This document shows positions 1-64,000 of a stretch of DNA of 64,000 bases, piece after piece. Source of the stretch: Paenibacillus yonginensis (lineage in GTDB: Bacteria; Bacillota; Bacilli; Paenibacillales; Paenibacillaceae); contig NZ_CP014167.1 of NCBI RefSeq assembly GCF_001685395.1, forward strand, positions 1,865,501-1,929,500, in the 5' to 3' direction. Within the stretch, counting starts at the first letter, position 1; each line of letters starts with the position of its first letter. The position numbers and the translations under genes were made by a program. The notes below the pieces were generated by a model. The model was not told the origin of the DNA, made no database searches, and saw only the letters and a list, made by a program, of their open reading frames with translations.

Positions 1-1
1 G

Positions 2-97
2 CAAATCCGATTCCTTATTTCCGGCAGTATTGCCCAGCTCCTTCAAGCCGTCATGACAGATGTTATCGAAACAGCGTCGAACCCGAGCGAAAGCTGA
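2..97 (+). CDS. C-terminal tail of an unidentified protein (cut by window edge)
   Basis: The second forward frame is open from the window edge to a TGA at 95-97 and encodes 31 residues ending in IETASNPSES. The tail reads like real protein (hydrophobic IRFLISGSIAQLL followed by a polar end) and would converge on the RNase Z gene on the opposite strand. Frame one is also open here, to a stop near 166, so the choice is uncertain. Too little is present to name a family. Confidence 0.3.
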   Translation, partial: QIRFLISGSIAQLLQAVMTDVIETASNPSES

Positions 98-188
98 TGC
101 CCTGTAGCGGAAAGACGAAGCAAAACTTTGCTAAAGTCTGTCACTTCCTGCGCTTTCCCGGAAAATAATCCGGCTAGAGGCGGTTGGA

Positions 189-1127
189 TCAGCTTTTGTC
201 CGGATATTTGCTGATCGGATACAGCACATGCTCTACCGCCAGCTTGGCATTCGGGAAGATCGCCCTGGCTTCTTCCAGCAGCGGAGCCAGCTGCTCCTCG
301 TCTTTATATCTGGAGCTGAAATGCGTCATGAACATTTCATGCGCACCTGCCGCTTTGGCTTCTTCCGCCGCCTGCACGGCGGTGCTGTGGTGATATTCAT
401 AAGCCGTTTTCTGAAGTTCATGCAGGAATGTGGCTTCATGAACAAGCATATCGGCATTTCGGGCCAGCTCAACGGCTGCCCGGCAGGGGCGCGTATCGCC
501 CAATATGGTAACGATTCTACCTTTCTTAGGCTTGCCGAGCACATCACAGGAACGTACAACCGTTCCCTGCTCCGTGACGATATTCTCACCACGTTTTAGT
601 TGTCCGTAGAGCGGACCTGGTTTGACGCCGTGTTTCTTCAAGCTTTCAAAGTCCAGCTTGCCGGGCCGGTCCTTCTCGATGATCCGGTAGCCGTAGCTGT
701 CGATCCGGTGTTCAAGCAAAGCCGATTCGACCTGGAACGTGTCATCCTCAAACAGCACGCCGCCCTCATGCTCCTTTACGATCAGCTCATAATTGATCCG
801 AGATTCGCTGATGCCAAGCGTCAGATCAATAAAAGCCTTCAGTCCTTTGGGGCCGTAAACGGTAAGCGGCGTATCTCCCCCTTGATTCGCCCGGCTGGAC
901 AGCAAACCTGGAAGTCCAAATAAATGGTCGCCATGAAGGTGAGTAATAAATACCTTTTCCAGCTTGCTCAGCCGCAGCGGAGAACGCAGCACCTGGTGCT
1001 GGGTGCCCTCGCCGCAGTCAAACAGCCAGAACGACCGTCTTTCATCCAGCATCCGGAGCGCCAGTGACGTCACGTTTCTTTGCAGGGAAGGAACTCCCGC
1101 ATTGGTTCCCATAAAATACAGTTCCAT
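189..1127 (-). CDS. rnz: Ribonuclease Z (tRNA 3'-processing endonuclease)
   Basis: A 312-residue metallo-beta-lactamase-fold endonuclease that cuts the 3' trailer from tRNA precursors, mainly those lacking an encoded CCA. The N-terminus MELYFMGTNAGVPS and the zinc motif HLHGDH (H63, H65, D67, H68) are typical of bacterial RNase Z. Further ligands are visible in LGDTRPC and in the C-terminal FMTHFSSRY. Length matches the usual 305-315 residues. The ATG at 1127 is preceded by GAGGAG at good spacing. The gene is convergent with the fragment at the left edge and lies downstream of metH, separated by the metH terminator. It appears intact. Confidence 0.95.
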   Translation of the reverse strand: MELYFMGTNAGVPSLQRNVTSLALRMLDERRSFWLFDCGEGTQHQVLRSPLRLSKLEKVFITHLHGDHLFGLPGLLSSRANQGGDTPLTVYGPKGLKAFIDLTLGISESRINYELIVKEHEGGVLFEDDTFQVESALLEHRIDSYGYRIIEKDRPGKLDFESLKKHGVKPGPLYGQLKRGENIVTEQGTVVRSCDVLGKPKKGRIVTILGDTRPCRAAVELARNADMLVHEATFLHELQKTAYEYHHSTAVQAAEEAKAAGAHEMFMTHFSSRYKDEEQLAPLLEEARAIFPNAKLAVEHVLYPISKYPDKS

Positions 1128-1198
1128 AAACAGCCGCTCCTCTCTAAACCTAAATAACCTGCCTGTTAATAAGGCTCTGTACGATGCCCCAATATCAG

Positions 1199-1228
1199 CA
1201 AAAATCCCCCGCTTGCTCCGGGGGATTT
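1199..1228 (-). terminator. Rho-independent terminator of metH
   Basis: An 8-bp stem (AATCCCCC / GGGGGATT, minus strand) is followed by a T run, about 15 bases after the metH stop. It separates metH from rnz. Confidence 0.85.
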
Positions 1229-1242
1229 GCTAAAGGGCCAGA

Positions 1243-4200
1243 TTAAGCTTTTTCCACATTAAAATATTGCGCTTCAGGATGGCTGAACACCATGGCCGAA
1301 ACCGAAGCCTCTGGTTCCATCATAAACCCTTCGGTCAGCTCAACGCCAATTTCCTCGGGATTCATCAATTCAAACAGCGGCGCCTGCATCTCCAGGTCCG
1401 GGCAGGCCGGATAACCAAAGGATACACGAATTCCCTGATAGCGGGCTCCATGGCGCTGCTTCATGGTCATGTCGTGCGGATCCGGGAAACCCCAGGTGTC
1501 CCGCATCATATGGTGCAGACGTTCCGCCATGCCTTCCGCTACTTCGAGCGCAGTCGACTGGAGCACATGAAAGCGAAGATATTCGCCCTGCTCTTTCCAT
1601 TCTTCCGATTTCTCGCGGATGCCTTTACCAGCCGTCACCACCATAAAGCCGACATAATCCATCGTTCCGCTTTCAACAGGCTTCAAATAATCGGCGAGAC
1701 ATAAATAAGGGGCAACCCGCTGGCGCGGGAACGAGAAGGTCTTCAGCACCTTTGACATATCCTCAGGGTCATAGATCAGAATCTCGTTGCCGCGCGACTG
1801 GGCCGGGAAGAACCGGTACATCGCATGAGCTTGAATAATTCCGTCGGTTACCGCTTCGTACAGCACCTGATCCACTGTTTCCTTCAGATGCACCGCCTTT
1901 GGATCTCCCGAAGCGATCAGCTGCTCGACATTCCCTTTTAAGCCCAAATGGTGGCCCAGCAGCATCTGCATATTGACATAAGGGATAATGTGGCCCAGCG
2001 GATAATTCTTCAGCACATGGCGCTCCAGATCCGGCGGGATATAAACGGGTGCATCAGCGGAAATAGAAGAACGTACGGCCCGTGTCAATTCCGGCAGCGG
2101 CGCCGTTTCAGGTTTGGCACTGTCGGTCTCCTTCTCGGCTTCCATTTCCAAGCGGAGTTTCTCGCGGGCCTCCGGATTCATTAATCGGTTAGCCAGATCG
2201 AGACCGTCCATGGCGTCTTTGGCGTAGACCACCATTCCGTCATATTCGGGGCGAATCCGGTTCTTAGTGAATTTGCGGGTCAACGCCGCACCGCCTACCA
2301 TAATCGGCACGTCAATCCCGGCGTTCCGCAAATCCTGCGCCGTAGTGACCATTTGCTGCGCCGATTTAACAAGCAGGCCCGACAAGCCGATTACGTCGAC
2401 CTTTTCCTTGCGATAAGCCTCGATAATGCTTTCCGGTGGTACTTTTATACCCAAATTTACGATTTGGTAACCGTTGTTGGCAAGGATGATTTCCACCAGA
2501 TTCTTGCCAATGTCGTGAACGTCCCCTTTAACGGTGGCTAACAGGATTTTACCTTTCACCGAGGATTCGTTCTTCTCCATAAAGTTCTCCAAATAAGCGA
2601 CCGATGCTTTCATCACTTCCGCGCTTTGCAGCACTTCGGCCACAATCAGCTCGTTATTGTTGAACAGGCGGCCAACCTCTTCCATTCCTTTCATAAGAGG
2701 ACCATTGATGATCTCCAGGGCCGTGTAGCGGTTAAGCGCTTCGTCCAGATCGGGGATCAGCCCTTCCTTGGTGCCTTCAACGACATAGGAGGCCAGCCGC
2801 TCCTCAAGAGGCAGGTTCATCACTTTTTCTTTCTTCTCTACCTTCTTGTTCCGGAAAGCAGCAACAAAGGCCGCCAGAGTTTCATCGTTGGTATTGTAGA
2901 TCAGTTCTTCGGCCAGCCGGCGTTCTTCTTCCGGAATCGAAGCATAACGCTCCACCTTCTCTGTGTTGACGATGGCATAGTCCAGTCCGGCTTTCGTGCA
3001 TTCATACAGAAAAACAGAATTCAGCACCTCGCGGCCCGCTTCAGGCAGGCCAAACGAAACGTTGCTGATGCCCAGAATGGTATGGCATTCCGGCAGCGCC
3101 TGCTTGATCAGGCGGATGCCCTCTACGGTTTCCTTCGCTGAACCAATATACTGCTCGTCCCCTGTGCCTACCGGGAATACCAGCGGGTCAAAAATAAGGT
3201 CCTCGGCCTTCAAGCCGTATTTGCCAACCAGCAGATCGTGGGAGCGTTTCGCCACTTCCAGCTTGTCTTCCCGCGTAATGGCTTGTCCGCGTTCATCAAT
3301 TGTCCCAACAACCACAGCGGCCCCATACTTGTGAATAAGCGGGGTTACCCGTTCAAATTTCTCTTCTCCATCCTCAAGGTTAATGGAGTTAATTATCGAT
3401 TTCCCTTGGCAGTATTGCAGTGCAAGGTCGATCACTTCCGCGTCGGTGGTATCGATCATTAAAGGAACCTTCACCTTCTTGACCACCAGCTCCAGGAATT
3501 CCCGCATATCGGAGGTTTCATCCCGGTCCGGGTCCTGCACACAGACGTCGATGACCTGGGCCCCGTTCTTGACTTGTGCCCGGGCAATCTCCGAAGCTTC
3601 TTCGTATTTGCCTTCCACAATCAGCCGTTTGAATTTGCGGGAACCCAGAACGTTTGTTCTTTCCCCGACCATATACGGACGGTTCTCCGCTTCAATATAG
3701 ACCGGTTCGATTCCGGAGACTGCCGGCGGATGTTCGCCTTCAACCGGGCGGGGACTGTACGCAGCAAGCTCTTCCGCCAAAGCCCGGATATGCTCCGGAG
3801 TCGTACCGCAGCAGCCGCCCGCAATGTTGAGCCAGCCCTGCTCGGCAAAAGCGCCGATTTTTTTCGCTAATGAGCTTGGAGATTCGTGATAATGGCCGTT
3901 TTCGTCCGGCAGACCGGCATTGGGATAACAGCTGACCGCCGTCTTCGACATTTCGGACAGCGTACGAATATGATCTCTCATAAACTCAGGGCCCGTTGCA
4001 CAATTCAGGCCAACCGAGATCGGCTGCAAATGCTCCAGCGAGACGTAAAAAGATTCGATATTTTGCCCGGCAAGCGTTGTGCCCATCGGTTCAATCGTGC
4101 CCGAAATCATAATAGGCAGCTTTGTTCCGGTCTTGGAAAAAGCTTGTCTGATGCCGATGCTTCCGGCTTTAACGTTCAAGGTATCCTGTGAGGTTTCCAG

Positions 4201-4680
4201 CAGCAGCGCATCCACTCCGGCTTCAATAAGCGCAATGGCCTGTTCTTCATAACTTTCGACAAGCTGGCCAAAAGTGACGCCGCCGGTTACAGACAATGTC
4301 TTGGTGGTAGGACCAAGCGCGCCGGCCACATACCGCGGCTGCTCCTCGGTGCTGTATTTGCTGGCCGCTTCTACAGCTAATTTTGCCGCAGCCAGATTGA
4401 TTTCTTTAGCTTTCTCCGGTATATCGTATTCAGCCAGAACCACAGAGGTGGCGCCAAATGTGTTGGTCTCGATGAGATCCGCTCCCGCTTCGAGGTATTG
4501 TTCATGAATTCGGCTGATTACATCAGGTCTTGTCAAGACCAGCATCTCATTGCAGCCGTCTAAGTTCTCGCCTCCAAAATCCGCCGGAGACAAATTTTCC
4601 TGCTGGATCATGGTTCCCATAGCTCCATCAAGAATCAATATTTTATCTTTCATTCGTGCTTCAAGACTAGGTTTATTCAA
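1243..4680 (-). CDS. metH: Cobalamin-dependent methionine synthase
   Basis: A 1145-residue cytosolic enzyme that moves the methyl group of 5-methyltetrahydrofolate to homocysteine through cob(I)alamin. All four modules are present in order. The homocysteine domain starts ILDGAMGTMIQQ and carries zinc cysteines in LNCATG and GGCCGTTP. A pterin-binding domain follows. The B12 domain has the cap and the histidine motif DVHDIGKN. The C-terminal reactivation domain contains the RYQGIRVSFGYPACPD stretch. I place the start at the TTG at 4680, nine bases after GGGAGG; an in-frame ATG further upstream would swallow that ribosome site. No S-box or cobalamin riboswitch fits in the short upstream gap. 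Confidence 0.96.
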   Translation of the reverse strand: MNKPSLEARMKDKILILDGAMGTMIQQENLSPADFGGENLDGCNEMLVLTRPDVISRIHEQYLEAGADLIETNTFGATSVVLAEYDIPEKAKEINLAAAKLAVEAASKYSTEEQPRYVAGALGPTTKTLSVTGGVTFGQLVESYEEQAIALIEAGVDALLLETSQDTLNVKAGSIGIRQAFSKTGTKLPIMISGTIEPMGTTLAGQNIESFYVSLEHLQPISVGLNCATGPEFMRDHIRTLSEMSKTAVSCYPNAGLPDENGHYHESPSSLAKKIGAFAEQGWLNIAGGCCGTTPEHIRALAEELAAYSPRPVEGEHPPAVSGIEPVYIEAENRPYMVGERTNVLGSRKFKRLIVEGKYEEASEIARAQVKNGAQVIDVCVQDPDRDETSDMREFLELVVKKVKVPLMIDTTDAEVIDLALQYCQGKSIINSINLEDGEEKFERVTPLIHKYGAAVVVGTIDERGQAITREDKLEVAKRSHDLLVGKYGLKAEDLIFDPLVFPVGTGDEQYIGSAKETVEGIRLIKQALPECHTILGISNVSFGLPEAGREVLNSVFLYECTKAGLDYAIVNTEKVERYASIPEEERRLAEELIYNTNDETLAAFVAAFRNKKVEKKEKVMNLPLEERLASYVVEGTKEGLIPDLDEALNRYTALEIINGPLMKGMEEVGRLFNNNELIVAEVLQSAEVMKASVAYLENFMEKNESSVKGKILLATVKGDVHDIGKNLVEIILANNGYQIVNLGIKVPPESIIEAYRKEKVDVIGLSGLLVKSAQQMVTTAQDLRNAGIDVPIMVGGAALTRKFTKNRIRPEYDGMVVYAKDAMDGLDLANRLMNPEAREKLRLEMEAEKETDSAKPETAPLPELTRAVRSSISADAPVYIPPDLERHVLKNYPLGHIIPYVNMQMLLGHHLGLKGNVEQLIASGDPKAVHLKETVDQVLYEAVTDGIIQAHAMYRFFPAQSRGNEILIYDPEDMSKVLKTFSFPRQRVAPYLCLADYLKPVESGTMDYVGFMVVTAGKGIREKSEEWKEQGEYLRFHVLQSTALEVAEGMAERLHHMMRDTWGFPDPHDMTMKQRHGARYQGIRVSFGYPACPDLEMQAPLFELMNPEEIGVELTEGFMMEPEASVSAMVFSHPEAQYFNVEKA

Positions 4681-4767
4681 TCCCAATAACCTCCCTTCAG
4701 ACATTAACATTTAGTTTAGCAGAAGGCCTTGACTTAGGGAAGAAAATTCAAGCCGGAGAATCTTAAT

Positions 4768-4786
4768 TCCCTTAACTATCCCTTAA
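4768..4786 (-). repeat. Paired 8-bp direct repeat upstream of metH
   Basis: TCCCTTAA occurs at 4768-4775 and again at 4779-4786, one helical turn apart, in the gap between the HAD-gene terminator and metH. The spacing suits a regulator binding one face of the helix, but no known box is recognised. Confidence 0.3.
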
Positions 4787-4802
4787 TTAATTGGTATGAA
4801 GA

Positions 4803-4852
4803 AAAAAACAAAACACCGCCTGGTGTCCGTTTGAACGGCCAAGGCGGTGTTC
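4803..4852 (-). terminator. Terminator of the HAD hydrolase gene
   Basis: AACACCGCC pairs with GGCGGTGTT across a 24-base loop, followed on the minus strand by a T-rich tract. It lies directly after the stop at 4861 and insulates the downstream metH gene. Confidence 0.85.
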
Positions 4853-4860
4853 TCCTTTTT

Positions 4861-5664
4861 CTAAGAAGCGGAACGGTTATGGATAATTTCAAACAGTTCT
4901 GAAAGATGCCCGATTTCGTAATCCGGAATAATTTCGTCATCTTTTGTTTTGCCATCCCGGTTGATCCAGACGGATGTAATTCCTGCAGCAAGCGCTCCTT
5001 TGATATCGGTCGTAAGCTTGTCGCCTACCATAATTGTCTCCTCAGGCGCTGTTCCAAGCAGTTCCAAAGCATGTCTAAAGATGGATACATCTGGTTTCCC
5101 CCGCCCGAAGCTGCCCGAGATGATCACCTCATCAAAATAAGGAACCAGCTCCGGCACTCCGTCGAGCTTCTCCTGCTGCAGGGAAGGACAACCGTTGGTC
5201 AGCAGCAAAAGTTTGACTTTCCCTTTGAGTTCATTCAAGACTTTAAAAGTTTCTCCATACGTATAAGGTCTTGCCCGCCGTTCGGCGGCAAACAGCTCCC
5301 CGAGCTCTTCAGCCAGCTTCGCATCATCTACCCCGAAGGAAAGCAGCGCCTGGTACCAGGAATCTCTCCGGTAGGCAGGCACCAGCTGCTGCAGCTTCCG
5401 GAACTCCGGCTGAGTGCCCCCGTCGAACTTGGCCCACAGCCCTTCAAACGGATTAATGCCGATCAATTTGGTGAAAGCAAAGGTGTCGTAAGACTCATAC
5501 AGCTTCCTAGCCTCTCTCCGAACCGCTTCCTCCAGCTGCTCCGCTTTAATGCCGGTTGCGGCTTCGGCTTTTTGGCAGACCTCCTGAAAGGTCTCAGAAA
5601 CACTGCGCTCATCCCACAATAAAGTGTCATCCAGGTCAAAACAAACCGCTTTAATTACAGCCAT
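4861..5664 (-). CDS. HAD-superfamily hydrolase (YjjG/NagD-like phosphatase)
   Basis: A 267-residue haloacid-dehalogenase-fold enzyme, probably a small-molecule or nucleotide monophosphatase. Motif I is DLDDTLLW near the N-terminus with the catalytic aspartates. Motif II is LLLTNG, the motif III lysine is in GRGKPDVSIF, and motif IV is MVGDKLTTDIKGA. A helical cap of about 120 residues sits between motifs I and II. The ATG at 5664 follows a G-rich ribosome site (GGGGGAACGGGGA); an upstream TTG at 5691 would add nine residues. The gene starts 36 bases after the upstream membrane-protein gene, so co-transcription is likely. Substrate cannot be read from sequence. Confidence 0.88.
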   Translation of the reverse strand: MAVIKAVCFDLDDTLLWDERSVSETFQEVCQKAEAATGIKAEQLEEAVRREARKLYESYDTFAFTKLIGINPFEGLWAKFDGGTQPEFRKLQQLVPAYRRDSWYQALLSFGVDDAKLAEELGELFAAERRARPYTYGETFKVLNELKGKVKLLLLTNGCPSLQQEKLDGVPELVPYFDEVIISGSFGRGKPDVSIFRHALELLGTAPEETIMVGDKLTTDIKGALAAGITSVWINRDGKTKDDEIIPDYEIGHLSELFEIIHNRSAS

Positions 5665-5700
5665 TCCCCGTTCCCCCTGTGTCTTAGACAAATCATCTGT

Positions 5701-6216
5701 TTATTTTCTCTCGAGCTCTACTCCGTGCGCAGCGGCATACTCCTGCAAGGCCGACCCCAGTTCATCCATGTTGTAAAAGTTCCGGCTGCCGGAGAACGTC
5801 CAGTTCGGTTCTTTAGTTTTCGTTACAATGGTGATCGTTTTGCCGCTCCATTTGATTTTGGAGATCGAACCTGCATCTAGGCTGCGGTCTCTGTTGAATT
5901 TGGAAGTAAACAGCTTGTTTTTGTATATCCGCAAATAGGGTCTACGCAAATAAATGACAATCCCCAGCAGGAAATACAAAGCAACAGTAATGACGTAAAG
6001 CGTATTGATGTTTTCGGTGCCTCCGATGAAGCCCATAGCGGCGTACATAGCACCCAGAACGATAAACAGAAGCGGCAAAAGCACGTTCCGGCCCCTAAAA
6101 ACAACGCCCTCCCCTTTACTGCCTAACGTATTGCCAGGCTTAACCCCTTTTTTCTGCTGATTGAGGTTGTATTTCTGGCGATTCTTCTCCACTTTTCGTT
6201 CAAACGATCTTGACAT
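5701..6216 (-). CDS. Hypothetical two-segment membrane protein
   Basis: 171 residues. A basic N-terminus (RKVEKNRQKYNLNQQKKG) is followed by two hydrophobic helices at about residues 44-64 and 72-90, then a soluble C-terminal domain of about 75 residues rich in beta-type sequence (ITIVTKTKEPNWTFSGS). The build resembles small membrane proteins with a PH-like cytoplasmic domain, but I do not recognise the family. GGAGG precedes the ATG. It lies just upstream of the HAD gene in the same direction, and they are probably one operon. Function unknown. Confidence 0.75.
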   Translation of the reverse strand: MSRSFERKVEKNRQKYNLNQQKKGVKPGNTLGSKGEGVVFRGRNVLLPLLFIVLGAMYAAMGFIGGTENINTLYVITVALYFLLGIVIYLRRPYLRIYKNKLFTSKFNRDRSLDAGSISKIKWSGKTITIVTKTKEPNWTFSGSRNFYNMDELGSALQEYAAAHGVELERK

Positions 6217-6258
6217 GCACTTGCTTCCTCCCTAGACATGGTTGCCGGCTGAAGCCGG

Positions 6259-6435
6259 CTATTTCTCGTCAACAATCTCGATGGATTCGAGCTGCTGACG
6301 GAAGTTTCTGCGGATATTGCCAAGATATATTTCACGCAGCTCAGCGCGTTCGAGCTTCTCTGCTTCCGTTAAACCTTCCGCTTTATGTTTGCGGGCTAAT
6401 TCATTAATACGTTGTACCAAACTATCGATGTCCAT
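6259..6435 (-). CDS. ynzC: DUF896 / YnzC-family protein
   Basis: A 58-residue, very charged helical protein (IDSLVQRINELARKHKAEG, then LTEAEKLERAELREIYL) typical of the DUF896 family, a helical hairpin of unknown function. In Bacillus subtilis ynzC is the last gene of the SOS-controlled yneA-yneB-ynzC operon, divergent from lexA. Here yneA is the upstream neighbour and yneB is missing. The ATG at 6435 follows GGAGG by five bases; earlier methionines would overlap that site. About 180 bases separate it from yneA, so it may have its own promoter as well. Confidence 0.88.
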   Translation of the reverse strand: MDIDSLVQRINELARKHKAEGLTEAEKLERAELREIYLGNIRRNFRQQLESIEIVDEK

Positions 6436-6617
6436 AAGGTCCTCCTTCATTAAAGGCATTACTATTTACTTTGACATGTCAAAAAGAGCTTGTCAAGGCA
6501 GTCTCTTATCCTTTCAAGCTCTAAATTCATAACCTATGAAATGATGCTTTCTTCAAGATTCAATTGACCCCAAAACCACTGCCCTTTGCCCTTTTAAGGA
6601 GAAATTAATACGGCTTG

Positions 6618-7013
6618 TTAATCCGTAATTGGAAGATTCAGAATAGCTCCGGCCTGAATATTGCTGTCATGCAGTCGATTTAAAGAGGTTAACATGTGAA
6701 CATATTTGCGGGTGTCCATACCATCCGGTTTATGGGCCAGCGCAATATTCCAAAGCGTATCGCCGGGCATCACAATAACAGTTTCGTAGACAGGTTCATC
6801 TCCCGGAGAAACCGAGGCGGCAAACGCGCTGATGAAGCCGGTGAGGGAAAGAACAATGACAGCTACTATTAAAAGAGAACGAATTAGTGATCTGCGGGCA
6901 AATGGTTTACGTGTTTGATGAACCTTAGAAGTTTTATGGGTAAAACCTGCCGGCGAACCGGAATGAACAGGTTCAGCAGAATAAATACTTTTATATGTAC
7001 TGTGTTTCAACAA
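6618..7013 (-). CDS. yneA: SOS-induced cell division suppressor, LysM protein
   Basis: About 131 residues: a basic N-terminal tail, one hydrophobic segment (SLLIVAVIVLSLTGFISAF) and a C-terminal LysM domain (VIVMPGDTLWNIALAHKP to AGAILNLPI). This is the architecture of YneA, which delays septation during DNA damage from outside the membrane. It is divergent from lexA, the classic arrangement. The first in-frame ATG (7085) lies inside the promoter, so I prefer a TTG near 7013, eight bases after GGAG; the next codon, also TTG, is an alternative. Its promoter carries LexA boxes. Confidence 0.87.
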   Translation of the reverse strand: MLKHSTYKSIYSAEPVHSGSPAGFTHKTSKVHQTRKPFARRSLIRSLLIVAVIVLSLTGFISAFAASVSPGDEPVYETVIVMPGDTLWNIALAHKPDGMDTRKYVHMLTSLNRLHDSNIQAGAILNLPITD

Positions 7014-7026
7014 AAGAATCACTCCC

Positions 7027-7038
7027 AAACGTTTGTTC
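7027..7038 (-). promoter_or_regulatory. LexA (SOS) box, one mismatch, yneA leader
   Basis: AAACGTTTGTTC matches GAAC-N4-GTTC with one substitution. It lies between the yneA -10 and the chosen start. Confidence 0.6.
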
Positions 7039-7056
7039 TGTTTTTGCTCTGAAATC

Positions 7057-7085
7057 AATATAACACGAACACTTGTTTCGTTCAA
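7057..7085 (-). promoter_or_regulatory. yneA promoter with embedded LexA box
   Basis: On the minus strand TTGAAC and TATATT are separated by 17 bases. The spacer contains a LexA box at 7067-7078 (GAACACTTGTTT, in the wider context CGAACACTTGTTTCG), so repressor would cover the polymerase site. Confidence 0.82.
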
Positions 7086-7094
7086 TAGTTTTTA

Positions 7095-7106
7095 GAACAA
7101 TTGTTC
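7095..7106. promoter_or_regulatory. Perfect palindromic LexA box between yneA and lexA
   Basis: GAACAATTGTTC is an exact GAAC-N4-GTTC palindrome midway between the divergent promoters. Confidence 0.85.
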
Positions 7107-7129
7107 CCCCCTTTATTTCGGAAATGTTA

Positions 7130-7141
7130 GAACTCCTGTTT
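7130..7141 (+). promoter_or_regulatory. LexA box upstream of lexA
   Basis: GAACTCCTGTTT is one base from the symmetrical core and overlaps the start of the lexA -35 region. Confidence 0.7.
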
Positions 7142-7168
7142 GTGCGAACGGAGGTTCTATGTTATAAT
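7140..7168 (+). promoter_or_regulatory. lexA promoter with embedded LexA box
   Basis: TTGTGC (7140-7145), a 17-base spacer and TATAAT (7163-7168). The spacer holds a perfect-core LexA box at 7146-7157 (GAACGGAGGTTC), giving autoregulation. Confidence 0.85.
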
Positions 7169-7203
7169 TTTTCCAAACGTTACTAAGATGGGGTTGATAA
7201 CAA

Positions 7204-7830
7204 ATGTCGAAGGTTTCCAGCCGCCAGCAGGCGATTTTGGAATTTATAAGAAGCGAAGTTCGAATGAAAGGTTATCCTCCTTCTGTTCGGGAAATCGGCG
7301 AAGCGGTCGGCTTGGCTTCAAGCTCAACAGTGCACGGTCATCTTGACCGGCTGGAGAAGAAGGGGTTGATCCGCAGAGACCCGACCAAACCGCGTGCGAT
7401 CGAGCTGCTGGGACAAGAAGAATCGGAAGATTCCAATATGTTTGCCCATACCGTGGCAAGAATTCCGGTAGTCGGCAAAGTGACGGCCGGTGTGCCCATC
7501 ACTGCAACAGAGAATATCGAGGACTATTTCCCTTTGCCAAACCATTATGTCGGCGAGAAAGAAGTGTTTATGCTGGCCGTTGTGGGTGAAAGCATGATTG
7601 AGGCTGGTATTCATAACGGGGATTATGTGATCGTCCGTCAGCAGCAAACCGCCGAGAACGGCGATATCGTGGTCGCAATGACGGAGGATGATGAAGCAAC
7701 GGTCAAAACTTTTTATAAAGAAAGAGACCATATCCGCCTGCAGCCTGAGAATCCGGCCTTTGAACCGCTTCGTTTGAAGCATGTTACCATTTTAGGCAAG
7801 GTGATCGGCCTGTTCAGAGATTTGCATTAG
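7204..7830 (+). CDS. lexA: LexA repressor
   Basis: 208 residues, standard Gram-positive LexA. The N-terminal winged helix-turn-helix covers about residues 1-65 ([20 protein letters not shown]). The RecA-stimulated self-cleavage site is A95-G96 in KVTAGVPI. The catalytic dyad is S129 in VGESM and K167 in ATVKTFY. It represses SOS genes and is inactivated by autoproteolysis on RecA filaments. GGGG lies about ten bases before the ATG. It is divergent from yneA, with five LexA boxes between them, and is followed by a strong terminator, so it is monocistronic. Confidence 0.97.
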
Positions 7831-7851
7831 TATATTTTGTTTATTCAGTCG

Positions 7852-7897
7852 AAAAGGCAGCTCATTTCCAGTATGGAAAAGAGGCTGCCTTTTTTTC
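7852..7897 (+). terminator. lexA terminator
   Basis: AAAGGCAGC pairs with GCTGCCTTT and runs into seven T residues, 22 bases after the lexA stop. Confidence 0.88.
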
Positions 7898-7980
7898 ATG
7901 CAATTCCGGCGCAATTTGGGATATTACGAACGCTTAACACGGGTATACTGGATAGTGAACTTTTATATTCTATGCTATAT

Positions 7981-8020
7981 TGATAAAAAAGATGATTGAT
8001 TCGATAATTTATTTTTATCA
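7981..8020. repeat. 9-bp inverted repeat in the yitT leader
   Basis: TGATAAAAA (7981-7989) and TTTTTATCA (8012-8020) are perfect inverted copies 22 bases apart, just upstream of the yitT ribosome site. They could be an operator or a weak RNA hairpin; AT-richness makes chance possible. Confidence 0.3.
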
Positions 8021-8058
8021 TTCAACTTGTCCAAAAAATAAATAAAGGATTGAAACCA

Positions 8059-8931
8059 TTGAATCTGCAGCTGCCGTCCGAATACTTGAAGAAAAAGTCA
8101 GCAACGTTGAGACCAGCTCAAGAAGTGGCCGTCATTTTGTTCTCTGCCCTTCTTGTAGCTGCTGGCTTGAATCTATTCCTTATCCCCCACCAGCTATTGT
8201 CCGGGGGTATTTCTGGTGTCGCCTCCATCATTGGTTACTTAACCGGCTGGAACATTTCCCTGGTTTATTTTGTGTTAAACGTACCTCTGATTCTGTGGGG
8301 CTGGAAAGCGGTTGGCCGCCGCTACATTGTGTTAAGTTGTATTTCCGTTGTCGCCACCACCTGGTTTATGGCCATCATCCCCGTCGTGAGCGTCACCCAT
8401 GATCCTACTCTGGGCGCCGTTGCTGGCGGGATTATCTCGGCGATCGGAATCGGCTTCTCCTTAAGGGTTGGGGGGTCTACCGGCGGTTTTGATATTGTCG
8501 GCTCGATCATTACCCGTAAATATGATTTGCCTATCGGCAACATTTTGTTCGTATTGAACGGCCTTGTATTCATCGTGCTCGGCTTCTACAAGACCTGGGA
8601 TCTGGCCCTTTACTCCCTGCTTTCAACCTTTGTCAAAGGCAAAGTTGTAGATTCGATCCACGTAGGACACATCAAAGTCACCTGCTTTATCATTACAAAG
8701 GAAAGAGAACGTATGCTGGCCGAATTACGCAAGCTTCATCATGGCATCACCTGCATGGATTCCCAGGGCGGTTACAGCAAGGTCGGCAATTCGACCCTGA
8801 TGACGGTGACTACCCGCTACGAGCTTGCCGCCGTGAGGAAAGCTGTAATCACCACCGATCCTCATGCTTTTATGAACGTCGTGCAGTCCACTGAAATTGT
8901 AGGCCGATTCTCAAGAGGCCATTCCAAATAA
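8059..8931 (+). CDS. YitT family membrane protein (DUF161 + DUF2179)
   Basis: 290 residues. Five or six membrane helices fill the first 200 residues (for example VAVILFSALLVAAGLNLFLI and the glycine-rich LRVGGSTGGFDIVGSII). A cytosolic DUF2179 domain follows (FIITKERERMLAELRKLHHGITCMD), the combination that defines the YitT/YpjC family. Function is not established; the C-terminal domain resembles small ligand-binding folds. I choose the TTG at 8059, nine bases after AAAGGA; the TTG at 8050 directly abuts that site. The gene stands alone between two terminators. Confidence 0.9.
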   Translation: MNLQLPSEYLKKKSATLRPAQEVAVILFSALLVAAGLNLFLIPHQLLSGGISGVASIIGYLTGWNISLVYFVLNVPLILWGWKAVGRRYIVLSCISVVATTWFMAIIPVVSVTHDPTLGAVAGGIISAIGIGFSLRVGGSTGGFDIVGSIITRKYDLPIGNILFVLNGLVFIVLGFYKTWDLALYSLLSTFVKGKVVDSIHVGHIKVTCFIITKERERMLAELRKLHHGITCMDSQGGYSKVGNSTLMTVTTRYELAAVRKAVITTDPHAFMNVVQSTEIVGRFSRGHSK

Positions 8932-8934
8932 AAC

Positions 8935-8980
8935 AATCACCCCTAAGAACGGCGTCCGTTCCTGGGGTGATTTTATTTTT
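8935..8980. terminator. Bidirectional terminator between yitT and the reductase gene
   Basis: AATCACCCC pairs with GGGGTGATT; a T-rich run follows on the plus strand and a weaker one on the minus strand. It lies between two convergent genes. Confidence 0.8.
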
Positions 8981-9019
8981 GTGCTGATCCGTTTATTAAT
9001 CCGTTGCTGCCCGCCCCAC

Positions 9020-10066
9020 TTAATCTTCTTCTACTGTGACACCTAAGGCGCGATTTTTTTCTTTAAAACGGCTGTTGTGTGAGGATACATAAGCAACACG
9101 CTCTGCGCTTGGATCAATATACAGCTTGGCGCTGTTCACAGCCAGAACCGCATCTGTGAACGTACCGGCTATCAGACGTACCTTACTGTCATAATTAACG
9201 AAGTCCCCCGCTGCAAAAATCCCCGGGATATTGGTCTCCAGCTTCGCGTTCACGTCAATCCACCATTGGCCGAGATTTAGCCCCCAATCCCTGACTGGAC
9301 CGAAATCGGTACGCATTCCATGGCTTACAATAACCGCGTCCACTTCAATCTGTTCCATCTCTCCGGTTTCCACATGCGTAATGGTGACCTGCTCGATAGC
9401 TTCGCCGCTGTCACTATGCAGCTTGTCGACCACATAAGGCGTTTTGATCACAGCAGAAGACTGCTTCATCTTCTGAACATTGCGTTCGTGCCCGCCAAAT
9501 TCCTCGCGGCGGTGAACAACCGTCACACTTTTAGCCAGCGGGGTCAATTCATTTGTCCAGTCCACTGCGGAATCCCCGCCTCCCGAGATCAAGACACGTT
9601 TATCCCGGAACCCTTCAAGCTCTTGTACTGTGTAGTAAAGGTTGCTTACCTCGTAACGGTCGGCTCCTTCAATTTCCAGCTTGGCAAGCTTGCGGATGCC
9701 GTATCCGATCGCCATGATCACCGTTTTGGTCCAGTGCTTCTGACCCGTTGCTGTGATAAGAAGCAGGGTCCCGTCTTCAAGACGTTTAAAATCCGTAACC
9801 TGTTCGTTGAAGACGAACGTAGGATCAAATGTGGCAGCTTGTTTAGCCAGCTGAGCCGTAAGATCCTCACAAAGGATCGGTCCGACGCCGCCTACATCCC
9901 AAATCATCTTCTCCGGATAAATCAGCATTCTGCCGCCCAAACGGTCATTGGCCTCAATCAATTTGGTTTTCATGTCCCGCATCCCGCTGTAAAATGCCGC
10001 ATACATCCCTGCTGGCCCGCCGCCGATAATCGTCACATCATATAATTCAAGCGATGATTCCGTCAT
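9020..10066 (-). CDS. Ferredoxin/flavodoxin-NADP+ reductase, type 2 (YumC-like)
   Basis: 348-residue flavoprotein of the thioredoxin-reductase-like FNR class. The FAD-binding motif is [17 protein letters not shown] near residue 13 and the NADP motif is [12 protein letters not shown] mid-protein. The redox CxxC of thioredoxin reductases is absent, as expected for FNR. A second FAD motif is [21 protein letters not shown]. It supplies electrons between NADPH and ferredoxin or flavodoxin. The ATG at 10066 has AAAGGA upstream; the GTG/ATG further out would overlap it. A perfect Fur-type palindrome overlaps the promoter, so iron-limited induction is likely. Confidence 0.92.
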
Positions 10067-10126
10067 TATGTATGTCCTTTCGTTGTTCAATTTCGTTGTA
10101 ACCAGTTAAAGCTATTATACATCAAT

Positions 10127-10141
10127 TGATAATAATTATCA
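10127..10141. promoter_or_regulatory. Fur box (perfect 7-1-7 palindrome)
   Basis: TGATAAT-A-ATTATCA is an exact 7-1-7 inverted repeat matching the Bacillus Fur consensus with only the centre base free. It covers the -35 region of a minus-strand promoter whose -10 is TATAAT at 10119-10114, upstream of the FNR gene. Confidence 0.85.
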
Positions 10142-10210
10142 TTATCATATTTAATTTTATTCGTTTCTTGCTCTTATAAAAAAGATGATGCTGAAAAACT
10201 CGATTGATTG

Positions 10211-10399
10211 TTAAGCGGATTTTGGCTGCACCGCCAGGATATTCTCTACTCTAAAAGAACGAATCTGCCCGGTCTTCAAGCATTTGGCAGTAACCATACC
10301 TTGCTTGATCCCGTAGACTTCAATGCTGCGTTTCGTTATTTGTCCTTTCCGATCCATATAAATGATTTCCACGACGGTTCCTTTATATTTCTCCGGCAT
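10211..10399 (-). CDS. Small protein with WYL-like fold, probably SOS-controlled
   Basis: 62 residues beginning MPEKYKGTVVEIIYMDRKGQ. Strand-rich sequence with an alternating pattern (RSIEVYGIKQGMVTAKCLKT, then GQIRSFRVENILAV) looks like an isolated WYL/SH3-type beta domain as found at the end of WYL regulators. The ATG at 10399 follows GGAGGG by seven bases. Two LexA-like boxes sit in its promoter. It could bind nucleic acid or a nucleotide, but nothing in the sequence proves that. It is transcribed toward the FNR gene but has its own promoter and is cut off from it by the Fur-box region. Confidence 0.72.
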   Translation of the reverse strand: MPEKYKGTVVEIIYMDRKGQITKRSIEVYGIKQGMVTAKCLKTGQIRSFRVENILAVQPKSA

Positions 10400-10420
10400 T
10401 TTCAAACCCTCCATCAATTC

Positions 10421-10432
10421 GAACGTTTGTTT
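10421..10432 (-). promoter_or_regulatory. LexA-like box downstream of the -10 of the 62-aa gene
   Basis: GAACGTTTGTTT (plus strand; flanks C and G) matches GAAC-N4-GTTY and lies just after the TATAAT -10. Confidence 0.6.
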
Positions 10433-10434
10433 GT

Positions 10435-10464
10435 ATTATATGCGAATGTTTGTTCGATATTCAA
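10435..10464 (-). promoter_or_regulatory. Promoter of the 62-aa gene with LexA-like box in the spacer
   Basis: TTGAAT (10464-10459), 18-base spacer, TATAAT (10440-10435) on the minus strand. The spacer carries GAACAAACATTC (10455-10444), one base from the GAAC-N4-GTTC core and flanked by CG. Confidence 0.62.
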
Positions 10465-10596
10465 TGTAAAATTATGTTATAGAACTCCATTTTTGTTTGG
10501 CCGTTTAACATTTACATTATTTCCCTTTTCAGGATTCGTATGGATGAAATATAATGGAAGATATGAGTGCTACAAAAAGGTGAGGAGGTTAGAACT

Positions 10597-11073
10597 TTGA
10601 CATTATTTGCTGCCATGAAACAAGATAAAGTCTTCTACTCTATTTTCTCAGTCATCTATACGCTTGTTATGCTTATCGCCTACAGCCGATATGTATGGAT
10701 AGATCACCACCGTATGGAAATGTCGACGTATTGGCTGCAGAAATCCTCTCTTTCCCCGGCTGATTTGGTCATCATTAAACATTATGGAAACCTATCCACC
10801 AACCTGGAGAAACTTTTCCTAGTTGCCTTATTAACCGCCTTGTTGATCCTTTTGATTCGTTACCGCCAAAATAAAGCCGCCGGATTATGGCTGTTCAGCC
10901 TGGCCAACCTCCCTTTTTATCTTGCGGTTATAACCACAAGTCTGATCCTTCCTCATACTACCCGTTTAGCCCCGGGCAATCTCCAGCAGCCACTGTTTCT
11001 TACCGTCCCGTACATCAGTCTGGCTTTAGTTTGGAGTGGGTGGATTCAGTTGAGAAGGAGGAAAGTGGGTTAA
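10597..11073 (+). CDS. Hypothetical four-helix membrane protein
   Basis: 158 residues with four predicted membrane segments: about residues 14-32 (YSIFSVIYTLVMLIAYSRY), 72-90 (LFLVALLTALLILLI), 96-115 and 127-145. There is a short extracytoplasmic loop between the first two. No family recognised. The TTG at 10597 is eight bases after AGGAGG; the upstream in-frame GTG would include the ribosome site. It is divergent from the 62-aa gene and ends before a large hairpin terminator. Function unknown. Confidence 0.75.
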   Translation: MTLFAAMKQDKVFYSIFSVIYTLVMLIAYSRYVWIDHHRMEMSTYWLQKSSLSPADLVIIKHYGNLSTNLEKLFLVALLTALLILLIRYRQNKAAGLWLFSLANLPFYLAVITTSLILPHTTRLAPGNLQQPLFLTVPYISLALVWSGWIQLRRRKVG

Positions 11074-11094
11074 CTTCTCCTTTTCTAATAAAAA

Positions 11095-11146
11095 AACCGC
11101 TCCCTAATCATTGAACGGAATACCGTTTAATTATTTGGGTGCGGTT
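11095..11146. terminator. Large bidirectional terminator
   Basis: A long imperfect hairpin with outer stem AACCGC / GCGGTT and inner paired blocks (CCC/GGG, TGAACGG/CCGTTTA) is flanked by A7 on the left and T-rich bases on the right. It ends the convergent genes on both sides. Confidence 0.8.
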
Positions 11147-11180
11147 CATTTTCATTTTTATTTAGAGATTTCAGGTCAAA

Positions 11181-11678
11181 TTATTTGTTCTGCGGTAGGT
11201 CAGAAGCCATTCCTGAATAATCAACATCTACATAAGAAGAGGAAGATCGAAAACTTAGAATGTAATATCCTGATCTCATCCCTTGTGTGTAGTCTGCATC
11301 ACTTGTCCATACAAGAGACTCACCTGCAGCTATAGTCTTCGTAAAATATTCTTTGCCAGAACCCTCATGAGCAACAGAAATGACTGCTTCGCTGGTTCCC
11401 TGATTTAGAAATCGAAGCTGAACATGTCCATATCCCTTCGGTACATCAAATGAAGATGAAGTTTGTTTAGATCCTGATAAATGACCTGACCATTTATTCC
11501 CTATCCTTGAAGGACTAACGTTATCCTGTAGATTTGTATCCTGAAGATTGACGTGTTGGGATATGTTATCTACGGAAGCCGAGCTTGTAACGTTCTCTTT
11601 CTGTGTGGATACAGCAAGCAGGATAATCACGGTTACTGCGACAACTGGTAAAATCGTTAAAAAACTTTTCTTCTTCAA
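11181..11678 (-). CDS. Hypothetical membrane-anchored or secreted protein
   Basis: 165 residues. MKKKSFLTILPVVAVTVIILLAV is a signal or anchor helix. A polar linker follows, and then a beta-rich domain of about 100 residues (FDVPKGYGHVQLRFLNQG, SGYYILSFRSSSSYVDVDYSG). No cysteine lipobox is present. The TTG at 11678 lies after AGGAGG, which gives the standard KKK signal start; the upstream GTG would include that site. The extracellular domain resembles small carbohydrate-binding-type sandwiches in pattern only. It lies between the terminators of its neighbours, so it stands alone. Function unknown. Confidence 0.68.
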   Translation of the reverse strand: MKKKSFLTILPVVAVTVIILLAVSTQKENVTSSASVDNISQHVNLQDTNLQDNVSPSRIGNKWSGHLSGSKQTSSSFDVPKGYGHVQLRFLNQGTSEAVISVAHEGSGKEYFTKTIAAGESLVWTSDADYTQGMRSGYYILSFRSSSSYVDVDYSGMASDLPQNK

Positions 11679-11748
11679 ACCTATTCCTCCTAGCGCCACC
11701 CTTCTTTACATTTGAATATTTTACAGTATATGCCTGCTTGTATCAAAC

Positions 11749-11797
11749 AAAAAAAGAAGTGACCCTCATTTGGTTGGCACCAGTAAGGGTCACTTCT
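11749..11797 (-). terminator. glnA terminator
   Basis: A perfect 12-bp stem (AGAAGTGACCCT / AGGGTCACTTCT) is followed by a run of T on the minus strand, 35 bases after the glnA stop. Confidence 0.92.
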
Positions 11798-11831
11798 CCC
11801 GTAAAATAACGATCTACAAGGGTTTGTCCAA

Positions 11832-13160
11832 TTAATACAAAGTCAGATATTGATCGCGTTCCCAGTTGTGAACTTGCGTGCGGAACATATCCCATTCGAT
11901 TTCTTTCAACTCGTAAAAATGGGTCACCGCATGCTCGCCGAGCGCGCTTACGATTACTTCGCTACGGATGAGTTCGCTGAGCGCTTCCTTCAGATCGGAC
12001 GGCAGGCTTGGGATGCCTTCTTCCAAACGTTCTTCTTCCGACATCACATAGATGTTGCGGTCGATCGGAGCCGGCAGCGGAAGTTCGTTTTTGATGCCGT
12101 CAAGGCCGGCTTTCAGCATAGCAGCAAGCGCCAGATAAGGGTTGGCAGCCGGATCCGGGTTACGAACCTCAATACGAGTGCTCAAGCCGCGGGATGCCGG
12201 AATACGGATCATCGGGCTGCGGTTGCTCGCAGACCATGCCACATAACAAGGCGCTTCGTAGCCAGGCACCAGACGTTTATAAGAATTCACCGTAGGGTTG
12301 GTAACGGCAGCCAATGCACGAGCATGCTTCAAAATTCCCGCCATGTAATGACGAGCCTCATTGCTCAAGCCCAGTTCGTCGCTTTCATCATAGAAGGCGT
12401 TCTCGTCGCCGCGGAACAAGGACTGGTGACAGTGCATACCGGAACCATTCACGCCAAACAATGGTTTTGGCATAAATGTGGCATGTAGACCATGCTGGCG
12501 GGCAATCGTCTTCACAACCAGCTTAAAGGTTTGAATTTGATCCGCCGCATGAATAGCGTTGGCATATTTAAAGTCGATCTCGTGTTGGCCAGGCGCCACT
12601 TCATGGTGGGAAGCTTCGATTTCAAAGCCCATTTCCTCCAGGCAAATTACGATCTCCCGGCGGCAATTCTCGCCAAGATCCGTAGGAGCCAGGTCAAAGT
12701 AACCGCCTTGGTCGTTCAGTTCAAGTGTAGGATTGCCTTTCTCATCTGTTTTGAACAGGAAAAATTCCGGTTCCGGGCCTACATTCATGGAGGAATAGCC
12801 CATTTCTTCCGCTTCCTTCAGGACCCGTTTCAGAATCCCGCGCGGGTCGCCGGCAAAAGGCGTGCCGTCCGGCATATACACGTCACAAATCAGACGGGCA
12901 ACGCGGTCGGTAGTCACCCAAGGGAAAATCACCCAGGTGCTCAAATCCGGATAAAGATACATATCCGATTCTTCGATGCGGACATAACCTTCAATAGAAG
13001 AACCGTCAAACATCATTTTATTGTCCAGCGCTTTCTCAAGCTGGCTTACCGGAATTTCCACATTTTTGATTGTACCAAGCAGATCGGTAAACTGAAGACG
13101 AATAAATCGAACATTCTCTTCTTTGGCAATCCGTAAAATATCCTCTTTCGTGTAACTCAC
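11832..13160 (-). CDS. glnA: Glutamine synthetase, type I-alpha
   Basis: 442-residue ATP-dependent ligase making glutamine from glutamate and ammonia, a dodecamer in the cytosol. It shows the beta-Grasp signature [17 protein letters not shown] and the active-site stretch [22 protein letters not shown] is the ATP-binding motif, and [13 protein letters not shown] and the glutamate loop also match. The length is that of the feedback-inhibited Gram-positive form that lacks the adenylylation insert. It is the second gene of the glnRA operon. In Bacillus, feedback-inhibited GlnA also acts as a partner of GlnR, so enzyme and repressor form one nitrogen-sensing unit. Confidence 0.97.
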
Positions 13161-13286
13161 AAAACCCTCTCCCTTTCTGGCTATATTGCTTGGTCAGAAA
13201 CACGATGCCCATTATTGCTTCAATGGAGTGCAGAATAAATAACATCATACTTCCCCAGACTGTCATAAGCGGGAGCAGGAACCCGG

Positions 13287-13697
13287 TTATGACTTAAAGA
13301 AACGGGATAGTTCCCCTTGGATCAAGGAAACCTGACCAGGTCTTCTCCCGGTGACCAACTGCTGTTTAAGCATTCTGTATAATTGCGAATCTGTCAATTC
13401 TTTGCGTTTCTCTTCGGTGTCGTCCGTAAGCACGGTGGCATCCTGCGATTCCTTAGCAACCGGATTCATCACTTGCTTAATTCCTGCAATATTAACACCC
13501 TTATCGATCAAAGCCTTAATTTCGAGCAGACGTTCAACATCATTAAACGAGAACAACCGCTGGTTTCCAGATGTCCGAGCCGGCACTATTAATTGATGCT
13601 GTTCATAATAACGAATTTGGCGAGCCGACAAGTCAGTAAGTTTCATTACAATACCGATTGGGAATAAGGCCATATTTCTCCGTATTTCGTCACCCAT
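13287..13697 (-). CDS. glnR: Nitrogen repressor GlnR (MerR family)
   Basis: 136-residue MerR-type regulator. The winged helix-turn-helix starts IGIVMKLTDLSARQIRYYEQH, followed by the wing SGNQRLFSFNDVERLLEI and a dimerisation helix (KALIDKGVNIAGIKQVM). The C-terminal tail (YRMLKQQLVTGRRPGQ, then SLIQGELSRFF) matches the autoinhibitory region that senses glutamine synthetase. It represses glnRA and ureA-type genes under nitrogen excess. The start at 13697 gives MGDEIRRNMALFPIG, as in known GlnR. Its own box lies in the promoter. Confidence 0.95.
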   Translation of the reverse strand: MGDEIRRNMALFPIGIVMKLTDLSARQIRYYEQHQLIVPARTSGNQRLFSFNDVERLLEIKALIDKGVNIAGIKQVMNPVAKESQDATVLTDDTEEKRKELTDSQLYRMLKQQLVTGRRPGQVSLIQGELSRFFKS

Positions 13698-13735
13698 CGC
13701 TCCTCAACCTTCCAATAATGTTTTTTCTGATTTTC

Positions 13736-13764
13736 ATTTTATGTTACGTTGTCTAACATGTCAA
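13736..13764 (-). promoter_or_regulatory. glnRA promoter with GlnR/TnrA box
   Basis: Minus strand TTGACA (13764-13759), spacer of exactly 17 bases, TAAAAT (13741-13736). The spacer is itself a perfect GlnR/TnrA site, TGTTA-N7-TAACA (13742-13758), so repressor binding excludes polymerase. Confidence 0.9.
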
Positions 13765-13782
13765 GCTAGAATCAGGTGAACA

Positions 13783-15036
13783 TTATAGGAGATTGATGTC
13801 TTTCATCTTTTCAAGTGAAGACAATATAGCATATTTGACATGAGAGTAGGTTAACCCTCCCTGCAGGTAAGCGATGTAAGGCTCTCGAATCGGCGCGTCG
13901 GCGCTAAGCTCCAGACTCCCCCCTTGAATAAATGTGCCTGCGGCCATAATGACAGGATTCTCATACCCCGGCATATCCCAAGGCTCCGGCACAACATGGC
14001 CGTCTACCGCCGACGCCTGCTGTACGCCCTGAACGAACGAAATCAGCTGCTCTTCGGAAGCAAAGGAAATCGCCTGAATCAGATCTGTACGCGGTTCATT
14101 CCAGCGCGGTTTGGTCACAAAGCCGGCCTGTTCATAGACAGCCGAAGCCAGAATGCTCCCTTTCAGTGCCTGCCCTACAATCGTAGGAGCCATAAACAAA
14201 CCTTGATAAATGCCGCGTGTTGTACCGAGCATCGCTCCAACCTCTCCGCCGATGCCTGGAGCGGTCAAACGATAGGCCGCAAGTTCTACATATTCGCGTT
14301 TGCCGCAAATATATCCTCCTGTTTCGGCCAATCCGCCGCCGGGATTTTTAATCAGCGAACCGGCCATCAAATCGACGCCCACCTGGGTAGGTTCGATCTC
14401 TTCGGTGAATTCTCCGTAACAATTGTCTACAAACACGATTAAATCCTGTTTGATTGAGCGCAGTCTGGCGACCATATCCCCGATTTCCTCAACGGTGAAT
14501 GAACTTCTCCAATCATACCCTCGGGAACGCTGAATCCCGATTACTTTGGTTCTTTCGGTAATCCCGGACGTTACGGCATCCCAATCAACCTTGCCGTCCT
14601 CCTGCAGCGCAGCTTCCTTGTAATCAATCCCGAAATCGGCGAGGGACCCCGTTCCGTCTTCCTTCTTGCCAATCACTTTATGCAGCGTGTCGTAAGGTCT
14701 GCCCGTAATGTAGAACAGCTCGTCCCCCGGACGCAAAACGCCGAATAAAGCGGTCGAGATCGTATGGGTGCCTGATGCAAAATGGGGCCGCACCAATGCG
14801 GCTTCAGCGCCGAACACTTCGGCATAAACCAAATCCAGCACTTCACGTCCCCTATCGTTATAGGCATATCCGGTTGAATTCGAGAAATGATAATCGCTTA
14901 CCTTATGTTTCTGAAACGCATCAATAACTTTCCACTGGTTGAGGTCGACGATACGGTCGATTTCCGCCATAACGGGAGCGGCCAAAACCTCCGCTTCTTT
15001 AACCTTGTTTAAAGTTCCTTCTGAAAAAACGGCCAT
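13783..15036 (-). CDS. ynbB: PLP-dependent YnbB / methionine gamma-lyase family protein
   Basis: 417 residues of the Cys/Met-metabolism PLP fold, the family once called aluminium resistance protein. PLP-binding landmarks are the substrate-pocket stretch RPHFASGTHTI, the aspartate in VFVDNCYGEF, and the Schiff-base lysine in GSLIKNPGGGLAETGGYI. Gene order hflX-ynbB-glnR-glnA is as in Bacillus. The reaction is not established for this branch; a carbon-sulfur lyase is the usual suggestion. A 43-base inverted repeat separates it from hflX upstream, and the glnR promoter lies immediately downstream. Confidence 0.9.
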   Translation of the reverse strand: MAVFSEGTLNKVKEAEVLAAPVMAEIDRIVDLNQWKVIDAFQKHKVSDYHFSNSTGYAYNDRGREVLDLVYAEVFGAEAALVRPHFASGTHTISTALFGVLRPGDELFYITGRPYDTLHKVIGKKEDGTGSLADFGIDYKEAALQEDGKVDWDAVTSGITERTKVIGIQRSRGYDWRSSFTVEEIGDMVARLRSIKQDLIVFVDNCYGEFTEEIEPTQVGVDLMAGSLIKNPGGGLAETGGYICGKREYVELAAYRLTAPGIGGEVGAMLGTTRGIYQGLFMAPTIVGQALKGSILASAVYEQAGFVTKPRWNEPRTDLIQAISFASEEQLISFVQGVQQASAVDGHVVPEPWDMPGYENPVIMAAGTFIQGGSLELSADAPIREPYIAYLQGGLTYSHVKYAILSSLEKMKDINLL

Positions 15037-15060
15037 GCTGCTTTCTACTCTCCTCTTAAA

Positions 15061-15103
15061 TAGCGGCCCATTCCGCCTTGGATTCGGCGATGATGGACCG
15101 CTA
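15061..15103 (-). repeat. Hairpin between hflX and ynbB
   Basis: TAGCGG-CCAT-GCC pairs with GGC-ATG-TGG-CCGCTA over 43 bases with small bulges. No T run follows on the minus strand, so it is not a clean terminator. It could process or stabilise the hflX-ynbB transcript. Confidence 0.5.
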
Positions 15104-15140
15104 ATGTCACTTAAATGTCATGTATACGTAATTTAACTTA

Positions 15141-16427
15141 TCACTTTACTCTGAAAGGTTCAAGCTTATGTTTCTCCTTCAGGTAATCGCCCTGATTCAG
15201 CAGAACACGATAGATCACGTAATCTTCGTCCGTTTCCTGCGCCTCCACCTTGCCGACCCGATGAATCAACGCCCCAAGCTCACCTTGTCCTGCCGGCAGC
15301 CTGAAGGTTAACGTTTCACCGGTCAAATGCTCTTGAATCGCAGCCGCTACCTTCTTCAAATCCTCTTCATCATATGCGCTGATCTTCAGTGAAGCCCCGG
15401 TAGCAGGCAGCATTTCCAGCTGCTCAGGCCTGCATAGGTCCTTTTTGTTATAGAGGACAATTTGCGGTTTGTCCCCGGCTCCCAATTCATTCAAAATCTC
15501 TCCGACCACCCGCATCTGTTCTTCCCGATTCTCGGCCGAAGCATCCACCACATGCAGGATCAGGTCCGCTTCAATTGCTTCCTCCAGGGTAGCCCGGAAC
15601 GAAGCAACCAGATCATGAGGCAAATTCTGAATAAATCCGACCGTATCGGTCAAAACAATTTCTTGGCCGCTTGGCAGGACCAGGTTTCGTGTTGTCGGGT
15701 CGAGTGTGGCAAACAGCTGGTTCTCTACGTAAACATCTGCCTCCGTAAGCTGCTTGAGCAGCGTCGACTTGCCCGCATTCGTATAACCGACGAGCGCTAC
15801 CTGCACGATGCCCGTTTCCTTGCGCCGCATCCGGTGCAGCTTGCGGTGCCGGGTCACCTCTTCGAGCTGATGCTTCAAGTCGCTGATCCGGCCGCGGATA
15901 TGGCGCCGATCCGTTTCGAGTTTGCTTTCCCCCGGACCTCTTGTCCCGATCCCGCCGCCAAGCCGGGAAAGGTTCTTCCCGTGCCCTGACAAACGCGGCA
16001 GCAGGTAAGACAGCTGCGCCAGCTCCACCTGAATGATCCCTTCACGGGTTTTGGCCCGCTGGGCAAAGATATCCAGGATCAGCTGGGTCCGGTCAATAAT
16101 TTTGACGTCCAGCTTCTCCTCCAGGTTGCGCACCTGAGCGCCGGACAACTCCTGATCAAAGATTGCCGTATTGGCTCCATACTCGCTGATAAGCTCTGCA
16201 AGCTCATCAACCTTGCCTTTGCCAAGGAAAAAGCGGGAATCCGGTGTTTCTTTATTTTGCACCAATTGGCCCCTCACTTCAACGCCGGCCGTTTCAGCCA
16301 GGTTCTTCAGTTCCTCAAGCGAGTAATCCGAATCCAGGCCGCTTTTTTTGACTTCATCCGTAATCAAGCTAACGAGGATGGCTCTGTCCGGAATAAGCTG
16401 GTTCGTATCGTAGGTCGTCTGTTTCAT
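15141..16427 (-). CDS. hflX: GTPase HflX
   Basis: 428-residue GTPase that splits stalled or hibernating ribosomes and binds the 50S subunit. An N-terminal HflX domain ([38 protein letters not shown]) leads to a glycine-rich linker ([14 protein letters not shown]). The G domain follows, with G1 [10 protein letters not shown]3 DTVGF and G4 YNKKD. A C-terminal domain of about 70 residues completes the protein. It lies just downstream of spoVK (42 bases), the Bacillus arrangement. The ATG at 16427 has GGAG upstream. Confidence 0.95.
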
Positions 16428-16469
16428 GGTTCCTATTGCTCCTTTGGATCTCCGCTCGGGCAGAGCGTT

Positions 16470-17471
16470 TCAGGGCAGCCCCGGTTTCTTCTCCGCCTTC
16501 ACCTCAACCTTCAAATCCTCCGTTCGGATGGTCATCAGCTCCAGCTTGCCCGGTGAAGATCCGCCATATTGATTAAGCAGCCGTACGGCCTGCTGCCGGA
16601 TGGAACGTTCAATGACATTGCGAACATACCTCGCATTGCTGAACGCATGCGGGCTTTCCAACTTCTCCGTCAGCAAATGCTGCTTCAGTTTGAGTATCGC
16701 CTGCGGCATCAAAATATAATCGCGTTCCTTCGCCATCATTTCGGAAATCTGGATCAGCTGGTCAATCGAATAGTCCGGGAAATCAATCTGAATCGGGAAA
16801 CGCGACGGAAGCCCCGGATTGGTGTCGAGGAAAAATTCCATTTCATCCGAATATCCGGCCAGGATCAGAATGAACTGATTTTTATGATCCTCCATCGCCT
16901 TAACCAGCGTATCTATCGCTTCTTTGCCAAAGTCCTTCTCTCCGCCCCGGGCCAGGCTGTACGCCTCATCAATAAACAGAATGCCGCCCATCGCTTTCTT
17001 GACGAGGTCCCGGGTCTTCTGGGCTGTATGTCCGATGTATTCGCCTACCAGATCTGCGCGTTCCGCTTCAATCAAATGCCCTTTGGAGAGCACCCCCATC
17101 TTCTGAAAAAGCTTCGCAACAATGCGGGCGACGGTCGTTTTCCCCGTTCCCGGATTGCCGCGGAATACCATATGGAAGACCTGGGCCTCCGACAGCAGTC
17201 CCGCATCCGAACGCAGCCGGGCAACCTGAAGCAAAGCAAAAATCTCATAAACCAGGGTTTTGATATTGTCTAGACCAACAAGCTGCTCCAGCTCTTTGCG
17301 GATCTCCGCAAAAGCTCCCTGCTGCTGCTTCTCTGCAGACAAAGGCGCGGTTTCCGCATCCGGAACAGCTTGGGATATGACGGGCGGTTCGGAATTGCGC
17401 AAAATTACATTGATTTGTCTGGACGGTCTTTCGTCAGAGCGTCCGCTGCCGGCCATGGCACGCCCTTGCAT
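16470..17471 (-). CDS. spoVK: Stage V sporulation protein K, AAA+ ATPase
   Basis: 333 residues of the CbxX/CfqX AAA+ family. A low-complexity N-terminus of 50 residues leads to the ATPase core: Walker A RGNPGTGKTTVARI, Walker B ILFIDEAYSLARG, sensor 1 ILAGYSDEME, and the arginine-finger region LPSRFPIQIDFPDY. It acts in the mother cell during spore maturation in Bacillus; its substrate is not known. GAGGTGA precedes the ATG. It heads the spoVK-hflX-ynbB series, so a sporulation promoter probably lies in the 110 bases upstream. Confidence 0.93.
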   Translation of the reverse strand: MQGRAMAGSGRSDERPSRQINVILRNSEPPVISQAVPDAETAPLSAEKQQQGAFAEIRKELEQLVGLDNIKTLVYEIFALLQVARLRSDAGLLSEAQVFHMVFRGNPGTGKTTVARIVAKLFQKMGVLSKGHLIEAERADLVGEYIGHTAQKTRDLVKKAMGGILFIDEAYSLARGGEKDFGKEAIDTLVKAMEDHKNQFILILAGYSDEMEFFLDTNPGLPSRFPIQIDFPDYSIDQLIQISEMMAKERDYILMPQAILKLKQHLLTEKLESPHAFSNARYVRNVIERSIRQQAVRLLNQYGGSSPGKLELMTIRTEDLKVEVKAEKKPGLP

Positions 17472-17583
17472 GAAGGCATCACCTCGTTTAAGAGTAAGGA
17501 GTTTGATAGCTACTTTTACACTATATTCTAGCTACCCTTACCTTATTAGAAGTTTTGCCTTTGACCGGTCCGGTCCGATCCGT

Positions 17584-18234
17584 TCAGGTGAAGACCATAG
17601 CGATCTGCTGCAGCTTCCATTTGGTGTAGGCAAGCACTTCCCTGGTTTTGTTATAACCTTCGTTCAGAACCCTCGAGTGAACCAGCGAGAGCTGCGGCCA
17701 TTTGTAGTTCAGCGATCTTGCAATCTCCAAGGAGCGGCGACCGTGGAAATCATGAGTAATAATAATAGCGGTCTTCATGTCCCGTTCCTTCATCATGCGC
17801 TGGCTGAACAGCAGATTCTCATAAGTGCTTGTAGCTTTGTTCTCCAGTAAAATGCGATCACCCGGAATGCCGCGCATTTCCAGATATAAAGCCATCCCTT
17901 CGGCTTCCGTTCGTTTAGCGGAAGGGTGGTCCAAACCGCCGCTGACGATCAAATAGGGAAATTTCCCCGCACGGTAATCTTGAATCGCTCGGTCCAGCCT
18001 TTCCTCCAGCCCAGGGCTGGGGTAATCGTTCCATAAAGCTGCTCCGAGCACGATGCCGACGTCGGCACGTTCTTCGGGTTCCTTGCTGCGTTCGCTTTCG
18101 ACCTGGAGGGCGGCATAAGCCAGCCATACAGCCAGCAGCAGCAGGAGCAGTCCTCCGCCTTTTGCCAGCGAGCGGTACAACAACTTCTTGTCTCCGGTCC
18201 CCAGTGGGCGAACTGATTGTCCTCGCCTGCTCAT
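17584..18234 (-). CDS. YdcF/SanA-like DUF218 envelope protein
   Basis: 216 residues: a basic cytoplasmic start, one membrane helix (GGGLLLLLLAVWLAYAAL), then an extracytoplasmic DUF218 domain. That domain carries VGIVLGAALWNDYPSPGLEERLDRAI, LIVSGG and the conserved TYENLLFS and ITHDFHGRRSLEIA. Members are linked to envelope integrity and vancomycin sensitivity in enterobacteria; enzymatic activity is unproven. Its ATG overlaps the upstream DUF402 stop (ATGA), so translation is coupled. GGAGG in the end of the DUF402 gene serves as its ribosome site. Confidence 0.87.
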   Translation of the reverse strand: MSRRGQSVRPLGTGDKKLLYRSLAKGGGLLLLLLAVWLAYAALQVESERSKEPEERADVGIVLGAALWNDYPSPGLEERLDRAIQDYRAGKFPYLIVSGGLDHPSAKRTEAEGMALYLEMRGIPGDRILLENKATSTYENLLFSQRMMKERDMKTAIIITHDFHGRRSLEIARSLNYKWPQLSLVHSRVLNEGYNKTREVLAYTKWKLQQIAMVFT

Positions 18235-18803
18235 TGCACGCCTCCACTTTCGCCAAACCACAGCTCATCAAGCTCAAAACCTTGTCTGCAATGATTCAGC
18301 GACATCAGGAAATAAGGAAACACATGGGCGTCAATCATGTGGAGCACCTCTCTGGCGGTTTGGGTAGCCAGTCCATAATCGCGCGGCGTAATGACTTTCC
18401 GGCCCAGCGCATCGTCAAGCTCGTCCTGATCGAGCAGGAACACTTCTCCGTTGCGCAGCACAACAATATCCAGGTACAGATCGTCAAACCACGGGACTCC
18501 CTGATCCGTAACACCTTGATTCTTACATATATCAATATACCATTCCACTATTTCATTCCGGTCATCAAACATCGCCGTTATAATATAATGCGCGTCTTTG
18601 GGGTAATACTGCAGCCAGGAATAACCTTTGTCGGCAATACGGAAGGTGTGTCTTCCATAGGTCTTCCAAAGGGGTTCTCTCAGCGCCTCAATACCGTATA
18701 ACGTAATGTATCCGGAGAAATAAGGATTCTCAACATACCGGGAAGCGAACTTGCGCTGTGTGACGCGCCTCCAGTTCGCGCGGTCTCCGAATTTTCGTTT
18801 CAT
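18231..18803 (-). CDS. DUF402 domain protein (nucleoside diphosphate phosphatase-like)
   Basis: 190 residues, cytosolic. The core reads YSWLQYYPKDAHYIITAMFD, IVEWYIDICKNQ and VPWFDDLYLDIVVL, followed by EVFLLDQDELDDAL. This is the DUF402/FomD-like barrel that holds divalent metals with the clustered Asp/Glu residues. A Staphylococcus homologue hydrolyses nucleoside tri- and diphosphates. I place the start at 18803 (MKRKFGDRANW), after GAAAGGG; an upstream in-frame start would add a tail with no ribosome site. Translation is coupled to the YdcF-like gene. Confidence 0.85.
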   Translation of the reverse strand: MKRKFGDRANWRRVTQRKFASRYVENPYFSGYITLYGIEALREPLWKTYGRHTFRIADKGYSWLQYYPKDAHYIITAMFDDRNEIVEWYIDICKNQGVTDQGVPWFDDLYLDIVVLRNGEVFLLDQDELDDALGRKVITPRDYGLATQTAREVLHMIDAHVFPYFLMSLNHCRQGFELDELWFGESGGVQ

Positions 18804-18920
18804 GGTCAAGACCCTTTCAAAGCGTATTAAGTTCAGCTTATCACATTTAACGTTTAGGCTCAAAAAGGGATGTCACTTTTTCATGAAATGATCACCGAAA
18901 CATCCTTCGTTTCCCTGATA

Positions 18921-18958
18921 AAAAAAATCAAGCAGGGACCAAAATCCCTGCTTGATTT
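18921..18958 (-). terminator. PBP1A gene terminator
   Basis: A 13-bp stem (AAATCAAGCAGGG / CCCTGCTTGATTT) is followed on the minus strand by eight T residues, some 70 bases after the stop. Confidence 0.92.
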
Positions 18959-19029
18959 ATAAAAACTGCACCCGTACGCAGATGGCCAGCTTAAGATGAG
19001 CAGCCGGCAGCCTGTAGCTTCGCAGGGGT

Positions 19030-21675
19030 TTATGGATTCCCCAGTGTGTCCGAACCCGTATCCGTATCGTTTCCGGTTCCTGTAGCGGCCCCTTGGTCCG
19101 GATTACCCGTTGTCCCGGTTCCCTGTCCGCTCTGTCCATTCCCCTGACCGCTGCCTTGACCCGGGTCAAAAGAAGGGCCTCTCCCGCCGCCGCGTCCGGG
19201 CGTATTCGAGGCAGGAGGCTCAACTTGACCTTGTCCTTGTCCTTGGCCCTGCCCTTGTCCCGTATCTCCGCCATTGCCGGTTTCATCAGGTTCGCCCGAC
19301 TGCGGCGGCGGCGGATTGAATTCCCCATCCGACGGCTGTCCTCCCGGCCAAGTGCTCTCATCAGGAGTGCTTTCGTCAGGAGTTGGTTCCTCGGATGCCG
19401 GAGGTTCTTCCTGCGGGACTTCAACTTCCACTTTATTGGAGCCTTCGCTTTCCTGACCGCTGTTCTTATCATAATAGGATACATAATATTGATAAGTTGT
19501 TCCAGGCGCGACGCTTAAATCCTCGGCATCGGTCGTCAGCACGCTCATTAGCAGGGAGAAATCCTGCTCTCCGGACGCCTTGCGGTAAATGCGGTATTCG
19601 CCGCCGTCCGTCTGGTCTGCCGGCGCGCTCCAGCTAAGTTTGACCGTACCGGTAGAATGATCATAGGAACCGCTCAGTCCCGTTACGCCTTGTGGCGCAC
19701 TTTCTGTCGGCTCTGGTGTAGACTTCGTTAAATCGGACGGAGTTGGAAAATCCTTGATCGGCACGCCTTGAAGCGCCTCTTTCATGACCGTGCTGAACAG
19801 CTTGGCGGCCTCGCCGCTGCTTCCTTTCAGCAGGTGGTTTTTATCCGGCTTGTCATACCCCATCCAGACCGCCGCTGTCCATTCCGGCGTATAGCCGACG
19901 AACCAGGCGTCGCGGTTTCGGCTGCTGCCGGAGATGCCGCTTTGCGTTGTACCGGTTTTACCGGCGAGCGGCCGGTCGCCGAGTTTGGCGTTTTTGCCAG
20001 TACCATCGGAAATTACGTCCTGCATCATTTTGGTCATGTAATAAGCCGTATCCGCGCTGAGCACTTTCTTCTGCTGCGGATTGCCGTGCTGGTACACAAC
20101 CGTTCCTTCTTGATTGACAACCTGTTTAATGGAATAAGGCTCGTTATAACGACCTTCATTGCCAAAAACGCTGTAAGCAGCCGCCATCTCCTTGACAGTA
20201 GTCCCTTGAGTCAGACCTCCAAGAGCAATGGCCAGGTTGTTGTCATTTTTGTCCAGCTTGATCCCCATTTTCTCCGCGTAAGAAACACCCGTCTTGACCC
20301 CGATCTGGTTCAGCAGCCAGACGGCAGGAATATTTTCCGATTTCGTGATCGCTTCGGTCATCCCGATCGTCTTGGAATACCCGTGCAGGTTGGTTGGACA
20401 GTAATTGCTGAAGCACTGCTTCTCATTGCTGAGCTGTGAATCCATTGTAAATTTGCCGCTCTCCAAAGCCGGAGCATAAGCCACTATCGGTTTAAAGGAC
20501 GAACCCGGCTGTCTGCGACTGTTAATGCGGCTGAAGCCTTTACGTTCGTAATCACGTCCGCCAAGCAGGGCCAGAATGCTGCCATTCTCATGGTTCATAA
20601 TCATCATAGCCGCCTGAACCGGCTGGTCATCAACACTTTTCTCAAACAGATCATCGTTGGCAAACGCCTTCTCGACCGCTTTCTGAGCCTGGGCATCCAT
20701 CGTGGTATAAATTTTATACCCGCCGCGCACCAGATCGTCTTCGGTAAGATCCGGCATGACGTCTTCGGCTTCATCCATGACATAGTCAAGGAAGGCCAGA
20801 TAATTCTGCTGTTTGGACGGCGGCTGGTAATCGTAAACCACCTTTTTGGCATGATCCCGCTGCTCGGCCGTGATAAGCCCCTGGTCATACATCAAATCCA
20901 GCACTACAGCCCGGCGGGCTGTAGAAGCTTCCGGATGCCGGAGCGGATTATAAGCCGACGGTCCTTTCGGCATCGCCGCCAAGGTTGCCATCTGCCAAAT
21001 CTCCAGCTTGTTCAGATCGGAGATCCCAAAATATTTTTCAGAAGCGGCCTTTATGCCATAAGTTGTTCCCCCGAAATTAATCCGGTTCAAATACATGGTT
21101 AAAATTTCATCTTTAGAAAGCTGCCGTTCAAGCGCCATGGCAATCGACATTTCGGTCGCTTTCCGGAAGAAGGTTTTGTCCCGGGTCAGAAAGATGTTTT
21201 TGGCCAGCTGCTGCGTAATGGTACTTCCGCCTTCAACCATGCTGCGCGCCACAACGTCCTTGACGGCCGCCCGGCCGATTGACCAGAAATCAACGCCGCT
21301 GTGTTCATAGAACCGTTTATCCTCCGTGGCCACAAACGCCATCTTGAGCAGCTTCGGAATATCCTGGCTTTCTACAGGATCACTTGTCTCCACAGACATT
21401 TCACCCATTAATTTGCCGCTGCGGTCAAAGACCTGGGTCGGTCCGTTAACAACCAGTTTATCTCTGTTCGCATCCAGAAGCTTCTCGCCGTTAACCGTAA
21501 TAAACAGATAACCAATGATTCCACAAATTACGGCTATAGCTATTGTAAAAAACGAGGTCCAAAAAATCATTCGGCCGTTCAGGCGTTTCTTTTTCTTCCT
21601 GCCCTTCGGCTGATCCGACATTTTGTCCGGCTTCTTATGGTTGCGTTCCATTCTCGACGGTCTGTCTGTCGGCAT
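19030..21675 (-). CDS. Class A penicillin-binding protein (PBP1A type)
   Basis: 881-residue bifunctional peptidoglycan synthase. After a basic tail and one membrane anchor (MIFWTSFFTIAIAVICGII) comes the GT51 glycosyltransferase (EDKRFYEHSGVDFWSIGR, GGSTITQQLAKN). The transpeptidase domain follows with SSFKPI as SxxK, SEN, and KTGTTQ. A fibronectin type III module (VTGLSGSYDHSTGTVKLSWS) and a 150-residue tail rich in Pro, Gly, Glu and Gln complete it; such wall-spanning tails are common in Paenibacillus. The ATG at 21675 follows GAAGGGAG. It is separated from hfq by a terminator. Confidence 0.94.
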   Translation of the reverse strand: MPTDRPSRMERNHKKPDKMSDQPKGRKKKKRLNGRMIFWTSFFTIAIAVICGIIGYLFITVNGEKLLDANRDKLVVNGPTQVFDRSGKLMGEMSVETSDPVESQDIPKLLKMAFVATEDKRFYEHSGVDFWSIGRAAVKDVVARSMVEGGSTITQQLAKNIFLTRDKTFFRKATEMSIAMALERQLSKDEILTMYLNRINFGGTTYGIKAASEKYFGISDLNKLEIWQMATLAAMPKGPSAYNPLRHPEASTARRAVVLDLMYDQGLITAEQRDHAKKVVYDYQPPSKQQNYLAFLDYVMDEAEDVMPDLTEDDLVRGGYKIYTTMDAQAQKAVEKAFANDDLFEKSVDDQPVQAAMMIMNHENGSILALLGGRDYERKGFSRINSRRQPGSSFKPIVAYAPALESGKFTMDSQLSNEKQCFSNYCPTNLHGYSKTIGMTEAITKSENIPAVWLLNQIGVKTGVSYAEKMGIKLDKNDNNLAIALGGLTQGTTVKEMAAAYSVFGNEGRYNEPYSIKQVVNQEGTVVYQHGNPQQKKVLSADTAYYMTKMMQDVISDGTGKNAKLGDRPLAGKTGTTQSGISGSSRNRDAWFVGYTPEWTAAVWMGYDKPDKNHLLKGSSGEAAKLFSTVMKEALQGVPIKDFPTPSDLTKSTPEPTESAPQGVTGLSGSYDHSTGTVKLSWSAPADQTDGGEYRIYRKASGEQDFSLLMSVLTTDAEDLSVAPGTTYQYYVSYYDKNSGQESEGSNKVEVEVPQEEPPASEEPTPDESTPDESTWPGGQPSDGEFNPPPPQSGEPDETGNGGDTGQGQGQGQGQGQVEPPASNTPGRGGGRGPSFDPGQGSGQGNGQSGQGTGTTGNPDQGAATGTGNDTDTGSDTLGNP

Positions 21676-21717
21676 AACGTAATGACTCCCTTCCATGCAA
21701 AACTTGTTTCCTTGCCC

Positions 21718-21744
21718 AAAGAAAAGAACAACCTTGGCAGGTTG
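21718..21744 (-). terminator. hfq terminator
   Basis: A CAACCT / AGGTTG stem with a four-base loop is followed on the minus strand by a T-rich tract. It is a short stem, but well placed 60 bases after the hfq stop. Confidence 0.65.
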
Positions 21745-21803
21745 CTCTATTCCCAGGCGCTATAATATTAACGTTATGGAAATGAAAAAGTTTCAAACGC
21801 GGT

Positions 21804-22037
21804 TTAGCCTTCCTGCTCCTGCATCAGCGAAACATTGCGCTGCGGCTGGAAGGTGGAAATGGCATGCTTGTAAACCATTTGCTGACGGCCATCGCTGTCG
21901 ATGACAATCGTAAAGCTGTCAAACGCTTTAACTGTTCCTCTGATTTGGAAACCGTTAGTCAAAAAGACGGTAACCGGGATGCTCTCTTTGCGCAATTGGT
22001 TCAAGAACGTATCTTGGATGTTAATGGACTTGTTCAT
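21804..22037 (-). CDS. hfq: RNA chaperone Hfq
   Basis: 77-residue Sm-like hexamer subunit that binds A- and U-rich RNA. The N-terminal helix [13 protein letters not shown], the Sm1 motif [19 protein letters not shown] and the Sm2 motif VYKHAIST are all standard; the tail is short, as in Gram-positives. GGGGG precedes the ATG. It lies 23 bases after miaA, the widely conserved miaA-hfq pair. Confidence 0.96.
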
Positions 22038-22060
22038 TACCGTACCCCCAATAGGATCAA

Positions 22061-23044
22061 TTAGTGTTTGTTGATATATTCAAGAGGAATCCCGAACTTT
22101 CCTGCTATTATAGCACGGATCTCGGCCAAATGGTCCGGAAAGTTTTCACCATGCGTCACATCGATCCAGTGGATGTCCTTCATGTGACGAAACCAGGACA
22201 GCTGGCGCTTGGCAAAATGCCGGGTATCCCGCTTCAATTTGATAACGGCTTCTCCCAGCGGCAAGCCATCCAGAAGATGCTCGGCAATCTCCTTGTATCC
22301 GAGCCCTTGCAGGGACACCAAATCGCGTGAGTAGCCTTTGTCAAGCAGCGATCTTACCTCTTCTACCAAACCTTGTTCAAGCATCAGGTCGATCCGGTCC
22401 TCAATTCGTTTATATAGCAATTGACGGTCCATTGTCAAACCGATGATGCATAATTCATAAGGGGAAACCTTCTGCTGGCCGGCCAGCTGGTTCGATAACG
22501 TCTGACCGGTCAGATGATAGATTTCCAAAGCCCGGATCACCCGTCTTACATCATTCGGGTGCAGCTTGGCGGCTGATCCCGGATCAACGGCGGCTAATTT
22601 CGCATGCAGCGCCTCCGTTCCGTGCTCATCGGCAAACCGCTGCTGCTCCTGCCTGAAAGCTTCGTCCGCTTCGGCTTCCGAGAACTGATATTCGTAGCAT
22701 ACGGACTCCACGTACAAGCCGGTCCCGCCCACAATGAACGGGAGTTTACCACGGGCCGTGATCGCCGGAATCAGCTCCGCGCAGGCGCTCTGGAAGCGGG
22801 CTACGGAGAAAGCGTCATCCGGCTCCAGCACATCGATGAGATGGTGCGGCACGCCTTCCATTTCTTGCTCGCTAATTTTAGCAGTCCCAATATCCATACC
22901 ACGGTAAACCTGCATTGAATCGCCGGAAATAATCTCGCACGAAAAAGATTTGGCAAGCTCTATGCTGAGTTTGGTTTTTCCTACCGCCGTAGGGCCAACC
23001 AGAACCAGCAAATTAGGTTTATGTACGCCTGATTCAGCGGTCAA
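22061..23044 (-). CDS. miaA: tRNA dimethylallyltransferase
   Basis: 327-residue enzyme that adds a dimethylallyl group to A37 of tRNAs reading UNN codons. The P-loop is [17 protein letters not shown], with the substrate motifs [20 protein letters not shown] and [10 protein letters not shown]. The C-terminal [16 protein letters not shown] is the tRNA-binding element. The start is a TTG at 23044 inside the end of the methyltransferase gene, with GGAG nine or so bases upstream. The overlap suggests translational coupling of methyltransferase, miaA and hfq. Confidence 0.95.
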
Positions 23045-23816
23045 GATGCATCACTCCGTACGTAATTTTGGTGCGGTTCCGCTCAGGGGTCGCGAAGCCC
23101 AGCCGTTCAAACTCGCCGCTGTCCCTTTTCTCTTTCAGCACAACCGTCTTGCGGGCTACCCGCCTTGCTTCCGCAATCGCCGCAAGCGACAATGGCTCGC
23201 CGTTGGCATAAGCCCGAAGCGGGGAGATTGAAGAAGATTCCAGCGTCGGATCGCGGAACATTGGATCGAAATAGACAATGTCTGCGCTTTTGTCCGGCAT
23301 TGCTCTGAGGCCCTCCAAATGATCCGTATGGCGCGCCTCGATCCGCTTAAGCGCCTCATTAAACGCTTCGACCTTGGCCCGGTAGGTCCGCAGCCCTTCT
23401 TTGAGCAGCATATACAGGGGGAAAGAGCTTTCCAGAGCGATCACTTTCCCCTGCTCGCCCGTGCCCACCGCAAACATCATTGCATCGGCGCCGAGACCGG
23501 CCGTGCAATCGACAACAACATCGCCCGGAGCCACACGCGCGGCTTCGAGCATCAGGTCCTTGTCGCCTTTCAGCACCCGTTTGGCGCGGACATAGGACAT
23601 ACTCGGATGAAAGTCCATCGGCCGTTCCGCTTCCCCGGCCAGCCTGACCCCGTTCTCCAGAATGACCAGTATATCCTTGTCTCCGTAACGGGTTCTAAGC
23701 TCTTCCAGCGAGCGTCCGGCTCTGCGGACATACAACGCTCCTGGCTCCGATTCGGCCAGTTCCATAGCCCTGCTTACTGTCTTCGGAGATTCGTGCTCTC
23801 CGGTTGTTATGATCAA
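23034..23816 (-). CDS. Class I SAM-dependent methyltransferase (RsmJ/DUF548-like)
   Basis: 260 residues with a Rossmann methyltransferase core. SAM motif I is VVVDCTAGLGADAMMFAVG, the acidic strand end is VIALESS, and the catalytic-type motif is IVYFDPMFRDPTL. The last is like the rRNA guanine methyltransferase RsmJ, though the N-terminus (ITTGEHESPKTVSRAMELA) is a distinct domain seen in Firmicutes. The target is probably RNA but unproven. The start is a TTG at 23816, seven bases after GGAGGG; the ATG at 23837 precedes that site. It overlaps miaA by 11 bases. Confidence 0.83.
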   Translation of the reverse strand: MIITTGEHESPKTVSRAMELAESEPGALYVRRAGRSLEELRTRYGDKDILVILENGVRLAGEAERPMDFHPSMSYVRAKRVLKGDKDLMLEAARVAPGDVVVDCTAGLGADAMMFAVGTGEQGKVIALESSFPLYMLLKEGLRTYRAKVEAFNEALKRIEARHTDHLEGLRAMPDKSADIVYFDPMFRDPTLESSSISPLRAYANGEPLSLAAIAEARRVARKTVVLKEKRDSGEFERLGFATPERNRTKITYGVMHLDR

Positions 23817-23878
23817 AATTATACCCTCCAATGACATTGCTCAATCGTGCCCGGCACCCGCGCTTTATCTCACGCTCT

Positions 23879-26053
23879 TTACATCACGCGCTTGAACAGC
23901 TTCTCCAGATCATAGCTGGTGAAGGAGACGACAATCGGCCGGCCGTGCGGACACGTATAAGGCTGACGGCAGGCGGCAAGCCGCTTCAGCAGCGTGTTCG
24001 CCTCATCCTCCGTCAGCTTCTGGTTGGCTTTGATTGAGGCTTTGCAGGAGACGAGAATCGAAGATTTCTCCCTCAGCTTGGCCAGATCAATCGTCCGTTC
24101 ATTCAGCACCCATTCGGCCATTTCCTCCACAAGCGCCGCCTCTTCGCCCTGCGGGAACCAATAAGGAAGCGATACGACGCGGAAGGTCTGGCCGCCGAAA
24201 TGCTCCAGCACAACCCCCACCTGCTCGAACCAATGCAGCCGTTCTTTCAGCTTGGCGCTTTCCGATGGCGTAAATTCGATGGTGATCGGCAGCAGCAGCT
24301 CCTGTGAAGCATCGGCCGGCGCTCCAAACTTCTCATAGAAATATTCGTAATTGACCCGTTCATGGGCGGCATGCTGGTCAATCAAATAAAGCCCGGTATC
24401 GTTATTTGCAATCAGATAAGTTCCGTGGTGCTGCCCGATATAAGTCAACTCCGGAAAAGCCGGCAGGCCGGCCTGCTCCGCCGGGGATTCATACAGCCGC
24501 CCGGCCGCTGCGGGAACAGCCGGATTGCGGTTCACAGAACCGGAAGCAGAAGGCTTCGCGCCCCCTCCGCTCCGGTTCTGCACCGTTCCTCCGGCAGGCC
24601 GAACCGCTGATTGGCCTGCCGGCTGCTGGGAGCGGTAGGCGGAATCCGGGTTCCCGTAGCCGTCAAGCTGAGCATAGTCAGGATAAGGATAAGCCTGCGC
24701 CGCTGCAGCCTGCTCACGTACCTGCTCATTTAGGCTGGCTGATTGCGCATTGCCTGCATATCCTTTGTCTCCCGGCGGCGCAAGTCCGGCTTGGGCCGCT
24801 TCTCCGGTCAGATCCGGTGCCGCTTCCGATTCCGGCGGCGTCCCTTGCCCTCCTGGAAATGGCTCTCCAGCCGAGCCTGAACCGGGTCGGTCGGGCTCCG
24901 CAGCTCCATCTATTCCTGCTTGACCAGGCCGAGTCCGGCCTGCCTCCGAAGCGGAATCGCCAAACGGTGCCGCAGAAGGGGCGGAGAAATGGAACTGCTC
25001 CTGAATGACGGAATTGCTGCTGCCCCTGCTGATCTTCTGCTTGACGACCTGCGGAATCAGCACTTCCTGAGACAACGTCTCCTTAATAGCCGCTTCGACA
25101 AAAGCCGTCAGTTCGGCCTCCTTGCTGAACCGCACCTCCAGCTTGGCCGGATGCACGTTGACGTCCACCAGCGAAGGATGCATCTTCAGCTCCAGCACCA
25201 GCAGCGGGTAGCGGCCGATCGGCAGCAGGGTATGGTAAGCCCGCAGGATCGCCTGCTGCAGCGCCGGGTTGCGAATAAACCGGCCATTAACGATCGTCGA
25301 CATGCCTGCCCGGTTGGACCGGGTCAGCTCGGGCCGCCCGATATAGCCAGTAATCCGGTAATCCGGGTCTTCTGCGGAAATGCTCAGCATGCTTCTCGCC
25401 GCGTTATTCCCATAAATCGACGCGATAACCTGAAGCAAATCCCCGTTCCCCTGCGTCTGAAGCAGCAGGTTTCCGTTGTGACGCAGCACGAAGCCGATCT
25501 CCGGATGCGCCAGCGCCTGCCGGTACACCACATCGGAAATGTGTCCCAGCTCCGTTTGAATCGTCTTCATGTATTTCAGCCTTGCCGGAGTATTGTAAAA
25601 TAATTCCTTCACCGTAATATCCGTGCCTTGCGGGGCCGGGGCGTCTTCAGAAGACTTCAGATTTCCGCCTTCGATGACCACCTCGCGTCCCAGCCCGCTG
25701 TCGCTGTTCGCTGTAAGCAATTTGACCTTGGCCACCGCCGCGATACTCGGCAGCGCCTCCCCCCGGAAGCCGAGCGTGCGGATCTGATACAGATCGCGGC
25801 TGCTGCTCAGCTTGCTGGTGGCATGTCGGTAAAACGCCGTCTCGCAGTCCTCCGGATCAATCCCCGAACCATTATCGGTAATCCGGATGCTGTCCAGTCC
25901 GCCTTCCTCGACGCTGACCTCGATTTTGGTCGCTCCGGCGTCTATGGAGTTCTCAATCAGCTCCTTGATCACGGATGCCGGCCGCTCAACCACTTCGCCC
26001 GCGGCGATCTGGTTGGCGATATGCTCGTCCAGCACTTGAATTTTCCCCATCAT
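23879..26053 (-). CDS. mutL: DNA mismatch repair protein MutL
   Basis: 724 residues. The GHKL ATPase N-terminus shows motifs ELIENSIDAGAT, ITDNGSGID and GFRGEALPSIAAVA. A long linker of about 180 residues rich in Gly, Ala, Pro and Gln follows. The C-terminal dimerisation domain has the metal-dependent nicking motif DQHA-x2-E-x4-E starting near residue 559, and CPHGRP near residue 701, so this MutL is an active endonuclease type, as expected in an organism without MutH. GGAGGTG precedes the ATG. It lies 60 bases downstream of mutS. Confidence 0.96.
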   Translation of the reverse strand: MMGKIQVLDEHIANQIAAGEVVERPASVIKELIENSIDAGATKIEVSVEEGGLDSIRITDNGSGIDPEDCETAFYRHATSKLSSSRDLYQIRTLGFRGEALPSIAAVAKVKLLTANSDSGLGREVVIEGGNLKSSEDAPAPQGTDITVKELFYNTPARLKYMKTIQTELGHISDVVYRQALAHPEIGFVLRHNGNLLLQTQGNGDLLQVIASIYGNNAARSMLSISAEDPDYRITGYIGRPELTRSNRAGMSTIVNGRFIRNPALQQAILRAYHTLLPIGRYPLLVLELKMHPSLVDVNVHPAKLEVRFSKEAELTAFVEAAIKETLSQEVLIPQVVKQKISRGSSNSVIQEQFHFSAPSAAPFGDSASEAGRTRPGQAGIDGAAEPDRPGSGSAGEPFPGGQGTPPESEAAPDLTGEAAQAGLAPPGDKGYAGNAQSASLNEQVREQAAAAQAYPYPDYAQLDGYGNPDSAYRSQQPAGQSAVRPAGGTVQNRSGGGAKPSASGSVNRNPAVPAAAGRLYESPAEQAGLPAFPELTYIGQHHGTYLIANNDTGLYLIDQHAAHERVNYEYFYEKFGAPADASQELLLPITIEFTPSESAKLKERLHWFEQVGVVLEHFGGQTFRVVSLPYWFPQGEEAALVEEMAEWVLNERTIDLAKLREKSSILVSCKASIKANQKLTEDEANTLLKRLAACRQPYTCPHGRPIVVSFTSYDLEKLFKRVM

Positions 26054-26113
26054 CTATTCACCTCCGCTAGTTCATTCCAGTTTCCCGATTTATTGAAAAA
26101 GACACCTGAAAAC

Positions 26114-28903
26114 TTACAAATCTTTCGCTTTCATCTTAAGTTCATTCAGCAGTCCCATCGCCTGCAGCGGCGTCATGTTCATGATGTCGGCCTGTTTGAG
26201 CTGCTTCACCAGCCCGCGAAGCTTCGCTTCTTCTTTGGCCGAAGCAGCCGAACCGGACACCGCCTGTTCCGCCTGCTCGTCTCCAAAGATGGAGAGCTGC
26301 ACAACCTCCTGCTCGGCGGCTGCGGCCGTTTCGGCCAGAGCCTTCCCCGAGTCCGCGGTCTCTTGGGCAGAATACCGCACCTCGGAACCGCCGGCTCCCG
26401 GCAGCCGAATACCGGAACGGCCGGAATCTGCTTGCCCGGCCGCATCAGGGGCAGCCGTGCTCAAAGCCTGCTCCGGCACAGCCGCCTTGACAGCTTCGCC
26501 GGACACCGCCAGAACCGAGACCTTCTCCAGGTCGCCCAGCAGACTTGAAGCCCGGTCCGTGATCGCTGCCGGAAGACCGGCCAGTTTGGCGCAATAAATG
26601 CCGTAGCTCGTGCTTGCCGCGCCGGGAACAAGCTTGCGCAGGAAATGGACCTTATCGCCGCTTTCCTGAACCGCCATCGAATAGTTGCGGAGCTTGGACA
26701 AGCCGGATTCCAGATGAGCCAGCTCGTGAAAATGGGTCGAGACCAGCGCCTTGCAGCCGATAACGTCATGCACATATTCAATCACGGCCTGGGCAATGGC
26801 AATGCCTTCGGTCGTGGATGTCCCGCGCCCAAGCTCGTCGATGATGATCAAGCTGCGCGGCGTAGCTTTCTCCGTCATGACCTGAATATCCGCCATCTCC
26901 ACCATAAAGGTGCTTTGGCCGCCAATCAGGTCGTCCGCAGCGCCGATGCGGGTGAAGATCCGGTCCACCATCGGAATCTCTGCCCGCCCGGCCGGAACAA
27001 AGCAGCCGATCTGCGCCATGATTGAAATCAGCGCCACCTGGCGCATGTAAGTGCTTTTGCCGGCCATATTGGGTCCCGTGATCAGCAGAATGCTGGCGTC
27101 CCGCTTCAGATTCGTTCCGTTGGCGATAAAGCTGCTGCCTTCCATCACTGTCTCTACAACGGGGTGTCTGCCGTTCTCGACGACAAAATCATAACCGTCC
27201 GTCAGCACCGGTCTGACAAACCCGGACTCCGCGCTAACCGCGGCCAAAGAACGCAGCACATCAATTTCGGCGACCGCTTCGGCCAGACGCTGCAGACGAG
27301 GAATGTTGGCGCTCAGCTGATCGCGCACCTCCGAGAACAGCCCGTATTCCAAATCGAGCATCCGGTCCTCGGCTTCCAGAATCAGCGCTTCGCGTTCCTT
27401 CAGCTCCGGTGTTACAAACCGCTCCGCGTTCGCCAGCGTCTGCTTGCGTTCGTACCGGCCTTCAGGCAGAGAAGTCAGATTCGATTTCGTAATTTCAATA
27501 TAATAACCAAACACTTTGTTGTAGCCGACCTTCAAAGACTTAATGCCCGTCGCCTGGCGCTCCGCCGCTTCCAGATCGGCGATCCAGCGTTTCCCGTTCG
27601 TCGACGCTTCTCGCAGCTCGTCCAGCTTGGCGTTGAAGCCAGGCCGGATCAGACCGCCGTCGCGGACCGAAACGGGCGGATCATCGGCAATCGCTTCTTC
27701 TATCAGCGAGGCTAGATCGCCGCAGTCATCCATGCCCGAAGCGATGCGGCCCAATGTCGCCGAAGCCGAACCCGAGCAAAGCTCCTTCAGCTCCGGAATT
27801 TGCAGCAGCGACAGCTTGAGCGCATTCAGATCGCGGCCGTTGGCCGTGCCGAACGCAATCCGGCCGACCAACCGCTCCAAATCGTAAATGCCCTTCAGCT
27901 TCTCCTTCAAATCCTCGCGGAGCATAAAGGCTCCATACAGCTCCTCGACGGCCTCAAGCCGCACTTCCACCTGACTGCGGGAGAGCAGAGGCTTGTCCAC
28001 CCACCGTCTCAAAAGCCGCGCACCCATCGACGTCTCCGTCCGGTCCAGCAGATGGAGCAGCGAACCTTTCTTAGAGCGGTCGCGGACTGTCTCCACCAGC
28101 TCCAGATTCCGCCGTGTAAACGGATCGAGAATCATGTACTGCTCCGGCTCATAAGCAGAGATTCTGCTGAGCTGGCCCAGCGAACGCTTCTGGGTTTCGC
28201 CCAGGTAAGCGACCAGCATCGCCACGCAGGCCCGCCGCTCCGGCTCCAGCCGGATCCAGGCTGCTTCGCCAAACTGCTTGCGGCCAACTTCATCCTGTGC
28301 TTTGGCGCGCGGCGAATAAACCACCGGTTTGCCCAGCGGTCCGGACTGCTCCTTGATCCAGGCCAGAAGCTGTTCATCCCCGATCATTTCGGACGGCGAA
28401 TAAATGTTAATTTCATCGCGCAGCCACTCCTGATTGCTAGGTGCAGACGTCACATGCAGCTCACCGGTGGACAGGTCGCAGGCGGCAATCGCCATAACAT
28501 GATCCACTTCAGTGACAGCGACCATATAGTTGTTGCTTTTCTCCGCAACCGCCTTGCCCTCCATGACCGTTCCCGGGGTCACAACCCGGACGATTTCGCG
28601 CCTTACCACGCCTTTGGCTGCCGCCGGATCTTCAACCTGCTCGCAGATCGCAACCTTGTAGCCTTTCTCAATCAATCTTTGTATATAGTTCTCGGCCGAA
28701 TGGTACGGAACGCCGCACATCGGAATTTTCTCGTCGGCGCCGCCCGCCCGGCCGGTCAACGTAATTTCCAGTTCTTTGGCGGCGAGAATCGCATCATCAA
28801 AAAACATCTCATAAAAGTCGCCCAAGCGGAAAAACAAAAAAGCGTCCTTCGCTTCTTCCTTCACGCTTAAATATTGTTCAATCATCGGCGTAAATTTTGC
28901 CAT
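26114..28903 (-). CDS. mutS: DNA mismatch repair protein MutS
   Basis: 929 residues, about 70 longer than Bacillus MutS. The mismatch-reading Phe-x-Glu is in GDFYEMFFDDA near residue 38. The ATPase has Walker A ITGPNMAGKSTYMRQVA, Walker B IIDELGRGTST and the STHFHEL signature. The extra length is an Ala/Glu/Gln/Ser-rich insert of about 110 residues before the final helices (LRGLVKQLKQADIMNMTPLQ). The start is MAKFTPMIEQY at 28903, after GGGGG. It forms the mutSL pair, with cotE and an amidoligase-like gene upstream. Confidence 0.96.
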   Translation of the reverse strand: MAKFTPMIEQYLSVKEEAKDAFLFFRLGDFYEMFFDDAILAAKELEITLTGRAGGADEKIPMCGVPYHSAENYIQRLIEKGYKVAICEQVEDPAAAKGVVRREIVRVVTPGTVMEGKAVAEKSNNYMVAVTEVDHVMAIAACDLSTGELHVTSAPSNQEWLRDEINIYSPSEMIGDEQLLAWIKEQSGPLGKPVVYSPRAKAQDEVGRKQFGEAAWIRLEPERRACVAMLVAYLGETQKRSLGQLSRISAYEPEQYMILDPFTRRNLELVETVRDRSKKGSLLHLLDRTETSMGARLLRRWVDKPLLSRSQVEVRLEAVEELYGAFMLREDLKEKLKGIYDLERLVGRIAFGTANGRDLNALKLSLLQIPELKELCSGSASATLGRIASGMDDCGDLASLIEEAIADDPPVSVRDGGLIRPGFNAKLDELREASTNGKRWIADLEAAERQATGIKSLKVGYNKVFGYYIEITKSNLTSLPEGRYERKQTLANAERFVTPELKEREALILEAEDRMLDLEYGLFSEVRDQLSANIPRLQRLAEAVAEIDVLRSLAAVSAESGFVRPVLTDGYDFVVENGRHPVVETVMEGSSFIANGTNLKRDASILLITGPNMAGKSTYMRQVALISIMAQIGCFVPAGRAEIPMVDRIFTRIGAADDLIGGQSTFMVEMADIQVMTEKATPRSLIIIDELGRGTSTTEGIAIAQAVIEYVHDVIGCKALVSTHFHELAHLESGLSKLRNYSMAVQESGDKVHFLRKLVPGAASTSYGIYCAKLAGLPAAITDRASSLLGDLEKVSVLAVSGEAVKAAVPEQALSTAAPDAAGQADSGRSGIRLPGAGGSEVRYSAQETADSGKALAETAAAAEQEVVQLSIFGDEQAEQAVSGSAASAKEEAKLRGLVKQLKQADIMNMTPLQAMGLLNELKMKAKDL

Positions 28904-29059
28904 TTGACGTACCCCCATGCCCATTCATAGAACTCTATTATATCAGAAAAGCACAGTCTATGCGCCGCTCGAATAGAGAGAAAAGACATGAAAAAACAAC
29001 GGCTGCTGACAGTATGTCGAAATTCGCTGCGAGCTTAACGGCTCCTCCCGGATATTCTC

Positions 29060-30694
29060 TTACGCCCGTTGTCCAGGCGGATTCCCCGCAAGCTTCCAGG
29101 CTTTGCGAATATCCACGCTTTCGTCCCAGGTCCGCCCGGACCGAACGGCTTTGAACATCGGATCTATATAAAGCTGGTAGCTTGAAAAAGAAGGCAGCGC
29201 CTCCGCCTGCTCCAGCGCCCGCAGGGCAAACGGTCGAAGGGCCGTCCGGTCGCCCGTGTAGAAGGCTTCAAGCGCGGACGCAGGGAGAGGCGGGACCTCG
29301 GGCAGCGCGCCGCTTTTGTAGACGGACGCCACCAGCAGCGCCAGCGCAACCGTTCCCTTGGTCACCACCGGGGACACAAGGAAGCTGGGCAGCGTCCGGT
29401 ATTCGAAGCCGCCGTGGCTCTGCCGGCGGAAATCGCCGAGGCAGCCGTAGCGCGGACGTCTGGACGCGCTGCGGCTGTCCTCGAGCAGCGCGACCGGGAG
29501 CGCCAGGAAGTGATCCAGGGCGCGCAGCAGCTGCGGCGTCAGCACCACGCCGCTGAAGTGCAGGTGGCCGCCGAGCGGCAGCCCCGGCTGCGGCAGGCCG
29601 CCGGCCAGCCAGGCGAGCGGCGCATCGCCGATCTGCCGGGCGGCTTCGCGCATGGCGCCCATGAGCTGGCGGAGGGCGGCCTTCGGCTCGCCCGCCGGAT
29701 CCGGGCGCAGCTCCGCCAGCGGGAAGCGGCGGCGGCCGCGGATCCAGACGGAGTCGCAGCCGGCGGCTCCGGTTCGGCTGAGGAACCGGGAGGCCGGGAT
29801 GATTTTGCCGGCGCCCGGGTCGAACAGCAGGAACTCGGGGTCCATGCCGAGCAGCAAGTCACCGCTGCCGCTGCCGAAGAGCTCCGGATCCTCCGCCTGC
29901 CCGACCGCCCCGGCAGAACGGCCGTTCACCAGCCGCTCTGCCCCCCTCTCGGCTTCAGCCCGCCAGCCTTCAGCCGTCTCAAGCACCGCTGCGGCGAAAG
30001 CTCGGGCGGCTTCGGGCGTCCTGAACGCCGGACAGGCCGTCATCCGGGCAATCTCCCAGCCGGCATCCCCGGCTTCAAGCGTCACCTGTCCAAAGTCCAG
30101 CCCTTGCGTATAGAGCGCCTTGACGGCCAGTTTCTCCAGCCGGCGGTGCCAAGGGGAATCCGGCTGAGAGGATTCCTCTTGCCCAACGCCAACACCGCCA
30201 GCGGCGCCGGCGTTAGCGCCAAGGCTGGAGCCGGCGCCCACGCCTCCCACTTCGGCCGTGTGCACCGCACGAACGCCGAAGACCGTCACTTCAAAGCGGC
30301 GGCGGTACCCGTCACGCCGCTTGCCCTGCCTGGCCGGCACCAGCCCGGCCAAGGACAGGCGCCGCGCCGCGGCTGCCGCAGAGCGCGCGGCAAAAGCTTG
30401 CGCGCCGCTGTTCATCCGCAGCGGCGCCGCCCCTTCCGGCAGCGGCTTCAACCCCGCCGCCAGCCAGCCCGAAAGCTCCGCCGGCTTATGGCGGCGAGCT
30501 TGCTGCAGCTCTTGATCCTTTTCCCGGCTTCTCTCTTGTCCCCGCTCTGGCTCCTGCTCCCCTGCCTGCCCCGCCTCCGCCATAAGACGCAGCAGCTCCT
30601 TGTTCAATCGGCGCACAAAACGGTCTGCTTCGGGTCCTTCTCCGACATAGATTTCTATAGGATGATGAAGCTGCTGGTCGGAATACCGGCTCAT
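29060..30694 (-). CDS. Putative amidoligase (phiEco32-type COOH-NH2 ligase 2)
   Basis: 544 residues, coded in markedly GC-rich DNA. The C-terminal half matches the type 2 COOH-NH2 ligase family, relatives of glutamine synthetase and GCS. It shows LLGMDPEFLLFDP, ELRPDPAGEP, GGHLHFSG, ALPVALLEDS, and YGCLGDFRRQ followed by GGFEYRTLPSFL, which carry metal- and ATP-binding acids. The N-terminal 200 residues are Arg/Ala-rich and unassigned. Such enzymes are expected to join an amino group to a protein or peptide carboxylate. The ATG at 30694 follows AAGGAGA. Lying between cotE and mutS, it may act in spore-coat modification; that is inference. Confidence 0.75.
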   Translation of the reverse strand: MSRYSDQQLHHPIEIYVGEGPEADRFVRRLNKELLRLMAEAGQAGEQEPERGQERSREKDQELQQARRHKPAELSGWLAAGLKPLPEGAAPLRMNSGAQAFAARSAAAAARRLSLAGLVPARQGKRRDGYRRRFEVTVFGVRAVHTAEVGGVGAGSSLGANAGAAGGVGVGQEESSQPDSPWHRRLEKLAVKALYTQGLDFGQVTLEAGDAGWEIARMTACPAFRTPEAARAFAAAVLETAEGWRAEAERGAERLVNGRSAGAVGQAEDPELFGSGSGDLLLGMDPEFLLFDPGAGKIIPASRFLSRTGAAGCDSVWIRGRRRFPLAELRPDPAGEPKAALRQLMGAMREAARQIGDAPLAWLAGGLPQPGLPLGGHLHFSGVVLTPQLLRALDHFLALPVALLEDSRSASRRPRYGCLGDFRRQSHGGFEYRTLPSFLVSPVVTKGTVALALLVASVYKSGALPEVPPLPASALEAFYTGDRTALRPFALRALEQAEALPSFSSYQLYIDPMFKAVRSGRTWDESVDIRKAWKLAGNPPGQRA

Positions 30695-30744
30695 CGGCGG
30701 CCATCTCCTTCTCGGTTGAGGTGCTGATCCCCAAAATAAATAAA

Positions 30745-30771
30745 CCAAAAAAAAGAGGGCATACGCCCTCT
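30745..30771 (-). terminator. cotE terminator
   Basis: AGAGGGC / GCCCTCT stem with a four-base loop, then eight T residues on the minus strand, 60 bases after the cotE stop. It separates cotE from the amidoligase gene. Confidence 0.88.
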
Positions 30772-30833
30772 CCGCTGCCATCACAGCTGCATAACATACA
30801 TCAATTGTTGGTGCTTGTGGGGCGAGTTTCGTC

Positions 30834-31382
30834 TTACAGATCTTCGTCCAGAAGATCAGGGTCCAAATCGTCGTAATCCCCGTCATCTCCGCCAAAGTCA
30901 AAATCTTTGTCCTCGTAATCATCCCCGCCAGGCAATACGAGTACATTGAGTTTGGTTTCAGCGACGAGCTCAACGGCGAACTCGCGTTCCACACGGATCA
31001 GAACGCTGCCTCCGCCGGATACCGTTGCTTCAACGGTGCTCGGCTCCTGGATGGCTTCCGCGGTTACTTCCACTGTGGAAGAGCGGTGTCTGCCGTCCAG
31101 ATAGGTCAGCGGAACGTTCTCCACATAGGATATTTTTTCCTTAGCCACGGCTGTCTGCGAGTTTTTGTCATAGGAATACCAGATGTTGACATCGTAAGTA
31201 CCAATAACTTCAATTCCGTCTCCCGCAGCTACCGCTTCGTATTGGTGGTTGATAATCCAGGCCCCCAGAATACTCGACGGATTGTGAGGCGGAGTCACGG
31301 TATGTGTTACGGTAGAGAACTTACGACCTTTGCCGCAGATCGCCTTCGTGATAATCTCTCTACTTTGATATTTCGATGGCAT
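30834..31382 (-). CDS. cotE: Outer spore coat morphogenetic protein CotE
   Basis: 182 residues. The N-terminal YQSREIITKAICGKGRKFS and the middle SSILGAWIINHQYEA, YDVNIWYSYDKNSQT and RVEREFAVELVAETKLNVLV follow the CotE pattern closely. The tail is strongly acidic (Asp/Glu/Gly), again as in CotE. The protein is placed at the forespore surface and recruits the outer coat in Bacillus. The start at 31382 follows GGAGGAGG. It sits near mutSL, as in Bacillus. A sigma-E-like -10 lies upstream. Confidence 0.92.
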   Translation of the reverse strand: MPSKYQSREIITKAICGKGRKFSTVTHTVTPPHNPSSILGAWIINHQYEAVAAGDGIEVIGTYDVNIWYSYDKNSQTAVAKEKISYVENVPLTYLDGRHRSSTVEVTAEAIQEPSTVEATVSGGGSVLIRVEREFAVELVAETKLNVLVLPGGDDYEDKDFDFGGDDGDYDDLDPDLLDEDL

Positions 31383-31414
31383 TTTCGAACCTCCTCCATA
31401 CAATCATTCAATTC

Positions 31415-31423
31415 ATGTGTATG
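31415..31423 (-). promoter_or_regulatory. Possible sigma-E type -10 for cotE
   Basis: CATACACAT on the minus strand resembles the sigma-E -10 (CATACAnT), about 33 bases before the cotE start. No convincing -35 was found. Confidence 0.35.
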
Positions 31424-31464
31424 CAGGACAGTCGCCCAGGGTGACAACTATTTTTATTCCACGC

Positions 31465-32445
31465 TTATTTTCCTTCCAGCACGGCCTTCTCTCTCCCGGC
31501 CTTCAAAGGTTTCTTATCCCGTTTCGAGATATTCAAATATTCGTTCAGCTCGCGGCACAGCTGCAGAATAGCGGCCCGCATCTCAAATTCCTCTCTGGTC
31601 GCAGGAAGTTCCATGGCTTTGAAATCGGCCTCCAGCTGCCGCAGCCGCTGCTCCGTTTTGCCGGTATAATGAGGTTCGAGAACATCCGCGCTCAGCTGGT
31701 CGAAGACACGCGCGGCAAGCTCCGTTTGCGGCATTTTTCGATAAACCTGGGAAATCAGCTCCATCATGCTTTCGATCCGGTCCAGATGTTCTCTGCGCAT
31801 ATAGAAATATACGGCCCAGGATTCATCCGTATGAATGACCTGGTTCTCCAGCCCGCGTTTAGCGAGGGTTACGCCGTTATCAATCATTTTCTCCGCCAAA
31901 ATCAGCTCTTCCCCGTTCCACTCATCCTCAGGATTTCGCAGCGTTTCGGCAATATGCTGGAAGATCGTAGCAAACAGCCGGTTGACCTCACGCCGGATTG
32001 ACGCCAGCCTGTCTTCCTCCTTTGGCATATAAACCAGATTAACCAGCATCGCCGAGCCTAGACCAACCACCAGCAGCAAAATTTGTTCAATAAACATATG
32101 GAAGCTGACATCGCCCCCGTTAAAGACCCTAAACACGCAGACGGAGCTGGTTACAATCCCTTCCTTAAAGTTAAGTTTGGCAATCAGCGGGAACCCGACC
32201 AGAATATACACGATCAGCACCCAAATCTGAAAGCCGATGAAACGGAATAAAATAAAACATAATACAAGGCCAACCACCGAGGCGAAAAAACGCGCCGAGA
32301 CCGATCTCAGGCTTCTTTTTCTGGTGACATCAACGCCCAAAATGGCAAGGAGCCCCGCAGACATGGCGCCCGGTATGCCGGCCGTGTCCGCTACCAGAAT
32401 GGCAATCAATGTCGCAATAGCTGTCTTAATAACCCGAAATCCCAT
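31465..32445 (-). CDS. Aromatic acid exporter family membrane protein (ArAE/FUSC)
   Basis: 326 residues. Four or more helices occupy the first 140 residues (IKTAIATLIAILVADTAGIPG, FFASVVGLVLCFILFRFIGFQI, then LLVVGLGSAMLVNLVYMP). A cytoplasmic helical domain of about 180 residues follows (RLASIRREVNRLFATIFQHIAE). This is the DUF939/ArAE_1 arrangement of Gram-positive members of the aromatic acid exporter superfamily. Substrate unknown. It follows a short T-rich gap after the ABC-transporter terminator and is not obviously in an operon. Confidence 0.88.
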   Translation of the reverse strand: MGFRVIKTAIATLIAILVADTAGIPGAMSAGLLAILGVDVTRKRSLRSVSARFFASVVGLVLCFILFRFIGFQIWVLIVYILVGFPLIAKLNFKEGIVTSSVCVFRVFNGGDVSFHMFIEQILLLVVGLGSAMLVNLVYMPKEEDRLASIRREVNRLFATIFQHIAETLRNPEDEWNGEELILAEKMIDNGVTLAKRGLENQVIHTDESWAVYFYMRREHLDRIESMMELISQVYRKMPQTELAARVFDQLSADVLEPHYTGKTEQRLRQLEADFKAMELPATREEFEMRAAILQLCRELNEYLNISKRDKKPLKAGREKAVLEGK

Positions 32446-32556
32446 AAATCCCTTTCAACTCTCCATTCTTTATACTTGTGCCGTTTTCTTCCTTTACCCA
32501 TTATTCCACCGTGCCCGCTGCTTGTCCACGTTACATAGGATGGAACATCTCTATAT

Positions 32557-32586
32557 AAAAAAAAGCAAAGAGGCTCAGCGCCTCTT
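32557..32586 (-). terminator. Terminator overlapping the permease stop codon
   Basis: AAGAGGC / GCCTCTT stem followed by eight T residues on the minus strand. The loop holds the TGA stop (32577-32575) of the ABC permease. Confidence 0.85.
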
Positions 32587-33414
32587 CACCAGAACCGATT
32601 CCAGATAAACTACCAGCTGGTACATCAGGGTAGCGACAATCGCAATGATCACCAGACTGGCAAAAACCAGCGTAAAGTTGAACACCTGGAAGCCATAGAT
32701 AATCAAGTAGCCGAGGCCAATTTTGGCCACCAGGAATTCGCCGACGATAACCCCTACCCATGACAAGCCAACGTTGACCTTCAAGGTCGAGACGATAGCC
32801 GGGAAGGAGGCCGGCAGCATCACCTTGGCAAATACATCTCTTTTGCTGCCGCCAAAGGTTCGGACGACCTTAATGTAATTGGCATCGGTCTCTTTAAAGC
32901 TCGTATAAACGACCAAAGTCGTCGTAATAACGGTTATGGACAACGTCGTTGCCACGATCGCCGTAAATCCGCCGCCGAACATGACGATAAAGATCGGTCC
33001 AAGCGCCACCTTCGGCATGCTGTTGAAGACAACCATATAGGGATCAAGAACTCTGGACAGAAACGGCGACCACCAGATCAGCACGGCCAGCAGCGTGCCT
33101 ACAAGCGTGCCAAGCAGAAAGCCGATGACCGTCTCCGTAACCGTCATGCCGATATGCGGCCAAAGCTCGCCGCTCCAGGCATCCTGGCCGATCTGGCGGA
33201 ATACCTTCGATGGGTAGCTGAAGATCAGCACGTCGATCCAGCGCATGCGGCCCGCCAGCTCCCAGAAGCCGATCAGCGCCAGCAGAATGAACAACTGAAC
33301 CGTCCGGACCCACCTTGTCGTCCGTTTGCCTTGTCTCTGGTAGCGGGCAAATTCCTCACGCACCCAATCCCCCGAGTCCAAGCTTTTGCTTTGTATTTTC
33401 CCGGTTCCGTTCAC
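32575..33414 (-). CDS. ABC transporter permease (SsuC/ThiX/TauC type)
   Basis: 279-residue inner membrane subunit with about six helices. The coupling motif region is [31 protein letters not shown], and the rest follows the BPD_transp_1 fold of nitrate/sulfonate/taurine transporters. The start is a GTG whose GTGA overlaps the ATPase stop, with GGAGGTG upstream, so the two are coupled. The third gene of a binding protein-ATPase-permease operon. Confidence 0.92.
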
Positions 33415-34196
33415 GGCTGCACCTCCTCCTTCTCGGCCTCAAGCTCCTTCCAGACCTGATGGAACAGCTCGGCAAAACCTTCCTGATCCCTCGCGTAGAA
33501 AGGAGCCGTTTCCCGGATTTCCTTTGGGATATCAAAGGTCGTACGGATCCGGCCCGGATGGGCAGCCAGCACAATCACCCGGTCGCTTACCGCGATAGCT
33601 TCGCTTAAATCATGGGTGACGAGCACTGCTGTCTTCTTCCGTTCCCGAAGCGTATCCACGATCAAATCTTCCAGCTGCAATTTGGTCTGGTAGTCCAAAG
33701 CAGAGAACGGCTCATCCAGCAGCAGCACATCCGGGTCAGTCGCCAAAGTCCGGACGAGCGCTACCCGCTGCCGCATGCCGCCGGACAGCTGGCTCGGATA
33801 TAAGTTCCAGGTCCCGCCCAGTCCCATACCGTCCAGCAGATCCTTCACCTTCTGAATCCGCTCTTTGGTCAGCTGTTTGGTCAGCTCCAGACCGATCAAG
33901 GCATTATCCAGAATCGTCCGCCAAGGAAACAAATAGTCGTGCTGAAGCATATAGCCGGCTTTGTTGCTGCCCGCCTTAAGCGGCTTGCCGTCCAGCAGCA
34001 CTTCCCCCGTCGACGGCTTCAGCAGTCCAGCCATCACGGAGAGAAGCGTGGTTTTGCCGCATCCGCTTGGTCCTACAAGACTCACGAATTCTCCGGGCTC
34101 CACTTTCAGGTTGATATCCTGCAGGGCCAGCGTCGCCTCCCGGTCCGTGACATACACGTGGCTGATGTTCCGCAGTTCAATGACAGGTTGGGTCAT
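33411..34196 (-). CDS. ABC transporter ATP-binding protein (SsuB/TauB type)
   Basis: 261 residues with Walker [17 protein letters not shown], signature [16 protein letters not shown], Walker [13 protein letters not shown] and the switch histidine in [13 protein letters not shown]. Sequence style is that of nitrate/sulfonate/pyrimidine-precursor importers. It begins 25 bases after the binding-protein gene and overlaps the permease by four bases. Confidence 0.94.
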
Positions 34197-34221
34197 CCCG
34201 CACGCTCCTTTCCGGATGTTG

Positions 34222-35220
34222 TTACTTAACGTCCCCTGCCGCTTTCTCGGCGAAAGCCGGATCTACAACACTTTGCATCTCGACTTTTTCTTTCAGCTCG
34301 CCCGCCGATTCCATTACATTCTGCAGATTGTTCCACTGCTCCTCGGTAATAGCCGGGGTCTCGGCATAGGTGCCTTGTTCTTTATACCGCTTCACCGAAC
34401 TGGTCAGAATATCCATATCCGTATCTTTAAAGTAAGGAGCGATAGCCTGAGCGATTTCCTCCGGCGAGTGCTCCTGCACCCAAGTCTGGGCTTTCTGCAG
34501 AGCGTTGGTGAATTTCTGGATCTTCTCCTGATTGTTTTTGATATAGCTTTGTTTAGCCATAAACACGGTATAAGGGAGTTTGCCGCTTTCCGTACCGAAG
34601 GAAGCTACAACATGGCCCCGGCCTTCTTTCTCAAAAATCGACGCCTGCGGCTCAAACAGCTGGACATATTGGCCTGTGCCGGAAGCGAATGCCGCTGTAA
34701 TGTTGGCAAAATCGATGTTTTGGATCAGTTCCAGATCGCCATGGGGATCGATGCCGTGTTTCTTCAGTGTAAATTCGCCTGCCATTTGCGGCATGCCGCC
34801 TTTGCGCTGTCCGAGGAAGATGCTCCCTTTAAGCTGATCCCAGTCAAAAGCTCCTTTATCCTCACGCGCCACCAGGAATGTGCCGTCCGTTTGCGTAAGG
34901 CCCGCAAAGTTGATAACCGGATCCTCGGCTCCCTGTTGGTACACATAAATCGACGTTTCGGCGCCGACCAGCGCCACGTTGATCTGTCCGGCCAGAAGGG
35001 CGGTCATCGTCTTGTCGCCACCGGCCGTTGTCTGGAGCTCTACATTCAGCCCCTCATCCTTAAAAAAGCCTTTCTCCAAAGCGACATACTGCGGGGCGTA
35101 AAAGACCGAACGGGTCACTTCCCCGATCTTGATGTTCCCGTCCTTTGCTCCGCAGCCGCTCAGCAGAAGGACTGCAACCAGCATCGCTAGGGCCGCAGCG
35201 GCGATACGCGGTTTCTTCAT
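34222..35220 (-). CDS. ABC substrate-binding lipoprotein (NMT1/SsuA-like)
   Basis: 332 residues. The signal peptide MKKPRIAAAALAMLVAVLLL ends in the lipobox LSGCG, so the mature protein is lipid-anchored outside the cell. The body (VTRSVFYAPQYVALEKGFFK, GLNVELQTTAGGDKTMTALLAGQINVAL) belongs to the NMT1/SsuA fold, which binds sulfonates, taurine or thiamine precursors. The ligand is not readable. The ATG at 35220 follows AAAGGA; upstream in-frame codons would run through the promoter. No TPP or SAM riboswitch is apparent in the 120-base leader, which argues somewhat against a thiamine or methionine role. Confidence 0.9.
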   Translation of the reverse strand: MKKPRIAAAALAMLVAVLLLSGCGAKDGNIKIGEVTRSVFYAPQYVALEKGFFKDEGLNVELQTTAGGDKTMTALLAGQINVALVGAETSIYVYQQGAEDPVINFAGLTQTDGTFLVAREDKGAFDWDQLKGSIFLGQRKGGMPQMAGEFTLKKHGIDPHGDLELIQNIDFANITAAFASGTGQYVQLFEPQASIFEKEGRGHVVASFGTESGKLPYTVFMAKQSYIKNNQEKIQKFTNALQKAQTWVQEHSPEEIAQAIAPYFKDTDMDILTSSVKRYKEQGTYAETPAITEEQWNNLQNVMESAGELKEKVEMQSVVDPAFAEKAAGDVK

Positions 35221-35342
35221 GCTCATCCATCCTTTCACTGTGCAGCTTTCTTGTGGGTTTATCTCACTGTATGCAAGGCCCGCCCAAAAGGTTAAAACCC
35301 GCCGGACAGGAGAAGAAGTCACCAGGCTGGCTGATTGGCCGT

Positions 35343-35382
35343 AAAAAAAGACCGAAACCCAGGCAACGCCGGGTTTCGGTCT
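35343..35382 (-). terminator. Terminator of the M32 carboxypeptidase gene
   Basis: AGACCGAAACCC / GGGTTTCGGTCT, a 12-bp perfect stem followed by a T run on the minus strand, 28 bases after the stop. Confidence 0.92.
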
Positions 35383-35409
35383 TGTTGTGGTCTGCTGAGC
35401 CAAGTCAGC

Positions 35410-36927
35410 TTACAGGCCGTAAATCGCTTTGTATTTGCTCTCCAGATAATCCGCCAGGTAATCCGGGTTCAAGTCTTCGCCCGTGATGTCCTTGATCAGC
35501 TCGGCCGGCTTGCGGCTTTTGCCGTAGCGGTAGATTTTTTCGGTCAGCCATTCGCGAATCGGGGTAAACTCCCCTTTGGCAATCAATTCATCGAAGTTCG
35601 GAATTTCCTTGCGGATCGTATTCGCAAATTGAGCGGCGTACATGTTGCCGAGCGAATAAGACGGGAAGTAGCCGAAACTTCCGCCGGACCAGTGTACGTC
35701 CTGCAGCACGCCTACGCCGTCGTTTGGAGGAACGATGCCGAGGTACTGCTCGTATTTCTCGTTCCAAATGCGCGGCAGCTCTTTGACGGACAGATTGTCG
35801 TTGAAGAGCATTTTCTCGATTTCATAACGGATGATGATATGCAGATTGTAAGTCAGTTCATCCGCTTCGATCCGGATCAGAGAATTCTCCACCTTGTTGA
35901 CGGCGCGATAGAACTGCTCTGGCGTTACGTTATCGAACTGCTGCGGGAAATGCTGCTGCAAATCCTTGAAATAATGTTCCCAGAAGCCGCGGCTTCTGCC
36001 GACCATGTTCTCCCAGAAACGGGACTGCGACTCATGAATGCCCATGGAGGTTCCGGTTGCCAGCGGCGTGCCTTCAAGCTCCGGATTCAGGTTTTGCTCG
36101 TAAAGGGCGTGACCGCCTTCATGCAGGCAGCTGAAGATCGAGCTCGTTACATCGTCTTGAATGAAGTTGGTTGTAACCCGGATGTCCCCGGTGTTGAGGC
36201 CGATCATAAACGGATGCACGCTTTCGTCGAGGCGTCCGGCTTCAAAGTCGTAGCCCATTTCCTTGAGCAGGAACAAGCCGAATTTCTCCTGCTGGCCTTT
36301 GTCAAACAGCTGGTTCAGGAACTCCGTATCCGGTTTGTTCGGGGAGGCCTGAATCGCTTCGACTAAAGGCACAAGGCGGGCTTTCAAACGGCCGAACACC
36401 TCATCCAGCTTCTCGGAGGTCAAATCCGGTTCATACATATGTAGTAGGGTATCATAACGGGTAGCGCGGGGACCCCAGTAGTCGATGAATTCCTGCGTTT
36501 TAGCCACGATTTCCGTCAAATTCGGCTCAAAGCCCGCAAAGTCGGAATTCTCTTTCGCGTCTTCCCACAGCGTTTCCGAATGGGCGGTGAGCACCATATA
36601 GCTTTGAAATTTGTCCGCCGGGATTTTAATGCTGCGGTCATAATCCTCTTGAACATCAAGCACGGTTCTGCGGTCGATGTCGCTCAGCTGCTCCAGCACT
36701 TCAGGACGGTTCAGCGAAGCCAGCAGCTCTCCCATTTCTTTGGAGGTACCCAATTTAAACGCTTCCGTAGATAACATGCCCAGTGCTTCTGCACGGGCTG
36801 CTGCCCCTTTGCGCGGAGCCCCGGTCCGCAAATCCCAGGCCATAAGCGCAACAGCTTCGTTATAGCTTTTGATTTTTTTGTTCAATTCACGGAATTGATC
36901 AAGCTTTTGCTTCCATTCCTGTTCCAT
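35410..36927 (-). CDS. Metallocarboxypeptidase, M32 family (thermostable carboxypeptidase 1 type)
   Basis: 505-residue cytosolic zinc carboxypeptidase with broad specificity. The zinc motif HEGGH lies in SCLHEGGHALYEQNL. The family stretches GTSMGIHESQSRFWENMVGR and VHWSGGSFGYFPSYSLGNMYAAQ are both present. Length is standard for M32. The ATG at 36927 lies ten bases after GGAGGG. It is a single gene with its own terminator and likely takes part in peptide turnover. Confidence 0.95.
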   Translation of the reverse strand: MEQEWKQKLDQFRELNKKIKSYNEAVALMAWDLRTGAPRKGAAARAEALGMLSTEAFKLGTSKEMGELLASLNRPEVLEQLSDIDRRTVLDVQEDYDRSIKIPADKFQSYMVLTAHSETLWEDAKENSDFAGFEPNLTEIVAKTQEFIDYWGPRATRYDTLLHMYEPDLTSEKLDEVFGRLKARLVPLVEAIQASPNKPDTEFLNQLFDKGQQEKFGLFLLKEMGYDFEAGRLDESVHPFMIGLNTGDIRVTTNFIQDDVTSSIFSCLHEGGHALYEQNLNPELEGTPLATGTSMGIHESQSRFWENMVGRSRGFWEHYFKDLQQHFPQQFDNVTPEQFYRAVNKVENSLIRIEADELTYNLHIIIRYEIEKMLFNDNLSVKELPRIWNEKYEQYLGIVPPNDGVGVLQDVHWSGGSFGYFPSYSLGNMYAAQFANTIRKEIPNFDELIAKGEFTPIREWLTEKIYRYGKSRKPAELIKDITGEDLNPDYLADYLESKYKAIYGL

Positions 36928-37153
36928 AGTCAAGCGTCCCTCCACTGGTAAATTAACTTACTCTATTGATGATACTTTTTAAAAACACTATAATCAACTA
37001 ATGAGCGTGATCCATGTCACATTTATACCGGTTTTGCCGCGCATTCTTTATTAAGTACCCGATTTATTTTGGGTTTTAACTTTATTATGGCATGATCGTC
37101 CGCCGAAACACGTTTGACACATCCATTGCTGAAAAAGAACGGAGGAAATGATC

Positions 37154-37732
37154 TTGAGTAAAATTCAATCTATCTTGGAATTCAACAAGGAATTCGTAGC
37201 CAACAAAGAATATGAAGCTTATGTCACTGATAAGTTTCCGCAAAAGAAACTCGCAATCGTAACCTGCATGGACACTCGGCTGATCGAGCTGCTGCCTAAA
37301 GCAATGAATCTGCGCAACGGTGATGCCAAAATCATTAAAAACGCCGGCGCTATCGTCTCTCACCCTTTCGGATCGGTTATGCGAAGCATCCTGGTTGCGA
37401 TTTACGAGCTTGGAGCTGAAGAAGTGATCGTGGTTGGGCACCTCGGCTGCGGCATGGCCTCCCTGAATGCGGACCGGATGATTAACTCCATGAAGGAACG
37501 CGGAATTTCCGATGATGTCCTGAACACGCTGAAGCATTCCGGCATCAAGCTGGAGAATTGGCTGCGCGGCTTTGACTCCGAACGCGAAGGTGTCATTGAA
37601 ACGGTCGGCATCATCAAAAATCACCCGCTGCTTCCGGCTACCGTACCGGTTCACGGCATGGTCATCGACTCCAAAACCGGCGAGTTGGAGCTTGTGGTGG
37701 ACGGAACGCTGGAGGAAAAAGCTGCGCTTTAA
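37154..37732 (+). CDS. Beta-class carbonic anhydrase
   Basis: 192-residue zinc enzyme that interconverts CO2 and bicarbonate. The zinc ligands are C38 (in CMDTRL), H96 and C99 (in GHLGCGM), and the D40/R42 dyad is present. The body between them (KNAGAIVSHPFGSVMRSILVAIYELGA) is typical of the small Gram-positive clade. The start is a TTG at 37154, eight bases after GGAGG; the ATG at 37148 is only two bases from that site. It is monocistronic, with its own terminator. Confidence 0.94.
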   Translation: MSKIQSILEFNKEFVANKEYEAYVTDKFPQKKLAIVTCMDTRLIELLPKAMNLRNGDAKIIKNAGAIVSHPFGSVMRSILVAIYELGAEEVIVVGHLGCGMASLNADRMINSMKERGISDDVLNTLKHSGIKLENWLRGFDSEREGVIETVGIIKNHPLLPATVPVHGMVIDSKTGELELVVDGTLEEKAAL

Positions 37733-37758
37733 TAGGGCAGACTATTAAGCAAAAGTAA

Positions 37759-37797
37759 AGCCTGCACCGCTGAGTCATTTGCGGTGCAGGCTTTTTT
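37759..37797 (+). terminator. Carbonic anhydrase gene terminator
   Basis: AGCCTGCACCGC / GCGGTGCAGGCT perfect 12-bp stem followed by six T residues. Confidence 0.93.
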
Positions 37798-37846
37798 ATC
37801 TTCTGAGTGGGTGCAGGCAGCTGATATCGGCAGCAGGTTTGCCTTC

Positions 37847-37909
37847 TGTTGGTTGTTGGTTGTTGGTTGTTGGTTGTTGGTCGTTGGGTGTTGGTTGCTG
37901 AGTGTTGGT
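37847..37909. repeat. Heptanucleotide tandem repeat (TGTTGGT)9
   Basis: Nine 7-base units in a row: five exact TGTTGGT copies, then variants CGTTGGG and TGCTGAG alternating with exact copies. It is non-coding, just after the carbonic anhydrase terminator and at the start of the decayed region. A 7-base period in an untranslated place suggests slippage rather than selection. Confidence 0.9.
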
Positions 37910-38029
37910 TGCCGTTTGCGGTTGCCCTCTGCTGGCCCCACGGTCTGCCTCTGGCGTGCAATATTTTGGAAAATAATGTTTCAAATATATAAATGGACTG
38001 GAGCTTAATCGACCAAAGGAGTGATTACT

Positions 38030-38532
38030 GTGTTAGAACTTCCATCTTAATTATTATCATAGCGATCTTTATAATGGGTTGTTCAGATAAGGATATAGAC
38101 CGCTCAGAAAAATCTCAATCTATCATGTAAATGGGGTTATCGTTTCAGAGACACGGTATCCTGACTACACAATTCGGTTGAGTACCAAACCTATTACAGA
38201 ACAGAAGGATACATTTCAATTTCAAACCAGCATTGAATACACCGGAGACAAAAATTCAATTTCGATTCTTCACAGTGATCCATTGTTTTCATTAGAACTG
38301 TTAAATGAAAATAAAAAAGTGCAACTTCCGGAAACAACCAAAGATTCTGCTACCCCTTTGAATTAAACAGAAATGAACCGTATTCGGAAACGATAGTAAT
38401 TGATAAAAAATAATTTCACAGTTCCCCATTCATAAAAAGTCAGTTATAAAGCTTTACGCCGACTTTATTGAAGATGAATCAGAGCATCCCCCCTTAAAAT
38501 TTCAACTAAGTTCACCGGTCTGGATATATTAA
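38030..38532 (+). pseudogene. Decayed lipoprotein gene
   Basis: AAAGGAG precedes a GTG at 38030. One frame then reads SILIIIIAIFIMGCSDKD, a textbook lipoprotein signal with Cys at the lipobox, but reaching it needs a frame change a few codons in. Downstream the coding sense continues in other frames: YPDYTIRLSTKPITEQKD to KDSATPLN, then FELNRNEPYSETIVIDKK, then IKLYADFIEDESEHPPLKF to VWIY and a stop at 38532. At least four frame changes or stops split what would be a protein of roughly 165 residues. The parent family is not recognised. Confidence 0.7.
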
Positions 38533-38653
38533 CTTCAGGCTATTGAGAAACCTCCTGTTTTTGCATGGGGTTAAAATTGCCTTATTACTTATAAAATAAG
38601 GGTTTTCGGATTTGTTAAACCAATTTTTATAAAAAAGTCTCGCATATAAAAAC

Positions 38654-38688
38654 AGAGTGTCGAAAAGGTCACCGGACTTTTTCACTCT
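38654..38688 (+). terminator. Hairpin, probable terminator remnant
   Basis: AGAGTG / CACTCT with internal GAAAA / TTTTT pairing, in an otherwise empty AT-rich stretch between the two pseudogenes. No long T run follows. Confidence 0.5.
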
Positions 38689-38753
38689 AAAATTATAAAA
38701 CTTATTAATCTTAAATTTCGACTTAGATACCTCTTCTTAATCAGCGGGAGGTT

Positions 38754-39231
38754 TTGCTGTTGGTCCGTCAAATCTATGAGGAGATGCACAGCGAGACGCG
38801 CAATCCGTTACGTTTGCTGTCGCAGGCCGTGTCCCTATGCGCCCAATTGGGAGACCATGTTCAGCAGAACCCGTCGGATCGCGCAAAAGAATGGTTTCGG
38901 ACAACACTGTGGAAAATGACAGGGTTCATCCAGCAGCATTACGACACAAAAATCACGCTGGAGGATGTGGCAGCCTCCGGGGGCCGTGTGCCGAAGCAAA
39001 TGCTGCGAATTGTTCAATAAATACATCGGGCAAACTCCGAACACCTATTTAATGAGGTACCGGATCGCCAAAAGCCGTGAGATGCTGGTGGAGAGCACTC
39101 GAACCATCTGCGAGATCGCCATGACCTGCGGTTTTCAAAGCCCCAGCTATTTTGCCTATGTTTTTCGCAAGGAAACGGGGTTAACGCCCCAGGATTACCG
39201 CAAATTTAATGCCGGGTCTCAAAATGCTTAA
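38754..39231 (+). pseudogene. AraC-family regulator fragment with frameshift
   Basis: The first frame gives IYEEMHSETRNPLRLLSQAV to YDTKITLEDVAASGG. After one extra base near 38986 the second frame continues VCRSKCCELFNKYIGQTPNT, YLMRYRIAKSREMLVEST, then ICEIAMTCGFQSPSYFAYVF and RKETGLTPQDYRKF. Joined, this is a whole AraC two-helix-turn-helix DNA-binding domain plus about 60 residues of the preceding linker. The N-terminal cupin-type sensor is missing and no full-length start exists. It lies next to, and may once have controlled, the neighbouring glycan genes; that is inference. Confidence 0.85.
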
Positions 39232-39274
39232 GGGACGGAGCATTAGCATTGGGCAAAAAAACAAGCAAAGCAAA

Positions 39275-39311
39275 AGAAACGGAAATCCTGCAAAAGCAGA
39301 CTTCCGTTTCT
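39275..39311. terminator. Bidirectional terminator between AraC remnant and GH2 gene
   Basis: AGAAACGGAA / TTCCGTTTCT stem, extended by AGCAAA-type flanks. A T-rich run is seen on both strands. It lies about 110 bases after the GH2 stop. Confidence 0.75.
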
Positions 39312-39420
39312 TTGCTTCATATGCTCAAATCCCCAAGCGAACCTAAATTAAAAATTTCATCTCATATTGCTGTGATCTTCGTATTGGGTTTGAAAAGTTT
39401 TACCTTAGAAATATCCGCCA

Positions 39421-42400
39421 TCATTGAACGGGCAGAAATTGAAACCATTTTAAATTGAACTGACTGCCAGGCAAAAATACAAAGGTGACGGTTTGCAAAC
39501 CTTTAATGCACTCAAGCTCAAACTCTCGTTCGCAATAACCGTCGGAATAATGGAAGTCCACGGATTGCTTATTCTCTCCACAAGGCCCGTTCAAGAGAAT
39601 ATGAATCGTATTTTTATCAATCGGCGAATGTCCGCAGATAACCAACTTTGCGGCCCCCGCTTCACCAAAATCCATATCCTCATAAACAAGGGATACGTTA
39701 TTGCCGATTTGCTCAATAGCATCTGCTGCAAGTGTGAAGGAGTCCCCATAAATATGAGTGTTATCTAGAGCGCTCAGCCGTTCATAAGCTTTATGAATTT
39801 CAGTGAATCGGAAACCCTTCAAATGAATCTTTCGTCGTAAAATAAAGGTGAGAGAAGTGGTCCCGCGCAATCGCCGGGGCAATCGGTAGGTTTCTTCTTG
39901 ATAGACGTTCCATTTTGACGGTTTCTGATACGTAACTTTTGCAAGAGGTTGTGCCCCGGTTTTACCTGGCACCCCTTCCCAAATTTCAATCGGAAACTCT
40001 TCGCCATCCAATGCGAAAATCGGGAGCGTAAGTTCATCCGAGCCGTAGGTTCCGAAATCAATATTTTCAAAACAAATCCAGCTTTCTTCGTCTCGTGCGG
40101 TTGCGACTCCCCGCTCATTGCCGTTTGTCAAATTTAAGCTGGATTCGCTATGAAGTCCCGCTGACACGAATTCATAAGGATTTAAATAAGCATTTCCCAT
40201 ACCCTCGATCTGAAATTCCATTAAAGAATACAAGCGGATGTGATCAGCACCATTTTTGGTCGCACAGCGAATATAAATGTCTCCGTCTCCCAATCCCGTA
40301 ATAACGGCTTCATGTCCATGGGAATCCAGAACAGCAATATTGGTATCTATACCCGCAGCGTTAGTAACCCTCCATTCCACCTCTTGGTATGTGGCATTAT
40401 GAGGGTGTATGTTCACCCGAACCGGTAGCGACTTGTTGTCAGGAGTCAAGAGATTACCTTTTGGACAAATAATCTCGAGCTTTCGAACAGGTATTTCATG
40501 GTTACTTATGGATGAACCGGAAACCGCTGCAGTCCGGTAATCATAGAGCGAACACTCTTCGGCATCCTGGTTCATTTTTATTGCCGGTATTGTAAGTTCA
40601 GCAGGTTGCAGCCCAGGTGAGTCTGCACGTATCGTTAGGGTACCGGGATTCAAATCGGCAGCAATGACAGCCAACAGCTTGCCGCTGAACATTCGGCGAT
40701 TGTTAGCTTTGTAAGAGTCGTAGTCCGTGCTGTCTCCATTGTCCAGCCCAACTAGCCTGCCTGGTCCTTCAACGGTTACTACTACACGATTATTGGCGTT
40801 GTCTACCGAACGGCCTGCAAAGTCAGCAGCTGATATTTCTACAAACAGCAAATCGGATCCATCCGCTTTTATATTGTTTTTATCAGCTTTAAGCACAAGT
40901 TTGGCCGCATCGCCGAACGAGTGGCGGACATCCGTCGCTATAGGTTCTCCCTTCTCATTGTAGGCGACTGCTTTCAAACATCCTGGTTGGTATGGAATTT
41001 GCCATTCACCAAGCAGCTTTTGCCCATGCTGATGATCGATGGAAACGACACCCAATGATTTGTCGTTCAGAAACAATTCGATCTGAGGGGCATTTGAACA
41101 AACCCGCACGTCGATCAATTGGCCTTCAGAGAAGTCCCAATAGGGGAATAAATGAACCATCGGATTCACTCGATAGTCGGTCCATTCTGCTTGATAGATA
41201 TAGAAAGAGTCCTTCTTAAATCCTGCCGTGTCCAATTGTCCGAAATAAGAGTTTTTCGTATGGTAGGGGGTCGGTTCCCCAATATAGTCAAAGCCCGTCC
41301 AAATGAATTGGCCAGGAGAAAATTCGGCGTCCCGGTCAGCAATAATGCAGCTCTCCGTGCTTTTTGCCCCCCAGCTTGTGGAACTATTCCCTAAGGAGGA
41401 GCACTGCTCGTCATCATCTGCCAGCACGGATTGAGCCAGAGGAAAATGATAAACGCCACGGCTCTGTACCGTAGAAGAAGTTTCACTGCCATAAATGATC
41501 CAGTCAGGATGAGATTCATGGTGTTGTTCGTAGTATTTTTCGGCATAATTATAACCTGCGAATTTTACTAAATCGGCACACTTCTGCGCGTTCTCCCAAG
41601 GCATATAATTAGATCCGATTGTAACAACAGCGTTAGACTTGGGATCGTGCCGCTTAACTTCGTCCCGAAGCCTCCGCGTCCATTCCTGTCCGCGCTCATC
41701 AGCATGAGTATCATAAATTTCATTTCCGATACTCCACATTAACAGGCTAGGGTGATTACGGTCACGACGCACCCAGCTGGCGACGTCCTTTTGCCACCAT
41801 TCCGGGAAGAACCGGGCATAATCGTAGGTTGTCTTTGGTCTCTCCCACATGTCGAATGCTTCCGACACCATTAATATTCCCATCTCATCTGCCAAATCCA
41901 TTAATTCTACAGCTGGCATATTATGTGCGGTACGAATGGCGTTAACGCCCATTTCTTTTAATAACATAATCTGTCTTCTCAATGCCGCCTTGTTAACAGC
42001 CGCTCCCAGACATCCCAGATCGTGATGCTGGCAGACACCATGGAGCTTAACTTGTCTTCCATTCAGAAAGAAACCTTTCCGGCTATCGAACTTCATTGTA
42101 CGGAATCCGAAGTTTTGTGTTTCTTCTTCGATCACCGTACCCCCTTCCAGCAGCTCCGCTTTAAGTTTGTAACAGTAAGACCGGTTTAGGTCCCATAATT
42201 CAGGCTGTTCTACCGGGATTTTAGTGTCTACAGACAAGACTGCATCGTTTGTGTTTATATTCAATAGACTAGATTCCGTCCTAACCACAGATTCCCCTTC
42301 TGCATCCAATACGGTATAACGCAGCTTGAGGTCCGGGGCCGAATCAGTCTCACGTTTTTGTTCCCCTAACACTATTTCTGTGCGAACCTCCACCAACCAT

Positions 42401-42894
42401 GCACCGTTGTCGTTTGAAGTCGAAATATAGATTCCATCTGCTGCTATATGGGTGTCGGGATATGATTTTAACCACACGGATCGGTAAATTCCGGCTCCGG
42501 AATACCAGCGGGAATTTGGAGACTGGTGGACAACATGGACAAATATTTCATTACGGCCAGCATGAACAAAGGGAGTAATATCCATTTCAAAGGTCGAATA
42601 ACCGTATTTCCAAACGCCCGCAACCTTTCCATTTACGTAAAGCGTTGAGTCCATATAGACGCCTTCAAAACGTAATGTCAACCGGGTTCCTGGATCTTGT
42701 TCAGGCAAATCAAAGGTTTTACGATACCAGCCATCCCCGTCTTCGTAGAAGTGATTAGGATCCTCAATCAACCAATCATGAGGAATCGTTACGGACTTCC
42801 ATTCCACCTCGCCGTGTTTTACAGATTCGAAGCTGGTTTGAAGCGGATGCTTGGAGAAAAACCAATCGTTATTAAAAATCTTTTTGAGGCTCAT
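39421..42894 (-). CDS. Glycoside hydrolase family 2 (beta-galactosidase-like, DUF4982)
   Basis: 1157 residues without a signal peptide, so cytosolic. The N-terminal sugar-binding domain reads FNNDWFFSKHP, VTIPHDWLIEDP and DGWYRKTFDLP. The TIM barrel has GVCQHHDLGCLGAAV, NAIRTAHNMP, the acid/base glutamate in MWSIGNEIYD and the nucleophile region YGSETSSTVQSRG. A DUF4982 domain (LIDVRVCSNAPQIELFLNDK), Ig-like modules and a C-terminal carbohydrate-binding-like domain follow. The substrate could be a beta-galactoside, xyloside or glucuronide side chain. It is the last gene of the aldouronate cluster, 83 bases after aguA. Start chosen at 42894 (MSLKKIFNNDW). Confidence 0.9.
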   Translation of the reverse strand: MSLKKIFNNDWFFSKHPLQTSFESVKHGEVEWKSVTIPHDWLIEDPNHFYEDGDGWYRKTFDLPEQDPGTRLTLRFEGVYMDSTLYVNGKVAGVWKYGYSTFEMDITPFVHAGRNEIFVHVVHQSPNSRWYSGAGIYRSVWLKSYPDTHIAADGIYISTSNDNGAWLVEVRTEIVLGEQKRETDSAPDLKLRYTVLDAEGESVVRTESSLLNINTNDAVLSVDTKIPVEQPELWDLNRSYCYKLKAELLEGGTVIEEETQNFGFRTMKFDSRKGFFLNGRQVKLHGVCQHHDLGCLGAAVNKAALRRQIMLLKEMGVNAIRTAHNMPAVELMDLADEMGILMVSEAFDMWERPKTTYDYARFFPEWWQKDVASWVRRDRNHPSLLMWSIGNEIYDTHADERGQEWTRRLRDEVKRHDPKSNAVVTIGSNYMPWENAQKCADLVKFAGYNYAEKYYEQHHESHPDWIIYGSETSSTVQSRGVYHFPLAQSVLADDDEQCSSLGNSSTSWGAKSTESCIIADRDAEFSPGQFIWTGFDYIGEPTPYHTKNSYFGQLDTAGFKKDSFYIYQAEWTDYRVNPMVHLFPYWDFSEGQLIDVRVCSNAPQIELFLNDKSLGVVSIDHQHGQKLLGEWQIPYQPGCLKAVAYNEKGEPIATDVRHSFGDAAKLVLKADKNNIKADGSDLLFVEISAADFAGRSVDNANNRVVVTVEGPGRLVGLDNGDSTDYDSYKANNRRMFSGKLLAVIAADLNPGTLTIRADSPGLQPAELTIPAIKMNQDAEECSLYDYRTAAVSGSSISNHEIPVRKLEIICPKGNLLTPDNKSLPVRVNIHPHNATYQEVEWRVTNAAGIDTNIAVLDSHGHEAVITGLGDGDIYIRCATKNGADHIRLYSLMEFQIEGMGNAYLNPYEFVSAGLHSESSLNLTNGNERGVATARDEESWICFENIDFGTYGSDELTLPIFALDGEEFPIEIWEGVPGKTGAQPLAKVTYQKPSKWNVYQEETYRLPRRLRGTTSLTFILRRKIHLKGFRFTEIHKAYERLSALDNTHIYGDSFTLAADAIEQIGNNVSLVYEDMDFGEAGAAKLVICGHSPIDKNTIHILLNGPCGENKQSVDFHYSDGYCEREFELECIKGLQTVTFVFLPGSQFNLKWFQFLPVQ

Positions 42895-42977
42895 TCCTGT
42901 ACCACTCCTTGTTTGTTTGTATATAGAGGGAATCGAATAAGGGACTGACCTTGGGAGGACAGCCCCTTTCATAAACA

Positions 42978-45035
42978 TTAATAAAGGGTACGGCCTTGCT
43001 CATCCGCGATGCCGCTTTTACGCCAGAAATAAGTATTGATGACGTCACGCCACTCCTTGGCATGTTCGGCTTGTTCTTGAAAGCGGCTTAGTCCCTGTTC
43101 AAAAATATTATGATCGATGTATCCCTTTAGCCCTTCCCATTGATCGACCAGCTCTTCAGCCCGTTCGGCACCTTCAAAATGCGTATCGTAAATGTGCTGT
43201 ATGACTGTTTTACCGGAATGAAGCCGATGTCTATAAGGAACATGGTGAAAAAAGAGCAGCAGCTCGTCCGGAGTTGTCTCCGCAGATTCAAATCGTTCCG
43301 AATGGGGGCTATGATATTGCCCCGCATATCCTGTTCCCGTATGGACACTCCGGTCAACACCGATACCACGGCAGTCTGCAAAATGATAGGTTCCCCACAT
43401 GGAATATTCGTAGCCGTCAACGTCAGGCCCGTAATGATGATTTGGCTTGACCATCCAGCCGACGCCAAGCGGTGCGGTGTACGATTCGTATACGCCCCAA
43501 GAGGACATCAGCATGGCAAGAACAGTCCGAATAACGTAGTCGTTATGACCAAATGTCTGCTTTGTCCATTCTACCGCTATTCCATCAGCTGACAGATCCG
43601 GATCCCAGGCAAGCCGCCCGTAACCATACAAATTCGCCTGAGCCAGTGGGTGCCCGGTCCAATTGGCATCGCTGCCAATATTGGACACTGCCGCAAATCC
43701 TCCCAGCGGCCGGCCGAACAATGAGCCATCCGCCACTTTTTTGACCGTCGATCCCTCACCCCGCAAATACGTGTCAAAATCAAGCGCCTCTTTCCACTGC
43801 GGTACCAGATAACATAAGTGGCGCTGTTGTCCGGTATATTCCTGAGTGATCTGAAATTCAATCAGCATGTTCGTATTCGGCATTGCTCCAAACAATGGAG
43901 AAACCGGTTCACGTACCTGAAAATCCATCGGACCATTCTTCACCTGCAGCACGACATTATCCATAAACCGGCCGTCCAGCGGAGTGAAGTGATCGTAAGC
44001 GGCGCGAGCACGATCCGTCTTCCGATCGCGCCAGTCCTGATTACAGTTGTAGACAAAGCAGCGCCAGACGATAAGGCCTCCATACGGGGCTAACGCCTCC
44101 GCCAGCATGTTGGCTCCATCCGCATGATCCCGGCCATATGTGAATGGTCCGGGACGGAATTCGGAGTCTGCCTTAACCAGAAACCCGCCAAAGTCGGGAA
44201 TTCTTCCATAAAGCTCTCTTGCCCTCTCCTTCCACCAGTCCTTCACCGCTTCGTCAAGGGGATCGGCAGTCGGAAGATCCCCCAGTTCGATCGGCGCGGC
44301 AAAATTGATGCTGAGGAACAGGCGAATACCGTAGGTGCGGAAGACATTCGCCACTTCAACGATCCTTGGAAGGTATTTCTCGGTCAGAAACATCGTCTCC
44401 AGTTTGTGGACGTTGACGTTATTGATAACGATGCCATTGATTCCTACCGAAGCTAACAGTCGTGCGTAATCACGGACCCGAGACAAGTCGCGGACGATTT
44501 CGCCTTCCGCATAAAAAATCGACTGCCCCGAATATCCCCGTTCTATGCTTCCATCCACATTGTCCCATTGGTTGATCAGCCGCAGGCTGTTAGCCGGATT
44601 GCTCAGTTCGTCCAATTCGTCAAGCGAATCCCCTGTTTGCATTAAACGCAGGAAAGCAAAAGCTCCGTAAAGCACACCCCGGCCGGTCATTCCGGCTATG
44701 AGGACCCTTTCACCGAGCCGCCGAAGTCGGAATCCGTCCTCCTGGACCACCGACATTTCTTCTTCACTGAAGGCTCTGGCAACCTCGGAACTACCCATAA
44801 ACGTCCCGATCCGCAGCCATCCTCCCCCATCTCCCGGAACGGAATCACTCGGACGTCTGCCAGTCCAGGCTGCAATCATCTCCGCCAGTTCGGATGCCGC
44901 CGTTTGGATATAACGATCGTCCTCTTCCAGGACAATCCCATTTGTCCATCTCATTATTAAAGATAATTGGGTCTGGTCCGTCACAGTCCTTTTTCTCAAC
45001 CAGGCTTCATATCCGGCTTGCGCGGCCTCTTTCAT
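42978..45035 (-). CDS. aguA: Alpha-glucuronidase, GH67
   Basis: 685-residue intracellular enzyme that removes (4-O-methyl)glucuronic acid from the non-reducing end of aldouronates made from glucuronoxylan. The N-terminal GH67 domain, the barrel entry [39 protein letters not shown] and [20 protein letters not shown] are characteristic. The C-terminal domain has [20 protein letters not shown] and [16 protein letters not shown]. Length matches the family and there is no signal peptide. GGAGG precedes the ATG. Permease genes lie upstream and GH2 downstream, all co-directional. Confidence 0.95.
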
Positions 45036-45110
45036 CTTGATCTCCTCCTATCCCTTTTGTTCTCTCCTGCCTCTGTTCCTTGTGTACGCTTGATTTTGTA
45101 AGACCACTGC

Positions 45111-45977
45111 TTATCCTTTTGTTCCGGTGACCGCGATGCCTTCGATAAAATAACGTTGGGCAAACAAATAGATGATGATAATTGGAATAAGAGACATCGT
45201 CGTGGCCGCCATAATCAATGGATAATCGGTTCCATTAAGCTGCTGGAAATAACGAATTCCCATCTGGATCGTGTACAGCTTCTCTTTACTCAAGTAGATC
45301 AATGGCTGGAGGAAATCGTTCCATGACCAAAGCAGACTGAAGATACCCAATGTAACAAGCGCAGGCTTCGCCAACGGTAATATAATCCGGGCAAAAATCC
45401 CCAGCTCAGAGCAGCCGTCAATACGCGCCGATTCATTTAAATCGCCGGGCAACTGTACGAAAAACTGCCGAAGCAGGAAGACACCATAAGGATTAAACAA
45501 ATGGAGCAGAATGAGCGCCCAATGAGAATTAACAAGATGCAGATGTTTCATAGTGGTAAATTGCGGGATCATGATCGCTTGGCCTGGAATCATCATGGTT
45601 GCCAGATATAACAGGAACAGTTTGTTACTGCCCGGAAACTTCAGTTTGGCGAAAGCGTAGGCCGCAAGTGAAGCCGAGATTAAAGAACCTGCAGTAGACA
45701 GGAACGTTACCTTGATGGTGTTCCAATAAAAGGTTGCGAAAGGCACTTTGTGCCACACGTCGCTATAGTTGGACCATATTGGATCTTTGGGAATAAGCTG
45801 CATGGAATGCTGAAAGATCGTAGCCTGATTCTTAAGCGAGGCGGATAACATCCAGACGAACGGCAAAATCGTAACCACTAAAATAATCAGCAGCAAGAGA
45901 TAAACGATTCCTTTTCGAAAAAATCCCTTCTTACGCAAACCCGCTGTCCGCGAACGGTCGTTGATGGCTATCTCCAC
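45111..45977 (-). CDS. Sugar ABC transporter permease (MalG/YtcP-like)
   Basis: 288 residues with six membrane helices and the inner-loop EAA motif NESARIDGCSELGIFARIILPLAKPAL, which docks the shared ATPase (MsmX type, not encoded here). The N-terminus is cytosolic and basic. The second permease of the oligosaccharide importer; its partner lies 17 bases upstream. Confidence 0.93.
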   Translation of the reverse strand: MEIAINDRSRTAGLRKKGFFRKGIVYLLLLIILVVTILPFVWMLSASLKNQATIFQHSMQLIPKDPIWSNYSDVWHKVPFATFYWNTIKVTFLSTAGSLISASLAAYAFAKLKFPGSNKLFLLYLATMMIPGQAIMIPQFTTMKHLHLVNSHWALILLHLFNPYGVFLLRQFFVQLPGDLNESARIDGCSELGIFARIILPLAKPALVTLGIFSLLWSWNDFLQPLIYLSKEKLYTIQMGIRYFQQLNGTDYPLIMAATTMSLIPIIIIYLFAQRYFIEGIAVTGTKG

Positions 45978-45994
45978 AGAGATCCCCCCTTTCT

Positions 45995-46870
45995 TCAGTA
46001 CGTAACCCAGCGCTTCTGCATTTGAAGCTGGACCAATGTAAGGATAAAGATGATAACGAACAGCACATAGGACATGGCAGAAGCCGCGCCGAAATGATAG
46101 TTTTGGAAAGCTGAGTTGTAGATGTAATAAACAAGGACGTTGGTCGACCTGCCCGGTCCTCCTTGCGTCATAGCCATCACAGTATCGAATACCTGGAAGG
46201 AGCTGATGATTCCCGTCACGACACTAAAGAAAATAACAGGCGACAATCCGGGCAGCGTGACATGGATAAATTTCTTGAACCGGTTGGCACCGTCAAGCTC
46301 GGCAGCCTCGTACAAATGACGCGGCACCCCCTGCAGACCGGCAAACAGGATGACCGCATTGTAGCCGACACCTTTCCAGATACTAACCAGCATAACTGCA
46401 GGAAGCGCAAGAGAAGTCGAAGCCAGCCATGCCGGCGGATTACTCACCCCAATAAACCTAAGAATCGTATTGATCGGTCCGTATTGCGTAAACATAGCTC
46501 CCCAGATGATACCCACTGCGATAGAAGCTGTAATGTTCGGAAAAAAATAGAAGACGCGAAACAGATTAATACCGCGGACTTTAGCGTTCATTAGCAGCGC
46601 CAATAAGATAGACAAAATAATTGTCAGCGGAACGGTAACCACTGTGTAATACAGATTATTGAGCAGTGAAATTTTAAAGGTTTCATCTGACCATAAATGA
46701 CGGTAATTCTCCAGTCCGATCCACTGAACCGGCGTGAGTCCATCCCATCTCGTAAAACTTAAATATAAAGAATCCAATACCGGATATAAGGTGAATACCA
46801 GAAGCCCAATCAAACTTGGAGCTAGAAACAAATAGGCAACACCGTATTTCTTAACACTTTTTACGAACAT
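45995..46870 (-). CDS. Sugar ABC transporter permease (MalF/LplB-like)
   Basis: 291 residues, six helices (YLFLAPSLIGLLVFTLYPVL first) and the EAA motif EAAELDGANRFKKFIHVTLP. With its downstream partner it forms the membrane channel for the oligosaccharide delivered by the binding protein encoded upstream. A stem-loop lies between this gene and the binding-protein gene. Confidence 0.93.
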   Translation of the reverse strand: MFVKSVKKYGVAYLFLAPSLIGLLVFTLYPVLDSLYLSFTRWDGLTPVQWIGLENYRHLWSDETFKISLLNNLYYTVVTVPLTIILSILLALLMNAKVRGINLFRVFYFFPNITASIAVGIIWGAMFTQYGPINTILRFIGVSNPPAWLASTSLALPAVMLVSIWKGVGYNAVILFAGLQGVPRHLYEAAELDGANRFKKFIHVTLPGLSPVIFFSVVTGIISSFQVFDTVMAMTQGGPGRSTNVLVYYIYNSAFQNYHFGAASAMSYVLFVIIFILTLVQLQMQKRWVTY

Positions 46871-46899
46871 ACGTTCACCCCTTGGCCGTAAAGAATTAG

Positions 46900-46934
46900 G
46901 GGAAAAGCTTTTTACAAGGTAATAAGCTTCTCCC
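46900..46934 (-). other. Intercistronic stem-loop after the binding-protein gene
   Basis: GGGAgAAGCTT pairs with AAGCTTtTCCC (minus strand), 11 positions with one mismatch and a 13-base loop. Its place between binding-protein and permease genes fits a stabiliser or partial terminator that raises binding-protein levels above permease levels. Confidence 0.65.
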
Positions 46935-46953
46935 GATCATAATGCCATTTACT

Positions 46954-48261
46954 TTATGAATGAACTTCTTTCTGGAAGCGGCTCTGCATGTTTTGTATAG
47001 TCTTATCCAAAGACTGCTTATCCAGCAGATACAAGGTGGTCTCTTCCTTCATGATGTTCATAACTTGATTGTACAGAGGGTCCATTGGAACCTGGCTTAA
47101 TACTTTGATCGGATCGTTAAGAACACTTACATGTTCAGGAGTTGTCACATTGGACTGGAACGCCTGCTTGACCGAGTCTGTATTCCATGGAGTTAACAAT
47201 CCGTTGCTGGCAAATATTTGGGCGGCTTCTTCTGAAGCTACATACGCTGCAAATGTCTTAGCTGCATCCATGTGACTTGATTCTTTATTGACCATCACAA
47301 CCGAATAGGAGCCGGTCGTTGCCGGTTCCGAGCCCTCCCAGTGCGGAAGCGGAGCCACATCATAATTCATCTTCACGTTTTTGCTCGAAATGGTATCGTT
47401 CAGCTGCTGCACGGCCCAGTCCCCATTCCACATCATGCCTACATTTCCCTGGAGAAAACGCCCCGCATAATCATTGCCGGCATTTCCGACCAGCTCACTG
47501 AACGGCTGCTGAGCTTTGTCCACATTGGTCAAATTATAATAATATTGAAGGACCTTCTTGAATTCCTGAAGATCCTCTGGTTTCATAGGATTATTTGCGC
47601 CTTTGATATTGGCAAGCACACGCCACCAGTTGTTCTCCGCCTGATAACTCATCGAGCCATACACTTTGTTTTGGCCGCTTCCGCTCGAAAGCTGTTTGGC
47701 TACCTGCTCATACTTGTCCCAGGTCCACGAGCTGTCCGGATAGGCGACTCCGGCTTTATCAAATATATCCTTGTTATAGTAAAGAACCCATTTGCTCGTT
47801 CGGTAAGGCAGCCCATAAATATGGCCTTCGTAATTCAATTGTTTAATCGATTCCGAAATGCCGGCCAAATCACTGGAAGTTGCTAAATCATCGAGGGGTT
47901 CCAAAACCTGCTTGGAGGTATACTCGGCCAAGTTGGATGTACTTGAAGTTGCAAAAACGTCCATGTCTTCGCCAGTTGACAGATTGACCAGCAGTTTTTG
48001 CTGATAATCACTTGTCGGAATGTAGTTGGCATTAACCTTGATATTGGGGTATTTCTTCTCGAAACCGTTTACAACTTTGTCCATATAAACCTGTTCATCG
48101 GTCCAGTCATAATAATTGATAGTTACTTTCTTTCCTGAAGCAGTTGTCCCATTCGACGATGAGGCCCCCGAATCAGACGAGTTGGACGAACACGCAGTTA
48201 ACACAGTCGCACTGAATACGGCAATCAACACGCCGATCGATAACATCTTCAAACGATTCAT
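46954..48261 (-). CDS. ABC sugar-binding lipoprotein (extracellular solute-binding family 1)
   Basis: 435 residues. MNRLKMLSIGVLIAVFSATV leads to the lipobox LTACSS, followed by a Ser/Gly linker and a family 1 sugar-binding fold. Landmarks are INYYDWTDEQVYMDKVVNGF, LPYRTSKWVLYYNKDIFDKAG and GNVGMMWNGDWAVQQLND. It probably captures aldotetraouronic acid or related xylo-oligosaccharides, judged by its position before aguA. The ATG at 48261 has a weak GGGGG ribosome site. It is the first gene of the transport operon, transcribed from a promoter after the yesN terminator. Confidence 0.92.
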   Translation of the reverse strand: MNRLKMLSIGVLIAVFSATVLTACSSNSSDSGASSSNGTTASGKKVTINYYDWTDEQVYMDKVVNGFEKKYPNIKVNANYIPTSDYQQKLLVNLSTGEDMDVFATSSTSNLAEYTSKQVLEPLDDLATSSDLAGISESIKQLNYEGHIYGLPYRTSKWVLYYNKDIFDKAGVAYPDSSWTWDKYEQVAKQLSSGSGQNKVYGSMSYQAENNWWRVLANIKGANNPMKPEDLQEFKKVLQYYYNLTNVDKAQQPFSELVGNAGNDYAGRFLQGNVGMMWNGDWAVQQLNDTISSKNVKMNYDVAPLPHWEGSEPATTGSYSVVMVNKESSHMDAAKTFAAYVASEEAAQIFASNGLLTPWNTDSVKQAFQSNVTTPEHVSVLNDPIKVLSQVPMDPLYNQVMNIMKEETTLYLLDKQSLDKTIQNMQSRFQKEVHS

Positions 48262-48333
48262 TCGTAAAACCCCCACATCTTTTTTTCGATGTCGCGATCA
48301 TCTGCCTTTCATTTTAGAGTAGGGGGTTAGTTT

Positions 48334-48347
48334 TGAAAACGCATTAA
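48334..48347 (-). promoter_or_regulatory. Weak cre-like site at the binding-protein promoter
   Basis: On the minus strand TTAATGCGTTTTCA matches the catabolite element TGWAAnCGnTnWCA except at two positions. It overlaps the -35 (TTTTCA) of a promoter whose -10 is TAAAAT. CcpA control is plausible but the match is imperfect. Confidence 0.35.
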
Positions 48348-48351
48348 TCTT

Positions 48352-48381
48352 CGGAAAAAGGAACTATTCTTCGGGAGTTCC
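48352..48381 (-). terminator. Terminator of the yesM-yesN pair
   Basis: GGAACT / AGTTCC stem followed by T5 on the minus strand, directly after the response-regulator stop. Confidence 0.8.
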
Positions 48382-48383
48382 GA

Positions 48384-49400
48384 TTATGAGGGCTGATTAC
48401 GGTACTCTGTCGGCGTCAAGCCGAGGAACATCTTGAATACCTTCGTGAACGATCGTGGATTTCTATAACCCAGGTAATCGGAAATATCATTAATTTTCAT
48501 TGTCGTTTCTACCAGCAGTTCTTTCGCTTTCTCAATCTTCATACGGGTCACGTACTGAATAAAAGTTTCGCCGCTTTTCTCTTTAAAATATTCACTGAAA
48601 TAAGTCGGATTGAAATGTACATAATCCGCGACCTCCGCCAACGTCAGAGAATCATAAAGATGATCGGCAATATATTCCTTGGCCAGTTTAATCGTTTTGT
48701 TATCGCTCAGTTCATTCGGTCCAAAATCCCGTACATAGGTGAACCGAAGATGAATCGCATGGCGAATATTCGATAAATTGCTCAGGTCATTGGAAGATAT
48801 TCGAATATCCTTGTCGAAGCCGTACAGCCGGTATCTGCCAAAGAAATAATTAACAATCCGCACTACTTCATCCACGTATTGAGTTATCGTCATGGATTTC
48901 CTCAGTAACTCTTGTCCTTCCTCAATGACCGCCGCAACTCGCTCCGAATCAAACGATTCCAGGGCGTTAGTCAATTGGAATTCAAATCTTTGCAGCTGCA
49001 CATGCGCTGACTCGGAGCGCACCTTGATGCTTCTGAAATCTCGCTCGAAATTAGCGAACACGGTAAGGAGATCCTCATCATGGATGGGCTTTAGCAAATA
49101 ATCGTAAGCACGAAGGCGCAGCGCGGCACGTACAAGCGGGAACTCTTCATAACCCGTAAGAAAGACCACAGGAATCCGGCTGCCTTGTTCCGTAAGTTTA
49201 TCCAGCATGGCAATCCCGTCAATAACAGGCATCTTGATATCGCTCAAAATCAAATCGAAGGCGGAATGCTCAATCCGCTCTATGGCTTCTTTCCCGTTTG
49301 CCGTCTCTTCAATCGCCCATTCGGGGAGAAGCCTTTGCACCATACGAACGACCCCTTTGCGAATAAGCCATTCATCGTCTACAACCAGCAGCCTGAGCAT
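48384..49400 (-). CDS. Response regulator with AraC output domain (YesN-like)
   Basis: 338 residues. The receiver domain begins LRLLVVDDEWLIRKGVVRMV, and its phosphoacceptor aspartate is in LILSDIKMPVIDG near residue 54. The C-terminal AraC domain reads DSLTLAEVADYVHFNPTYFSEYFKEKSGE and ISDYLGYRNPRSFTKVFKMF. It pairs with the sensor kinase directly upstream (no gap) and very likely activates the ABC-aguA-GH2 operon. This YesM/YesN arrangement is the usual control of Paenibacillus glycan clusters. Confidence 0.94.
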   Translation of the reverse strand: MLRLLVVDDEWLIRKGVVRMVQRLLPEWAIEETANGKEAIERIEHSAFDLILSDIKMPVIDGIAMLDKLTEQGSRIPVVFLTGYEEFPLVRAALRLRAYDYLLKPIHDEDLLTVFANFERDFRSIKVRSESAHVQLQRFEFQLTNALESFDSERVAAVIEEGQELLRKSMTITQYVDEVVRIVNYFFGRYRLYGFDKDIRISSNDLSNLSNIRHAIHLRFTYVRDFGPNELSDNKTIKLAKEYIADHLYDSLTLAEVADYVHFNPTYFSEYFKEKSGETFIQYVTRMKIEKAKELLVETTMKINDISDYLGYRNPRSFTKVFKMFLGLTPTEYRNQPS

Positions 49401-51164
49401 TCATATTCCCCCTTCGATTCTTGGAACCCGTATTTCAACGGTCGTCCCTGATCCATATACAGTTGTTAGAGATAAGCCATAAGGACTGCCATATTCCAGT
49501 TGAATACGGGTATGCAGGTTTTTGAGTCCAATGCCGGAGTCCCCAAACGCAAGCTCATTTGCTTCACCAGTCAAATAGGCATTCAGCATGGCCAATTCGT
49601 CCTCTTTCATGCCAATACCGTTATCTTGAATTTTGATCCGGATTCCCTCTTCACAAGCCTTGATTTCCAGTTTGATCCACTTCATGCCGTCTGCCTGATC
49701 GAAGCCGTGATGAATGCAGTTCTCCACAACAGGCTGCAGCAAAATCGGGATAACCAGACAATTCAGTAGAGCTGGATCTTCATCATATTCCATAGTCAAC
49801 GTGTTCCCCGAGCGAATCTGCTCGATTTTTATGTAATTATGAACCTGTTGAATCTCCTCGCGGAGCTTAACCTTGGAATTTTGTTTCTTCAAACTATAGC
49901 GGAGCATACCGCCGAGAGCCGTCGTGATCTCCTTGATCCCTTCCCGGTCATCTATCTCCGCCAACGCGCGGATGGCCTCCAGATTATTGAAGAGAAAATG
50001 CGGCCGGATTTGCAGCTTCAAATTGTTCAGCTCCGCTTCCTTCTGTTTATAACGGAACTCCAATACCTGGTTGATCAGCTCGTCGATTCTCTGATTCATT
50101 TTATTGAACGCCCGGCCGACCTGACTAATTTCCAAATTGCCGTTCAGCGACTGAAAGGCAACATTAAAGTTCCCTTTCTCAACGCTTCCCATCAGCCTCC
50201 GCAGCGTCTTGAGAGGTTTTGTAATCGTGTTGGACAAGAAAATCGATACCATCAAAACAACTACTAGAATGACAGCCGACACGGTTGCAATAATGTTATA
50301 TAAAATATCCTTTCCCGCATTCAACTCGGATTCCGAGACAATCCCTACGATTTTCCATCCTGTATCCGCGGATTCCAGTTGGTTCACGATCAGCTTTTCA
50401 CCATTGCTTTTCACAATCTTTTGGTGAGGATCTAGCCCCTGCAGGGCCGAAAGATAACGGTCGTTTTTGCTATAGATCACATTGCGGTTTTGATCCAGAA
50501 CAACAAAATTGGAATCGTTGCCCAGATTAGCACTTTGGAAAATGCTTTCCAGTCCCGTGAAATTAACGTCTATGATGACCACCCCAAGAATCGGCCCATT
50601 ATAGACTTTAATGGCACGAGCAATAGAGAAGGCAGGCTCCGGACGGTTAATGATGCGAGCGTCATTGACTTTTCCCGTGAAGACTACTTTGCCGTTTGCT
50701 TTGACCGCTTCTTGATACCATGGGGAGTTTTGGAAATCGTATTGGTAGTTAATATTCGCGTTGTAGATCGAACTGGAGAAGATTTGCCCATCGCGCCGAT
50801 AAAGGAACACGCTTTGCAAATCCTGACGCGGATTGCGGATTGCCTGGGACAACAAAATCTGTGTCTGATTAAACTCCGAATCGCTAATGTTCCCCGTTTT
50901 TGCCATGATGTCTAAAATCTTATTGTTGTAATAGGGCAGTACGGACAACCTCGTTAATTCGCTCAAATAAGTGTTCAAGTGATCGTTAATCAGATGAACC
51001 GTATTAGCTACATTGCTATCCGTATTTTTCGTAATTTGATTGCTGTAAATCAAGCTTGACAGCACGGTCAGAAGGATCATAGGGACAAGTGCCAGCGGCA
51101 AATAAGTAAAGATCATTTTTTTCTGAAAAGTAAGCGCTTCCCAATATTTTCGTAATATTCGCAT
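49401..51164 (-). CDS. Sensor histidine kinase (YesM-like)
   Basis: 587 residues: one N-terminal membrane helix (MIFTYLPLALVPMILLTVLS), an extracytoplasmic dCache-type sensing region of about 250 residues, and a second helix (IIATVSAVILVVVLMVSIFL). HAMP (NTITKPLKTLRRLMGSVEKG) and the YesM-type His_kinase domain follow, with the histidine in LQIRPHFLFNNLEAIRAL. The ATPase has VVENCIHHGFD and DNGIGM. It probably senses extracellular xylan fragments or the loaded binding protein. The ATG at 51164 follows GGAGG by seven bases. Confidence 0.93.
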   Translation of the reverse strand: MRILRKYWEALTFQKKMIFTYLPLALVPMILLTVLSSLIYSNQITKNTDSNVANTVHLINDHLNTYLSELTRLSVLPYYNNKILDIMAKTGNISDSEFNQTQILLSQAIRNPRQDLQSVFLYRRDGQIFSSSIYNANINYQYDFQNSPWYQEAVKANGKVVFTGKVNDARIINRPEPAFSIARAIKVYNGPILGVVIIDVNFTGLESIFQSANLGNDSNFVVLDQNRNVIYSKNDRYLSALQGLDPHQKIVKSNGEKLIVNQLESADTGWKIVGIVSESELNAGKDILYNIIATVSAVILVVVLMVSIFLSNTITKPLKTLRRLMGSVEKGNFNVAFQSLNGNLEISQVGRAFNKMNQRIDELINQVLEFRYKQKEAELNNLKLQIRPHFLFNNLEAIRALAEIDDREGIKEITTALGGMLRYSLKKQNSKVKLREEIQQVHNYIKIEQIRSGNTLTMEYDEDPALLNCLVIPILLQPVVENCIHHGFDQADGMKWIKLEIKACEEGIRIKIQDNGIGMKEDELAMLNAYLTGEANELAFGDSGIGLKNLHTRIQLEYGSPYGLSLTTVYGSGTTVEIRVPRIEGGI

Positions 51165-51231
51165 GCTTCTGCCTCCAGTCAACGAAAAGAAAAAGGGACG
51201 TTTCCTTACGTTCACTCTTGAGAATAAGCCG

Positions 51232-51290
51232 GAATAGGAACATCCCCTAAATCTATTAAATTATTGTATCAGAGAGCCTTTTCCTATTCC
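51232..51290. repeat. 8-bp inverted repeat around the sensor-kinase promoter
   Basis: GGAATAGG (51232-51239) and CCTATTCC (51283-51290) are exact inverted copies 43 bases apart, flanking a likely minus-strand -10 (TACAAT). They may be an operator pair or a long hairpin in the untranslated leader. Confidence 0.3.
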
Positions 51291-51330
51291 AAACAAAAGA
51301 TGGAATTCGGATCTCGTCTACTTTTATTCT

Positions 51331-51741
51331 CTACCCCATCGCCACCGCCGCAATCGCCTCTACCTCGATCAGCAGGTCCTCGCGAATGAGCCTTCTGACC
51401 TCAACGGCCGAGCTGGCCGGGGGATTGCTTAAATTGATGTATTGATCCCTGACTTCCCGCACGCTTGCCATCTGAGAAATATCGACCATAAAAAAGGTCA
51501 GCTTAATGACATCCGCAAAGGATGCCCCTTCCGTTTCCAAAGCGAGCCGTATGTTCTCAAACACCTGCCGCGTCTGAGCGGCAAGATCACCTTCTCCGAC
51601 AAGCTGTCCCTCATTATCCAGCGCAATTTGGCCGGAGATATATAACATTCTCGCATTTTTGACTTCTACAATATGAGAGTAGCCGAAAGTCGGCGGCATC
51701 GTGTCGGGTCTTGCGAAGCGGATCGATTTGTTGGTTTCCAT
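51331..51741 (-). CDS. RidA family protein (reactive intermediate deaminase-like)
   Basis: 136 residues of the YjgF/YER057c/UK114 fold. It has GYSHIVEVKNARMLYISGQIALDN, LAAQTRQVFENIRLALETEGASFADVIKLTFFMVDI, and the conserved PPASSAVEVRRLIREDLLIEVEAIA. The usual substrate-contact arginine is present in VRRL. Typical RidA proteins hydrolyse enamine/imine by-products of PLP enzymes; exact specificity is unclear. It lies just before the insertion-sequence region with its own promoter. Confidence 0.92.
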   Translation of the reverse strand: METNKSIRFARPDTMPPTFGYSHIVEVKNARMLYISGQIALDNEGQLVGEGDLAAQTRQVFENIRLALETEGASFADVIKLTFFMVDISQMASVREVRDQYINLSNPPASSAVEVRRLIREDLLIEVEAIAAVAMG

Positions 51742-52496
51742 CAGTAATCTCCTTATGTACGAATCGTTGAAATAATGTTATCTAATTCTACTATAAAATG
51801 GAACGGCTAATCTATCCAGGAATTTTCCGATACGCTAGAGAATTAGCAGCCTGACAGCATGACAATGCTGCGGGTCGAAATGCATTTCTAGCCGCAGATG
51901 GAGACCAAAATCGTGAACGAGGGGATGGGCTTCGTATGGCAAAGGTGCTTAATATTGGGAACAGAAAAATCAGCCCCCCCTTCCAACGGGTGGTTTGCAC
52001 TAGGGGTATAACCCCCTGTTGCCAAACTGCGCCTAAAGATGCTAGCCTGACCACAAAGCGTTCAGGCTCAGTGTTATTTGTCTCTTTCACTTACCAGTTA
52101 AACTGGTTTTATTTTTCCTTGCTCTTGTTGCTGCTGAATGGATCTTCATACTCTTTTACACTCAGCTTATCCACTGCCTGGTCATGTGCCTCTTGCTCTC
52201 GAATGTATTTGGCGACGGTGGCTTCATTTAGCCCCACTGTACTTACGTAGTAGCCTTCCGCCCAGAATTTCCGGTTCCCATACTTATACTTCAAATTGGC
52301 GTGCTTCTCGAAGATCATGAGTGCGCTTTTCCCTTTTAAATAGCCCTTAAAGGAAGATACCGATATTTTCGGCGGTATCGCCACCAGCATGTGGACATGA
52401 TCCGGCGTCATATGCCCTTCTAGTATTTCTACTCCCTTGTATTTACATAGACGCTTCATGATTTCAATTAGATCTCTTCTCACTTGATTGCTGATC

Positions 52497-52522
52497 TGGA
52501 TTGTCAACATTAAATCAGACAG
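52497..52522 (+). repeat. IS3 terminal inverted repeat, orfB side
   Basis: Starts TGGATTGTCAACATTAAA and aligns with the other end at about 18 of 26 positions, including the shared TGGAT tip, ACA-TTAA core and GACA. Confidence 0.85.
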
Positions 52523-53309
52523 CTTTTTTAAGGGCTACTTGACGGTACTGAACAGGCGTCATGTACCCCAATGATCCATGAATTCGATGCTTGTTAAACC
52601 AGTTAACATAGTCGTATAGTTCCAACTGCAGGTGATCGAGGCTCTGGAACTCCATCTGATGGATGAACTCCGTTTTCATGACCTTGTAGGTTGCTTCCGC
52701 TACAGCGTTGTCATAAGGACAACCCTTCGCGCTTAACGATCGACTGATCTCAAAGGTTTCCAGAAGCTCGTCCATCTTCTGGTTTTTAAACTCACTTCCA
52801 CGGTCCGTATGAAACCACTGGATTTGGCTCAGGTCACCTTCTACCGTAGCAAAGGCGCGCGAAACCAGAGCAGCGTCCTTATGTGGACCTGCACTATGGC
52901 CAATGATCTCTCGATTGAACAGGTCGATGAGGACGCAAATGTAGTGCCAACGGTGCCCTACCTTCACATACGTTAGATCGCTGACCACGAAGCGCTTAAT
53001 TTCAGCCTGGTCAAACTCACGAGCTAACACATTCGTCGTTGCCGCCTCATTACAGGCCGTTTTGTGGGGCTTAAACTGGGCAATGGTATAGGTGGAGACC
53101 AGGCCTTGCTCACGCATGATTCGGCCAATACGGCGTCTAGACACGATGAGTCCTTGTTCCTGGAGCTTGGTTTTGATCTTTCGTGTACCGTAGGCTTTTC
53201 GGTTCTTATAGAAGATTTCCACAATAGCCTTTGATAACCCATCTTCATTCGGTCGTTCTTTGGCTTCATAATAGTACGTACTTCTTGCAATTTGCAGGAC
53301 GTTACACAA
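52515..53309 (-). CDS. IS3-family transposase OrfB (DDE integrase)
   Basis: 264 residues from the first ATG; the frame is open further upstream (VAIIRNNLDKYSVSAL) and is normally reached by -1 frameshifting from orfA. An HTH_21-like segment (GTRKIKTKLQEQGLIVSRRRIGRIM) is followed by the integrase core with all three acids: D in SDLTYVKVG, D in WFHTDRGSEF and E in NAVAEATYKVMKTEF. It cuts and joins the element ends. It appears undamaged. Confidence 0.94.
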   Translation of the reverse strand: MCNVLQIARSTYYYEAKERPNEDGLSKAIVEIFYKNRKAYGTRKIKTKLQEQGLIVSRRRIGRIMREQGLVSTYTIAQFKPHKTACNEAATTNVLAREFDQAEIKRFVVSDLTYVKVGHRWHYICVLIDLFNREIIGHSAGPHKDAALVSRAFATVEGDLSQIQWFHTDRGSEFKNQKMDELLETFEISRSLSAKGCPYDNAVAEATYKVMKTEFIHQMEFQSLDHLQLELYDYVNWFNKHRIHGSLGYMTPVQYRQVALKKAV

Positions 53310-53350
53310 TGCTGATACCGAGTATTTATCCAGGTTATTCCGAATGATAG

Positions 53351-53632
53351 CTACTTTCGTCCCATGATCAGCGCCGCTTGCTTTAAAATATCTACCTCCA
53401 TCTTCAGACGTTGGTTCTCTTTTCGTAACGCCATCAGTTCGGTTTCTTCTGATGAACGATTATCCTTTTCCTTAAAGGAACCCGTTGTCTGAGCCTGAAT
53501 AATCCAACGGTCTAAAGCGGAAGCTGTGAGGTCGTATTCCTCCACAATCGCTGCCCTGGACTTCCCATTCTCATAAAGCTGTACCATTTGTCGCTTAAAT
53601 TCTGCAGTAAAGGTACGTCGTTGTTTTGGCAT
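53351..53632 (-). CDS. IS3-family transposase OrfA (helix-turn-helix, leucine zipper)
   Basis: 93 residues. MPKQRRTFTAEFKRQMVQLY and AAIVEEYDLTASALDRWI form the HTH_Tnp_1 domain that binds the inverted repeats. ETELMALRKENQRLKMEVDI is the coiled-coil multimerisation region. The heptamer used to enter orfB lies a few codons before its stop. Confidence 0.94.
   Translation of the reverse strand: MPKQRRTFTAEFKRQMVQLYENGKSRAAIVEEYDLTASALDRWIIQAQTTGSFKEKDNRSSEETELMALRKENQRLKMEVDILKQAALIMGRK
53381..53387 (-). other. Programmed -1 frameshift heptamer T_TTA_AAG
   Basis: In the orfA frame the codons read ATT TTA AAG, giving the X_XXY_YYZ heptamer T_TTA_AAG. A one-base slip back puts the ribosome in the orfB frame, open from here through the whole integrase, giving an OrfAB fusion. 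Confidence 0.75.
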
Positions 53633-53686
53633 TGTAGAGATCCGCTCCTTCGTATGATAGGTCTATTCTACAAGCCCTTATTTTCA

Positions 53687-53712
53687 TTGTCCAACTTAGT
53701 GTAGCCGATCCA
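53687..53712 (-). repeat. IS3 terminal inverted repeat, orfA side
   Basis: On the minus strand it starts TGGATCGGCTACACTAAG. The ATC duplication follows at 53713-53715. Confidence 0.85.
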
Positions 53713-53943
53713 ATCTCTTTACGTCTATACTTCGGGGTGAACACAATGTGATACTTACACATCCACTTTGTGTGCGCTAAACTAAAATTTTTACTTGCCA
53801 TATAAGACCATCCTTTCGAAATTTGAGCCTGAACATCTCAATTTTATCGAGGTGGTCTTATTGGTGTAACCCTAGATCCCTCCACCCGCATAGCGGGTGG
53901 TTTTATATTTCGCACGTTTCACGTGCTCAACAGGCTAAAGCCT

Positions 53944-53974
53944 ATTAAAAAAAACCGATTCCGCGGGAATCGGC
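53944..53974 (-). terminator. Uma2 gene terminator
   Basis: CCGATTCC / GGAATCGG stem with a three-base loop followed by eight T residues on the minus strand, ten bases after the stop. Confidence 0.92.
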
Positions 53975-53983
53975 TTTAGCGTA

Positions 53984-54553
53984 TTAGGCTTCCAAGTTAA
54001 ACAGCTTCCCCAGCGATATCTGAAAATCTTTGAACACATTCGACCGCACGTTATCCTGCTCCGTGTATAAGTCGCGCACTTGATATACGCCATCCTGCAG
54101 AGCATACACATGAACCGTGCGATTGCCGGGGTCGACGATCCAATATTCTTGGACACCATTTTTCTGATACAGATTGAACTTCTCATTAAAGTCTTTCAGT
54201 GCCGTTGATGGCGACAACACCTCGATAATCATTGTCGGCGCGCCGTGACAGCCGTTTTTGGAGATTTGACTCTTGGAGCACACCACCGACAAATCCGGCT
54301 GTGTCACATGATCAGGCGTATCGTATTGATCGCTCTCGCTGAAGAACACGTCGAACGGAGCAACAAACACATAGCAGTTCCGGTTCCGCAAGAACGTTCG
54401 GAGCGCGAAATGCAGTTCACCTACAACAAACTGGTGAAGGGCTGTTGGAGCCGGGGACATGTTATATGCCTTGCCATTAATTAATTCCCATGTTCCATCC
54501 CATGTCAACCAATCTTGATACGTGTGATGCTTCTTCTCATCCGGATTCGACAT
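53984..54553 (-). CDS. Uma2 family (DUF820) endonuclease-like protein
   Basis: 189 residues of the PD-(D/E)XK nuclease superfamily. The order is TYQDWLTWDGTWELINGKAY, HQFVVGELHFALRTFL, VTQPDLSVVCSKSQI with the active-site Asp, then MIIEVLSPSTALKDFNEKFNLYQK with the E and K positions, and EYWIVDPGNRTVHVY. Biological role is not established; the family is abundant in cyanobacteria and multiplies in accessory DNA. GGAGG precedes the ATG. It sits between the IS cluster and two decayed genes. Confidence 0.92.
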   Translation of the reverse strand: MSNPDEKKHHTYQDWLTWDGTWELINGKAYNMSPAPTALHQFVVGELHFALRTFLRNRNCYVFVAPFDVFFSESDQYDTPDHVTQPDLSVVCSKSQISKNGCHGAPTMIIEVLSPSTALKDFNEKFNLYQKNGVQEYWIVDPGNRTVHVYALQDGVYQVRDLYTEQDNVRSNVFKDFQISLGKLFNLEA

Positions 54554-54597
54554 TTGGATCTACCTCCTTCGGATTTAACACTCTGTTACTGCTTATC

Positions 54598-54790
54598 TAT
54601 AACTTACCTTGTTTAATCTGTTCGACAATTTCACCTGTCGTATAGAACTTGCCTTGCTTGAAATCCTATTCGGATTGTTCGATCAGTGGATATATGTCTG
54701 GGATCAGAATCAAGTCTATGAACGGCCCTTCTTAACGCGCTCGGATTATCATCCAATGTCGCAAACTCCTTCGATATACTTGTGAAAATC
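54598..54790 (-). pseudogene. Small decayed gene upstream of uma2
   Basis: Coding sense is visible in two frames: ISKEFATLDDNPSALRR, then after a frame change EGPFIDLILIPDIYPLIEQS followed by E, a TAG stop and DFKQGKFYTTGEIVEQIKQGKL. The last part ends naturally at 54598, 45 bases before the uma2 start. One frameshift and one nonsense codon make it inactive. The tail FYTTGEIVEQIKQG resembles small antitoxin-like or helical accessory proteins, but no family is assigned. Confidence 0.5.
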
Positions 54791-54869
54791 TGATTGCGTG
54801 TGCCTAAATTATAACACATATCGCCACGATTTCTTAGCGCTGAGTTGTTACTTTCAACTAACAATCGGA

Positions 54870-55672
54870 GGAATACAATATGCAATCTACGGATGTAAAT
54901 ATGCTCAAACTGCAGAATCACAAACATATCTCTGGCAATACGCAAAATGCAGCCGCAAACATAATCTTGATATAAATCAAATTAACTTGTTTTTGTCATT
55001 GATTTCGCAGAAACTTTGCCTGTTTTCGTCAGCGTTTTGGTTTCAGTTTGGATTCACATCTTGAGAGTGAACGTCAATTTCTACCTCGAGGCTTTTTGGG
55101 CCATCAATAAAAAATTCAAATCCGCTGCCAAACTCGCTAAGATCATCTAATGGGGGCAACTCTTCAATTTAAATGGTTACGTTTCTTAATGTCTAATTTA
55201 AATCACTTTTGAATAAAATTCGGTTTAAACTGTTCAAGTTCTCTCCGGGCTGAAACTTCTTTGGGTCCTTTTCCCTCCTTGGGGAAGGAGGCAGGAATAC
55301 GCTTGATGTCCTCCCAGTTGATTATCTCATCACATTCTTTATGTATGGATTTGATGAATTCTAGCTGGCTCTCAAACATCTGGACCTCATAAATCGCTTG
55401 TTATTGTTGCTCAAAGTTTCTCCATGTCTTCTGCAAACGCATAAGTTCATTTCGTTTTTGATAAGCCTGGCTTTTATATTTCCTTCTGGAGCTAGTAGAT
55501 TCCGAATATAAAAGTCCTGTCCCTGGCAAGCTCGCGGTAAACCTCCCGCCGGTTCTTGAATTAATACTGTACCGTAACCCTTTACTCCAAAACTGAGTCC
55601 TGCACTTTTGGAGCCTACATTTAGCCGGATTCCTGATGCAATTTTTATATTTTTTCTAAATCGAAGTCCCAT
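54870..55672 (-). pseudogene. Decayed DUF4236 gene
   Basis: It starts MGLRFRKNIKIASGIRLNVG, then SKSAGLSFGVKGYGT, a clear DUF4236 head. A frame change near 55570 leads to INSRTGGRFTASLPGTGLLY and YQKRNELMRLQKTWRNFEQQ, then a TAA, after which the same frame continues QAIYEVQMFESQLEFIKSIH to LEQFKPNFIQK. Further pieces follow in other frames: EELPPLDDLSEFGSGFEFFI to VHSQDVNPN, TKTLTKTGKVSAKSMTKTS, and YQDYVCGCILRIARDMFVIL. Together these describe a protein of about 260-280 residues broken by at least three frameshifts and two stops. The last boundary is uncertain. Confidence 0.78.
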
Positions 55673-55863
55673 TGCTTGAATCCTCCAATTCATAAGATTT
55701 TTCGAAAGCGTTTACTTAGCATAATTACATTTATCTAGGGAGGCGTTATCAATTATTAATTAATACACTAAAATAGGGTAGACCCTTGACCGCAAGAGAT
55801 CAACACAAATAACCGAAAGATTTTGATTGATCGCTTCTTTATCAAATTCAATATTAAATTTGG

Positions 55864-55915
55864 ACAAAAAACTGCACTCAATTGTTAGATGATCTTCAAC
55901 AATCGGAGTACAGTT
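55864..55915 (-). terminator. Terminator of the CIRCE-controlled glycosyl operon
   Basis: Long hairpin: AACTGTACTC pairs with GAGTGCAGTT and, inside it, ATTGTT pairs with AACAAT. T6 follows on the minus strand. It lies 90 bases after the last gene of the operon. Confidence 0.88.
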
Positions 55916-56003
55916 CTGTTTGCTGCCTAGGTGTTTTTTCTGAAATCCACTAAAATGGATTCTGACCGTTTTCTCCCCAAGCAAGGATACCTCTCTCTAT
56001 TAT

Positions 56004-57071
56004 TCATCCTATCTGCTGCGGCTCCAATACTGGCCCTTCCAGCTTCTCGCAGATCGCTTCCGTTAACAAATAAGAGAGGACCGCTTCCGCCCCGCAGTTC
56101 ACGTTCGGGCCGTGCTCCTGAAGGCCGTCGTAGCAGCTGCCGTCCTGTTCGTTGACCATGGCTGCCCCCAGGTCGTTATCGCCGTAGAACCAGGCTCGGC
56201 ACTTGCGGGCCGTCTCTTTATAAGCCGGCTCCCCGGTCAGCTCGTACGCTTTGGCCGCCGCAAGCGCCAGCTTCATGACGTCGATCGGCTGCTGGTCCCA
56301 TACAGCGCGGAAGCCGGGACGGCACCAGCCGTTGCTGCCGACCACGCTGATTTGCCCGGTTTCATTCCGGGAAATGCCGATCAGGAAATCAAGGCTGTGT
56401 CTGGCAATGTCCAGCAGCTCAGTCTGCTCCAGCATTTCATAAGCCCAGAATAAGCCCCAAGGCAGCACACCGTTGCTGTAAGTCAGTTCAGGCTCGAACC
56501 AGGACCAGTTCGCGGCCGAATGTTTACGGTACAGAGCAGTTAAACGGCCGGAGAGCATGTCAGCCAGGCCCATCATCTTCTCATCTGCCAAGCCAGCGCG
56601 TTTGAGCAGACCAATGGCGGCAAGCGAATAAGCCCATCCGCGCGGATAACGTTGGTTCTTGGCCTGCTTCAGCGCCTTATGGAACATACTTTCAGCGGCT
56701 AGACCGATTGAAGGAGAAGGACGCCGGGCCATGGCCAGCGCGCAGGCCCACAGACAGCGTCCGAGGCAATCGTCCGAAGGCTGCTCGGGTTCCCGGCTGC
56801 GGTCATAAGCAAAGTTGTTATAGAACCGCCCATCCTCCTCCTGGGCCCAAAGCAGAAAGGCCAGATACTTCTCAGCCAGCGATAAAAGCTGCTTATCGGT
56901 CTGCTCCCCGCAGCGGCCAAGCCATTCCAGGCACACCCAGAAAGCACGGGCCTGATCGTCGGTGCTGTAGCCTTCCTTTCTGCGTGGCAAGGAGCCGAGG
57001 CTATGCTCCAGGATGCCGGTATCGTCCGTCATTTTGATCAAATGATCAAACCGAATGTTCGGCTGCTGCAT
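56004..57071 (-). CDS. Alpha/alpha-toroid (six-hairpin glycosidase-like) protein
   Basis: 355 residues. It starts NIRFDHLIKMTDDTGILEHS then RKEGYSTDDQARAFWVCLEWL, the pattern seen in domains that follow or accompany GT4 glycosyltransferases. The body has repeated helical hairpins (DDCLGRCLWACALAM, SNGVLPWGLFWAYEMLE, WDQQPIDVMKLALAAAKAYE). The fold suggests a glycosidase, phosphorylase or epimerase acting on the glycan made by its neighbours; no reaction is proven. It overlaps the glycosyltransferase by 26 bases and is the last gene of the CIRCE operon. No signal peptide, so cytosolic. Confidence 0.78.
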   Translation of the reverse strand: MQQPNIRFDHLIKMTDDTGILEHSLGSLPRRKEGYSTDDQARAFWVCLEWLGRCGEQTDKQLLSLAEKYLAFLLWAQEEDGRFYNNFAYDRSREPEQPSDDCLGRCLWACALAMARRPSPSIGLAAESMFHKALKQAKNQRYPRGWAYSLAAIGLLKRAGLADEKMMGLADMLSGRLTALYRKHSAANWSWFEPELTYSNGVLPWGLFWAYEMLEQTELLDIARHSLDFLIGISRNETGQISVVGSNGWCRPGFRAVWDQQPIDVMKLALAAAKAYELTGEPAYKETARKCRAWFYGDNDLGAAMVNEQDGSCYDGLQEHGPNVNCGAEAVLSYLLTEAICEKLEGPVLEPQQIG

Positions 57072-58206
57072 GTTTGCCCACCTCGGCGAATAAACGAAGA
57101 TATTCCTGACCGACGTTTGGCCAATGCATTTCCTGGCCCAGCCGCTTCATTTTCCGGACAACCTCCTGCATCTGTACCTCGTTGGTCATAAGCTGAACAA
57201 TCCGCTTCTCCCACTGCTTCTCGTCATCCGCCGGAATCAGCAGCTCCGGTTCCTCTGCCAGCAGATCCTGGGCGTAGCAATAAGGCGTAGACAGGACAGG
57301 CCGTCCAAGACCGACGGCATAAGCCAGCGTTCCACTTGTGATCTGTTCAAGGCCCGGATAAGGCGTGACATATACGTCACAGGCCGTAATATGACGCACC
57401 AAATCCTGCTCCTCCATGTACTGGTCGATCATGACCACGTTTTGCTCGATGCCGCTCTGTTTGATCATCGCCTTCAGCTCTTCGCGGTACTGCTCGCCCT
57501 CCCGTTTCTTAACCTCCGGATGGGTCTGCCCGACGATGGCATAAAGCACGTTGGGCACCTGCTTGACGATTTCCGGCAGGGCCTTCAGAATCAGCTCAAT
57601 CCCTTTGCCCCGGCCCAGCAGACCAAACGTCATCAGCACTTTGCGGTCTGCCCAGCCTAACTTTCTCCGGAAGGACTGTCTGCTTTCAAGCCCCTGCTCC
57701 GGCGTGCCGTGCGGAATGAAGACGATTTTATCTTCAGGAATGCCGAATGCCCGGTGCAAATAGCCAATCGCCTTGCGGTTCATCACGACTATCCGGGCAC
57801 TCCGCTCGGCGATTTCCCGTTGAATGGAGGCGTAGGGCTCACGCGGATGCTCAAACACCGTATGGAACGTAGTCACAAGCGGTTTGTTCAGGTGGCGGAT
57901 CAGGTTCAAAAGATAACGGCCCGCCTCCCCTCCAAAGATGCCGAATTCATGCTGCAAAGAGACCACTTCTACGTCCGAAGCGTTAATTTTATGTGCCATC
58001 TTCTCATAATCATATTCCGAATCCCGCCGCAGCACCCACAGCAGCGGGTCTCCAGGGCCGTCCGCCGGGCCGTCGTGCAGCACGATTACAGGATCCTTCG
58101 CCCGCCAATCCTTAGCCGCGTTGACGGCTTGCCGCAGATGAAAAGTGAAGGTGGCCAGTCCACATTTCTTGGGTACATAGGTACTGATATAAGCAATTGA
58201 AGTCAT
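57046..58206 (-). CDS. Glycosyltransferase family 4 protein
   Basis: 386 residues, GT-B fold. The N-terminus IAYISTYVPKKCGLATFTFH, a mid-protein LQHEFGIFGGEAGRYLLNLI and the C-terminal donor site (VTPYPGLEQITSGTLAYAVGLGRPVLSTPYCY) place it in the GT4 retaining group that uses nucleotide-activated sugars. The acceptor is unknown. Its ATG overlaps the upstream stop (ATGA) and its own end overlaps the next gene, so the three products are translationally coupled. Confidence 0.92.
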   Translation of the reverse strand: MTSIAYISTYVPKKCGLATFTFHLRQAVNAAKDWRAKDPVIVLHDGPADGPGDPLLWVLRRDSEYDYEKMAHKINASDVEVVSLQHEFGIFGGEAGRYLLNLIRHLNKPLVTTFHTVFEHPREPYASIQREIAERSARIVVMNRKAIGYLHRAFGIPEDKIVFIPHGTPEQGLESRQSFRRKLGWADRKVLMTFGLLGRGKGIELILKALPEIVKQVPNVLYAIVGQTHPEVKKREGEQYREELKAMIKQSGIEQNVVMIDQYMEEQDLVRHITACDVYVTPYPGLEQITSGTLAYAVGLGRPVLSTPYCYAQDLLAEEPELLIPADDEKQWEKRIVQLMTNEVQMQEVVRKMKRLGQEMHWPNVGQEYLRLFAEVGKHAAAEHSV

Positions 58207-59243
58207 GCCTGCATCACTCCTGTCCGATTCATTACGGCTTCATGCAAAATATGTCTGGAGCCCAGCTCCAGTCCGTAGCCGAAGATACAGTTGCTCAAAT
58301 GGGCGCCTTCATGCACCCGGCATTTATTCCATAAAATGCTGTCCGACAGACGGACATTGGGTCCGATCACGCATTGATCGCCCAAAACCACATTAGGTCC
58401 GATTACCGAGCGTGCGCCAATCCGGACGTGATCGCCGATCAGTACAGGCGGCACAAGCAGGACGCCGGGACCGATCTTGCAGCCCTTGCCCATCCGGATG
58501 CCGTCCCCGTCATCCTGTCCGGGGACCGGCAGCCGGCTCGCCCCTCTCAGCAGATCCCAATGGAGGCTGCGGTAGCGGTCCTTCGTTCCCATGTCCGCCC
58601 AGTAACCTTCGATCCGTTGGCCGTAAACGCCGGCGTCCCCTTCGATCAGGGCAGGGAAAGTTTCACGTTCAATGGAGACCTCCCGATGGGACGGAATAGC
58701 TGCCAGCACCTTTTTATCCATGACATAAATGCCGGCATTAATAAGTCTTGAAGGAGCTTCCTTCAGACGGGGTTTCTCCACAAAACGCAAGATCCGTCCA
58801 GTCTCGTCCAGCTCAACCACACCGAACTGCGTAGGGTCCTCTACCTCTTTAAGGGCGATGGTGACCTGGCCGCCATGGCGTTCATGCGCTTCCAGCAGCG
58901 GCTTCAGCTCCGTATCGTGGACAACGTCAGCATTAATGACCACAAACCGGTCATCGAGCAAAGGTTCAGCATTTTTGATCGCTCCAGCCGTGCCTAGCAG
59001 CTCGCGTTCGACCGCATATTGGATCGACACGCCCCACTTGCGCCCGTCGCCAAAGTAGGTTTTGATTTTTTCGGGATGGTGCTTCAGGGCGATAACGAAT
59101 CGCTGAACGCCTTGTTCCTTCAAATGAAGAATAAGATGCTCCAGCCAAGGACGGTTTATCACCAAAGCCATCGGCTTCGGCATATGTTCCGTCAAGGGTC
59201 TAAGCCGTGTTCCCAGTCCTCCTGCCAGCAACAGTACATTCAT
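58203..59243 (-). CDS. Sugar-1-phosphate nucleotidyltransferase with left-handed beta-helix
   Basis: 346 residues. The Rossmann-type nucleotidyltransferase domain starts LLLAGGLGTRLRPLTEHMPKPM, with VINADVVHD as the metal-binding site and VEKPRLKEAPSRLINAGIYV. A C-terminal hexapeptide-repeat helix (IRMGKGCKIGPGVLLVPPV, then RIGARSVIGPNVVLGDQCVI) follows. It resembles mannose-1-phosphate guanylyltransferases. It would make the activated sugar used by the GT4 enzyme encoded next. First gene of the operon, directly behind a CIRCE element; AGGAGGAG precedes the ATG. Confidence 0.93.
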   Translation of the reverse strand: MNVLLLAGGLGTRLRPLTEHMPKPMALVINRPWLEHLILHLKEQGVQRFVIALKHHPEKIKTYFGDGRKWGVSIQYAVERELLGTAGAIKNAEPLLDDRFVVINADVVHDTELKPLLEAHERHGGQVTIALKEVEDPTQFGVVELDETGRILRFVEKPRLKEAPSRLINAGIYVMDKKVLAAIPSHREVSIERETFPALIEGDAGVYGQRIEGYWADMGTKDRYRSLHWDLLRGASRLPVPGQDDGDGIRMGKGCKIGPGVLLVPPVLIGDHVRIGARSVIGPNVVLGDQCVIGPNVRLSDSILWNKCRVHEGAHLSNCIFGYGLELGSRHILHEAVMNRTGVMQA

Positions 59244-59289
59244 CTTCGAGATCTCCTCCTGTCCGAAAAAATAAAATCGAGAGTTTTTG

Positions 59290-59316
59290 TTAGCACTCTA
59301 TTTAGTAGAGTGCTGA
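59290..59316 (-). promoter_or_regulatory. CIRCE element (HrcA operator) upstream of the glycosyl operon
   Basis: TTAGCACTC, nine bases, GAGTGCTGA: the CIRCE inverted repeat with one substitution in the last three bases (consensus GAGTGCTAA). It lies in the untranslated leader, 47 bases before the ATG and just downstream of a candidate minus-strand promoter (TTGAAC, 18 bases, TAAAAT), the usual CIRCE position. Confidence 0.88.
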
Positions 59317-59577
59317 TAATATACAATTTTATGTAAAACTCCTTTTTTCGTTCAAGCGATTCTAAAGGAAAATAAAGGTTTTGGACTGCCAAAATTTTTG
59401 ACTAAAGCCATGTTTTCTTTTTAAATCTCAAATTCTCTTTATTTTCCTGGCGTTTATACAGGTAGGACAATCTCTACGCATATCTGACGTCAATTATTTT
59501 GCAGATCGAACCAAATCCTCAAAACTTGGCTGCTAGATCCGAAGAGGAAGGTATTCCAATACGATACCTGACCATGT
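59317..59577. other. Intergenic stretch without recognised gene
   Basis: About 260 AT-rich bases between the CIRCE promoter and the terminator of the secreted-protein gene. The promoter of the glycosyl operon occupies the first 40 bases. Short open stretches exist but have no ribosome site or family likeness. Confidence 0.6.
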
Positions 59578-59622
59578 AAAAACACCCGCCAAGCCAGGTT
59601 TACAGCTTTAGCAGGCGTTTTT
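59578..59622 (-). terminator. Terminator of the duplicated secreted-protein gene
   Basis: AAAAACGCCTGC pairs with GCGGGTGTTTTT (minus strand, 10 of 12 with G-U pairs), ending in T5, 36 bases after the stop. Confidence 0.75.
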
Positions 59623-59657
59623 GGGTTTATGGGTTTGTGGCAAAGTTAGATCCCATT

Positions 59658-60512
59658 TTACAGATTTATAGCAAATACCCCGACTTGTTCTCCGGACTGT
59701 CCCATCCACAACGCTCCGTTGCCGATACTAATCCCTTTCCAGTTGACCCCTACTTTATCGACTTTCTGGGCTAACAAGGCTTTCTTCACTTTGGCGGTCA
59801 TGATTTTGTCGTATTTGGCGATAAAATCTTTGGCGGTCTTGATTTCCATGGTTTTGCCATTGCTGTTCACTTTCAGCGGATACACCATCAGCTGGGCCGC
59901 TTCCGATTTTTTGCCTTCCTTAACGTATTTCTGGAGCAAGCTGAAGTTATGCTCGAATACGACTGGATTTTGTATACCGGCTGCTTCATATGGGTTATTA
60001 ATGACATTAACTGAAATAACCCCAAGCTTATGGCTCCGTTCACCAATCCATAAATCTCCTTCCCCTACCCGAACTCCTTGGTAGTTCACAAACAGCTGAT
60101 CGACCTGTTGAGCCAGCAGATTAGCGCGTACGGCAGAAGTGAAGATGCGGTCGTATTTGTTCACAAAATCTTTTTTGCTGTAAATCAAAAAGGTTTTATT
60201 ATTTTTGTTCAGATTCATCGGGTAAGAGATCAGCTCTGCCACTTGCTCAGGTTTATTATCCTTAACCGCTTTCTGCAATTTGGCAAAATAAGCCGTAAAT
60301 GCCGCCGGGTCTTTAATGCCGGCAACCTCATAAGGATTTATGCCGCCAGCTTTAGTTGCGGATTTCGTTACAGATTTCGTTGCGGTTGTCGTTATGGAGG
60401 CAGGTGCGGATGCTTTTGTGCCCTGCTCAGCCCAAGCCTGCCCGGAAAATGCGGCTAATGCGACTGCGATGCTCAACATCATTGCGGCTTTCTTTTTGGT
60501 GTTGTTTGTCAT
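59658..60512 (-). CDS. Secreted protein with two tandem homologous modules
   Basis: 284 residues. MTNNTKKKAAMMLSIAVALA ending AFSGQAWA is a signal peptide with an AxA cleavage site. After a Thr/Lys/Ala linker come two copies of a 110-residue module. Copy 1 starts NPYEVAGIKDPAAFTAYFAK and ends VGEGDLWIGERSHKLGVISV. Copy 2 starts NPYEAAGIQNPVVFEHNFSL and ends IGNGALWMGQSGEQVGVFAI. Shared landmarks are YPLKVN/YPMNLN, KDFxxKYDxI and LLAQxVD. The pattern resembles SnoaL/NTF2-like extracellular folds, but the family is not certain. The ATG at 60512 follows GGAGGG. Confidence 0.83.
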   Translation of the reverse strand: MTNNTKKKAAMMLSIAVALAAFSGQAWAEQGTKASAPASITTTATKSVTKSATKAGGINPYEVAGIKDPAAFTAYFAKLQKAVKDNKPEQVAELISYPMNLNKNNKTFLIYSKKDFVNKYDRIFTSAVRANLLAQQVDQLFVNYQGVRVGEGDLWIGERSHKLGVISVNVINNPYEAAGIQNPVVFEHNFSLLQKYVKEGKKSEAAQLMVYPLKVNSNGKTMEIKTAKDFIAKYDKIMTAKVKKALLAQKVDKVGVNWKGISIGNGALWMGQSGEQVGVFAINL

Positions 60513-60631
60513 TGTGGTTCCCTCCAATGGATTGGTTGCTTCGAGTATATAGCTAGGATGTATTCAACAAGTGTACACCGGAGAAGAAATTCATATTTTT
60601 TAAACACCACGGGAGCAGCCTCCAGATAAGA

Positions 60632-60657
60632 GAAAAAGGCTGCCCGGGAGGGCAGCC
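60632..60657 (-). terminator. ABC-F gene terminator
   Basis: GGCTGCC / GGCAGCC stem followed by T5 on the minus strand, 28 bases after the stop. Confidence 0.9.
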
Positions 60658-60685
60658 CTGTCGCAACGTATAACATACGTTTGTC

Positions 60686-62242
60686 TTAAAATACTTTCGT
60701 TGTCCACGATTCGCAGTTCCACGTCTCCGTCACGACATCGCGGTAAAATTCAGGTTCGTGAGAAATCAGCAGAATGCTGCCCTTGTACGCTTTGAGCGCC
60801 CGCTTCAGCTCATCTTTCGCATCGACGTCCAGATGGTTGGTGGGCTCGTCCAGCACCAGCAGATTTGTTTCATGGTTGATCAGCTTGCAGAGCCGGACTT
60901 TAGCTTTCTCGCCGCCGCTCAGCACAGCTACCTTGCTTTCGATGTGTTTGGTCGTCAAGCCGCATTTGGCTAGAGCCGCCCGCACTTCAAACTGGGTAAA
61001 GGATGGGAACTCATTCCAGATTTCGTCAATGCAGGTATTGTAGTTGGCTTCCTTCATTTCCTGCTCGAAATAACCGATATCCAGAAGATCGCCAAGCTGG
61101 GCAGAACCGGAAATCGGCGGAATTTGACCAAGAATGCTGCGCAGCAGCGTCGTTTTGCCGATTCCGTTAGCGCCGACGAGGGCAATCTTCTGCCCCCGCT
61201 CCATGCGCAGATTCAGCGGTCTGGAAAGCGGCGAATCATAGCCGATCACCAGATCGTGCGTTTCAAAAATCACCTTGCCGGACGTACGTCCTTCCTTGAA
61301 GTTGAACTGCGGTTTCGGCTTCTCTTTGGCAAGCTCGATGACCTCCATCTTGTCCAGCTTCTTCTGGCGGGACATCGCCATATTCCGCGTAGCCACACTG
61401 GCTTTGTTACGCGCCACGAAGTCCTTCAGGTCGGCGATCTCCTGCTGCTGGCGCTTGTAGGCGGATTCCAGCTGCTGTTTCTTCGCCTCGTACACCTGCT
61501 GGAAATAATCGTAGTCGCCCACATAACGTGTCAGCGCCTGATTTTCCATATGATAGATCAGATTGATTACGCTGTTCAGGAACGGAATATCGTGTGAAAT
61601 CAAAATAAAGGCATTCTCGTATTCCTGCAAATAACGCTTCAGCCATTCGATATGCTGCTCGTCCAGATAGTTCGTAGGCTCGTCCAGCAGCAGAATGTCC
61701 GGTTTCTCCAGCAGCAGCTTGGCCAGCAGCACTTTGGTCCGCTGACCGCCGCTCAGGTCGTGAACGTCCTTATCCAGACCGATATCGGTAAGACCGAGAC
61801 CACGCGCGGTTTCATCGACTTTGGCATCGATCATATAGAAATCCTGATTGGTTAACGTGTCCTGTATGGTGCCGACATCCTCAAGCAGCTGCTCCAGCTC
61901 CTCAGCGGATACATCGCCCATTCTGCCGTACATGTCGTTCATCTCTTGTTCCATATCGAACAGATATTGAAACGCTCCGCGCAATACGTCGCGGATCGAC
62001 TGTCCCTTCGTCAATACCGCATGCTGATCCAGGTACCCGACCCGCGTGCGTTTGGCCCACTCTACCTTGCCTTCGTCAGGCTGCAGTTTGCCGGTAATAA
62101 TGTTCATAAAAGTGGACTTGCCTTCGCCGTTGGCTCCGATCAGACCGATGTGTTCGCCCTTCAGCAGGCGGAAAGATACGTCACTAAAGATCGCGCGGTC
62201 TCCGAAACCGTGACTCAGACGTTCTACGTTTAATATGCTCAT
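60686..62242 (-). CDS. ABC-F family ATPase (YbiT/YkpA-like)
   Basis: 518 residues with two ABC cassettes and no membrane domain. Walker A sites are GANGEGKSTFMN and GANGIGKTTLLR, signatures are LSGGQRTKVLLAKLL and LSGGEKAKVRLCKL, and Walker B sites are ILLLDEPTNYLD and LLVLDEPTNHLD. The linker between them is long and basic (KKQQLESAYKRQQQEIADLKD). ABC-F proteins act on the ribosome; this branch (YbiT/YkpA) is a housekeeping translation factor rather than a drug-protection one, though that is inferred from motif style alone. Confidence 0.93.
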   Translation of the reverse strand: MSILNVERLSHGFGDRAIFSDVSFRLLKGEHIGLIGANGEGKSTFMNIITGKLQPDEGKVEWAKRTRVGYLDQHAVLTKGQSIRDVLRGAFQYLFDMEQEMNDMYGRMGDVSAEELEQLLEDVGTIQDTLTNQDFYMIDAKVDETARGLGLTDIGLDKDVHDLSGGQRTKVLLAKLLLEKPDILLLDEPTNYLDEQHIEWLKRYLQEYENAFILISHDIPFLNSVINLIYHMENQALTRYVGDYDYFQQVYEAKKQQLESAYKRQQQEIADLKDFVARNKASVATRNMAMSRQKKLDKMEVIELAKEKPKPQFNFKEGRTSGKVIFETHDLVIGYDSPLSRPLNLRMERGQKIALVGANGIGKTTLLRSILGQIPPISGSAQLGDLLDIGYFEQEMKEANYNTCIDEIWNEFPSFTQFEVRAALAKCGLTTKHIESKVAVLSGGEKAKVRLCKLINHETNLLVLDEPTNHLDVDAKDELKRALKAYKGSILLISHEPEFYRDVVTETWNCESWTTKVF

Positions 62243-62339
62243 GAATTTAACACCTTTTCCTTTAAACTGTATATTCTCGTCATATTATAAAGGCTAAAGC
62301 GTGATAACTCCATACAGGTTGGAAAAAAGACTCTCCCAA

Positions 62340-62397
62340 GCGGCATGAAGCCGCGCCGTGGTCTAAGCAGGCTTTGTTGCCTGCGGCAGCCGCTGCC
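62340..62397 (-). other. Three adjacent GC-rich hairpins
   Basis: GCGGC/GCCGC (62340-62354), GCAGGC/GCCTGC (62367-62384) and GGCAGC/GCTGCC (62385-62397), stacked in the gap after the TetR gene. The last two abut. On the minus strand a T-rich stretch follows about 10 bases later, so the set may act as the tetR terminator. Confidence 0.5.
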
Positions 62398-62423
62398 CGC
62401 TACGCCGGCCAACAATACGGGGA

Positions 62424-63026
62424 TTAATCCGGATATTTGGCAAAATAATGGTCAAACAAAATATCAATCTGCTTCTCAACGGACATTAGATCCGGAGCGG
62501 ACGGTAAATTTTTGATGCGCTGGGACATTAAAATAGGAAAATAAGAGGCGGAATGAATGTGCATGGTCATGGTTCTTAAAATTTCCGGATCGGTTTCGCC
62601 CGTAATTTCGGACATAAGAACGGAAACTTTGTTCATGCCAAGCTTTTTCATGTAAGTGAGGTATTCATAATGGGATTGAAAGGACAGATTCCCTTTGCCC
62701 AGAATTTCTTTCATAAGCTCGGGAAATTCCGCCAAAGAAGCGGCATAACGCTTCATGAACAGCTTAAGCCGTTGTTTGGGAGGGATGGACAAATCGTCCA
62801 GGATCAGAAAGTGATCATGAAACTCCGCAAGCATAAACTTCAAGACTTCATTGATCAATTTATCCTTGGAGCCAAAATAATAATTGATGAGCGCCAGGTT
62901 GACGTCCGCGCAGGAAGCGATTTTTCGCAGCGTTACATTTTCAAACCCTTTCGCTTTGATCAGTTCCAGTGCGGTGTTCAAAATATGATCTTTAGTTGTC
63001 ACATCTTTCCCAGTTTCATTGAACAT
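62424..63026 (-). CDS. TetR/AcrR family transcriptional regulator
   Basis: 200 residues. The N-terminal helix-turn-helix reads ILNTALELIKAKGFENVTLR then KIASCADVNLALINYYFGSKDKLI, a clear TetR signature. The C-terminal ligand domain is not assignable. It is divergent from the MFS exporter gene and very likely represses it, with an inverted repeat in the shared region. The ATG at 63026 is preceded by GGGGAG. Confidence 0.93.
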   Translation of the reverse strand: MFNETGKDVTTKDHILNTALELIKAKGFENVTLRKIASCADVNLALINYYFGSKDKLINEVLKFMLAEFHDHFLILDDLSIPPKQRLKLFMKRYAASLAEFPELMKEILGKGNLSFQSHYEYLTYMKKLGMNKVSVLMSEITGETDPEILRTMTMHIHSASYFPILMSQRIKNLPSAPDLMSVEKQIDILFDHYFAKYPD

Positions 63027-63136
63027 GAGTTACTCCCCTATCGCCATTCTTCATCCACCATAATACTCCCTCCAGTACCGTGTCAAGTTGAAGGTCTAAT
63101 TCCGTATTGACAAATGTCCCCTTGCCGACTATTGTA

Positions 63137-63163
63137 TTAAACAACGTATTAAACATTGTTTAA
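63137..63163. promoter_or_regulatory. Candidate TetR operator
   Basis: TTAAACAA (63137-63144) and TTGTTTAA (63156-63163) form an exact 8-bp inverted repeat with an 11-base centre, midway between the divergent tetR and exporter genes. Confidence 0.6.
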
Positions 63164-63294
63164 AACGGCGATTAATCCTGTTTCGTTATCTATCAGATTC
63201 AAGAGGAGGTGAATTTCTTTCGCAAACCATAATGCTGACATAACCAGAGTGGATTATGAAATAAATACTTAAAGAGAAAACGGAGTGAGAAACC

Positions 63295-64000
63295 TTGCCT
63301 AACCCAGCTAGAGAGAAAAAGGCTGTTGATGCCAATGAATTCTCAATCAGAGCGATCATTGGGCCTCTTCTTGCGATTATCGTCGGCATGATTATGGTTA
63401 TTTTGGATACGACGGTCGTGAATGTAGCCATCCCGAAACTCGTTGACTATTTCCATACCGACTTAAAAACGATTCAATGGACCGTTACCGGTTATACGCT
63501 GGCTTTGTCTGCGGTCATTCCGCTGGCCGGATGGATGACGGATAAATTTGGTTCCAAACGGATCTTTCTAATCACCATCGCTTTGTTTACGATCGGCTCC
63601 GCCCTTTGCGCGCTGGCTCAAACGCCAACGCAGCTGATTATTTTCCGCATCCTCCAGGGCATCGGCGGCGGCATGGTCTCTCCAATCGGGATGGCTATGG
63701 TCTTCAGACTGGCCCCGCCTGAGAAAAGAGGCTCCATCATGGGCGTGCTTGGCGTTCCGATGCTGATGGCTCCGGCTCTGGGCCCGGTATTATCGGGCTG
63801 GCTCGTTGAATACGTCAGCTGGAACTGGATTTTCCTGATCAACCTGCCGATCGGTATCGTTGCCATGATTATAGGCATCCGCTTCCTGCCTCAATTTGAA
63901 CGCCATCAGGCTCCGCACCTGGATGTCCTCGGCATGATCCTCGCTCCAATCGCCTTCGCGATGCTGACCTACGGGGTCAGCGAAGGAGGAACAAGCTGGA
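63295..64000 (+). CDS. MFS multidrug exporter, DHA2 (EmrB/QacA) type, cut by window edge
   Basis: 235 codons to the edge. After a polar start comes helix 1 (IIGPLLAIIVGMIMVILDTT) with the DHA motif LDTTVVNVAIPKL. Motif A is GWMTDKFGSKRIF, and motif C is in GVLGVPMLMAPALGPVLSGW. The last is typical of proton-drug antiporters with 14 helices. About 500 residues are expected in all. The start is a TTG at 63295, with GGAGTGA upstream. It is divergent from the TetR gene, which probably represses it. Confidence 0.92.
   Translation, partial: MPNPAREKKAVDANEFSIRAIIGPLLAIIVGMIMVILDTTVVNVAIPKLVDYFHTDLKTIQWTVTGYTLALSAVIPLAGWMTDKFGSKRIFLITIALFTIGSALCALAQTPTQLIIFRILQGIGGGMVSPIGMAMVFRLAPPEKRGSIMGVLGVPMLMAPALGPVLSGWLVEYVSWNWIFLINLPIGIVAMIIGIRFLPQFERHQAPHLDVLGMILAPIAFAMLTYGVSEGGTSW

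Follow-up and report, generated by a model that had tools for sequence, protein, structure and literature searches.

A CIRCE operator ahead of a conserved three-gene sugar operon in Paenibacillus yonginensis and its relatives suggests a heat-shock pathway under HrcA, possibly based on mannose

The window analysed here, a stretch of 64,000 nucleotides from Paenibacillus yonginensis, contains a three-gene sugar operon behind a CIRCE operator, and the same operator precedes the orthologous operons of many relatives. The operon is conserved and would add a metabolic output to the HrcA regulon, in which it has apparently gone undescribed; comparison among genomes argues strongly for the regulation and moderately for GDP-mannose. 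In the open-access literature on CIRCE and HrcA, judged by title and the start of the abstract, we found no account of this operon among the matches listed. Control of the operon by HrcA, considered alone, is very probable from the comparison of sequences. For the whole chain, in which a class I heat-shock operon would direct the HrcA-controlled supply of GDP-mannose and the synthesis and trimming of a mannoside or mannan in the cytosol, we estimate a probability of roughly 0.55. The elements of the operon, in the direction of transcription, are as follows.

59350..59355, minus strand: -35-like hexamer TTGAAC (sigma-A-like pair scan)
59326..59331, minus strand: -10-like hexamer TAAAAT, at 18-bp spacing from TTGAAC (sigma-A-like pair scan)
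59290..59316, minus strand: CIRCE operator, the predicted HrcA site, TCAGCACTC-N9-GAGTGCTAA (pattern match and conservation in orthologues)
59244..59289, minus strand: 46-nt 5' leader with the AGGAGG ribosome-binding site at 59255-59260 (sequence)
58203..59243, minus strand: sugar-1-phosphate nucleotidylyltransferase with a hexapeptide-repeat C-terminus, probably a mannose-1-phosphate guanylyltransferase (GDP-mannose pyrophosphorylase) (domains, NCBIfam, solved relatives, neighbours in relatives)
57046..58206, minus strand: GT4 glycosyltransferase, soluble and probably GDP-mannose dependent (Pfam, sequence relatives, hydropathy)
56004..57071, minus strand: (alpha/alpha)6-toroid protein, probable mannoside-acting glycosidase or epimerase (predicted structure, fold comparison)
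about 55864..55915, minus strand: intrinsic terminator of the operon (folding energy compared with shuffles)

The plus strand at 59290-59316 reads TTAGCACTC-TATTTAGTA-GAGTGCTGA. Compared with the consensus TTAGCACTC-N9-GAGTGCTAA, one of the 18 arm bases is mismatched and the spacer measures exactly nine bases, which bears out the single substitution and the exact spacer stated in the original prediction. It is the sole site in the window with three or fewer mismatches, and 100 shuffles produced none. The sigma-A-like pair TTGAAC-18-TAAAAT (59355-59326, minus strand), with its -10-like hexamer ending 9 bp ahead of CIRCE, agrees with the predicted position just downstream of a promoter, although such a pair taken alone is weak evidence (five pairs in the region against 4.7 expected from shuffles). 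The first start codon follows CIRCE after 46 bp. A divergent upstream gene as the owner of this CIRCE was ruled out, since the upstream ORF at 59658-60527 runs in the same direction. That ORF reads as a probable secreted protein with two similar halves and has no Pfam match.

In most descriptions, HrcA represses the principal chaperones of the cell. The P. yonginensis genome (4,985,901 bases in one contig, G000) contains four CIRCE sites at three or fewer mismatches, and a reversed control pattern finds none at this threshold across the whole 4.99 Mb. The targets are groES-groEL (L003, L158), hrcA-grpE-dnaK-dnaJ (L002, L157), htpG (L001, L041) and the three-gene sugar operon. The single HrcA gene of the genome (232 bits) belongs to the hrcA-grpE-dnaK-dnaJ row behind a perfect CIRCE; htpG, at L041:2475-4451, has a perfect CIRCE in front as well. 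According to excerpts of a published study, HrcA, which binds CIRCE, depends on the GroELS complex, and its targets are derepressed once non-native proteins make that complex unavailable (PMC3842655). The same excerpts describe HrcA and CtsR mutants of Lactobacillus plantarum with directly or indirectly altered capsule and envelope genes (PMC3842655), so that sugar genes linked to HrcA have a precedent.

Orthologues were sought with the first gene among 392 genomes of the order and 398 genomes of the class, and 74 genomes were kept, the window's own included. The order search gave matches at E <= 1e-60 in 96 of the 392 genomes, out of which we kept the 36 with a best E <= 3e-127 (own included), G255, with split genes, and G368, whose 363-aa frame is 41% identical and adjoined by the GT4 and toroid genes. 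The other 58 were dropped as presumed paralogues on account of 33-38% identity and frames of at least 801 aa (one of 488 aa), without inspection of their neighbours. The class search gave 37 of 398 genomes at E <= 1e-80, and all 36 besides the own genome were retained. The GT4 gene lies directly 3' of the nucleotidyltransferase gene in all 74 genomes, with gaps of -33 to 90 bp, and the toroid gene is present in 72 of the 74 loci and, on longer loci, in the remaining two. In G255 (L082:1890-4082), the nucleotidyltransferase and GT4 genes are each split over two reading frames.

CIRCE occurs at three or fewer mismatches within the 750 bp before the first gene in 51 of the 74 genomes, own included: it is perfect in 8, has at most one mismatch in 23 and at most two in 43. 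At this same threshold, four control patterns built alike had no match in the 750 bp of any of the 74 genomes. The 51 loci span 13 of the 16 families and 24 of the 31 genera. When each genus is represented by one sequence (24 in all), the arms carry 1.5 and 1.86 bits per base, compared with 0.3 for the spacer and 0.5 and 0.3 for the flanks; because the arms are conserved and the spacer and flanks are not, it appears to be the operator, not the region, that selection has kept. In 41 of the 51 loci a sigma-A-like pair has its end 0-13 nt ahead of CIRCE, compared with 77 of 1020 random control positions in the same regions, and the start codon follows CIRCE at 46-702 nt (median 167).

Some loci showed further peculiarities. 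The operator is asymmetric in loci of families f16, f41 and f49 (e.g., L114, L126, L130), with a left arm of TTAGCAGCC, TTAGCAGAC or TTATCAGCC and an intact right arm. Two CIRCE-like elements about 300 bp apart precede the operon in L060, L061 and L082. A single-sequence scan of contigs returned nine loci with only one true orthologue among them, L043 from Paenibacillus flagellatus, which lies outside the 74 and has two CIRCE-like sites.

No such site lies within the 750 bp in the other 23 genomes, namely 14 members of genus g17, five members of family f35, and G190, G400, G413 and G426, the last having a site with four mismatches. All 23 carry CIRCE elsewhere, at two to four sites each with three or fewer mismatches; the element is therefore in use in these genomes, and its tie to the operon can be lost. 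In G190 (L153:344-4101), a one-mismatch CIRCE lies 2.7 kb upstream and is followed, all in one direction, by groES, groEL, a 165-aa ORF without a Pfam match and the mannose operon. We infer that the mannose genes of G190 are co-transcribed with CIRCE-groES-groEL; a terminator-like hairpin lies between groES-groEL and the mannose operon. The other 22 of the 74 genomes have no CIRCE link of any kind at three or fewer mismatches, and they speak against a universal tie. The predicted placement of the operon under HrcA and CIRCE, followed through the orthologues, is supported in the 51 genomes with a nearby CIRCE and in one more by way of groES-groEL, and does not extend to these 22.

In two of the five f35 genomes (L120, L121), a CtsR-like box with 0 and 1 mismatch to what we take to be the CtsR consensus precedes the operon, 158 and 91 bp from the gene. 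No such box at two or fewer mismatches was found in the other 72 of the 74 genomes, the window's included, and at 2 of 74 the CtsR box was rejected as a general partner. Of the 14 loci of genus g17 (L069-L081, L085), all lacking CIRCE at the operon, 11 have a terminator-like hairpin 77-106 nt upstream of the gene, and 7 of these 11 hairpins are lower in energy than all 20 shuffles.

Many relatives, though not the window, have a longer leader between CIRCE and the gene, which is similar across families and contains a long hairpin ending in a U-run (e.g., L107:1375-1464, L109:1364-1449, L060:2647-2735 and L065:2556-2651). The hairpin energy is below that of all 20 shuffles in 30 of the 72 upstream regions tested (two were too short), where the region taken for genomes without CIRCE was the last 300 nt before the gene and not a mapped leader. 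Of 75 sources searched with a covariance model, 13 have the sense-strand hairpin at E <= 0.05, eight of them being the model's own training set, and the window has no match; RNAalifold gave five pairs for 16 leader sequences. In a hand-made structure of eight sequences, two pairs changed on both sides, a number reached in 398 of 500 column shuffles and thus no support for covariation. Rfam gave no family at the gathering score for 20 loci; at E <= 5, six loci yielded four matches, all far under that score. The hairpin, supported by folding energy and sequence conservation, could be a transcription attenuator adding a second control. As several leaders are long, we also considered that they might encode a small conserved protein, and rejected this because the similarity extends over more than one frame; we therefore read it as a conserved RNA instead of a gene. 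A second form of the leader, in L059, L061-L064 and L101, shares the core CGCGTATTACG...TTTGGCC..GGCGTGA.. and has a branched fold before the same U-run.

As for the encoded proteins, the three ORFs on the minus strand overlap by 4 and 26 bp, and domains and fold assign them to the nucleotidyltransferase, GT4 and alpha/alpha-toroid families, as originally predicted. The nucleotidyltransferase contains NTP_transferase (PF00483, E 1.9e-51) and hexapeptide (PF00132, E 5.9e-17) domains. Its best-scoring NCBIfam model is NF052502 (mannose-1-phosphate guanylyltransferase), but the score of 272.9 against 440 bits is below the cut-off, and among solved structures a UTP-glucose enzyme scores almost as high. 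The GT4 protein exceeds the cut-offs for PF00534, PF13692 and PF13439 (Glycos_transf_1 and Glyco_transf_4 domains), and its sole solved sequence relative is a GDP-mannose-dependent phosphatidylinositol mannoside transferase (E 6e-4). The homology search with GT4, in which scoring was limited to the 8000 candidates sharing most words, listed 120 homologues, among which two are named PslF (polysaccharide biosynthesis protein) and several "cell wall biosynthesis".

The toroid protein has no Pfam family above cut-off, and its structure was predicted with a mean pLDDT of 90. The fold is near those of GH76 mannanases, cellobiose and mannose epimerases, and the methylmannose polysaccharide hydrolase MmpH; the top match is 7tem, a putative exported protein for which no function is stated. 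Pfam GH76 scores 13.2 against 25.9 bits, below cut-off, and 5 of the 32 alignment members match it at E <= 1 (best E 0.0018). GlcNAc_2-epim, the domain of AGE-type 2-epimerases, is absent for the window protein and matches one of the 32 members (E 0.014) despite the close fold. The protein could be a glycosidase or an epimerase. Hydropathy indicated no membrane-type hydrophobic stretch in any of the three operon proteins, and a Pfam scan of six window proteins in and around the operon found no export or membrane-glycan protein (flippase, polymerase or oligosaccharyltransferase), leaving the envelope part of the original prediction unsupported. The operon end predicted at 55864-55915 agrees with the folding of 55855-55925 at -23.3 kcal/mol with a U run (z -5.2; 0 of 200 shuffles as low); this terminator was not among the calls of a simple terminator scan. 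Downstream of the operon, the stretches 52515-53632 and 53984-54553 hold two ORFs that resemble an IS3-type transposase pair, as well as a Uma2-family protein (PF05685).

The neighbours of the operon in relatives point to mannose. Among 47 extended loci, from 46 of the 74 genomes plus L043, ManB (phosphomannomutase type) lies downstream on the same strand in at least 13, ManA (mannose-6-phosphate isomerase) in at least 10, and GH130 in at least four, with just 31% likeness in one case. These are minimum counts, since the loci span 6.5-17 kb and some of them stop within these genes. There was no ManB match in 34 of the 47 extended loci and no downstream GH130 match in 43, and GH130, at four of 47, was rejected as a core part of the operon. 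The window's genome has one ManA and two PGM/PMM genes away from the operon, as well as two GH130 genes far off, beside genes that read as sugar-uptake genes. Because some relatives add ManA, ManB or GH130, the activated sugar, and hence the donor, is most likely GDP-mannose. The nucleotidyltransferase probably uses GTP and mannose-1-phosphate, as family and neighbour context suggest. We would give even odds to a mannose-based product located in the cytosol.

The proposed mechanism combines these elements. At rest, HrcA kept active by free GroESL would occupy CIRCE at the transcription start and block the promoter. Heat or another protein-damaging stress would tie up GroESL, upon which HrcA would be released and the operon made together with groESL, dnaK and htpG; since CIRCE sits where transcription starts, the operon would be expected to rise alongside groESL. 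The nucleotidyltransferase would then make GDP-mannose, GT4 would move mannose onto a cytosolic acceptor to form a mannoside or a short mannan, and the (alpha/alpha)6 protein would trim or recycle the chain. The product may protect the cytoplasm or store mannose during stress. The sequences show the operator with its conservation and the families and order of the genes; we infer the donor, the cytosolic location and the mannoside product from protein families and genomic context.

Several other readings have to be weighed against this chain. A repeat that arose by chance, or has decayed, and does nothing at the operon is very improbable: the one mismatch, the 22 of 74 genomes without a CIRCE link and a heat response that is a prediction only favour this reading, but it has to face CIRCE in 51 of the 74 genomes where the controls gave 0 of 74, arms conserved where spacer and flanks are not, and one genome linked to CIRCE-groES-groEL by another arrangement. 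A more serious alternative, which we consider possible albeit unlikely, keeps the control by HrcA and directs the sugar onto proteins, lipids or the envelope, in the form of a secondary wall polymer or of stress-induced glycosylation. Lipid-linked and surface glycans are frequent substrates of GT4 enzymes, and both the phosphatidylinositol mannoside transferase as the sole solved relative and the PslF and cell-wall names among the 120 listed homologues fit such a role. However, the six scanned window proteins include no flippase, polymerase or oligosaccharyltransferase, the three operon proteins are without membrane-type stretches, and the identified neighbours in relatives are enzymes of precursor supply and degradation.

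Instead of a polymer, the operon might also turn over a small compatible solute akin to mannosylglycerate or mannosylglucosylglycerate. Supply of GDP-mannose, a soluble glycosyltransferase and GH130 in a few relatives would fit a small mannoside, and stress control would suit a protective solute; yet the (alpha/alpha)6 protein is as close to the polymer-acting GH76 and MmpH as to other toroids, and we regard the solute as improbable. The cytosolic mannoside or mannan made under HrcA control is the reading that we prefer.

CIRCE retained before the operon in many relatives suggests that sugar making is part of a chaperone-type stress response, and with a sugar pathway under the HrcA switch in members of 13 families of the class, the heat-shock response would be partly metabolic there. 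More tentatively, many Bacilli may make a cytosolic heat-shock mannan or mannoside through an old HrcA/CIRCE operon, as a chemical chaperone or reserve beside GroEL, DnaK and HtpG, a bacterial counterpart of mannogen under chaperone feedback. If this were true, the placement behind groES-groEL in one genome and the CtsR-like boxes in two would mean that selection keeps the tie to folding stress, whichever repressor provides it. The uncharacterised enzyme set gains a clear condition under which to search for its product, and the operon makes it possible to examine directly whether protein misfolding leads bacteria to produce a protective mannan.

Compared with the class I HrcA/CIRCE regulon, the operon has the same operator sequence, spacer, place relative to the promoter and single hrcA, shared with the chaperone operons. 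Whereas the usual members encode chaperones, the window operon encodes sugar enzymes, and at the sugar operon several families have a changed left arm (TTAGCAGCC or TTATCAGCC) next to an intact right arm. Class III control by CtsR is resembled in two f35 genomes lacking CIRCE there, where CtsR-like heptad pairs precede the operon, but such pairs at two or fewer mismatches are absent from the other 72 genomes. On the side of the product, the mycobacterial four-gene cluster for methylmannose polysaccharide (MMP) holds a mannosyltransferase (ManT) and a mannan hydrolase (MmpH), and the polymer is linked to low temperature, according to excerpts of its description (PMC9883506). Unlike that cluster, the operon and its surroundings gave no methyltransferase in the scan of six window proteins. 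The toroid profile also does not find MmpH by sequence, and many other toroids fit the fold as well or better.

Leishmania mannogen, which is linked to survival at raised temperature, offers the second comparison. In excerpts of the published accounts, it is a soluble intracellular beta-1,2-mannan reserve made from GDP-mannose and subject to turnover, whose GT108 enzymes have both fold and mechanism in common with bacterial GH130 (PMC3290622, PMC8950772). As far as these excerpts go, the likeness would lie in a GDP-mannose-dependent intracellular mannan with turnover and in GH130 in the operon of a few relatives; as a difference, 43 of the 47 extended loci are without a downstream GH130. By analogy, MMP and mannogen appear to be the closest working models, which the operon at most resembles, and we claim membership in neither system.
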